Shown here in pieces: positions 1 to 64,000 of a DNA stretch of 64,000 bases (position 1 is the stretch's first letter; each line of letters begins with the position of its first letter). The DNA lies in contig NC_069122.1 of the NCBI RefSeq assembly GCF_026914265.1, positions 34,027,473-34,091,472 of the forward strand, in the 5' to 3' direction. This DNA comes from Mya arenaria (taxonomy: Eukaryota > Mollusca > Bivalvia > Myida > Myidae). A program made the translations under genes and the position numbers. The notes below the pieces were generated by a model. The model saw only the letters and a program-made list of their open reading frames with translations, ran no database searches and had not been told where the DNA came from.

Positions 1-210
1 CGACAGTCAAATGAAAATGTTTCATTTCACGAATCCCGTATTTGGCGAGTTTAGTAGCCAATCAAAACGGCAGATATATGTATTAGCCGACTTTGGGTCC
101 GTATGCGGCCAGTTTTGGAATGAAATGTCGTCAATTGCAATACATAAGAACCGTATTTTTTGTTCCGGTATCGCGTCAAATACGCAAGATAATTTATAAC
201 CACTTGTTGT

Positions 211-3200
211 TTAAAGCCTGGACAAAATGAAGTCGCTGAGCCATTCTGGCAACATCCAAAGAGGGCGGAAGAAGTAGTTGGCATCCCAGCCTACCACATA
301 TCTGTAACAAAATATATCACATGTCAATAACGAATTGAAAATGATTTAGGTTATAGGGTATATATTATATATCACCAACTTATATGACCACTGTCAGTTG
401 TAATGAACAATGAAAGCTTTGATTTAATGATTGAAATAAGTACATATGCACATATATTTTATTATGATTCAATGTACTAGCCTAAACTACTGAGCAATGA
501 AAGCTGAGATTTAATGATTGAAATAAATACATATCACCTGCATTTTATAATGATTGAGGGTACAAGCCTTAATTACTGAGCTATTAAAACTTGATGATTT
601 AAATAACTGCATACGCGTTTGTATTTTATATTGATTTTGGGTACTTGCTTAAATTACTAAGCAATGAAAGCTTCAAATAAATGATTGAATTAACTATATA
701 TGCACCTGTATTTAGGGTGCTTTGCAGTGACGGCGTGTTCGTATGCGCCAACAACGAGGTCAAGGTTACTGCTGCCTACCTTGTCAATAAAGCCAGAGAA
801 TCGCTTGGACACTGAAAAAAAATGACGGCCAAATTTTTGTAACGGGAATAAACTGTCGAGTTTGATATTAAATATAATTATACCTCACTCCTTTTATTTG
901 GTTTATAAATATAGGCAACTTCAGCGGACAACGATGTTCGCTTTAACCCTTAATTGTTACCCACTAGCTCACTGTTAACCGCTCCCGTCATAGTACGATA
1001 CGATACGGGGTTTACGTTCTACCGTTTCATCAGTGCCGTTTAGGCGCTTTATTTATATTGAGTATCAGACGACAATGCATTCACAAGAATGATGATGATT
1101 TATTCTTAGTCTCGTACACCGGAAAGAGAACACATGCGTTGGATTTATCATAATCAAACCTCTGATAAATGAGAATGACGCCAAAGGCGAGTTGAGACTT
1201 TGCCTCAGGTTGACATGATGCACTGTTCCGCTCAAGGAAGGGCAATATGTATATGCACATGTACTGTCTTTATATTTGGTTCGTGCTGTTTCTACCTCCT
1301 AATATTTAAACTGCTTGAATTTTATGTTAATTGTGAAAATAAACAATTTATATGCATTCATACTAAACTTCATAATGGTATATTAAAGAACTTTAACTTG
1401 TTCAAAGAATGCCTGACAGTGTATATCATTTATCATATACACTCAGCTTATACAGCCAGCAGGTCCGCCTTTTTCAAAAAAAGTATGTCAAAATCCATAC
1501 TCAAAGTTTTTTTACTTATCGAAGGCATAACAATGTCCAATGCGTACTTATATCCGCAATGTCTGATGGCAAGTCTTTCTTCCAGACCTCTGGCAGTGTT
1601 TTCAGTTTCTGCTCGATTCTCTTCTTCTGAGTCTCAATGTTTAAGAGGGGCGTCTTGTGGAAGCCAGGCTCCAACATGTGGACAGTCACTCCCGTCTTGT
1701 ATACGTCCCTCCTGAAAATGTACATATAGATAAATGCTGCTTCTTCTGGGCGTGGATGCTTATCATCATTTGAAACACCTCGGCCATTTTCCATCGAAAA
1801 CTAAATCGGATGTATGTCGGTACATCAGTAGAAGTAATTCGTAAACTTTTATATCATAGCACTAATTAAAAGTAGTGTTTAACGTGTATGTTGTGTTACT
1901 GTGTATGTTGTGTTACTAAATTCAAATTGATTTTTGATTTTTAGGTTGTTTTCGATGGAAAATGGCCGAGGTGTCCCGAGTACGCTTATCATTTGTATGA
2001 AATCTATTTAATGCTTATATGAGAAGGTATTTATGATTATTGTACTTACGAACCATACTTTGCCTGAATTGACATGTTGACAGGTATTTTGTAGATCAGC
2101 AGAACAGAACAGAACAGTTTATTAGGACGTGTGAATCGTAACTAGTTATATATAAACACAAACAATGTGAATGGACAGGCAAAACAGAGTTTGAAATATG
2201 AAACAGTAGTTTCTTAATAAAAGCAAAATGTTCAAATAAGGTTAGGGTGAAAAGAAACAACGTCAAACATTCACATTCAACATTGTTCGCCTAAACAACA
2301 AACTTCTTAAGCAAACAAAGATAGTTTTATAATTTATTGTCAGCCTTTTGTATACCTTTATGAACTTGTACACATTCTGATGAGTGAAATAGTATCGTTT
2401 TATTTATTGTCTTCGAATAAGTTCAAAACATGGACACATTTTATACATAGACTACATGTACTGGTATAGGAAACACACAGAGTAAAGATAAACATCATAT
2501 GACAAAAGAAAATGTTTTGATTTAAATTACGTAATTTTATTATACACCTTTATGCTACACTTAATTAAAGAACACTCATATAATTAAATGCGAACTATTC
2601 ATTTAAGAATAAGTACAGTCCTAACTGTACTATTTAAGATTTTTTGAGAGTTTGAAAATTTGGGCATCATGTTAAACACATGTAAATATCCATGTGTATT
2701 ATAGGCTTACTCATATAGATAGCCTTCTAGTTTAATACCATTTAACATGAAGAGATCATGCTTTAAAAAGACTTAAATACGTGTTATAGTTGTGACTTAT
2801 CTGTAACGAAAATACCTCTTAGTGAGAGGAATCAAACATCCGTTTGCATTTAAGGTAACCCATCCGTAATATTTCAAAATACTTCTGATAAAGTTTCATT
2901 TTAAATTTACAAAATGTTAACTTCGGATACTTTGAAAGTTTTCACCGAGAGTTTTTTTTTCTACAGACAGTTATGTCATTATGCATTTAAAGACACACAG
3001 GAATAGCATTGCTATATACGATATAGTCATAGTGATTATTTTTTTATTACCTCCCTTAGGTATACCATATCATAATATAAGCGTCACGATGGTGTGATTC
3101 AAAATTTTAATCCCGTAAAAATTGTATAATGGTTTATAAATTTAAAGAAGACATATAAATACTCTCGCCGATAGTATCTTCAATCCATTAACACATGTTT

Positions 3201-4540
3201 CCATCCTAATAATGGATGGCTTACCTTGAAAAGCATACATCGATAATAATATGTATATTGATAATATGCTATGATACTATTCTTTCATATGAACGATTAG
3301 ACTATGGGATTAAGTACATTAAGACGAAATATATGTAAAATATGTGTCAAGAGTGTTATGGCAGAGCTGACTTCACTACTGCTTACCTCAAGTTATCCGA
3401 GAACGCCTCGACGCCATATTTGGACACTGCGTACGGCGCGTTCGCGAAAGCGAACCTCCCGGCGATGCTGGACGTGTTCACCACCCTTCCCTTCTCCTTC
3501 ATAATGAGCGGCATGAAGGCGTTGGTGACCAGTACCACCCCGTACAGATTGACGGCGAGGACGTTGTCGTAATCGGCCCGTGTAGCCCAGAACGTTGGAC
3601 CCGATGTGGTTCCCAAGACTCCCGCGTTGTTTACCACCGCCCATAAGCCTAAGCGAAGAAAAATACAAAACTATTCATCATCAGAATCATCATCCTCAAC
3701 GTCACCTTCACCGTCACCGTCAATACAAAACACCACCACCATAAGGGCATGGCTAATAAACGCCCGCTCCACAACTCATTGGTGGTGCAAAGAAAATGAG
3801 CTGTCGACACTTGCGTGGTGAAACTGTACCTTGTGTTTACTTCTAAACACGTTATTATGATATATAATTTATTTGATAAATTTATTAGACGGATATGTTT
3901 CGAAAAACTGTTATTTTTGTTGTTTTTCGGCGTATTAAGTACTATGAATAACAGTAATATTTGCATGAACTCCTTTACATATAGTTCAGGAGAAAAGCTC
4001 CTGGCACCACAATTCGCACAATCGTAGCCAACCAGCAGTAAAAGTATTCTAACACGGTACCACATTCTCCGATTTTCCAAATATGTTCGTTAAATAAAAT
4101 TGCCAAATAAAATATTAATCATATTCACGTGTCATCCACCAGTATACGAATACCAACTACTACAGCTTTTCCCCAAAAGGTTACCGAATACTATTACCCT
4201 TATCATCAGGTAAGAGGTTCGTCACTTCTTCCACCGCCTTGTTTATACTGTCATCGTTCGTAACGTCCATTCGAATTGGAGTGACGTTCTTAGAGCAGGT
4301 TGATGATAATTCTTCCACTCCATTCTGTGTGAAACACGCTGCAAAAACTTTAAAACCCAGCACGTCTAAGCGTTTTGCTAGTTTGTGTCCGAATCCTGTG
4401 TCGCATCCGGTTATTACTACATATCTGTCTTTAAAACTCGCTAATTTCTGCTTAAATCGGTAGGATTTAATTAAAAGATACAGGCACAGCAATACAAAGC
4501 CAAAGAAAGAATAACTTGACAATAAGCAACACCAGCTCAT
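211..4540 (-). CDS. Short-chain dehydrogenase/reductase, retinol/17-beta-hydroxysteroid dehydrogenase-like (complete, 5 exons)
   Basis: Exons in reading order are 4540-4198, 3648-3387, 1711-1548, 811-706 and 301-211. All introns are GT-AG, the phases match, and the total is 966 nt (321 aa plus stop), the usual size of SDR9C-type enzymes. The protein starts with a hydrophobic anchor (about residues 11-24), suggesting attachment to the ER membrane. The NAD(P)-binding motif TGCDTGFG is at 44-51 and NNAG at 121-124. The catalytic residues are N148, S175, Y187 and K191 (YAVSK). The C-terminal stretch GWDANYFFRPLW, before the TAA at 213-211, is typical of the RDH/HSD17B6/DHRS9 group. Family knowledge implies NAD(P)-dependent oxidation or reduction of a retinoid or steroid; the substrate cannot be read from sequence. 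The exon 1 ATG precedes the anchor directly, which supports this start. The exon 4 donor (AAATACAG/GTGCAT) borders a tandem repeat. Confidence 0.93.
405..711. repeat. About 86-bp tandem repeat, 4 decayed copies, overlapping the exon 4 donor of the dehydrogenase
   Basis: The phrase AATGAAAGCT followed by TTAATGATTGAA recurs at about 407, 494, 582 and 663. The unit nearest exon 4 contains the authentic 5' splice site (minus strand, AAATACAG/GTGCAT). The others keep decayed versions such as AATGCAG/GTGATA. The rest of the 302-705 intron shows nothing else. Confidence 0.7.
1776..1973. repeat. 26-bp perfect inverted repeat in dehydrogenase intron 2
   Basis: The arm at 1776-1801 (starting CACCTCGGCCATTTTC) is the exact reverse complement of 1948-1973, with about 146 bp between them. 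It lies just upstream of the exon 3 acceptor and could form a stem in the pre-mRNA. Confidence 0.75.
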
Positions 4541-4680
4541 TGCTGTAATAGTATATTTATAGTACTGTATATTCCTATGATCCTACTTATTTCTTACTAC
4601 GTGTAACTGTTTATCACTCGCTATCAGTGTATGATTTTAAAACAAGGTCAGACGTTTGTACAGTATTGAAAATACATATA

Positions 4681-5068
4681 CTTAAAGGTTAAAGTGGCAC
4701 TCTTATTCAAAATTAGTACATACACATGTAAAACAAACATAAATTTTAAGTGATACAACCTCAACTGCTTACTAAATATTGCATTTATGGAAATATTAAT
4801 TACTTTGAACAATATTATAACCGTGTATATATAATAGCTGAAAACGCAAAAATATGAAATAATTGGTGAATGCTAAAAGATTTACTGCGATCTGCTATGG
4901 ACTCATAAGGTAGAAATACTGTGCACATTTCTTTTAAATCAAACTCGGTATCCTTCGTAAGAACCATTGTTTTCGACATTTATTCATTCTTTTTGGTATT
5001 TTGGTATATTCAAAACAATTGTATTGAATGTGTTAAATCTTATTTGGGAGTAATAGTGCATCTTTAAA
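4681..5068 (-). mobile_element. Fold-back MITE family 1, copy A
   Basis: This 390-bp sequence shares its full length with copies at 13052-13421, 14221-14349 plus 18339-18544, and 63194-63516, here in the opposite orientation. Imperfect inverted ends read AAGTGGCACTCTTATTC and AGATGCACTATTACTCC, next to TTAA. TTAA targets suggest a piggyBac-mobilised non-autonomous element (inference). It has no coding capacity. Confidence 0.7.
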
Positions 5069-5145
5069 TGCTGGGTTTTAATCAAGACCGTTTACAAAGG
5101 CTGATAAAGGAATAAATGTTAGTTGGGGTTGTGGAGGCTGCAGCA

Positions 5146-5150
5146 GTAAC

Positions 5151-5182
<32 letters not shown>

Positions 5183-5192
5183 CAGTAGTAGT
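5146..5192. repeat. (AGT)n microsatellite
   Basis: A nearly pure run of AGT triplets with a few CAG variants. It is flanked by a G/T-rich low-complexity stretch to about 5255. The leucine-run reading frame on the minus strand here is an artefact of the repeat. Confidence 0.85.
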
Positions 5193-5194
5193 AT

Positions 5195-6616
5195 ATTTGG
5201 GGTGGTGGTGGTGAGGTTGGCGGCGTTGTCGGTGGCCACGGTGGTGGTGGACGTGTTAATACAAATAGTTAAAAAATGCATTCATGTTTGCGTTTCAAAT
5301 TTTGGGGAGTTAAAGAGAGAGTGGTGGGGCCCGTACTAGCCACTCGCTGAATTTGAGCCGCCAAGTTACAACAGTTTTTTCTATAAACAGTTGTTATCTA
5401 TACAATGTCCTGTATTGTAATGCAGTTGGTTATTCAATAATTTCCAAGCAAAATATTGTTTTGACTAGTAACATGCAATTTAAGAAAACTTAATCATACT
5501 TTAAATGTGATGATAGCGGTTTTCCATTGTTTTATACTTGCCTTGTTTTATCTGCAAATGTTTCCTGCTTTGCGGGCCTTCGCGTTTAATTGAATAAAAG
5601 TGAATAAACGATAGCAATTAAACTTCCGAATGGGTTACTCTACACTGTTGTATTCCTTGGGGTGGATGTGAGATGTACAAAGACACTAGGTTTAGGTTAC
5701 ATGTTTACTGTGTCCGATTAACAAGTATTATGAAAGTGTACAACATCAGTTTATAATAAACATTACATGCAATAGAGTGTATGATTAAAGGGAAGTTAAT
5801 GCAGTTTTACTCATTGTCTATTGTAGTGTTAAAGTAGTGTATATAATACAACATAAACAAAAATACAAAGCTGTTTTGCAATGGTCTTGCTGTGTTTACC
5901 TAATTTACTCCTTTTACGCTAGACACCAACTAGATGGTCAAAAAATACAGTATTTCCTCAAAACAAGCCTCGAATTGTCAATGCGAGGTCGCTTGCACCA
6001 AAACTATGGTTTCCCTTAAAACAGCTTGCTTAAAATTGTCTTCCTTCGATCTTGAATTAAATACAATCTATGTATTTGTATCGTCCATTATATCTGTTCG
6101 GTTGATTTGAACAGGTTGATATTTTATTTTAATAAAATAAACAAGATTTAACACACCCTGCTATAAATAGTTTTGTTTATTGATTTTTTTTTAAAATGTA
6201 AATCGGAGGTTTTTTGCAATAGTTTATATCTAACTATGGGGGGGGGGCACAAGGGGGGGGGGGCAAAAGCATATTCAAAAAAATCATATTCAAAACATCA
6301 TTTGTGCAGTGTTCTGAAATCCAAAGTGGTTTCTATAAAGGTCAATCGTAGAAGTATAAGTGTGCGTTTCAGGAACGCTTAATAATAAATTGAGATCGCT
6401 CACATTTCTTTTCCACGTGTGGTATCCATAATCACGAAGAAATGAAAAGGAACATAAAAAACACAACGAAGAATCACGGTGTTCCGCTTTAATTTCCATC
6501 ACATATGAAAAATCGTCATAAATGCCAATCATTTTCTATTTTCCGTTATACTCCATGTTCTAGCATACACGTGCGGCTAATTTTCTGTTGCCTTCATTTG
6601 CAAAACACTTCACCAA
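5195..6616. other. Intergenic stretch with no recognisable gene
   Basis: AT-rich sequence between the dehydrogenase 5' end and the receptor 3' end. I see only two long G runs (6238-6247 and 6253-6263). The short open frames here carry no recognisable domain. Confidence 0.6.
6238..6263 (+). repeat. Paired long G runs
   Basis: Runs of 10 and 11 guanines are separated by CACAA. They could form a G-quadruplex on the plus strand, about 350 bp past the receptor stop codon. Confidence 0.8.
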
Positions 6617-7933
6617 TCAGCCGGCTCTCACTGTAACAATAGCCATGTAAACGCCAAAACTAAAAAAAGAAGCAACAGTGAACAAAACAAAAGCCATCCA
6701 ATCTACCATTTTATTAATTTTCTTCCAAGTTACTTGTTCTTTGGCCACAACGTCCGATAACTTCTGGTGCGATATTTCTGAATCTGAATCGGTTTTCAGA
6801 ATCGGTACTCCTTTTTCATTTTTACATGGAATGCATTCTTCTTTATTTGATTTAATGCACAATCTTGACGTATTTTGCTCAACGCTAATTTTTCGATTTT
6901 TGCAACATGAGCATGTTGTCAAGTGATACATCTTCTTTAGCCAGTTTGGAACTTTTTCTTCGGCGTCATCCTTGCCATTGATTCTGAAAGTGAAAATCGT
7001 CACCAGAACGATCAGTGCGCTAATAGCCATATCCGCAAAAAGTTTGTATGAAATAATCGGGACCGGCTCAGAAGTTTGGGGCAGCAAATTGCTTACAATT
7101 GTCATAAACACCGCGATAGAGAGCAGCACAGTAATACAGTAAGAGACTCGTTCGCCGGATTCGATGGGGAGTAAGAAAACCAAGACGTTAAGCAGGCTTA
7201 AGGACAATATTGGTAAAATGACGTTGATGATCACAAATGATGGCTTCCTCTTTAAATGGAAGATGAAATCAACTTGCCACGACACTCCGGCTTTTGTGGA
7301 TAAGGCAGATGTGTCGACGACATCCCACATTGCGTTCTCTTGGAAAGTGCTTATATTTATTTTTGGAGAAGTCGCTTCAACCACGACTTCATCCCCTGTG
7401 TACCCAAGTGTGGTGAATGAAGTCGTACACGACTGCGAATCAAATGGATAGTTTCTCATGTTAACCGCGCAAGTCGACTGTATCAGGTCAGCCGGTAACC
7501 ATTGTGCCAAACCGGTGGCATAGAAACGTATACGGTTCCATTTTGCGCCGAGGTTTTCAAGATCATCAGAGGGACTTATGATTATCAAGTCCGGGACCCA
7601 AACTTGACTGAAAAATACAGTGATTTGGTTAATTCCCCCATATGAAAGCGGGTTCCATACCATTCCTTCATCGATCCAGCTAACTCCTATCGCAGCTACA
7701 AAAGAGAACGTCTCCTTAACTTCGTCAAACTCTTTAATAGCTCGCGCGAACATTTGCACATTTACTTTAACCGCTTCACTCTGATTCAACACTGGTCGAA
7801 CGTTTATGTTGTAGTCCTGTAGCAAGTCTTGTAATAAAGTTTTTGTATTATTCATTGATGCACTGTCAATGTTTTGGAAATTGAACGCAACAATATGCAA
7901 AATCCAAATTAACGAGGTATTTTTAAACGACAT
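6617..7933 (-). CDS. Nicotinic acetylcholine receptor-like Cys-loop channel subunit, intronless
   Basis: One uninterrupted 438-codon frame. A signal peptide covers about residues 1-25. The extracellular domain holds the conserved WNP-YGG stretch (93-100) and the Cys-loop C155-C169 with 13 residues between. TM1 is about 232-256, TM2 262-283, TM3 294-316 and TM4 411-436. GER before TM2 gives the glutamate ring of cation-selective channels. The family forms pentameric ligand-gated channels in the plasma membrane. Loop C has no vicinal Cys pair, so this is not an alpha-type subunit, and the loop B tryptophan position is L176. The TM3-TM4 loop is cysteine-rich (C341, C343, C344, C359, C367, C370). 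The ATG directly precedes the signal peptide. Intronless receptor genes are common in bivalve expansions of this family. Ligand unknown. Confidence 0.93.
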   Translation of the reverse strand: MSFKNTSLIWILHIVAFNFQNIDSASMNNTKTLLQDLLQDYNINVRPVLNQSEAVKVNVQMFARAIKEFDEVKETFSFVAAIGVSWIDEGMVWNPLSYGGINQITVFFSQVWVPDLIIISPSDDLENLGAKWNRIRFYATGLAQWLPADLIQSTCAVNMRNYPFDSQSCTTSFTTLGYTGDEVVVEATSPKINISTFQENAMWDVVDTSALSTKAGVSWQVDFIFHLKRKPSFVIINVILPILSLSLLNVLVFLLPIESGERVSYCITVLLSIAVFMTIVSNLLPQTSEPVPIISYKLFADMAISALIVLVTIFTFRINGKDDAEEKVPNWLKKMYHLTTCSCCKNRKISVEQNTSRLCIKSNKEECIPCKNEKGVPILKTDSDSEISHQKLSDVVAKEQVTWKKINKMVDWMAFVLFTVASFFSFGVYMAIVTVRAG

Positions 7934-8678
7934 TCTTTTGAACGCTGTAGCTGTCTAAATTAAACTGAACAATTATCAGTTGTCATTACTCTCTCTCTCT
8001 CTCCCTACATGGAACTGATTAATAACCAGATGTCATGTGGTGCTGAAAAATATTAGGTTATATTTCAAAATAACATAATGAGGTATCGAACAAATTCTGG
8101 TGATGCGATTATGGAGATTCGAAGAATGCCGTTAAAAGCACTCCATAACCAACTCGCTGACAGTGTAAATATTCATTAGGCGTGATAAAAATGTGTAGTT
8201 TTATCAATAGATGATAGGATAACCGCCTAGGAACGGCCAATAAAAGCACGTGAAAAGAGTACCCCCCCCCCCCCCGCTAGAATCTTCCAAGTTTACTTTT
8301 AATTACAGTCATGGAGAATTAAATGGAAAAATACACCCAATGTGCACCATTTCGGCCTATAAATTGTTAAAACTTCGTGTGGAAGTATCCCAAACCCCTC
8401 TGCCAACTCCTTAAACCATATGAAGTTCGGTTCTGGTGGAGGGACACAGGATAAAAGGTAACGCCCCTAAGTTACGCACCCTCTAACGTTAAATCCTGGA
8501 CCCGACCCTGTATTTCATGTTTGCTTGTATGTTTCGTCTCTGAGTATTGTGCTGTGTAATCCCTTCGTTTTTTATATGGTTGGCACTTGGTTTCTGGACT
8601 ATGCGTCACAAAAAGGTTCTAGTAAGATTCAATTTAAGCTACTGCAGAACTGGTAATATGTTAGTTAATATAGACGCG

Positions 8679-9257
8679 TTTCTCCCACCTCAGAGAAGTA
8701 GATCCAATAATTTAACCATGCTAGAAATTCTTATCTTGCCCACGGGCGAAGATAAAATGACCGTATGGAACTCCTTTTTAATGGTCACCACATTGTAATT
8801 ACCTCCCTTGTTGAAGACTGTCGTGTGTAGCATCATGGAAACCTTGTCTTGTGGCAATATTTAGAACGCTAATTTATTATTTCTCGCTTCAAGTGTCACC
8901 ATCAAACAGATTTTGCGCACCTTTCAAGAAATAATGATTCACTCTCATTACAACTATTTTAAGACCGATTTGACTAATAACATAATCGGAATCACTACGC
9001 GCATATCCATGACGACCACGAATTACCGCATATCCATAAGCAATTCATTTTTTACTAAGCACAAAAGAATTCCAGCAAAAAATACATTTTTACTTTATTT
9101 TGTTTAACTGAGGTGGGAGAAAAGCATTTACCATAGCGCTCGTGTAAGATAGGTTTATCCCGACCCTCACGCAGGGTGTTTTGTGGAAACTCGGTAAATC
9201 TCGTTTCCGCAAAACACCCTACGCTCGGGACGGAATGAAACTATCTTACGCTCTCGG
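8679..9257. mobile_element. Fold-back structure with nested inverted repeats
   Basis: A 15-bp perfect inverted pair, TTTCTCCCACCTCAG at 8679-8693 and its complement at 9108-9122, encloses about 410 bp. Just right of it, 9135-9257 folds on itself: GTAAGATAGG and CAGGGTGTTTTGTGGAAAC are mirrored by the segment ending CTATCTTACGC. It is probably one or two non-autonomous DNA elements. Boundaries are approximate. Confidence 0.55.
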
Positions 9258-9564
9258 CCATGGAAGATACTTATAATCTCTACCTGTAGCTACCTGCACG
9301 TGAGCCTGTTCTTTTAGTCGCGTCACAGTTAGAAGTAAACGTTGAAGTTGGGAAATTTCCTTAATGTGTACATTAAGCCTCCCTTCTTGTGATCGTTTTA
9401 TGCTCGTACATATGCATCAAGAACAGTAAGAAGAAGTTTGAAATGGATATAAATGACTTAGGGAACAATGGAAAAGGGGTCTAAGGTCCTTAACTCTGCT
9501 TTGGGCATGGATCCCTCATATTAAAACAGATCTCCGGTTACTTTTCAGGATCGGATGTTTACTG

Positions 9565-9680
9565 TTTGTGATTTTTGGTTTTAATGTTCTATGTCTTTGG
9601 CGTTTACCCAGTGCCATTAAATCGGGTTTATGTTTAAACTTGTTTTAAGCTTGTTTCTGTAGTTTTTCGCATAAATATTG
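9565..9680 (+). repeat. Dispersed 110-bp repeat, copy 1 of 3
   Basis: Shares GCCATTAAA(T/C)(C/T)GGGTTTATG and GTAGTTTT(T)(C/G)GCATAAATATT with 40745-40870 and 45445-45560. It is non-coding and of unknown class, possibly the end of a retroelement. Confidence 0.6.
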
Positions 9681-10159
9681 GCAATTAACAGCTTTAAGAA
9701 CCCATGAACAATTTAAACAGACGTACACTCATCCGATCTAGTAGCTTTTCGCATACTCTCTGTTCATGTTATATTACGTACGTAAATTTGCGAAAAATTC
9801 GCGTCGTTGACAATGTAACTTTAAGCAGATTTTTTTTTCTTCGCAAAGGTAAATCATGTTGATTCTCTAGGTAGACAAGGTATGAAGAACTATCCCAGAT
9901 CTTTATAATGCAATTTAACATGGTCGTTAATCAATGGTTTGTTTTGTCGTAATGAGTCCCCGGTCGACCGTTTTTCTTTTCATTTTATAAACACACAAGT
10001 ATAATCAATGTCTATTTTTGTATTTGCTGCGGGGAATCCATTCATTAATTGATTGATAATTTGTAGCTATATCGCCTCTTTTAACAATGTTTATACAGCA
10101 CTTTGGCCTTAATTATTATTTTCATCATCAACATTTCATGTCAATACAAAATTTCTTGT

Positions 10160-12330
10160 TAGGACAAAATCTTGGTAAATTCTGAACATATCATCTGCAT
10201 AGGATATTTAAATTATGACTTACTGAAAAGAGAAAAATGTAAACCTCTTCATAACATTCGTGATAACTTTAGTCTGGAAAATATTATCTCTGAACCTTCA
10301 TGTTTTATGAAAAATTGCAGGCCCACACTTATTGATGTCATCCTTACCAATGCAAAGTATTTCATGTGTAAAACTGTCAACTTGCGGCCTTATAGCGACT
10401 GTCAAAATAAATATTGGGCTCACAAACACCTATTGAAACAAGTCATTGACGAGCATGTCCCAGTAAAATAGAAAACCCAAAAAAGAAATCAACCACCTTA
10501 TATGAACTATAGGTACCGTAAATTTATTTAAAATGCTCTTCAGGCAAGAAACACCAATAACAGAAATCAGAACATGACCAACTGATTAAACTACACTAAG
10601 TTCAGAAATCTTGAAACCAAGGTCAAAAGAGAATGTATAGCTGTTTGTGCCCATGAACGGTGTAGTGGAGGACCCAAATCGAAAGACGTTTGGCCGACAA
10701 TTAAACCTTTTCTCTCACAGAAATCTACAAATAAATCGGATAACCCAAAAATACTCAAAAACAACATAGGAAAATTGGTTTCTGATCAAAAGCTGGTGGC
10801 GACTAAAATTAACTCATTTTATATCAATATAGCCGAATTTATTGGATTATTTGGAACTCAGCTTAAAGATAAACAGCCTAGTTTTGACAAAATTTTGAAA
10901 ACTGCCAAATATCATCTGACTTTCACTTCAACCCGGTCACTGATAAAGATATTGGAAAATATATGGACAGGTTAAATCCCAAAATAGCAACTGATATATA
11001 TATATCTGATTCCGCCTAAAATTATCATTGCTGGCAAAGATACTTTAAAAGTTCCCATCCGAAACATTTCCAATGAAATTATAAGCCAAGGATCGTTTCC
11101 AAATAGTCTTAAGCTAGCATAAGTTACCCCTATTTTCAAAAAGATAACCCCTTTATTGAAAAGAATTATAGACCAGTCAGTATTTTGCCATCAATGTCCA
11201 AATTATATGAAAGGGTTATGAGTGAGCAACTGATTAGTCATTTTGATAAAAAAAAACTTTCCTGGCAGCTTTCAGAACAGCATTTGGATGTCAAACTTCC
11301 CTGTTAAGGCTGGTTGAATACTGGAAAAAAGCCCTTGATTAGAACAAATATGTAGGTGCAGTTCTAATGGACCTCTGAAAAGCATTCGACTGCCTGCCGC
11401 ATCAACTCATATTATAAAAGCTTAATGCAGGGTGTCTCAGCATGTAAACTTATGCGCAGCTATCTTACAAAAAGAAAGCAACGTGTCAAACTTGGTCAAA
11501 TTATCAGTGAGTGGGAGTCCATCCTGAAAGGCGTACCACAAGGATCAATATTTTGGCCTTAGTATTCAACATCTTCCTTAACGACATCGTGTACTTTATC
11601 AATAATGCAGCTTTGTCTAAGTATGCAGATGGCAATACTCTTTTTGTGTGTGATTAAAATCCTGATGTTGTTAAGACCAATTTTGAAGAAGAAAGTAACA
11701 TTTCGATAAACTGGTTTACTTCCAATCAAATGCAGGCTAACCCTGACAAATTTCAAGCAATTTCAGTTGGCTCAACGTATTTTAAAGGAATAAAACAATT
11801 TAATATACTAAATCACAACATTGTTTGTGAAGAGCAAGTGAAACTTTTAGGCGTTGAGGTAGATAGCTTATTAAATTTTACTACTACTGTCCTGTTGTTT
11901 GGCATTTTTTAGCAAGACCAACACAGAAAAAATGGAAAAGATTCAATACAGAGCTGTGAAAATTGTTCATAAAATAATTACACCTCAACTTACGAAAATC
12001 TTCATCATATAGTTCAATTGCCAACATTACATTTGAGCAGGGTAAGATACATTGATTGCTATTGAAACTTACAAATGTCTGTACAGTCTCACCAGAATAT
12101 GTTCAAAACTTTGTAGTTTTTAAAATATGCATTTTTAAAAACTGTGTAGATGTTCCATTAGAAAGAACAACTAAATATGGGAAGAACTCTTTCCGCTTTG
12201 AGGCCAGTCAGGTATGGAACAGTCTCCCAAAGGAAATAAGGTGCTCCCAAACCTACCTGGAATTTAGAAGGCTGATCCGCACCTGGACAAGTCCCTCTTG
12301 TAAATGCTCTATGTGCAAATAATACTTTAT
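10160..12330 (+). mobile_element. Decayed non-LTR retrotransposon (CR1/Jockey-like), 5'-truncated
   Basis: Pieces of endonuclease and reverse transcriptase follow each other on the plus strand, broken by stops and frameshifts. About 10172-10470 gives an endonuclease part (GYLNYDLL, CRPTLIDVILTN). 11160-11250 gives NYRPVSILPSMSKLYE of the RT fingers, and 11530-11560 gives KGVPQGS. 11618-11650 holds the YADD-box position, here read as YADGN, so a catalytic aspartate is lost. 12150-12320 gives the C-terminal SFRFEASQVWNSLP...CKCSMCK region typical of these elements. No intact ORF1 is seen. The copy is a dead relic. Confidence 0.85.
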
Positions 12331-13051
12331 TGCTTTAAAAAATTAGAAGAAATTTAGAATTATGAGAGGTTTCACTGAATATCTTTTATCCTTTGTCTTA
12401 ACGGAAAAGGAGTTTTATTTTCAGGGAGATGGCTTACAACCAGTGAACAAGATATGGCATTTAAATACCAAAAGGATTTCAGCGGACATTTTGAATAAAC
12501 ATAACAAATTATCAAATTATTTAACATCAGCTAATATATATTTATGACTGTTTCAATTTTTATAACATCTGTCGAACACATACAACTAATGGTGTTTTTC
12601 TTTTGGCAAGTATTTTGTTTAGGTGTTACGACTTTACATTTTCAATTAACATTTTTGCACATTGGTAGGTGTACTATCAAAATTACATGATAAATATAAT
12701 ACCTCCTCTAGCAATATTTTCCAAAGATTTTTCCTATCAAGCTAGATTAATTATAAGTTTTTTACCAACTACACATCAATGTACAACGCTGTTATTTCCT
12801 GTATATTTTGCTGCTTACAAATTTGCTATTTCAATGTATACGATTAACCTTAGTTAACCGAGTTATACTCTTGAAAGAACCAACCATTTTACTGTGGTAT
12901 GTCAATTAGCGGAACCGTGTGCGTGAGGATTAACCTTACAGCTGGGAAAACTTGTTGATATTATCACTGTTTTCAATGCTCTAATCCAATTTACTATTTG
13001 TAATTGTATGCATGAATATGATAACGAACAGCTTTTGTAAATACTTGCTCC
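12331..13051. other. Intergenic, no gene seen
   Basis: AT-rich DNA between the LINE relic and MITE copy B. Several 60-codon frames are open by chance and have no recognisable motif. Confidence 0.55.
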
Positions 13052-13421
13052 AAAAGATGCACTATTACTCCCAAAATCAGATTTAACACATTTAATGCAA
13101 TTGTTTTAATATACCATAAAGGATGAACAAATGTCGAAAACAATTATGCTCGTGAAGGATACCGAGTTTAATTTGAAAGAAATATGCAGAAAACACGGTA
13201 TTGCTACCTTATGAGAAGAAAGTAGATCGCAGTAAATATTTAAGCATTCACCAATCATTTAATATTTTTGCGTTTTCATCTATTAACTACACGGTTATAA
13301 ATTTGTTATCAGTAATTAAGATTGTCCATAAATTCATTATTTGGTAAGTAGTTGAAGGTTAATCACTCAAATTTTGTGTTTGTTATGCATGTATTGGTTT
13401 TGAATAAGAGTGTCACTTAAA
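13052..13421 (+). mobile_element. Fold-back MITE family 1, copy B
   Basis: Starts AGATGCACTATTACTCCC and ends TTGAATAAGAGTGTCACTTAA. It is collinear with copies C and D and inverted relative to copy A. Confidence 0.75.
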
Positions 13422-14220
13422 CATATATTCTTTTATTTCCAGGTCACAAGCTCATTGTTATTTTTTTATATGTGTTGTATGTTTGTTATTCATGTCGGCT
13501 GAAAATAGCTCATTGAGCTAATGTTTCTTGTTAAACACCTACTCGACTTTAAATAAAGAAAATGGTCATCAATATCGTACAAAAAATCACAATGGGCCCG
13601 AGCCAACACTTCGTTTCCAAAAATGAAAAAGAATCAAACATCAACATAGATCTGCAATAAAAAATGTGTGTGTGGAGAGTGGTAGGTGCATGAAATTTTA
13701 CATTCGAATAAAGATGATTTTCATGAATAGATTCCAGAAATACGCCAAACGCACCATTTGCACCTAAAATAAAAAAACACCTGTGAGTATTTCACCCGGA
13801 CCCCCTAGCAAATAAAGGCCTATATATTAAAACAGTCTAAGATACGCCCCTTAATAAAATTATATATAGTAATCTGTTTTACTAAAATATTTTTTCGCTA
13901 CAAATATAAGCTGCATTATATAGACATATATAGCCTGGGCATAAAATCCTGAGAATAATCGTTAAGTTTATAGGAATTCCTGAGTATGAGAACGCAATTA
14001 TTAGTCACGGTATTGTAATACATTTCTAAAAAATAGAAACTCAAAAAAAAACTGAGAAGAGTATAGGTCAGCACCTTGTTTGAAGAAAAATCAATCAACT
14101 AGTAACTACTTTCAGGTGAGTTATGTCGACGGCAGTTGAAATTTACTGATTTTGGATGAACTATCAAACCCTACTGATAAAAAAAAATCGAAGGGCAACC
14201 AAAACAAAATTATATTAAAG
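13422..14220. other. Intergenic, no gene seen
   Basis: AT-rich stretch between MITE copies B and C. No coding motif or clear repeat was identified. Confidence 0.5.
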
Positions 14221-14349
14221 AATTTACCACAATTAATAATACTGTTTCAATATTTCAAAAGGATGAATAAATGTCGAAAACAATGAAGGATACCACGTTG
14301 AATTTGAAAGAAATACACAATACGGTGTGTCTTCCTTATAAAACTATAG
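14221..14349 (+). mobile_element. Fold-back MITE family 1, copy C, left half (split by the Gypsy element)
   Basis: The sequence matches the first third of copies B and D up to CCTTATAAAACTATAG, where the Gypsy element begins. The other half resumes at 18339. The first bases of the MITE are missing or too divergent to align. Confidence 0.75.
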
Positions 14350-14569
14350 TGTTTTGTATGTTAGCTGGTTTAGGTAAACAACTAACTCCAGTTAGAAGAC
14401 AACATTTTATTAGTTCTTAACAGCATGGATGCTACAAGCAGAGTGCATACATGTATGAATGGTCAAGTGTATTCTGAGCAGAGAGACTGCTATTGGCTAG
14501 TGGGCGATACACCTTTACTACAGTGGGTTGGGCTTATCAGTAATTGGCAGCTAGTCCAATTATGTAACA
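14350..14569 (-). repeat. 3' long terminal repeat of the Gypsy element
   Basis: On the minus strand it runs from TGTTACATAATTGG to ATACAAAACA, giving TG...CA ends. Its first 24 bp recur exactly at 18333-18310. Confidence 0.85.
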
Positions 14570-14582
14570 TCTCTCTTTCTTT
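14570..14582 (-). other. Polypurine tract of the Gypsy element
   Basis: AAAGAAAGAGAGA on the minus strand directly abuts the TGTTACA start of the 3' LTR, as expected for the plus-strand priming site. Confidence 0.85.
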
Positions 14583-14828
14583 GAAGTAGGGTTCTCACAG
14601 TCAGTACTGGAGTTCACAGCTTGTAGTAATTTGCTAAGTTCCTATGTCAATAAATGCACAGCTTGACTTATCCATTTTATGACTGCATAGTTTATATTAC
14701 ATGTCTTGTGGTTTTCTGCTAATGTAAGAACACTCTCTATTATATCTAAAATCTAACAAGAATTAAACATATAAACATGAAAAAGTAGTTCCTGAAAACA
14801 TTATTTACATAGTCAATACAGCATGTAT

Positions 14829-17800
14829 TTACAATGAAAGTTTCTGAGGCATTTTGACATTCCGACCCGATCTCGTTGTATAATAAACTCTATCATCAGA
14901 TGTCTGACAATGGCTATCTGAAATGGTCTGTGCTTGTGAGTTGACAGGTATTTCAACTGAAGGGGAATTAAATGTTTCCTCTGATACTTGTGGCTGTACT
15001 GTATTACCTAGAGAAGATGACTTTTCTGTAGCAGGACAAGGTATTGGGCTAGGATTTAGATCAGAGGTGGATGGATTTGACTGATAAGATTGACCATTGG
15101 TGGGAAAAGGTTTCTCATTAGTTTTTAAAAGATGTTGCCTGTTTCTTCTGTATAATCCTTCGTTCTCTGTTTTGACAACATATGACCTATTGTTAACCCT
15201 TTTTTCTACTACAGCAGGTAACCAACGTTTTCCTTGCCTTACCCTTACACTTTCACCTATTTCAAGAGATCTGAGTGGCTTAGCAGACTGGTCATGATAA
15301 AACTTTGACTTTTGTTTGGAAATATGCATTTTGTCTTTAACAGTCTGCATATCATGTACTCGTGGCTTAAGTTGTTTGTCTACTAATGGCAGTGTTGACC
15401 TTAACTGTCTGCTCATTAAGAGCTGTGCAGGGGATTGACCACATTGTAATGGGGCATTGCGATACTCTAACAGTGCTAGGTATGGGTCATTTCCTGCCTG
15501 TTTTGTTTTTGTGAACAGAGACTTAATTGTCTTGACGGTAATTTCAGCAAGTCCATTACCCGAGGAGTGACCTGGGGAAGATGTTATGTGTTTGAAATCG
15601 TACTGTTCTGCAAATTTGTTGAACTCTAAAGAGTCATAGCATGGTCCATTATCAGATCGTAAAACTTCTGGGATGCCGTGACGGCTGAAGTAACCTTTCA
15701 ATTTATCAATCACTGTGACTGACCTTGAGTTTGGGAGCATGCTAACCTCAAAATATCTGCTGTATGCATCTACCAGCAAGACATAATCAGAATTGTTCCA
15801 GTGGAACAGATCTGTGGCACAGATTTGCCATGGTCTATCGGGCACTTTGCTAGGTTGCAGGGGTTCCTTTTGATTTGAACACCTGTGTTCTAGGCAAATT
15901 GGGCAATTTAGCACTAGTGATTTTATCTCTGAAGACATATTTGGCCAAAACAGAACCTCGCGTGCGCGTTGTGTGCATTTCTCTACACCAAAGTGACCTT
16001 CATGAATCTTTTCCAACATTAAGGGTCTGATTTCCTTGGGAATAAGGATTTTGTTTCCTTTCAGTATAATGCCATCAACTACTGACAATTCATCCCTAAA
16101 GTTCCAAAATTCAAGAAGCGTGCTGGGGCATTGTGGTCTGTCATTTGACCATCCTTCAAGAATAACCTTTGCAAGTAATTGCATTTGAGAATCTGACTCT
16201 GTGGCAGTCCTTATCAGCTCCATTTTCTGATCACTTACAGGTAAATTTGACATGACAGCGTGTACATGCACGTCTAAACCTTCTGCAATTTCTGGGTATG
16301 TGTCAGGTAAATATTTGCGAGACAGCGTGTCTGCTAGAGGAATTTGTTTACCTGGGACAAATATCAATTCTACATCGTATTTCTGCAACTGTAACAGCAA
16401 ACGTTGCAAACGTGGGGGTGCACAATGCAAGCCTTTTTTCCAAATTGCCAACAGTGGTTTATGTTCGCTCTGACATTTGATTCGTTTACCATATACGTAC
16501 TGGTGAAACCTTTTGCAACCAAAGAAAATGGCATATAGCTCTTTCGTTATCTGAGCATAGTTAACCTCTGTTTTAGTGAGAGATTTCGAAGCAAAACTGA
16601 CTGGTTTCTCATCTTGCATGAGAACTGCAGCAAGGCCATATTTGGAAGCATCAACCTGTAGAGTTATTTCCTTTTTGGGGTCAAAGTAAGCTAATACAGG
16701 ACCTGGACTCTGAGTTATGACATTTTTGACTTTCTGAAATGCTTCCTGTTGGGGCATATCCCATACAAATTCTACATCCTTAGAAAGTAGTTGCCTTAAG
16801 GGCAGTGTGATTTCAGAGAGTTTGGGTGCAAACCTTTGAAGGTATGTGACCATTCCCAAAACAGTTTGTAGTTCTGATTTTGAATTTGGTGGTGGCATGT
16901 CCTGTATGGCCTTGACTTTTGCAGGATCCATTTTTAGTCCCTCAGAGCTGAGAATGTGACCAAAGAAGGGGATTTCGCTCTTGCCTATATCGGTCTTATC
17001 TGCATTAAGTTTTATACCCATTTCACGACATCTCGTCATGAGCATGTCAAAATTGCGGTCGTGATCTGCATGATCCTTACCAAAAACGACAATATCGTCA
17101 ACAATTGTCCTAACACCTGGCAAATTTTCAAGACAATGGTCCATTTTTTCTTGGAACAAATCATTTGCGTTATTCAGGCCAAATGGTAACCGCAAGAAAC
17201 GATACCTGCCAAAGGGGCTGTTGAATGTTGTCAGGTATGAAGCCTTTTCTGTGAGCTTAATTGACCAATAACCACTGCGAGCATCAAGCTTTGAGAAAAT
17301 GGTTGCATTTGACAACTCTGGCAATATGTCATCAAGCGTCTTGTTTGGATAGTGTGGTCTTTTGATTGCTTCATTGAGGTCTTTTGGATCTAAGCATATC
17401 CTTAAAGAACCGTTTGCTTTTTCTACAGTGACCAAACTGTTTACCCAGTCTGTAGGTTCAGTGACTTTGCAAGTGACATTTAGATGTTCCATGCGATCAA
17501 GTTCTACCTTGAGTTTGTCTTTAATTGCGACAGGGACTTTGCGAGGTGGGTGAACTACAGGTAAGACGTTTTCATGCAAGTGAATTTCACATTCACCTGG
17601 CAACTGACCAATACCTTCGAAAACGTCTGCGTATTTCGAGAGGACTTTATCCTTTGTGAGAGGTGTGTGATTTACATTATCTTTGCTTGGGGTACTAGAA
17701 TTCATTGCAAGTACAAGATTTATCAGATTCATTCTCAAACATGTCTGTAAGCCTAATATGGGGCTTGAACCTGATTTAACTATGTAAAACTCTTCATTGT

Positions 17801-18185
17801 AAGTTTGACCATTGTACTTACAAGGTATGGTTATGTAACCTTCCACGCATAGTGGTTTGCCATCATAAGCAGTGAGGCGTTTCTGAGCTTGTCGTAATGG
17901 ACCCTTTAAGCTTAGTTTCAAGTACAGTGACTTTGGGAGGACATTAACTTGCGCACCTGTGTCAATTTTCATGTCTATTATGGATGTGCCTACTTTTACT
18001 TTGGCAAATGCTTGGTTTGACAATGAGTCATGTTCAGTGCTATTTACAAAGAAATCATTCTGAGAGTAACAATCGAGATCAGTTCTTATATCAAAATTGT
18101 TTACCTCATTGACCTTCTTGCTGTCATTGTCCTTCTTGCGACACATTTTTGCGAAGTGATTCAGTCTATTGCAGTAAAGACACAC
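14829..18185 (-). CDS. Gypsy pol polyprotein with gag zinc knuckle (protease, RT, RNase H, integrase)
   Basis: An open frame of 1118 codons from the first ATG. It stays open upstream to a stop at about 18314, adding a second CCHC knuckle. From this ATG: zinc knuckle CLYCNRLNHFAKMC (2-15); aspartic protease DTGA (75-78); reverse transcriptase with D301 and IVDD (D363-D364); RNase H with VDAS (D512), TKELYAIF (E549) and ADTLSR (D619), the usual TDHKPL aspartate being Glu (SEHKPL); integrase zinc finger (H728, H731, C761, C764) and the D792, D845, E881 triad with 35 residues between the last two. No envelope gene follows. Retrotransposition enzymes, probably unexpressed here because the 5' LTR is lost. 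The start codon is nominal. Confidence 0.9.
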   Translation of the reverse strand: MCLYCNRLNHFAKMCRKKDNDSKKVNEVNNFDIRTDLDCYSQNDFFVNSTEHDSLSNQAFAKVKVGTSIIDMKIDTGAQVNVLPKSLYLKLSLKGPLRQAQKRLTAYDGKPLCVEGYITIPCKYNGQTYNEEFYIVKSGSSPILGLQTCLRMNLINLVLAMNSSTPSKDNVNHTPLTKDKVLSKYADVFEGIGQLPGECEIHLHENVLPVVHPPRKVPVAIKDKLKVELDRMEHLNVTCKVTEPTDWVNSLVTVEKANGSLRICLDPKDLNEAIKRPHYPNKTLDDILPELSNATIFSKLDARSGYWSIKLTEKASYLTTFNSPFGRYRFLRLPFGLNNANDLFQEKMDHCLENLPGVRTIVDDIVVFGKDHADHDRNFDMLMTRCREMGIKLNADKTDIGKSEIPFFGHILSSEGLKMDPAKVKAIQDMPPPNSKSELQTVLGMVTYLQRFAPKLSEITLPLRQLLSKDVEFVWDMPQQEAFQKVKNVITQSPGPVLAYFDPKKEITLQVDASKYGLAAVLMQDEKPVSFASKSLTKTEVNYAQITKELYAIFFGCKRFHQYVYGKRIKCQSEHKPLLAIWKKGLHCAPPRLQRLLLQLQKYDVELIFVPGKQIPLADTLSRKYLPDTYPEIAEGLDVHVHAVMSNLPVSDQKMELIRTATESDSQMQLLAKVILEGWSNDRPQCPSTLLEFWNFRDELSVVDGIILKGNKILIPKEIRPLMLEKIHEGHFGVEKCTQRAREVLFWPNMSSEIKSLVLNCPICLEHRCSNQKEPLQPSKVPDRPWQICATDLFHWNNSDYVLLVDAYSRYFEVSMLPNSRSVTVIDKLKGYFSRHGIPEVLRSDNGPCYDSLEFNKFAEQYDFKHITSSPGHSSGNGLAEITVKTIKSLFTKTKQAGNDPYLALLEYRNAPLQCGQSPAQLLMSRQLRSTLPLVDKQLKPRVHDMQTVKDKMHISKQKSKFYHDQSAKPLRSLEIGESVRVRQGKRWLPAVVEKRVNNRSYVVKTENEGLYRRNRQHLLKTNEKPFPTNGQSYQSNPSTSDLNPSPIPCPATEKSSSLGNTVQPQVSEETFNSPSVEIPVNSQAQTISDSHCQTSDDRVYYTTRSGRNVKMPQKLSL

Positions 18186-18309
18186 TTTTCCCTTGGCAGG
18201 GCAGTAGTCTTTCCTTTGGTGTTTGAGACCACAATTGTCACATATTTGAATGTTAGTCCTTGCACTTTGTCCATATTTGGAACTCCGGGCTTCACTATGT
18301 CCATATTTG

Positions 18310-18333
18310 GGCAGCTAGTCCAATTATGTAACA
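18310..18333 (-). repeat. 24-bp remnant of the Gypsy 5' LTR
   Basis: Identical to the matching end of the 3' LTR at 14546-14569. Beyond it the sequence jumps directly to the gag frame. Only this stub and the TATAG duplication mark the original 5' boundary. Confidence 0.85.
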
Positions 18334-18338
18334 TATAG

Positions 18339-18544
18339 AAGACCACAATAAATCTTTTCCATTCACCAGTCATTTATTTATTTTTTGCGCTTTCTGCTAT
18401 TAAATAAACAGTTACAATCTTGTTGTAAGTAATTAATATTTTACATAAATGCATTATTTTGTAAGTAGTTAAAGGTTTATCAGTCAAAATTGATGTTTGT
18501 TTTGCATGTGTATGTATTGATTTTGAATAAGAGTGTCACTTTAA
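18339..18544 (+). mobile_element. Fold-back MITE family 1, copy C, right half
   Basis: Continues the alignment of 14221-14349 to copies B and D (CACAATAAATC, CATTCACCAGTCATTTA) and ends TTTTGAATAAGAGTGTCACTT. Confidence 0.75.
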
Positions 18545-21500
18545 TTGAACATGAAATTATTGTAACTGACAATAGTGATGTAACAGCGATTCTTTAATAA
18601 TTGTTTCACAAATGTTTCAAAAATGGTTTATGTTTTTAACTCTGAAACTCACCCTATTTTGTCCACAGGCGTACAGATGACTACACATTTCAAAAATAAT
18701 AAACAAATTTGAATCGAAGAAGAACATAAGGGTAATACATCAATAATTTAATTCAAGGGAAATAACTCATACGGGATAAAAAAAATCTCCGGGCGTTCAT
18801 GTTTACCTGCACACCGTTACGTCTGAGTGATCATACGATGACACAGGTAGACAAATATTTGAAAATTGTGTCATCATTGTTCTTAACAAAAACACGGAAA
18901 ATGTGATTCTTTACTATTGGATTCTAATGCTAATGTTGAATAAAAGGTTTGTATTAGTTAAGTACAGTAATACTTTTGTTTGGTGTTGATTTCTACAGGT
19001 GTGTACAATAAATTGGCAATGTAAGCGATGAGAAAACAAAACTAGGCGGAAACTAGGCCATTCCTACTCACTGTGAGTGTGACATATTTCCTTATTTGTA
19101 ACTGACAATGTCTGCTCATAATCTGATAATTGGCGTCTAGAGGTTTCTCTTTTTGATGTATCCGAAATGATGTCAATTGAATTATTTTAAATGATTGACA
19201 TGTACAGATGTATATTCAACAGGTAAAATCTTAGAATATTACGTATTATTCTGTCGAAATCATTTAAATGGACAGCAAAGAGTCGAAAGGCTTTTTTTAT
19301 AACAGAGATTCATAACAAAGGTCAAATTAATTAAAGGTATGATATGGTCTCATCTGACCTGCGTAGTACAAATAATTGTACGTTGACGGATTATTTTTAC
19401 GATTTTAGATATGGCAAATCCTTCACGGATAGGGATTGGAAGAATCCCGTATAACATGTCTATTATTTTAGACTACTGACCTGTGTATGCATGACGAGAG
19501 GTCCAAATAGATATTTTTGTTTTTTGGGCCTCTGCGTGTGGTCTGGCACAATTCACAAGTAACTTCGGTTGACCTGACCACAACGTAGCCTTCATCTTCT
19601 AACATGGAGAAAATTAGAACATGCACAATTTTTGGCGTGCGATGATTTATTGCGGCTACCGCGGAGTGGTATGTGGGGTGCTTGGACTAATTTTCTTCGT
19701 ACTTGTCAAATTTCTTCGTATTTGCAGGGTATAAGCTAGAGAATATGGCACCCACGTAACACCTTCTAACTGCTTTCTTGAACTTTCCAAAACAAAGCAG
19801 GTGATCACTGATGTGTCCTTAATAATGGCCACATGAAAATGTGTGTGCTATGCATACTTGAGTCGGATGAGACCGTTACAGCTTAAACACTCATGGCTAA
19901 ATAACAATAATGCATCATTCAATGGGTGTCTGCATGCCTGGTTCATTAATACCCTTCTATAAATGCAATCTAGATAATGCATTATTGCAGGCACCCCTTT
20001 CCACCTCTGTCATGGCTGTCAAGGAGAAAATAATGAAAAAAGTATCTCTTTAAGCTCATTATTGTAGCCACCCTTTTTTCAAATATTAGAATTCACATGT
20101 TAACAAGTTTGGCATTGAAAGTCCATTTATAATGAAATCTAAAATTACCTTTAAAGAAACTTATTGCCAGTGCTTATATGTATATTATACACAGTTTCAA
20201 TTTTGCCATGTAGATTGTATATATATGTATAAGCATCATACAATTATGTGGTCCAAATATTGTTAACTTTTTTTCTACAGTTACCGTATATCAAGTTATT
20301 TCATTCTGACTTGGTTTTAATCCCTGGTGGTCTATGGTATGATAGGAATGTGACGGATGGTAATAAAGATTCATAAATTGACTTTTTCCAATATCAGTAA
20401 ATGTTCGCCACTTTCTGTTTAAATGAAGCAGACATTAATGTTCCATAAATTATTCATAATATTTAATATGGAAGTTCAATGTACATTTATAAACTCTGAA
20501 GCTGTAAACAAGTCCATTGTCAGAATTTGATACATTGTCATTTCAGATACCACATCTGAGTCATCAGAATTAAACTTTTGAAAATAATAAGCCAGATTTT
20601 TTTACAGTTTTAGGCTTAAAGAAGGCTGGCCAACATCAAGGCAGCATTCCTGAAGTTTTCAAATACATTTATTTCAGTAAATCAGCAATCAGCCGTTATT
20701 GATTTTATTCAGGTGAAGCGGTAGATAAAATACACGATATAATGTAAACCGTAAACCACTAAAAGATAAAGATTGTTAATATGTATAAAAAATAAATCAA
20801 ATCTTGATTTTGTAAGTACATACTAAAAATCTTGAACCATTAGCAAATAAATCAAGCTAATGCAGGTAATGCGAAACTATGTAATAAACATTATTATATA
20901 TTTTTATCTATTTTTTGGTATCTTAAGTTATAGAATTTCTATGATATAAAATTTCTGCAGCAAAAACTTTCATTAATAATAACAGTATTGATTTAAAGTG
21001 ATTTAACTTTTTAAGAACATTAAAACTAACTCTTTGTCAAAAGAAATCAAGTGAATGAGTCTCTTTCATCTTTGTATAGAAAAAGATAACTAAATTTATA
21101 GATTTGTGTATACAAATATAAGAATAGCATGTCAAGGTCATTGTACTCAGAACACAAATGTAAATATTGATTCAAGATAAGCCTTTGTAAGATCTGAATT
21201 TTATACATCTAAAATTATTATAAACTTTCTTGGATGTTTTAAAGGATTATTTTTCACAAAATGTTGATAAATAAACTACTTCATGCAGAATGATATCATA
21301 ATTATGCAGTCAATATTTGTTCAGTGATCAATTTATATAATAAAATGTTTGCAAAATATGGTTTAACCATTCATTTTACATTCAAAATTTTAAAAACAAT
21401 CTATGGTAGTAAAATAATCAAAGAGTGATTCCTGTTTATTGTCATTAGAAGTAGATAGTCTTTTATGTGTGATTTCAGTAAGAAAATTCAACCAGTTCTG

Positions 21501-21576
21501 TGTCTTTGACACGATGGGCCCGGGTTTGAACCTGCCATTGATAAATTATACTACCTGGTTTTAATTTTGTACAATT
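18545..21576. other. 3-kb gene-free stretch
   Basis: AT-rich DNA. The only repeat I recognise is at about 20660-20790, related to about 38525-38660 (TTTATTTCAGTAAATCAG, then TAGACCACTAAAA-like sequence). Upstream non-coding exons or the promoter of the following plus-strand gene may lie here but cannot be located by eye. Confidence 0.5.
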
Positions 21577-21900
21577 TATGCACCAGTCAATTGTAACCAC
21601 GCCCCCCCCCCCCCCAGGTCTGGGGAATAGTGGGGACTTTGACTTTTGGTCCAGCCAACCCTTGGCAAAATCCCCGTCCTGCGCGGATGAACTGATGGTT
21701 AAATCCCCGCCAAATGCCCTCGCACCCAAGGGACCCTGGCTAAGGCCCATTTCCCGCTATATTTTGCGTGAAGACAAAACCACCACATTCACCCGGCACT
21801 GCGGGGCCACCTGAAAGGTAAAAACATGGCCCACTTCCCTGGCTATCCCCGGTATACCCCCAGTCCAGGGGGGGGTGGTTACAATTGACTGGTGCGTTAT
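21577..21900. mobile_element. TIR element family 2, copy 1
   Basis: About 25-bp inverted ends, TGCACCAGTCAATTGTAACC and its complement, enclose a GC-rich core with CCCGGTATACCCCCAG and a run of 14 C. Copy 2 is at 25229-25523. The open frames inside are not genes. Confidence 0.75.
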
Positions 21901-22002
21901 ATGTATATACTCCACTCAAAGTTACCATATTCACTAGTAAAAAGGAAATTCCAATATTACAAATCAATCACTCCTATTTCAGGGTATAAATTTTAACCAG
22001 AG

Positions 22003-34745
<12,743 letters not shown>

Positions 34746-35632
34746 TCTGCTGATGACCAGTATATTTAGTCTACGTTGTGTTTTTATCAGTGTGCGCCCA
34801 TGCAAAATATATATTCAGGAATAAGTGTTTTTGGAAATAATTCTGGTCACCAAGGACTATAGTTTATCTAACAATGTGGGATTTTAAGTGCTTTTCACAT
34901 TAAGGATTCATAGTGTATTCAGGGGTACTATATATTGGTTGTAAAAAGGTCACCATATCATCAACTTACACGTACATCAAGAATCAAGCTTTAAACTTGC
35001 ATTTAGGTTTTGATATATAGCATGTTTACCATTTTTTTTTATTTTTTTTTGTCTTAAATGTTACCTCGTCTATTTTTTTTTAAAGGAAATAGGTCAGGGT
35101 ATTGCAATAGCCTTGGTTTCGCCACTTTTGTTGCACAAGCACTGTAACCTTGGCCATAACTCGAAAGTATTCCAAAATGTTCAAATGAAACTTGTTATAC
35201 ATTTTGCCAGAGACAATTTTAAATGCGCATGTACAGCCAGGCTGATAGCTCAGGCTTTAATTCTGGTGAAGTTATGCTCAATGTTCAACTGATAAAAAAA
35301 TATCGGACGAGCGCTGGCGTTCGCTCTGCGACACTCTGACTTGTTAAACTTGCTATTGGATCCACTAAATGTTTGATGTTTTCTTCACACAAATTCTTGA
35401 AAAATTAAAAATAATTCATTAAATTTTTTGTTTTGCATTATGAGACCTTCAGGCGCGCTGAAATCTTTTTTTATTCTATCTTTTTTAATGTAAAAATCAC
35501 CTTGCCATTGGAATTAAGCAACATTGAAATGGATAACCTATAATATTTGTCATTTTCACATTCATGTATATATACTGTTACATTTTAATGTGTGGGAAAC
35601 AGAAGTGAGAACATTCGCTATTTCTTTCATTT

Positions 35633-35638
35633 AATAAA
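35633..35638 (+). terminator. Candidate poly(A) signal of the unknown gene
   Basis: An AATAAA hexamer about 890 bp after the stop codon. No other support; it could be fortuitous in this AT-rich DNA. Confidence 0.35.
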
Positions 35639-35887
35639 AATGCAGTAAACATTGAATCTATATAAAGACTGGCAGTGATTGGTTGACTAATCTTCCAAGT
35701 TGATCTTTTGGCAATGTAGACTTGCCTCAGTGTTTGGTCCCGTCATTATGCATTTAAGATTTCAAGAACATATTTGATTGGTTGTTGTACATACCTACAA
35801 ATCTTTACTATCTATAAATGATGACCAATATTCAAATTGTTTATTAAAGTCTCATCCAGGTACATTATCATACATACAAATATTCCA

Positions 35888-36363
35888 TATAGGAATGACG
35901 TCACCATTACGTCATATGTACTTTCGTTGTGTGGAAAATTCTCGAAAAAAAAAATGTTCTTATGATTGATAGACATGTTTTCACATGCTCAATACACTGT
36001 AAATCAAAACTATCATTATTCCTGAAACTTTTATACCTTAAGTATCTATTCTTGCTTGATTTATCATTTAGAGTAGAGATTAAAGCATAAACCGCTGCCC
36101 TATAGTTGAAAGGTCATTTTGGAAGATCTGTCATGGCGGACAGTGCAAATTTTAGAGTTTGTTTTTCAAGTGGAGTGATTTTTCTTAGGAATAACTTGAC
36201 CCCCCTTTTTTACTGGCTTAAAAGATAATTTAAAGCTTGTACTTAAAGAATATATGTGGTTATCATAGCCTGCATTCGCTCGAAAAGCCTTTAAATGTTG
36301 TCTGAAAATTATAATTTTACATTGAATTATATAATGAATAACAATGGTGGTGTGTAACCTATA
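35888..36363. repeat. 476-bp direct repeat, copy 1
   Basis: Begins TATAGGAATGACGTCACC and ends GTGTAACCTATA. It is nearly identical to 36859-37336 at an offset of 971 bp, and only the outer TATAGG/CCTATA ends are inverted. Confidence 0.9.
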
Positions 36364-36858
36364 AGGGACCAAACTGCTTTGTTTAAAAAGTGTTATTTTT
36401 GGTAAGAAATGTATTGCATTTCACTATTTCTGGCAAATTTTCACAATTAAATGCAATTATCTTGTCTGGTTGATCAAAATATGCTATTTCCTGGTTTTCA
36501 CAACTTTCGCCTATTTTTTTTTTTTTAAATGAGTCGTCTGCAATCTTACGAGCACTGAAAATGTCCAAATTTGGTGAAAATTTGACTGCGAGAACTTGAA
36601 ATGTGTGCAAAGATGTGTAGAACTGCCCAATTTGATGCTTAGAATGCCATTTGAGTCAAGGTTCAGTTGAAAAACCTCAAAGAATGGCATTTTGGGCCTA
36701 AACGCCTTAGAAAATACAGACGCACAGGCACTTGGGTGACAGGCAGTGAAACTGGAAAACCTGACACAGACTATCAGATTGAGCTAGCTTTGGGTGTATT
36801 TATGTATGAAGGACTAATCGTAAGTGTTTTTCATTAAAAATGCAGGGACGGGTTTAGT

Positions 36859-37336
36859 TATAGGAATGACGTCACCATTACGTCATATGTACTTTCGTTG
36901 TGTGGAAAATTCTCGATAAAAAAAAAATGTTCTTATGATTGATAGACATGTTTTCACATGCTCAATACACTGTAAATCAAAACTATCATTATTCCTGAAA
37001 CTTTTATACCTTAAGTATCTATTCTTGCTTGATTTTTCATTTAGAGTAGAGATTAAAGCATAAACCCCTGCCCTATAGTTGAAAGGTCATTTTGGAAGAT
37101 CTGTCATGGCGGACGGTGCAAATTTTAGAGTTTGTTTTTCAAGTGGAGTGATTTTTCTTAGGAATAACTTGACCCCCCTTTTTTATTGGCTTAAAAGATA
37201 ATTTAAAGCTTGTACTTTAAGAATATATGTGGTTATCATAGCCTGCATTCGCTCGAAATGCCTTTAAATGTTGTCTGAAAATTATAATTTTACATTGAAT
37301 TATATAGGGAATAACAATGGTGGTGTGTAACCTATA
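36859..37336. repeat. 476-bp direct repeat, copy 2
   Basis: Same sequence as 35888-36363 with a few substitutions and single-base indels. A 495-bp unrelated spacer separates them. It contains no gene. Confidence 0.9.
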
Positions 37337-38170
37337 CCAGTGTACATTATATTTACTGAGGTACATGGTCATCTTAGAGACTTATAAGAGACTATTACAA
37401 ATACTTTAACTACTCATCAATCGTTTATACACAATAAAAAAGTGATGTATTTTAGCTAATCATAACACACTCGTATTGTGAATGCATTAAGAGAACTATT
37501 AAGAAATTAAAATTAATCTATAAAACCATAATGCAATTTCAAATGTGCTCGTGTGACAGGTCTGTCATTTATCATTTGTCGTTTTTCTTTAATTACAAGT
37601 TACAGTGTTCAAGAAAGATGGCAGATAAATCAATAAGTTTGTGTGTTGTATGGAGAGTCCCTGGCTTATCCATTCTCCTTACACTATATGATGTAAATGG
37701 ACTTGTTTTCACTTCTGTTTCCAACGCAATATTTCTTGACACAAACAAACATGTTGGTGTTCTATGATTATAACCTTTTTATTATATTTTGCTGTAGTTT
37801 TGAATGGTTACACAGGAACATGAATGAATACGGTTTAAATACACTGCAATATAAATTGGCCAGTCGTAAATTTGAATCTAATAAAAAATAATTTTTAAAT
37901 AATTTACTCCTTAAGATATTAGATAATTATTAGGTTTTTTTTGTCATTGCACAATATATAAAACATACATCAACAGTACATATATTTAAATACATGTAAA
38001 TTGTAATGGTATTTTACTTTTACTAAAATTCTATTTCTTCCATTTAAGTATTCATTATGCTTTTAATTTGTAGTCATTTTGTGCCATATTGTTTGACAAA
38101 GTGCTTTTTGGAATAAATAAAAAGTGCTGTTCAGAATTTCTAAAAGAAAACTAGACTCTCCAATGATCCA

Positions 38171-38410
38171 GGCCGGTATTCACAAAACATCTAAGTCATT
38201 TCTTAACTCACCTTGATTTCATAAACAAATGTAGTCAGATTAAATTTATAGAAAAGGTTAGTGTTTTAGCATAAAAGTATGTTCATTACATCAAATTAAT
38301 GAAAATAAAGTAGTTTAGGTATAATTAGGTTATTTTAACATAATTTTATGACAAGTGAGATCCTTAGAAATTGACTTAAGTTAGGACATGAATTGTAGTG
38401 TTTTTGCAAC
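38171..38410. mobile_element. Fold-back MITE family 3, copy 2
   Basis: GGCCGGTATTCACAAAACATC at the left and GACTTAAGTTAGGACATG near the right match copy 1 at 27449-27702. Confidence 0.65.
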
Positions 38411-38771
38411 CTCTTTTTTATTTTTGTGAAGCCAGTACATAGCATAGGCGATGATAACTTTGCTTTAAAAGACACACTTCAATGTTAATTAGTGCTCAAC
38501 ATAATATTTTGACTCAAGTTTTCCAGTAGGTTTATTTCAGTAAATCAGTCAGCGATTAATGACTTTAATCAGTTGAATCGGTAGATATAAACAGTGGTGG
38601 GCCCAGGCAGTTTACAAAATATTATGTAGACCACTAAAAATTTAATAATCTTAGTATGTACTTACTCAAGATAAATGGTTGTGCGCAGTAAACCATTTAT
38701 TTTTGTTAATACAAACCATTATGTTATGTATCATTGATGTTTTATGATTATTTTAAAAACTGTTAACTTAA

Positions 38772-39117
38772 AGCTGCACTCTCACAGATAAACCGTTTTT
38801 ACAACTTTTTTTTTTTTTGTCTTGAAAAGAGCAAATTTTGCGTAAATATCTCCAAACCAATGATTAAAGATTACTGACAAAAGATCAGATAGCAGATTTT
38901 CATATTTCTGTTTGAAAATTGATGTTTTATGGCTAAAACTGTTATCAACAGTTCAAGAAAATTGCATAAAACAATTTTTGAACTTAGATATAAAAATCGG
39001 TGATCTAATTTTTTGTCAGCAGTCTTAAGTAACTGGTTTCCATACATTTTCGTAAAAATGTGCTTGTTCCAAGACAAAAAAGTTGTCAAGACGTTCAATC
39101 TGCGAGTCAGTGCAGCT
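38772..39117. mobile_element. TTAA-flanked fold-back MITE family 4, copy 1
   Basis: TTAA (38768-38771 and 39118-39121) flanks inverted ends AGCTGCACTCTCACAGAT and AGCTGCACTGACTCGCAGAT. The two arms of about 170 bp are near-complementary over their whole length (GACAACTTTTT, TTTTGTCTTGGAACA). Confidence 0.85.
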
Positions 39118-39820
39118 TTAAAACTTATTAATATATTTTTATGAATGTCTGTGATTGTAGTTTTCTAATATTAGTCAATAAAAATGAACTAGGTTAGTAA
39201 GATATTATAGGGGAGTAGAGTAGATTTTATTTTTATACAACAAACATTTTAATATGTAAATATTGGTACACTGTCTGCTCATGTATATATATGTGTGTAT
39301 GTGTAAATAATATATTTCCAATAACATTATTAATCCTTGGACATTCCTGTTTAATCTTATACATGTACATTGTTTCTCTTGATTAACCATATTGGTGTTA
39401 CCATTAATCATCATTTATTATTATATATTATATATTATTTGTACCAAAACATTCCACCAATTGTCAGTTTAGGTTTATTTTCATGTTTTGGCCATTGTTT
39501 TCAAGATATATTGAAGGTTTTATTTCAAATTCTTAAAATATACTAGCGATATAAAGAAACTTTGCACGATAACAAATCTGTCTGAAAAGATCTGAACGCT
39601 TTGTGGAGTTTTGGTTTAACCTAATCAGCCATTTTATATAATTTGGACAAAAATATTAAACCGTCATTGAGGTTTATTTCCTTGTTTTCGTACAACAAAA
39701 TCAAAATTTATCAAAGGTTTAATTTCAAATTTTAAAAATAAACAAGCAAATTAAAGAGAAAATTTGCATGATAACAAATCTATCTGAAAAGATCTGCACA
39801 CATTTGAGGAATTTCGGTGA

Positions 39821-39973
39821 TGTGTAAGCTTATTTACACTCACTTTCAGGCCTGGCCCATTCGGCGAGTGCTCAGATAAGATTGTTAGTCATTTTATGTT
39901 TTTGGAGCATAGTGCGCAGATAGAATGTAACCCTGGTTACAGTTACACTGGTTCTTTAACCTGCACCAGTGTA
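39821..39973 (-). mobile_element. tRNA-derived SINE, copy 2, first part (interrupted)
   Basis: The reverse complement of the 3' part of the SINE at 45861-46070 (TAAGCTTATTTACACTC, TTTGGAGCATAGTGCGCAGA). It is interrupted at 39974 by the 3.6-kb element, resumes at 43611, and is cut at 43663 by another MITE. Confidence 0.7.
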
Positions 39974-40744
39974 TCCCGTGCCAAAAAAAAAGCTCAGCTT
40001 TCGAAAAAGCGCAGCTTTAGCTTAGCTAAAGCTATGCTTTTCAAAAAGCTGCGTTTTTTTAGCTAAGCTATTTTGAAAAAGCTTAGCAAAAGCTGTGTTT
40101 TTTTATAGAAAGGTTAGCAAAAGCTGTGCTTTTTAATAATAGCTTAGCTAAAGCTATTTTTTTTTTCTCTAAAAAGCTGCGCTTTTTCTTCAAAGCTGCG
40201 CTTTTTAAAAAAGAGCTGCACAAAAGCTATGTTCTTTTCTCTAAAAGCTGAGTTTTTTCTTCTAAGCTGCGCTTTTTGTTTATGAAGATGCGTTTTTTAA
40301 ATCAAAGCTTAGCTAAAGCTGCGTCTTTTGACTAGGTAAAAGATTGCCTCTTAGAAAAGCTGCGTCTTTTTCATATTAGCTGCGTCTTTTCCAAAATTAA
40401 AATTCGGTAAGTATTTCTTTAAAAGACTAAGCTTTTCAAACAAAAGACTAAGCTTTTGGAGAAAAACAAAGGTTTATATTGTGAAATTCATTTTCAAAAT
40501 TTATTATTTATTTATAACACAGTTATTAAAATAGAAATTCCAAATATTTTTTTGTGTTTTTTTTTTATTCAAAACGCAGGTGTCTGAAAATATATCATTT
40601 TCCTAAATACCTTTAAATTGTTTTGAAAATGTGTCCCATCTCATCAGGTCCTGATTATTCTATTTTGGATTTTTTATTTTAAACTAAAATTGAATCCATG
40701 TTGGTCAAGTTATTCTTTGTCTCTGTACATGCTGATTTGATTTA

Positions 40745-40870
40745 AAATAAGACAATTTTTGGCTGTCTTTGGCATTTAACTAGTGCCATTAAACTGGGTT
40801 TATGTTTAAACTTTTTGCTACTCAGAGCTAGTTTCTGTAGTTTTGGGCATAAATATTTTGGCAGGAACAG
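40745..40870 (+). repeat. Dispersed 110-bp repeat, copy 2 of 3
   Basis: GTGCCATTAAACTGGGTTTA and TTTCTGTAGTTTTGGGCATA match the copies near 9565 and 45445. It lies inside the 3.6-kb element. Confidence 0.6.
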
Positions 40871-41017
40871 AAGATACATCTTTTTTTTATTGGCATCCCT
40901 TTTAAAAGTATCTTTAGTTTTATTGATAATCTACTGTCATTAAATAGTGCACTTTAAGTGTATCTTTGTGTAATAAAGTAAACATTTATGAAATATACAC
41001 ATAAATACAAGAATATG

Positions 41018-41033
41018 AATGAATGAATCAATG

Positions 41034-41087
<54 letters not shown>

Positions 41088-41140
41088 CCAGTAAATAAAT
41101 AAATCAATCAATCAATCAATCAATCAACCAGTAAATAAGC
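41018..41140 (+). repeat. (CAAT)n microsatellite
   Basis: About 25 tetranucleotides in two blocks, each ending CAACCAGTAAATAA, so the array was itself duplicated. Confidence 0.9.
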
Positions 41141-43610
41141 ATTTCATTATTGATCAATATACATTCAAACTAAAATAAAATAAAATAATGAAATAAAAAG
41201 AAAGATTATTTTAAAAATCAAAAATATATTATATTTTTTTTATTTAAATCAAAAGAACACATTTTACTTATAGGCAATAATCAATTGCATGTAATAACAA
41301 CATTTATAGAATTATTATTCCTTAAATTTCTTGTAATGCCACTACCAAATTCTTTGTCATTTCCTTTCCAATTTTACAACATGCATGATAAGCCTGATGT
41401 TATCTGATTGTACCAAGGACCAATTAAATCTCAGCATTTAGGGAGCCAATTTCAAATCAAAGCTACTGGTAGCCATTTTGTTGGGATTTCATTAAAAGAA
41501 TTTTGATGATGTTTTAATTAATAAATGAATTCGCACCAATTAAAACAAATTAATAGTAAAGGGATTAGTGAAGTAAAATAATGATCATTAGATCAGATAA
41601 ATATGAACTATGATTAGAAACATGACGGATGATTTGTGATAAACTGACATGTGAAAGCACTCAGGTCATGGTATGTATTCTTTATTTCAGTTGTTAATTT
41701 CACTGTTATGACACTTGACTACTTGTGGGACTTTTATTTGTCAACTTTCAATCTAGTGCACATATTTTAATAAATAACAATGCTGTTGTAGATAGTAGCT
41801 GGATGTAGGATTATTGGTCCCATATAGTACATTTACGTAGTTTTAAAACTCTATGAAGATGCACCTGTTTTCATCCTTATATATATGTTAATATCATATT
41901 AACATATTAAACTGAAATTGCCATGTTTCCATACATATGCACACTAGCACCTTTAATGCTATACAAATGATTACAGTGTTGGTTTTTGGAGGGGTCATAA
42001 AACTGCCATCTGTCACATGGCTTACCAGTTATTGGAAACTGGCCAAATTGGGTCAATCAATTTAAGTTAAGTTCTAATAAAGTCATTACATATTTAAAAT
42101 ATGATACCATGTTTTATTCCAGAGCTGTCAGGAATCTCTAGATTTGACAAAAATATAACAAAAGATCCTTGAGACTGTCATTTTCCAATTTGGAGCTTTA
42201 ACAGTTTCATGATTTTCTATCAATTATTTTTGCCACTGAGTAAAAGGTTATTTTATTATTGCTAAATTTGACAAATATGTACTTGTTTGTCTGTTTGTAA
42301 ATACATTATGTCCAGTTACAAGGTGTCATGTAAAATTAAATATGAAATAATAAAAATATATGTAACACAAACTCATGTTTAGGAAATTTAAATAAAGCAA
42401 AATGTCTATGTATTTATTCAAATGTGTTCTATTTTTGATGGTTCAATATATTTATATAACACGGTTTAAACACACTTGGTGCATTTTTTTTTGTTTAATT
42501 TCGTTAAAAGCGTATATTTTTGTTAAAAAATTCACTTTAGATACACTCAAGTGTGTATTTAGTGCGTTTTTTTTGTAAAATCTTTTCTTCACCTGTGGTA
42601 TTTTTTATGAAAATAGGAGCTACGTTTTTTTTTTTTTAAAAAGCTGCGCTAAATTAGCTAAGCTATTTGAAAAGCTTCATCATAAAGCTAAGCTTTTGGG
42701 CCAACACCGCCATAAAGCTGCGCTTTTCATAATTAGCTAAGCTATTTTGAAGAAAAAACACAGCCCCATCCAAAAGCTAAGCTTTTGGGCCAATTCTGCC
42801 ATAAAGCTGCGCTTTTCATAATTAGCTAAGCTATTTTAGAAAAAGCTAAGCTTTTGGGCCAATACCGCCATAAAGCTGCGCTTTTCATAATTAGCTAAGC
42901 TATTTTAGAAAAAGCTAAGCTTTTGGGCCAATACCGCCAAAAAGCTGAGCTTTTTCTAAAATAGCTTAGCTAATTATGAAAAAGCGCAGCTCCATCAAAA
43001 AGCTTAGCTTTTGGGCCAATACCGCCATAAAGTTGCGTTTTTCATAATTAGCTAAGCTATTTTAGAAAAAGCTAAGCTTTTGGGCCAATACCGCCATAAA
43101 GCTGCGCTTTTCATAATTAGCTTAGCTATTTAAGAAAAAGCGCAGCTCCATCAAAAAGCTAAGCTTTTGGGCTAATACCGCCATAAAGTTGCGTTTTTCA
43201 TAATAAGCTAAGCTATTTTAGAAAAAGCTAAGCTTTTGGGCCAATACCGCCATAAAGCTGCGCTTTTCATAATTAGCTTAGCTATTTAAGAAAAAGCGCA
43301 GCTCCATCAAAAAGCTTAGCTTTTGGGCCAATACCGCCATAAAGCTGGGCTTTTCATAAAAATAGCTTAGCTATTTTGCCCAATATCACCAAGAGCTGAG
43401 CTTTTTTAAGAAATTAGCTAAGCTATTTTGGCAAAAAAGCATAGCTTTAGTGCAGCAGCTGTGTTGTTTTTTTCTCAAAAAGCTGCGTTTTTTATAAAAA
43501 AAAAAGCTGCGCTTTTTCGGGCCAATACCGCTAAGCTTTTAGCTATGCTTTTAGCTGTGCTTTTAGCTCAGCTTTTAGCTTAGCTTTAGCGAACCTTTTT
43601 TGGCACGGGA

Positions 43611-43663
43611 TATAAGCACTATCACACAGGACCCATGTAACATCCCTCCTGGAAGACAATTAG
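43611..43663 (-). mobile_element. tRNA-derived SINE, copy 2, second part
   Basis: Continues the SINE after the 3.6-kb insertion (CATCCCTCCTGGAAGACAAT matches the complement of the copy at 45861), then stops at a MITE. Confidence 0.65.
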
Positions 43664-44092
43664 TAGGGGCGTAGCTTCCTATAGGCCGTGTAGGCCGCAG
43701 CCTACACAATTTTCAGAAGAAAAAAAACGAAAAAATAAAAATGCCAAATCTGCAATAAAACTTGATTAATATATCGGAAACCAGGTATTTCAAATATATC
43801 GTTTTCCTTTTCACTAAAATACATATTCATACGACATAATGATACGTATATTATTTGTCGAAATGTGCATACCAGTAGTCTGCGCTTTGACGCCGTTCAT
43901 TACATAAAACATTTATTTAAGGTAAAACATATTGATATCGTTACTCTCATTAATATTTTTACAACAAAGAATTATACACTAAAACGCATCCACGACCATC
44001 TAGCTAAAACGAAATCCCGGGGATGCATGCTCTCGTACCCCCCTCCCCAGAAAGTGGCCTACACATATATTTTCGTCAAGCTACGCCCCTGC
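43664..44092. mobile_element. MITE with GGGGCGTAGC inverted ends
   Basis: TAGGGGCGTAGCTTCCTATA at the left and GTCAAGCTACGCCCCTGCTA at the right are inverted copies, and GGCCGTGTAGGCC and GTGGCCTACACA continue them. It truncates the SINE. A TA target is likely. The 76-codon frame inside is not a gene. Confidence 0.8.
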
Positions 44093-45250
44093 TAGGTCAA
44101 ATCTTTGAAACATATTAAGAGGTATTAAACATGGTCAAATATTTATAAAACTTAATCAGAATGTTTTCCTTGATGAAATATTGACTTGTTAAAAACTGGG
44201 TCACATATGAACGAAAATTAGGTCACTAGGTCAAATCTTCGAAAAAATTTTGTCTGGAATGGTAATGATTGGTCGGATTATGTTCAAACTTGGTCATGAT
44301 GTACCCCTTGATGAAATATGGACCGCTTGTAAAAGTGGACACATGGGGGTCAAAAACTAGGTCACAAGATCAAATCTTAGATATTTGATACACATTAGAG
44401 GCATTATGTATGGTTGAATATTCATGAAACTTGATCAGAAAGTTTTCCTTGATGAAGTCTTGGACATGTTTTAAACTGGGTCACTTTAGATAAAAATGTA
44501 GGTCACTAGGTCAAATTAAAAAAAATATTGTCCGAACTATTTAATGGTGGTGATTGGTCGGATTATGTTTAAACATTGTCAGAATGTTCTCTTGGGTTTA
44601 ATTTCGACTGCGTTTTAAAAGTGGGTCATGTGGGTCAATAGGTCAAATCTTAGAAAAAATATTGGGAACACACTAGAGGCAATCTAATTTTCATGAAACT
44701 TAATCAGACTGTTTTCCTTTATTGGTATTGAATAGTTCTAAACTGGGTCACATGGGGTCAGAAACCAGGTCAGAAGGTGAAATCTTTGAAAAATTGTGTC
44801 CCGAACCAAACAATGGTATTGAATAGTCAGTTATGTTCAAAATTGGTCAGAATGTTTGCCTTAATAAAGTCTTACAAGAGTTTTAAAATTGGTCACATGG
44901 GGTCAAAAACTAGGTCACTAGGTCAAATCTTACATAAATATTGGGAACACTCTAGAGGCAAAACATCTGCTCTAATTTCCATGAAACTTAATCAGAATGT
45001 TTGCCTCGATGAAATCTTGGAAAATTTTGAAACTAGTAGGTCATGTAGGGTCAGAAATGTGGTCACTGGGTCAAATCTTAAAAAACCTTGTGGACACTCT
45101 AGAGGCTGTAATTTTTGCAAGATATCTGGACCAATCTTCATAAAACTTGATCAGAATGTTTGCCTTGATGAAATGTTTGTTTGGAACTGGGTAACATGGA
45201 GTCATAAACTAGGTGTCAATTGGTCAATTCTAAATGCTACATTATATACA
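44093..45250. repeat. About 140-bp degenerate tandem array, 8 units, GGTCACTAGGTCAAA family
   Basis: The phrase (T)GGTCAGAATGTT or AATCAGAATGTTT recurs at about 44152, 44298, 44431, 44573, 44699, 44841, 44987 and 45147. Two unit types alternate. The complement matches the repeat at 56738-57380 (CCTCTAGAGTGTTAAC). The 185-codon frame here is an artefact. Confidence 0.75.
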
Positions 45251-45444
45251 ATGTTTTTTTTATTTCAAACAGTTGCAATCAAACTCAAACTTATATATAT
45301 ATTACCAACAATTGATTTCCATTCCTTGACCTAGCCCAATCAGGCGGGGGATATCAATTCAACGAATTCGCCTGTTTTATATATATAGCATGTATGCAAT
45401 GTGCTGTTACTGGAGATCTGAGCTGTTTTCCCATGTTTCTTGTT

Positions 45445-45560
45445 TGTGATTTTTTGTTTTTATGTACTATGTCGGTTGCCTTTACCCATTGCCATTTAAC
45501 CGGGTTAATGTTTAAACTTTTTGCTACTGAGCTTGTTTTTCACATAAATTTTGCACCCCA
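45445..45560 (+). repeat. Dispersed 110-bp repeat, copy 3 of 3
   Basis: TTGCCATTTAACCGGGTTAA and ATGTTTAAACTTTTTGCTAC match copies 1 and 2. Confidence 0.55.
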
Positions 45561-45860
45561 TTTAAACCAAAATATTTTCAGTTTTATACTATAAAACCTC
45601 TTTTCTGCAATTTCTATATCATAGAGTAAAATAATGATAAAATAAGTATTATTTCTATATTGCCGGGAAAACTGTTTCAACCAAAAACTTCTTAATAAAT
45701 GCAGATCATTAGTATTTAAAACTACATAGAATTTTAGGTATTCAGAAATATTCACGTGATATGGTTATTGGTCTCTGATATGCTATGCAGGATCTGATAA
45801 GCTCCGCCTACCAGCTAGTTGTCAGCGAATAGCTTTCACTGCTTTATTTTCATGTATGTG

Positions 45861-46070
45861 GCGGATCCGTGGTCTAGTGGTAACACATTTGACTATCAAA
45901 ATACTAATCGTCTTCCGGGAGGGATAAAGTGTTAACGTACCAAGGTTGCTCTAACCAGGGATACATTCTGTCTGTGCAATATGCTCCAAAAAAAAAACAA
46001 AAAAACTAACAATTTTAACGGAGCACTCACTGAATAGGCAAGGCCCGAGTGCGAGTATAAATAAGCTTAC
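45861..46070 (+). mobile_element. tRNA-derived SINE, copy 1
   Basis: GCGGATCCGTGGTCTAGTGG contains a box A (TGGTCTAGTGG, 45870-45880) of a tRNA-derived head. The expected box B region is deleted or degraded before CTTCCGGGAGGGATAAAG. The body contains CAATATGCTCC and ends near ATAAATAAGCTTACAC. It shares its body with the split copy at 39821-43663. Confidence 0.7.
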
Positions 46071-46846
46071 ACGTCCACCCCTATTCGTGTATTTCAAGAA
46101 TGATAGTTGTTGTTAAACTGTTGTACAGAATAAACCTATTATACAAATCCCGTTTCGGGTCTGACTTACTCCTTTACATACACACGGATCTGTTACTTAA
46201 TGTTCTTAGCACATAATGTACATTGCACAGAACATTACAATATGCAAATTTCAAAACGACGTTGAGCGTGCTGAGTTTAGATTGTGATTTTATTTTCGGT
46301 GTTGATGCATTTTGTTATTGCATTTCTTATCATTATGGGTTTAGAAATGTCAAAAATGTGAAGAGAAGCCGTTTGGATATGCATACAAAAAAGTTTATAT
46401 CACTAAAACATAATGGGACTTTAATTATGTTACGTAAGTAAATCAGCTCACTTTAGCACGTGCACAGGGTAAGTTAATAGAAACGTTGAATGTCCGCCGT
46501 CCGTTCTACAATTAGCGTGTGTACATTATAAATCTTTGGTAGAATGTTAATAGGCAATACTAGCCATAATATCACATTCGATAAAGGACTCCAAAGCGGA
46601 ACATTAGGTCAAGAATTGTGCTGCTTGGTTGTGCAACTTTTTAAGCATGTTCATTGTAAACAATCTACGAGGTTCTAACTTCATCTTATCTTTATGTATG
46701 TTAGTCAGATTGGCGAGTTTTACAAACTTATGGTTAATGTCAATTGATGTCGCTTAAATATTCGAGAATACTCCCAGCAATGCAGTTTAGGATACTTTTT
46801 ATCGGATCATAGTGAAAATTAATAAGAATTATTGTGTTTATGAATG

Positions 46847-47324
46847 CAGGCTATCAAGTGACCAATAACAAAAAAGTAGGGATAAAAGTACGATTTTTTC
46901 AAAAAAAAAGTAGGGAAAAATAGGGATATTAAGAGCAAAAAGTAGGGATAGTAGGACTCTTCACTTACCTTTTCGGATGACAACTTAACCTATTCATCAA
47001 TTGTATTGTACATTCAGTTATCTTTGCTTAGAAACCAATGCTTCAAGCCACAGGATCAGGAGATGAACCTGGAATGAGTGTCTCTGACTAGCGAACATGC
47101 ACCACTCATTCTCATCACAGAACCCCTCTTGCAACAATGGAGACCTACTGCATCAAACTTATCATACAAAAATACTAGAAATTGCTTCTTATTAAAATCA
47201 AGATTTCAAACAATGCATTTAGTTTAAGCTTTTCTATTATTTCTCGAACTATTTTTACAAAAAAGTAGGGAAAAGTAGGAGCCTAACAAAAAAGTAGGAA
47301 AAGAAGGGCCCGCTTGAAAGCCTG
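46847..47324. mobile_element. 478-bp non-autonomous TIR element with 6-bp target duplication
   Basis: TGAATG directly flanks both ends (46841-46846 and 47325-47330). The ends CAGGCTATCAAGTG and CAGGCTTTCAAGCG are inverted. Both subterminal regions carry several AAAAAGTAGGGA repeats. CAGG ends suggest a hAT relative, though 8-bp duplications are usual there. No transposase. Confidence 0.75.
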
Positions 47325-47713
47325 TGAATGTATAAATCGCCCTCAAATATAAACTTATATTGAGTATAGGTTGTGTCAGGTCAAAAGCAAGACCATTTCA
47401 GGTCAAAGCATATAAAAGCATTGTGAATAAAATTTCATCTGATCAGCATAAAACAGACCCAGAATGATTGTCTTTCAGAAATCTAGGTCAAGTTGAAATG
47501 GGTCACACCAGCTCATAGGTCACCAGGCCAAGTTACATAATATCAAAATCACTTAATGGATGTCTGTACTGCTTAATAATCGTATGGTACTTGTATACTA
47601 CTGCATTAAAAACGATTCTTTCATTACTATCTCTTCTTAAGAGTGTGTTAAATGTGCATTTAAAACGCACCGTATTTTTCTTACTGATTGAATTAAAAAC
47701 TATATTAAACAAA

Positions 47714-50580
47714 TGGGCCATGATGGCCCTAAATCGCTCACCTGAGTATAAGAGTTTAACCTTTGTTATAAATATAGCTTGTTTCTCAAAGAATATTGAA
47801 CAAGAGCTGTCAAAGTATGTGACAAATGCCCCCCAATGTGACATTGATCTATGAACAAGTACATAAAAAGTTGATCTTGCCTTTATGTGTCAGATACATA
47901 TTGCAAGTTATATTAAATTGCCTCTGAGCATAGAAAAAAAAAACAATCATACTAAATGACAGCCAACACTCTTTATGTCCTCATATTCAGCATTCCATTG
48001 TGAATAAACACTTAGTGTATCTTTCACCTTAGAGGTAGGGACATGGGTCTTGCACACGACACGTTGTCTTGGTATGTCGAAAACATATGGCAAGTCATTC
48101 TAAAATCTGTCCATATAAGAGTAAGTCACAGCGCGGACACGACAGCCTATATTTTCCTTCAGGTTGCCATGGCAACCAGAGTTCTGCATGGAATTATTTT
48201 TTTGGAACAATTTTGAAAAAGCACCAACCAAGGATCATTCCTATGAAGTTTCATCAAAATTGTCCAAGCGGTTTAGGAGAAGAAGATGATTGTAACCAAT
48301 TGTTGACACTTTTCCTTTAGGTTGCCATGTCAACCAGAGTTCTACATGGAATTAATTTCTTTGAACAATTTTGAAAAAACACCAACCAAGGATCATTCCT
48401 ATGATGTTTCATCAAAATTGTCAAAGCGGTTTAGGAGAAGAAGATGATTATAACCAATTGTTGACATTTTCCTTTAGGTTGCCATGGCAACCGGGCCAAA
48501 CAAAATTATGTGAACAAATTTAAGAGAGGTCCATGCAAGGACACTTCAAACCAAATTTGCTGAAGATCTATCAAGGGGTTCATGCGAAGAAAAGTTTTTT
48601 TTACTAATTTTAGCTCTGGTGGCCCTTAAAAGGGGCCAAACAAAATTATTTGAAAAGACCTGACAGAGGCCCATGCTAGGATGCTTCAGACTTGAAGATC
48701 CATCAAGCAGTTAATAAGATCAAGTTGTTTAAAGGTTAAAGTGACCAGACAATGTAAAAACAAATGACCCCTGAGCAAGGCCAATTTGACCCCGGGACAA
48801 TAATTTGAATACCTTTGGTGTAGGTCCACTAGGTAACACTATATACCAAATATGAAAGCTCTAGGTCTTATATTTTGGAAAAGAGGATTTTTAAAGTTTT
48901 ATTATATAAGACTATATAAAAATATTGAAAACCTAAGCCTATGAACACGGGCGTGGCCAATTTTGACCCCAGGGCTAAAGTTTGAACAATCTTAATAGTG
49001 GTCCGATAAACAATGCTTCATACCAAATATCTAAGGCCTTGGCCTTTTGGTCTCGGAGAAGAAGATTTTATAAGTTTTCATCATATACATATATAAGGAA
49101 ACCCATGACCGCCCGGGTGGGGCCATTTTTTGACCCCAGGGCCAAAGATTGAACAATATTGGTACAAGTCAACTCGATGATATATCATGCCAAATATCTA
49201 AGCTCTTGTCACTACTTGATTTTACGTGTGTATCTATATATGTATATTTGTTATTAATTGTTGTATGTGGCCCATATTGAAAATTGGTATGTGTACTAAA
49301 TATGTTATCCAGTTTAAATTAAGACGTTACTTGTCTTTGTGAGTTCGGAGAAGATTTTTTAAGTTTTCACTATAACACATATAGAGAAAACCCATCAGCC
49401 CCGGGGTGTGGCCAATTTTGACCCCAGGGCCATAATTTGAACAAACTTTGTAGAGGTCCACTAGACGATGAATCATGCCAAATATCTAAGCTCTAGTCCA
49501 AGTAAGTTAAGAGGAGAAGATTTTTGAAGTTTTAACTATAAACATATCAAGTATACCCATGACCCCCCGGGGCGGGGCCAATTTTGACCCCAAGGCCATA
49601 ATTTGAACAATCTTTGTAAAGGTCCACTAGACGATGAATCATGCCAAATATCTAAGCTCTAGTCCAAGTAAGTTCAAAGGAGAAGATTTTTGAAGTTTTC
49701 ACTACAAACATATAGAGAAAACCCATGACCCCCCGGGGCGGGGCCAATTTTGACCCCAAGGCCATAATTTGAACAATCTTTGTAAAGGTCCACTAGACGA
49801 TGAATCATGCCAAATATCTAAGCTCTAGTCCAAGTAAGTTCAGAGGAGAAGATTTTTGAAGTTTTAACTATAAACATATAGAGCATACCCATGACCCCCC
49901 GGGGCGGGGCCAATTTTGACCCCAAGGCCATAATTTGAACAAACTTTGTAGAGGTCCACTAGACGATGAATCATGACAAATATCTTATCTCTAGGCCAAG
50001 TAAGTTCAGAGGAGAAGATTTTTGAAGTTTTAACTATAAACATATAGAGCATACCCATGACCCCCCGGGGCGGGGCCAATTTTGACCCCAAGGCCATAAT
50101 TTGAACAAACTTTGTAGAGGTCCACTAGACGATGAATCATGACAAATATCTAAGCTCTAGGCCAAGTAAGTTCAGAGGAGAAGATTTTTTAAGTTTTCAC
50201 TATAAACATATAGAGAAAACCCATGACCCCCCGGGTGGGGCCAATTTTGACCCAAGGGCCATAATTTGAACAATCTTGGTAGAGGACCATTTGGTGATCC
50301 TACCTACCATATATCAACGGCCTAAGCCTTGTGGTTTGGGAGAAGAAGATTTTTAAAGTTTTTCCTTTCCATTGCCATGGCAATCAGAGTTCTGCATGGA
50401 ATTCAATTCTTTGAACAATTTTCAAAGGGGAGCAACCAAGGAACATTCCTGTGAAGTTTGGATGAAATTGGCTAAGCGGTTTATGAGGAGATGTCGTTTA
50501 AAGTAAAAGTTTACGGACGGACGCCGGACAAATTGTGATCACAAAAGCTCACCTTGTCACTATGTGACAGGTGAGCTAAA
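47714..50580. mobile_element. Large bivalve-type dispersed element with internal tandem units
   Basis: Starts with the hairpin GGGCCATGATGGCCC and CTCACCTGA, and ends with the hairpin AGCTCACCTTGTCACTATGT then GACAGGTGAGCT. The element at 56738-57380 has related ends. Inside are repeats around GGTTGCCATGGCAACC-like phrases (48160-48500) and a GC-rich array. No coding frame is supported. Confidence 0.7.
49107..50290. repeat. 166-bp tandem array, about 7 units
   Basis: GACCCCCCGGGGCGGGGCCA occurs at 49561, 49727, 49893 and 50059 at exactly 166-bp steps. A diverged unit follows at 50225 and two precede at about 49107 and 49395. About 120 bp of AT-rich DNA interrupts the first interval. Confidence 0.9.
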
Positions 50581-50854
50581 AAGGCGCACTTTTTGTGACT
50601 GAAGCGCATTTTTTCTGAACTTAAATATTTATTTTGGACTAAAAGAGCGCATGAATGCACCAAAAGGCATTTTTCTGCGTTAAAAGCACAAATTGTCTGT
50701 GTTTAAAGCGCATTTTATTTCCGCATTAAAAGCGCATTATGGCACTTAGGCGCATTTTTTTTCTGCATTTTGGAAAAGAGTGTTGTTTTTTTGAGAACAT
50801 GTATTCATCAAAATGTTCCTTCCTCATAATTTATTGAGATAAACTAAATAGAGA

Positions 50855-51694
50855 CTTTAAAGCTACTCTCACAGATAGACGTTTTGACAACTTTTTTTTT
50901 ATTTTTTGTCTTGGAACAAGCCAATTTTTGTGGAAATCCATGAAAACCATTGATATAAGACTGCTGACAAACAATCAGATCGCAGATTTTTATATGTAAG
51001 TTCAACTAGAAATGTGTCCATAGGACACGGATGCCCCCACTTCGATTTTTTGTCACAGAAAATAAGCCATAATGATTATTCAGGATAATCTCAAGTCTTT
51101 TTTTGCAAATAAAGGGCCGTAACTCCTAAATGACAAAAGCGATTTCCATGGCTATCGAACTTGATCAAGATATTATGGTCACAATCATGTATGTAAAGTT
51201 TGGTGAGGATTGGACACATACTTTTCAAGAATTAGATTGGAAACATATATTTTTGAAGTATTTTTGGCAAAAAAGGGCCGTAACTCCTAAATGACTAAAG
51301 CGATTTCCATGACTATCGCACTTGATCAAGATATTATGGTCACAAACATGTGTTTAAAGTTTGGTGAGGATTGGACAAACAGTTTTCAAGAATTAGATCG
51401 GAAACAATCTTCGGGACGTACGTACGTACAGACAGACAGACGTACGTACGGACAAGGGCAACCCTATATGCCGCCACTTTGTGGGGGCATAAAAATTCAT
51501 GTTTTATGCATTTTTCTTAAACAGTTTAAGCCATAAAACATTAATTTTTGAACTGAAATATTAAAATCTGTGCTCTGATCTTTTGTCAGCAATCTTTTAT
51601 CATTGGTTTGCAGATATTTACGCAAAAATTTGCTCTTTCCAAGACAAAAAATAAAAAAAGGTGTAAAAACCGTAAATCTGTGAGAGTGAAGCTT
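50855..51694. mobile_element. Fold-back MITE family 4, copy 2, split by another element
   Basis: TTTAAAGCTACTCTCACAGA at the left and TCTGTGAGAGTGAAGCTTGA at the right match 38772-39117. The two halves are separated by the insertion at 51006-51494. Confidence 0.8.
51006..51494. mobile_element. Inserted element with ATGCCCCCAC ends and two internal 161-bp units
   Basis: GATGCCCCCAC near the left and GTGGGGGCAT at the right are inverted. Two copies of GGGCCGTAACTCCTAAATGA begin at about 51114 and 51275. A GTACGTACGTACAGACAGAC segment precedes the right end. It interrupts MITE family 4 copy 2. Exact borders uncertain by a few bases. Confidence 0.75.
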
Positions 51695-52025
51695 GAACAT
51701 GTCGAAGGCTCATTAACGTATATAGGCGTACAGTTCAAATGTTTCAGGTGTGCCCATGAGTGATCATTTAAAATTTACAGTGAAGACCCCTTACATGTTT
51801 ACTTATGGGTGTCATTATATCACAACAGTATAAAAAACAATATTTTTTGAAACCATGATTTATTTACGTACTGTTGAAATAACATTGATTAACTAACAAA
51901 CTTTCATGAACATTATTCAAGATTAAACTAGGAAAACATTCATTAAGAAAATGTCTGTACAAACATGTACAGGATCGAGGTTTAAAAACATTTATTGGAT
52001 AAATATATATTCAATTGCACATTAA

Positions 52026-52505
52026 AGGGGTTGGACATCGTCTGATAATACAATTGCAAGAAATAAAGAAAATTGTCAAAAACGTAAATAAAACTGACAT
52101 CGTTGTGTATATTGAATTGAATTGAATTGTCGGCTATCTGATGTACTACATTGCTAATGACACATGCATCTTTTGAAGTTTTTTTACCAATTCGAAATTT
52201 CCTATATAACTACAGGGTTGTCTACCACGTAAATTCCACCAAGTTTAAAAATAGCATCGGTATATTTATCTGCACTCATTACCAGATGTGTTTTGACTGG
52301 GGAACCATTTATTTGCGCTATTTTAAACGGGGAAACACCGATGAGACAGCAACATAAATATTGCATTTTTTTTTCAAAATTTTAACCACAATGTAGAGTG
52401 ATGTCGTATATCAGCCTCGTAGTAGCTTGCATTGACAATTTTATGTTTGTTTTGAGGAAATAATGTATAAGCCGATTTTTGGACCATATTTGATGCCTAG
52501 CCCCT
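52026..52505. mobile_element. TTAA-flanked MITE, piggyBac-like
   Basis: TTAA at 52022-52025 and 52506-52509 flanks inverted ends AGGGGTTGGACATC and AGGGGCTAGGCATC. The 480-bp body has no real coding frame. Confidence 0.8.
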
Positions 52506-52509
52506 TTAA

Positions 52510-53305
52510 ACTTATCAATAACATAATACATGTATCTTCTATATGACAATAAAAATAACTTTTTTTTCTGATAACATCTAAAACTTATTTTGTTTACAGT
52601 TACAGAGATTGTTGTAAAACATGCATAAATGCCAATTAATGGCCATCTGTTCTTTGTTCATTCGAAAAGGAGCAAAATCCAACAATCATTTAAGTCAGCA
52701 TTACCTGTTAATCTTACATGTACAATGTATCTGTTCTAAAAGTGATGCTCTTAGAAGGAACCATATAAAGAATACTAACTTATAAAACCGTCCGTGATTA
52801 AGTATGTCCAGTTATTAAATTCAACTAACAGAACAGAACTTAGGAAATTATGTATCTTTGTTAAAGAATAGTAAATTCTTACTAAATGTTTATAAGAACA
52901 TGAACACCTTCTCATTGATTGTTTATTTATTTTTTCTACATATACGTATTTTGTAAAATGTATTTATTATTGTTTTAAAGAAAATTTGCATGCAGACATA
53001 ACAAAGGCTATGATAATACATTGACATTTCCATGTGCTAATAAAGTTAAAGGTGGATAATTATTTTAAATATGTGTCCAACAATAAACACATGATCTGTA
53101 ATGTTCACAGTCTCATCATATCCCTTCTCTAGACTTGTCTAAATCAATGATGTAACTGTGAAACACACAGCAAATTTAACAAATGTCATAATAAAATACC
53201 AAATAAAAAATAAAACAAAAACAGATAAACATTAACATCAACTCATTGTGTTCTTTATACACTGAAACAGATAATTCCTATTTGGCAAGGTATTGTCTAC
53301 TTCAT
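52510..53305. other. Intergenic, downstream of the polycystin gene
   Basis: AT-rich DNA with no recognisable gene or repeat up to the minisatellite at 53306. Confidence 0.5.
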
Positions 53306-53801
53306 TTGAATTTTAAATAAGGAACAGTTTATATCTGTTGAATTTTAAATAGGAAACAGTTTATTTCTGTTGAACTTTAAATAAGAAAAACAGTTTATTT
53401 CTGTTGAACTTTAAATAGGAAACAGTTTATTTCTGTTGAACTTTAAATAGGAAACAGTTTTTTTCTGTTGAATTCTATACAGGAAACAGTTTTCAACTGT
53501 TGAACTTTCTATAGCAAACAGTTTATTTCTGTTGAACTTTAAGTAGGAAACAGTTTTTTCTGTTGAATTTTATACAGAAAACCGTTTTCAACTGTTGAAC
53601 TTTCTATAGCAAACAGTTTATATCTCTTGAACTTAAAATAGGAAAAAGTTTATTTATATTGAACTTTAAATAGGAAACAGTTTATATCAGTTGAACTTTC
53701 AATACCGGTAGGAAACTGTTTAATTCTGTTGAACTTTAAATACAAAATTTTACTTCTGTTGATTTTTAGGAATGAAACAATTTATTTCTGTTGAACAAGC
53801 A
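53306..53801 (-). repeat. About 33-bp minisatellite overlapping the polycystin stop codon, carrying AATAAA hexamers
   Basis: About 14 imperfect units; in minus orientation the core is TTCAACAGAAATAAACTGTT followed by TCCTATTTAAAG. The unit nearest the gene contains the last codons and the stop (CAACAGAAATAA). About six units keep AATAAA, so the array is also a cluster of possible poly(A) signals. Confidence 0.85.
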
Positions 53802-56800
53802 TCTTCAGTTTTGAAGTGATATAGTTTATGTGATCCAGATGATTCTTCTTGCCCTTGATTCTGTCCCTTGCTTCTATGCGGCCCACATTGAGAATAGCTT
53901 GGACAAATGTCATCACACCAAAATAGACGGTAAACACAAAACTGAACAGAAAGACGACACCGATGATTCGGTTGTACTCGTAGAGACCAACAAAGTCTGC
54001 TATGCCCATTAACAGACTTACATTGGATACCAACGCATCACCAAGGGTTTTGTAGCCCCTGAACACGGAGTTGAACAGTAGATATGAAAACGCGGCAAAA
54101 GCGAAAGTGATGATGGCGAAGATGAGTAAAAAAGATAACAGATGCATATGGACTGCCGACAAAGTGTACGATAAGAGGAACATCTTGCGGTTAAATATCA
54201 GCAACTTGATAGTTATCAATATGACTGTTGTCATAAGCCCACCCATCACGTACATAAGGATAGCATCCCAGAAAACAGCAGGATAGAAGCTGACAAATGT
54301 TTCACCCTTGGAGGACTTGAAATCACCCATCACACTTCCAACAGCTAGTACTCTTTGAACAAACATAACCACAACAGCTACAGCCATTCCAATCTGACAT
54401 AATTCTATAATCGTCCAAATGCTAGAAAAGTATTCAGACTTTCCTTGTTTTCTGAACTTCTTCACTTCAATAATGATGAAAGTAAGATTGAAGGCCGCAA
54501 AGAGAACTTCACATACGGCCACAAACTTTCCATAGCTACTGGAGTAGTGATGTAGACTAGTAGAAATTTCATGATGACTTGGGTACACTCCACCAGTGTT
54601 GGTAAACTCAAACATGTACACACCCACGGTGAACATGTCCACATTCGGGTTATAGAAAGTAAACTCCAGAAATACTGCACGAGTATTTCGATCAATCCAT
54701 CCTCTGGTTTCCAAGTCCTCAAGTGAATCTGCAAAATCCATGTAAATAAGCTTATTCATAAGGGTTAATGTCAGTGGGGTTTTTTGGAATTACTTTTACA
54801 GCCTCTGCCTTGCAATTTGGGAAAAAAAAACTTTGGGAAAAATACAATATCAGGCCAAAACAGCTAATATATTGGCTAATATGCATACATTTTGCTTTGA
54901 AAGAGTAAGTCTTGTCAAGATTTTGTTTATATTTCAAGAAATTCATTGCTTATTATTCATTAACATAATCTGCATTTATCAAATTGGGAAAAGGTTAGAA
55001 AATTTTGGGAAAAATGGACAGTTTTTCGCAAGGGGAAACAGCCTTAGGAGTAAATTACAACAAAAAAAATCAACTGAATGTAATTATGGTACACTCATAT
55101 TTTTCAATACATACACAAGTTTCAGTTTAAACTGTAAGGATGTTGTGCTATCTAACTGTTTCAAAGCTTAATGTTAGCCTAATTTGGCTACTAACAGTCA
55201 AGTACGGAACAGACCAATTGTTCACAACTTTGTTTAATTAACGATGTGAACTTTTAAACGTGAAATAGTTCATGATATCCTCAAATATTTAAAAAATAAG
55301 AAGTACAGCTGAAACAGTTGTCTCAAATCCTGTTAGAAATAGGGTATCAGTGTATAAGAAAGTATTTGAAATTTAACAAAGATTTTTTTAACATTATTTT
55401 TAACTTTAACAAAGTTCTGAACAATCGGTCCAATGTAACACAATAACTAATTAATTCTATTTGGCCAACTGAAAAACTAAGAGTCTCTAAATTTGGCCAG
55501 GAACAAAACAAAACTAAGAGTCTCTAAATTTGGCCATGAAAAACAAAAACAAACTAAGAGTCTCTAAATTTGGCCAGGAACAAAAAAACTTAGAGTCTCT
55601 AAATTTGGCCAGGAAAGAAACCCTCTAAATCGATTAGCAACAAATGCCAATGTTAACAAAATCACCAACAAAAGGCAATAAGAACTCATCATGTACATCA
55701 AGCCATTCGAATAATTTCTCCCTGCACATCATATATTTCTTGACTCATGTTATTGTTATTTTAAAAGTTAAGCTCAAGAAAAATGTTCCATTGCTGAAAG
55801 CAGGTCTTGGTAAAAAAAAACAATTTGAATGCTAAAAACCTAAATGTTTGATTACCCTTAACACAAAATCAGGTTGGTATGACCTCAGGAATATCAGTAT
55901 GTGTATACCAAGTGATAAACTGAGTCATAAATGCTACATGGGAAGCTAATATTTTGCTTTGAATGAAGACTTCAAACAAAGATAATTTCACTTTTTCTTT
56001 ACCATTTTAAATGAAACATAACAGAGTCTACGCTGCTAATGGGGCCCCGCCTTCAGTCTTTTACTAGAGTATGATTGTGAGTTTAGTTTCTTAAGTACTT
56101 CGACAAACCTTAACAAAACGTCCGTCTGACAGAGCACTGGCAAAATATTATTTTGAAAAGAGGTTTGTCGAAGTGTTTGATAAAACTAATCACATTATCA
56201 AACTCCGGTAATAAAACAAAGACGAGGTTCCTTAAGCGGCATAAACTGCCCTTTGTTCCATTTAAATTGGTGTATTTAAAGAAAAGATATCTTAGTTTTA
56301 AGTGTTCATTTTAAGCAACACACACTGAATATGATGATTTAAATAAGTTAACAGTTTATAACTGTAGAAGGTAGGGAGAAAGTCTGTAACACACCTGTAT
56401 CCCGCTGCTCCTGGCCAGACAATGGTAGGACATATCCACCCCCAGAGTATGTGGCATGTGAGCCCACGAATGGAAGGGTCTTCAGGGACCAGCCAGACTG
56501 GTGAATCCATGGGTTTATAGCATAATCTGAATAGCACACCACCAGAAAATACAGGGAATGCATTTACTGTCATAATAGTATTATTGTAACATGACCACCA
56601 TAATATTATACAATGTTTAATATCCATATGACTTTAATCAACAAGCCACTGTCAGTATTGTATTAGTTAATAAACTCCAAATCTCGTCTTCAATTTTATT
56701 TATCAAGTTGAACAAGGACTTAGGAGCATAACTAAACAAGAGGGCCCTGAAGGCCCTGTATCACTCACCTGATCCAATAAAGATCATCAAGAATAACATT

Positions 56801-59800
56801 CTGAACAAGTTCCATGAACATATGGTCATAAATGTGGCCTCTAGAGTGTTAACATGCTTTTCCTTAAATTTGACCTGGTGACCTAGATTTTGACCACACA
56901 TGACCCAGATTCAAACTTGGCCTAGAACTAATCAATATATACATTCTGACAAAGTTTCATGACCATACAGTCATAAATATGACCTCTAGAGTGCTAACAA
57001 GCTTTTCCTTTGATTTGACCTTGTGACCTAGTTTTTGACTGCACATGACCCAGATTCGAACTTGACCTAGAGATGATTAATATAAACATTCTGACCAAGT
57101 TTCCTGAAGATACAGTCATAAATGTGACCTCTAGAGTGTTAACAAGCTTTTCCTTTAATTTAACCTGGTGACCTTGTTTTTAACCCCAGATGACCCAATA
57201 TCGAACTCGTCCAAGATTTTTTTGTGGGTAACCTTCTCCTTTCATTAAGATTGTGCCCAATTTGTGACCTCTGGGGTGTTAACAGTCAAATTATTGACGA
57301 CGGACGACTACAACGGACGATGGACACAGGGCGATCACAATAGCTCACTTTGAGCACTTCGTACTGAGGTGAGTTAAAAATATTAAAAACTTTTGGGTCT
57401 TGCTGCACACTGTTAATGATAACATGTATTAAAACTTTCATGTAATTGTCTTGAAAAATATTTTTGGTTTGTTATGGCTAATATAAAGCTTTTGCTCGAC
57501 TTTTTCCGACTATCAAGGGCTAATAATACAGGCACCATTTTAAGTGATATTGGATGATAATTATGTGAAGCTTCATCAAATACTGGGATGCTCCAGTATT
57601 ATTTATAGTTGCCACTGTCCTCCCAAGTGAGGGAATATAATGATTTTAGTGAAGGAATATGATGGCTTACCTTCATCCAACAAAGAGATACTCCAGGATT
57701 GTTTATAGTTGCCACTGTCCTCCCAAGTGAGGGAATGTGATGGCCTACCTTCATAGAACACTGGGATACTCCAGGATTGTTTCTGTCCTCCCCAGTGAGG
57801 GAATAGGAGGGCTTACCTTCATCGAACACTGGGATACTCCAGGATTGTTTATAGTTGCCTCCGTCCTCCCCAGTGAGGGAATATGATGGTTTACCTTCAT
57901 CGAACACTGGGATCCTCTAGGATTGTTTATAGTTGCCACTGTCCTCCCCAGTGAGGGAATATGATGGCCTACCTTCATCCAACACTGGGATACTCCAGGA
58001 TTGTTTATAGTTGCCTCTATCCTCCCCAGTGAGGGAATATGATGGCCTACCTTCATCCAACACTGGGATACTCCAGGATTGTTTATAGTTGCCACTGCCC
58101 TCCCGTGAGGGAATATGATGGCCTACCTCCATAGAACACTGAGATACTCCTGGATTGTTTATAGTTGCCACTGCCCTCCCTTGAGGGAATATGCTGGCTT
58201 ACCTTCATCAAACACTGGAATCCTCCAGGATTGTTTCTAGTTGCCACTGTCCTCCCCAGTGAGGGAATATGATGGCTTACCTTCATCCAACACTGGGATA
58301 CTCCAGAATTGTTTACAGTTGCCACTGTCCTCCCCAGGAGTGTTTATAGTTGCCACTGTCCTCCCCAGTGAGGGAATATGATCGCTTACCTTCATCGAAC
58401 ACTGGGATACTCCAGGAGTATTTATAGTTGCCACTGTCCTCCCCAGTGAGGGAATATGATCGCTTACCTTCATCGAACACTGGGATCCTTCAGGATTGTT
58501 AATAGTTGCCACTGTCCTCCCCAGTGAGGGAATATGATGGCTTACCTTCATTGAACACTGGGATACTCCAGGATTGTTTATAGTTGCCACTGTCCTCCCC
58601 AGTGAGGGAATATGATGGCTTACCTTCATTGAACACTGGGATACTCCAGGATTGTTTATAGTTGCCACTGTCCTCCCAAGTGAGGGAATATGATGGCTTA
58701 CCTTCATTGAACACTGGGATACTCCAGGATTGTTTATAGTTGCCACTGTCCTCCCAAGTGAGGGAATATGACGGCTTACCTTCATTGAACACTGGGATCC
58801 TTCAGGATTGTTAATAGTTGCCACTGTCCTCCCCAGTGAGGGAATATGATGGCTTACCTTCATCGAACACTGGGATACTCCAGGATTGTTTATAGTTGCC
58901 ACTGTCCTCCCAAGTGAGGGAATATGATGGCTTACCTTCATCGAACACTGGGGTCCTCCAGGATTGTTTATAGTTGCCACTGTCCTCCCCAGTGAGGGAA
59001 TATGATCGCTTACCTTCATCGAACACTGGGATCCTTCAGGATTGTTAATAGTTGCCACTGTCCTCCCCAGTGAGGGAATATGATGGCTTACCTTCATCGA
59101 ACACTGGGATACTCCAGGATTGTTTATAGTTGCCACTGTCCTCCCAAGTGAGGGAATATGATGGCTTACCTTCATTGAACACTGGGATCCTTCAGGATTG
59201 TTAATAGTTGCCACTGTCCTCCCCAGTGAGGGAATATGATGGCTTACCTTCATCGAACACTGGGATACTCCAGGATTGTTAATAGTTGCCACTGTCCTCC
59301 CCAGTGAGGGAATATGATGGCTTACCTTCATTGAACACTGGGATACTCCAGGATTGTTTAAAGTTGCCACTGTCCTCCCAAGTGAGGGAATATGATGGCT
59401 TACCTTCATTGAACACTGGGGTCCTCCAGGATTGTTTATAGTTGCCACTGTCCTCCCAAGTGAAGGAATATGATGGCTTACCTTCATTGAACACTGGGGT
59501 CCTCCAGGATTGTTTATAGTTGCCACTGTCCTCCCAAGTGAGGGAATATGATGGCTTACCTTCATCGAACACTGGGGTCCTCAAGGATTGTTTATAGTTG
59601 CCACTGTCCTCCCCAGTGAGGGAATATGATGGCTTACCTTCATTGAACACTGGGATCCTTCAGGATTGTTAATAGTTGCCACTGTCCTCCCCAGTGAGGG
59701 AATATGATGGCTTACCTTCATTGAACACTGAGATACTTTGGATTGTTTATAGTTGCCACTGTCCTCCCAAGTGAGGGAATATGATGGCTTACCTTCATCG

Positions 59801-62800
59801 AACACTGGGGTCCTCCAGGATTGTTTATAGTTGCCACTGTCCTCCCAAGTGAAGGAATATGATGGCTTACCTTCATTGAACACTGGGGTCCTCCAGGATT
59901 GTTTATAGTTGCCACTGTCCTCCCAAGTGAGGGAATATGATGGCTTACTTTCATCGAACACTGGGGTCCTCCAGGATTGTTTATAGTTGCCACTGTCCTC
60001 CCCAGTGAGGGAACATGATGGCTCACCTTCATCGAACACTGGGGTCCTCCAGGATTGTTTATAGTTGCCACTGTCCTCCCAAGTGAAGGAATATGATGGC
60101 TCACCTTCATTGAACACTGGGGTCCTCCAGGATTGTTTATAGTTCCACTGTCCTCCCAAGTGAGGGAATATGATGGCTTACCTTCATCGAACACTGGGGT
60201 CCTCCAGGATTGTTTATAGTTGCCACTGTCCTCCCCAGTGAGGGAACATGATGGCTTACCTTCATCGAACACTGGGATACTCCAGGATTGTTTATAGTTG
60301 CAAATGTCCTCCCCAATGAGGGAACATGATGGCCTACCTTTATCCCACACTGGGATACTCCAGGATTGTTTACAGTTGCCACTGTCCTCGCAAGTGAGGG
60401 AAAATGACAGTTTTAGTCAGGGAATAAAATGACTTACCTTCATCCAAAACTGGGGTCTTCCAGGATGGTTTATAGTGAAGAATTATGATGTTTTTAGTGA
60501 GAGAATATGATGGCCTACCTTCATCCAACAATGGGATGCTCCATGATTTCTTGTAGTTGCCACTGTCTTCCCCAGGATTGTTTATATTTGCCACTGTCCT
60601 CCCCAGTGAGGGAATATGATCGCTTACCTTCATCGAACACTGGGATACTCCAGGAGTATTTATAGTTGCCACTGTCCTCCCCAGTGAGGGAATATGATCG
60701 CTTACCTTCATCAAACACTGGGATCCTTCAGGATTGTTAATAGTTGCCACTGTCCTCCCCAGTGAGGGAATATGATGGCTTACCTTCATTGAACACTGGG
60801 ATACTCCAGGATTGTTTATAGTTGCCACTGTCCTCCCAAATGAGGGAATATGATCGCTTACCTTCATCAAACACTGGGATCCTTCAGGATTGTTAATAGT
60901 TGCCACTGTCCTCCCCAGTGAGGGAATATGATGGCTTACCTTCATTGAACACTGGGGTCCTCCAGGATTGTTAATAGTTGCCACTGTCCTCCCCAGTGAG
61001 GGAATATGATGGCTTACCTTCATTGAACACTGGGATACTCCAGGAGTATTTATAGTTGCCACTGTCCTCCCCAGTGAGGGAATATGATCGCTTACCTTCA
61101 TCAAACACTGGGATCCTTCAGGATTGTTAATAGTTGCCACTGTCCTCCCCAGTGAGGGAATATGATGGCTTACCTTCATTGAACACTGGGGTCCTCCAGG
61201 ATTGTTTATAGTTGCCACTGTCCTCCCAAGTGAGGGAATATGATGGCTTACCTTCATTGAACACTGGGATACTCCAGGATTGTTTATAGTTGCCACTGTC
61301 CTCCCAAGTGAGGGAATATGATGGCTTACCTTCATTGAACACTGGGATCCTTCAGGATTGTTAATAGTTGCCACTGTCCTCCCCAGTGAGGGAATATGAT
61401 GGCTTACCTTCATTGAACACTGAGATACTTTGGATTGTTTATAGTTGCCACTGTCCTCCCAAGTGAGGGAATATGATGGCTTACCTTCATCGAACACTGG
61501 GGTCCTCCAGGATTGTTTATAGTTGCCACTGTCCTCCCAAGTGAAGGAATATGATGGCTCACCTTCATTGAACACTGGGGTCCTCCAGGATTGTTTATAG
61601 TTCCACTGTCCTCCCAAGTGAGGGAATATGATGGCTTACCTTCATCGAACACTGGGGTCCTCCAGGATTGTTTATAGTTGCCACTGTCCTCCCCAGTGAG
61701 GGAACATGATGGCTTACCTTCATCGAACACTGGGATACTCCAGGATTGTTTATAGTTGCAAATGTCCTCCCCAATGAGGGAACATGATGGCCTACCTTTA
61801 TCCCACACTGGGATACTCCAGGATTGTTTACAGTTGCCACTGTCCTCGCAAGTGAGGGAAAATGACGGTTTTAGTCAGGGAATAAAATGACTTACCTTCA
61901 TCCAAAACTGGGGTCTTCCAGGATGGTTTATAGTGAGGAATTATGATGTTTTTAGTGAGAGAATATGATGGCCTACCTTCATCCAACAATGGGATGCTCC
62001 ATGATTTCTTGTAGTTGCCACTGTCCTCGCCAGTGAGAGAATATGACGGCTTACAGCCAACAGGAAGTCCTTTCACAATTTCTGGTGTACAAGAATCTGA
62101 AAACACAATTTTGCAATACATAATCTTTATTTGATGGGTAGTGTTCCATAGGTGGTCTGAAATATAACAATACTACATGTATTACATTACATAGGGACAC
62201 TGATATTGAATATACATGTTATTTGGCCTAATTATTGCCTTGCAAACAAAAGCCTGTTTCCTAACATAGGTGAGGCTATCTAAACTATTTTTTGAAGTTC
62301 CCTTACATTTTGCGTTACAAGATACAGGAATTTTCATTTAAGTCGGGTATATAATACAAAAAAAAAATATGTGTTCAATGAGCTATTTCCGACATGAATA
62401 ACAAAAACATACATAACTATGAATTGGTGACCTGGAAATTAAAGCATATAGTTTTAAATAGGTTACACATGGAAAAAGTATTTACAAAAGCCTTTTATTT
62501 TTATGCACAAGTACAAAACAAGATGCCAATTTGGCAACGCCACATTTTTCATTAATGATACATTATTTGACTATGCAATTTTGCACACCCTACATTTTAG
62601 CTAATGACATAGTTTTTAAACCAAGAAGACTCATATTTATACTTTTATCAGAAATTATGTTCATACAAATAATCTGATCAAATTCCATGAAGATCAAAAG
62701 AAACCATAAATTTTACAATTTGATAAAAACTATTGACTTTAAGGCATGGAATAAAAACTTTAACGTAGAATTCCGCCTGGTTTTTGCAATTCTTAAACAC

Positions 62801-63747
62801 ATTTTTTTTTCTATGAAAAAGTAAGATGGATTAATGTGACTTAATATGATAACATCGACTAGTTTTTCCGATGGTGTGGCCTCTTACCTTGACCATGACC
62901 TTTGAGTTACATGGGTCTTCTGCACAACACGCCACCTCATTATGATGTCAACCTTGATGGTAGTTTTTTTTAAAAATCCTATAATGCATGGTCAAGAAAA
63001 AGCCTGGATAAGGATCATTTCAATCTTTGAGCTCTTACCTTGACCTTTGCAAAATTATACAATGCTGACTTCTTGATAAAGTAGAAGATGTCATTGAGAA
63101 AGATGTTGATGTTGCTCTTTCAATTAAGTTAATTCCTGCTTGTTTATGAAAACATTTGCAGTTTAAAAGCGTTTATTCAAGTCCATATCTGTTTTTAAAG
63201 ATGCACTATTACTCCCATACAAGATTTACCACAATTAATACAATTGTTTTAATATACCAAAAAGGACGAATAAATGTCAAAAACAATGGTTTTTATGAAG
63301 GATACCGAGTTTAATTTGAAAGAAAGGTGCAGAGTACACTGTATTTCTACCTTACAAGATGATTGTAGATCACAGTAAATCTTATAGCACTCACCAATCA
63401 ATTAATATTTTCCATATATGCATTATTTTTAAGTAAGAAGTAAAAGGTTTATCACACAAAATTTATGTTTGCTATCCAAGTGTATGAATTGATTTTGAAT
63501 AAGAGTGTCACTTAAACAAATTGTGTGTACAAAAATACATTGTATTTTGTAAATGCAGTTATTAATAATGGCAATACAATACTGGAGAAAACCAACCTCC
63601 AACCCTAAGCTGTCTAAGCCTGTATGGTCCAACCAGAAAGAATTCTGAGGCTGTGGAGATCTCCCTCCTGCCATATTGAGAGGCTACCTTCATCACAGGG
63701 ATAACAGTGTCCTCCAGGTACTGGTATACACCACCTATGCTATTTAC
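53782..63747 (-). CDS. Polycystin-1-family (PKD1-like) channel protein, C-terminal 449 residues in four exons; 5' part outside the window
   Basis: Exons in reading order are 63747-63597, 62096-61977, 56526-56395 and 54728-53782, all joining in phase. The extracellular TOP (polycystin) domain holds FLVGPYRLRQLRV, a Cys pair (SC...GC, 12 apart) like that of PKD2, the PKD1-type GEDSGNYKKSW, ATYSGGGYV and RGWIDRNTRAVFLEF. Transmembrane segments S2 to S6 follow, with a pore region around SLLMGIADF and a short tail ending MLVQQK. Polycystins are ciliary or membrane cation-channel subunits. No EF-hand or coiled coil follows S6. GEDSGNY and the absent tail favour PKD1-like over PKD2. The donor after RQLRVG (GTTGGT) is weak but phase-correct. 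The first intron carries MITE copy D, the second the 78-bp array, the third a 4-copy repeat. Confidence 0.9.
55475..55625. repeat. Short tandem repeat in the polycystin intron, 4 copies
   Basis: AAGAGTCTCTAAATTTGGCC recurs at about 55479, 55515, 55555 and 55591 (last copy TAGAGTCTCT), separated by A-rich spacers. It lies between the last two exons. Confidence 0.85.
56738..57380. mobile_element. Dispersed element with three ~143-bp tandem units
   Basis: Begins with the hairpin GGGCCCTGAAGGCCC and CACTCACCTGA and ends GATCACAATAGCTCACTTTG...GAGGTGAGTTA, resembling 47714-50580. Units start CCTCTAGAGTGTTAAC (56840, 56983 and 57127). It lies in the polycystin intron. Confidence 0.75.
57599..61976 (-). 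repeat. 78-bp minisatellite, roughly 56 units, seeded by a polycystin exon and its splice donor
   Basis: In minus orientation each unit repeats the end of exon 62096-61977 (GEDSGNYKQSW, then DEG) and runs through the donor, GATGAAG/GTAAGC in most units. The period is 78 bp (26 codons), with small indels in some units. A 1458-bp higher-order duplication is visible. The array fills most of the intron between exons 62096-61977 and 56526-56395. The 400-codon frames across it are by-products of a period divisible by three, and they change frame at indels such as those near 60143 and 61600. Confidence 0.92.
62097..63193 (-). other. Polycystin intron, left part
   Basis: AT-rich intron with no exon-like frame bounded by splice sites, and no clear repeat except the MITE that follows at 63194. 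Confidence 0.5.
63194..63516 (+). mobile_element. Fold-back MITE family 1, copy D
   Basis: TTAAAGATGCACTATTACTC at the left and GAATAAGAGTGTCACTTAAA at the right. It is collinear with copies B and C and sits in a polycystin intron. Confidence 0.8.
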
Positions 63748-63834
63748 CTGCAATACAATATTCTCAATTCAATGGCCTTTAGAAAATTAACATGCAACAT
63801 TAAATGCATTTAACCATGTTCCCTTTAAAGTTGA

Positions 63835-64000
63835 ATGCAAACACTTTGTGGCCTTTCCATAGCACTTCAAACACTTTGTCACCTTTCCTTTGCACTTCAA
63901 ACACATTGTAACCTTTCGCTAGCACTTCAAACACATTGTAACCTTTCACTAGCACTTCAAACATATTGTAACCTTTCACTAGCACTTCAAACACAATGTA
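63835..64000. repeat. 30-bp minisatellite running off the window edge
   Basis: GCACTTCAAACACATTGTAA-type units recur at exact 30-bp steps (AGCACTTCAA at 63861, 63921, 63951 and 63981; TGCACTTCAA at 63891). It lies upstream of the 63747-63597 exon, in the next polycystin intron. Confidence 0.9.

Follow-up and report, generated by a model that had tools for sequence, protein, structure and literature searches.

Human IFI6 (6-16, G1P3) reportedly contains a minisatellite of splice donors, described by Turri et al. in 1995, and intron gain by tandem exonic duplication is said to go back to Rogers in 1989. Minisatellites are defined by a repeat unit of 10–100 bp, and the IFI6 repeat has a 12-bp unit that adjoins exon 2. 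In published accounts, two downstream IFI6 repeat units act as donor sites and give rise to three mRNA species (PMC4526556), potato RdRp has gained an intron by tandem exonic duplication in which a cryptic GTAAG from the exon became the donor (PMC4974935), and fission-yeast introns are composed of tandem repeats resembling the neighbouring exons (PMC3629103; also PMC4974935), with a 24-bp segment present in two to four copies (PMC4974935). VNTR6-1 in TERT intron 6, the subject of a paper on TERT splicing, is a long variable intronic repeat with a 38-bp unit and 24–66.5 repeats (PMC11830802). A literature search that was not aimed at polycystins found no such array for a polycystin or a mollusc.

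We analyzed a 64,000-nt window of the Mya arenaria genome (C1:34027473-34091472, paralog A) with a polycystin gene on its minus strand. Exon joins were called from splice signals and frame, and the modelled part of the gene, its four C-terminal exons, joins into a single frame that stays open for 449 codons up to the stop. The joined product matches Polycystin_dom PF20519 at 61.8 and 53.6 bits (gathering cut-off 23.6) and PKD_channel PF08016 at 103.9 bits (gathering cut-off 22.4); because both profiles exceed the gathering score the gene belongs to the polycystins, with a TOP domain and a PKD channel, as a first-pass annotation of this DNA had proposed for the exon next to the array. Matches of the product to solved structures are weak (PKD1L3, E 7.4e-5; PKD2, E 0.04 and up), and a protein database search gave 5 matches among 6379 candidates, all nameless. 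The features of the locus are listed here in window positions, roughly in the order of transcription.

63597..63747, minus strand: exon 1 (upstream coding exon), 151 nt, TOP domain; its frame opens into exon 2 and the joined product matches PF20519.
61977..62096, minus strand: exon 2, 120 nt; translation and unit comparison make its last ~78 nt (61977-62054) the parent unit from which the array derives.
61971..61976, minus strand: authentic donor GTAGGC, the same in all four paralogs.
61890..61895, minus strand: +81 donor GTAAGT, the sole later donor reachable in frame without a stop.
61828..61830, minus strand: first in-frame stop (+147) if the authentic donor is skipped.
57571..61976, minus strand: 78-bp minisatellite, 4406 bp, 54 donor-type sites, from TRF and cyclic alignment.
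60571..62010, minus strand: first copy of a 1458-bp higher-order duplication.
57571..57648, minus strand: terminal array unit.
56527..57570, minus strand: remaining intron, unrelated to the array unit, ending at the acceptor TATTCAG.
56395..56526, minus strand: exon 3, 132 nt.
53782..54728, minus strand: last coding exon, with the end of the TOP domain and PKD_channel, through the stop.

An amplification of the exon end and its donor, about 56-fold over some 4.4 kb of the next intron, had been claimed for this locus, and cyclic alignment confirms it: on the minus strand the array runs from 61976 to 57571, which makes 56.5 unit lengths and 4406 of the ~5450 intron bases, with TRF reporting 78-bp arrays at 57648-58337, 58334-60407 and 60572-61865. 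Exon 2 and the array consensus agree at 67 of the exon's final 78 positions, which bears out the proposed derivation of the unit from the exon's last 26 codons and donor, and a chance origin of this likeness is ruled out because an array of the same unit lies behind the same exon in four paralogs. A search of the genome (1,216,080,610 bases in 18 contigs) placed the unit at these four loci only, the counts being lower bounds, and a dispersed repeat was rejected. With its 78-bp unit and a copy number that differs between the near-identical paralogs A and C, the array is a minisatellite (VNTR). Its period had been put at exactly 26 codons, which describes 41 of 54 donor spacings (78), the others being 77 (four), 81, 100, 109 and 76 (two each) and 68 (one). 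Counting the authentic donor, the donor-type sites number 55, and hence 54 inside the array; the hexamers over all 55 are GTAAGC (41), GTAGGC (8, one of them authentic, in the context AAG/GTAGGC), GTGAGC (3), GTAAGT (2) and GTAAAC (1). The statement that most units keep GATGAAG/GTAAGC was loose, in that TGAAG/GTAAGC is found at 40 of the 54 array sites but only 22 of these read GATGAAG/GTAAGC and 18 read AATGAAG/GTAAGC. Within the higher-order duplication, 61985-60640 and 60527-59182 are identical at 1290 of 1346 bases (gaps allowed), and the second 1458-bp copy, 1458 bp further on, repeats part of the exon end (donor 60518). The preceding intron carries a 30-bp repeat that, judged by eye, is not exon-derived in appearance.

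The other three paralogs lie at C1:31.17 Mb (B), C1:31.59 Mb (C) and C5:57.21 Mb (D). All four genes keep the open 449-codon C-terminal stretch, and the residues of exon 3 are identical across them save one in D. Coding dS is 0.0066 for A–C, 0.017 for A–B and 0.057 for A–D, and a dN/dS of 0.78 for A–D indicates that coding constraint between these two is weak. Paralogs A and C are inverted relative to each other, 2.5 Mb apart, and 98.1–99.75% identical in the unmasked stretches compared across 52 kb, to window position 11720, with the array and another repeat masked; the pair may have arisen by a recent duplication, or the two may be alleles that were misplaced. The arrays measure 56.5, 48.9, 25.8 and 16.7 unit lengths and contain 54, 47, 24 and 10 donors in A, B, C and D, respectively, and array length changes fast, with a difference of 30 unit lengths between copies as alike as A and C. 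Donor spacings are common to A, B and C near both array ends, unlike in the middle, and the array of D is more fragmented, with a spacing of 78 in 5 of 10 cases.

Human IFI6/6-16 is the closest precedent for the clam array. In both, a tandem repeat furnishes multiple splice donors, used in RNA in IFI6 and putative in the clam, and the clam array resembles the IFI6 type in adjoining a coding exon and in bearing a donor in most units (54 sites in 56.5 unit lengths in A). Unlike that of IFI6, the clam unit is 78 bp long, wholly coding-derived and present in four paralogs; its later donors are blocked by stops with a single exception (+81) in A, B and C and with no exception in D. Potato RdRp offers a second likeness, in that duplicated exon sequence was made intron by splice signals and GTAAG was recruited from the exon; unlike potato RdRp, the clam locus has an acceptor, TATTCAG, that lies ~1 kb past the array and is not unit-derived, and it extends to ~56 unit lengths. 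Set against the pattern of tandem exonic duplication, the clam intron is exon-derived, and its duplicate supplies the donor but not the acceptor. The fission-yeast introns have a proto-splice site AGGC and few copies, whereas the clam array is a large minisatellite, and TERT VNTR6-1 is likewise a long variable intronic repeat, whose description does not mention exon derivation, known for the clam array. The clam case joins an IFI6-type donor repeat to an exon-duplication origin of intron sequence, at larger scale and in four paralogs.

We consider it likely that a tandem duplication of the exon end rebuilt its own donor, and that the copies, intronic from the outset, then spread as a nearly neutral, mostly inert minisatellite. 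In the founding event, the final 78 nt of exon 2 of a polycystin gene would have been duplicated in tandem, the duplicated segment starting at an internal ...TG/TAAGCC (codons Cys-Lys-Pro) and ending in GATGAAG; inside the exon, the unit starts with GTAAGCC in A, C and D and with GTCAGCC in B, and it ends in GATGAAG. The inferred join, GATGAAG/GTAAGCC, would be a strong donor precisely at the old exon end. Because a head-to-tail join of this kind makes its donor there, splicing at the rebuilt site would have left the protein unaltered and the second copy intronic at once, and nothing would then have kept later copies from multiplying like those of any ordinary minisatellite. The array's changes in copy number and its non-coding drift are observed directly, and the order of events is our reconstruction. 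The locus would be a clean natural case of coding sequence turning intronic, in which the join of a duplication makes the donor that hides the copy. At the far end of the array the terminal unit ends in GATGAAG/GTTCAC in D and GATGAAG/CTTCAC in A–C; this junction is possibly a relic of the older exon/intron junction, with the weaker donor displaced to the far end, or the terminal GT of D may instead be a chance change.

A broader version of this history, in which the exon duplication made the whole intron in the A–D lineage as a GT...AG unit after the Rogers model and later insertions gave the present acceptor, strikes us as unlikely. It draws on E (C3:62538095-62538361), the closest relative that turned up in this genome, where a single fused exon of 267 nt stands in place of exons 2 and 3 and agrees in its outer phases with those of A–D, and on a unit consensus that starts with GT and ends with AG. 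Since the intron is absent from E it may be young in the A–D lineage, but E is a single outgroup and loss in E is equally possible. The present acceptor, moreover, stands ~1 kb beyond the last unit in unrelated sequence, and the terminal GATGAAG/GTTCAC of D resembles a donor that existed beforehand. Duplication of the exon end alone, with its donor rebuilt, is the history we prefer.

Today the authentic AAG/GTAGGC most likely defines the exon, with the whole array spliced out. Array donors had been described as better than this site, and by PWM (a donor frequency table) 45 of 54 in A score above it, as do 32 of 47 in B, 17 of 24 in C and 8 of 10 in D; outscored by most array donors, the authentic donor would therefore need exon definition or proximity for its use. 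Four paralogs of ~17 to 56 unit lengths with the same weaker authentic donor provide a test of donor choice before many better sites. The +81 donor AAG/GTAAGT scores 12.5 against 8.38 for the authentic AAG/GTAGGC, and its computed pairing with the U1 end is -10.6 against -9.2 kcal/mol. It ties for the best PWM score within the array, and as best donor of the intron it was rejected in favor of CAG/GTGAGT past the array (12.54 vs 12.5).

Reading on past the authentic donor leads to a stop, which lies at +147 in A–C and at +36 in D, where a run of A is 2 nt longer. These stops leave +81 as the one array donor that A, B and C reach in an open frame, and leave D with none. The idea that later donors would insert multiples of 26 residues was rejected on the same stops: there is one open insertion, of 27 residues, in A–C only. 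A single alternative isoform via +81 is possible, and a ladder of isoforms would require the use of acceptors within the array; by a crude pyrimidine count, array AG sites reach 0.82 and 0.71 against 0.59 for the two authentic acceptors, the array sites have G before AG, and exons internal to the array are doubtful. Donors past +81 would add a stop, and such transcripts would presumably go to decay; +81 itself may see some use in A, B and C.

If +81 were used beside the authentic donor in these three paralogs, the pair would place a 27-residue partial duplication, GRPSYSLTKNIIIPHYKPSWKTPVLDE, in a TOP-domain loop, and the edge of the array would feed back into the extracellular domain of the channel. 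The greater strength of +81 and its open frame favor such a pair, as does an insertion point within a stretch where PKD2 is shorter than PKD1L3, and the summed PF20519 score hardly falls with the 27 added residues (61.8 to 60.8 bits). However, the added residues split the profile match into two stretches, no such insertion is found in the aligned homologues PKD1L3, PKD2 and P0001, and D bears the array together with the +36 stop, so that we rate an alternative donor pair as improbable. A, B and C are too similar to test selection on the 27 codons before +81. The array is a true, well-defined curiosity, most likely inert apart from a possible +81 isoform.

Conservation of the donor bases bears on whether the array serves as a decoy or poison array, in which strong donors would occupy U1 or divert splicing to stop-bearing transcripts and copy number would set output. 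This is consistent with the majority of array donors in A that outscore the authentic one, with the position of all array donors beyond +81 behind the stop in A, B and C, and with the keeping of the array in four paralogs. The donor 9-mer ranks 21st, 15th, 14th and 16th of 78 in conservation in A, B, C and D, with values against the mean 9-mer (lower is better kept) of 0.058/0.075, 0.037/0.060, 0.044/0.067 and 0.049/0.088, and weak selection may act on it, as it is somewhat better kept than average in the four arrays. Its GTAAG core, however, ranks 47th, 43rd, 46th and 22nd of 78, and when units were chosen by core sequence away from the donor, the donor ranks were 39, 42, 56 and 68 of 78. Strong selection on the donors is unsupported, the donor bases being just slightly above average in conservation, and donor number varies from 10 to 54 among genes with open frames; we regard a decoy or poison function as highly unlikely. 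Quite unlikely too is a ratchet, by which duplication would hide the copy at birth and the array would grow, the in-frame donor would give a TOP isoform longer by 27 residues in three of four paralogs, and 10–54 downstream donors would tune the rate of isoform and stop-bearing transcripts.

The mostly inert minisatellite that we favor agrees with how the units vary. Among units of exactly 78 bp (n = 82; A 29, B 31, C 15, D 7; others dropped), 8 of 47 distinct within-array variants are synonymous in the frame of the exon, against a simulated chance of 1.85 in 10, and a coding array was rejected by this ratio. Past the first codon, 10 changes separate the exon from the array consensus, of which 7 are synonymous and 3 non-synonymous, and the two proportions differ (Fisher p 0.0018; simulated chance 0.00085) in tests that are rough, the units being non-independent. 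The units therefore drift as non-coding sequence, and the exon was under coding constraint. Offered a harmless decoy or a source of variable isoforms by the first-pass annotation, we find that the harmless decoy fits better, with variants non-synonymous as often as by chance and donor bases barely better kept, and that the isoform series falls away save for a possible +81 product. A mere 3 non-synonymous consensus differences are odd for a long-lived neutral array and are not fully explained; the consensus may turn over slowly, or the founder may have been copied at a time when both sequences were coding.

Comparison of exons 1–4 of the window's polycystin gene, A, with those of its paralog D on C5 gave a dN/dS of 0.78 with both paralogs open, a value that may reflect either weak constraint or a change in the use of the channel. 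The polycystin relative E, at C3:62538095-62538361, has exons 2 and 3 fused and therefore lacks an intron at the position occupied in A by the 78-bp minisatellite array. The preceding intron of A carries a 30-bp minisatellite that spans 63838-64000 and continues to about C1:34093131, and this repeat does not look exon-derived.

Window positions 11720-64000 have a near-identical, inverted copy 2.5 Mb away at C1:31578000-31629000. Identity between the copy and the window was 98.1-99.75% over the stretches compared, and the copy may be either a recent segmental duplication or a misplaced haplotig.

Other tandem repeats and open frames in the window, the frames judged by eye, are:

27745-28653, ATC microsatellite, 909 bp, 307 copies
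40077-43599, AAGCTTTT-like repeats in several tandem arrays, periods nested
18314-14832, minus strand, open frame of 1161 residues with a zinc-knuckle-like motif
7954-6620, minus strand, open frame resembling a ligand-gated channel
4582-3386, minus strand, open frame resembling a short-chain dehydrogenase

By its appearance, the 1161-residue frame looks like a retroelement.
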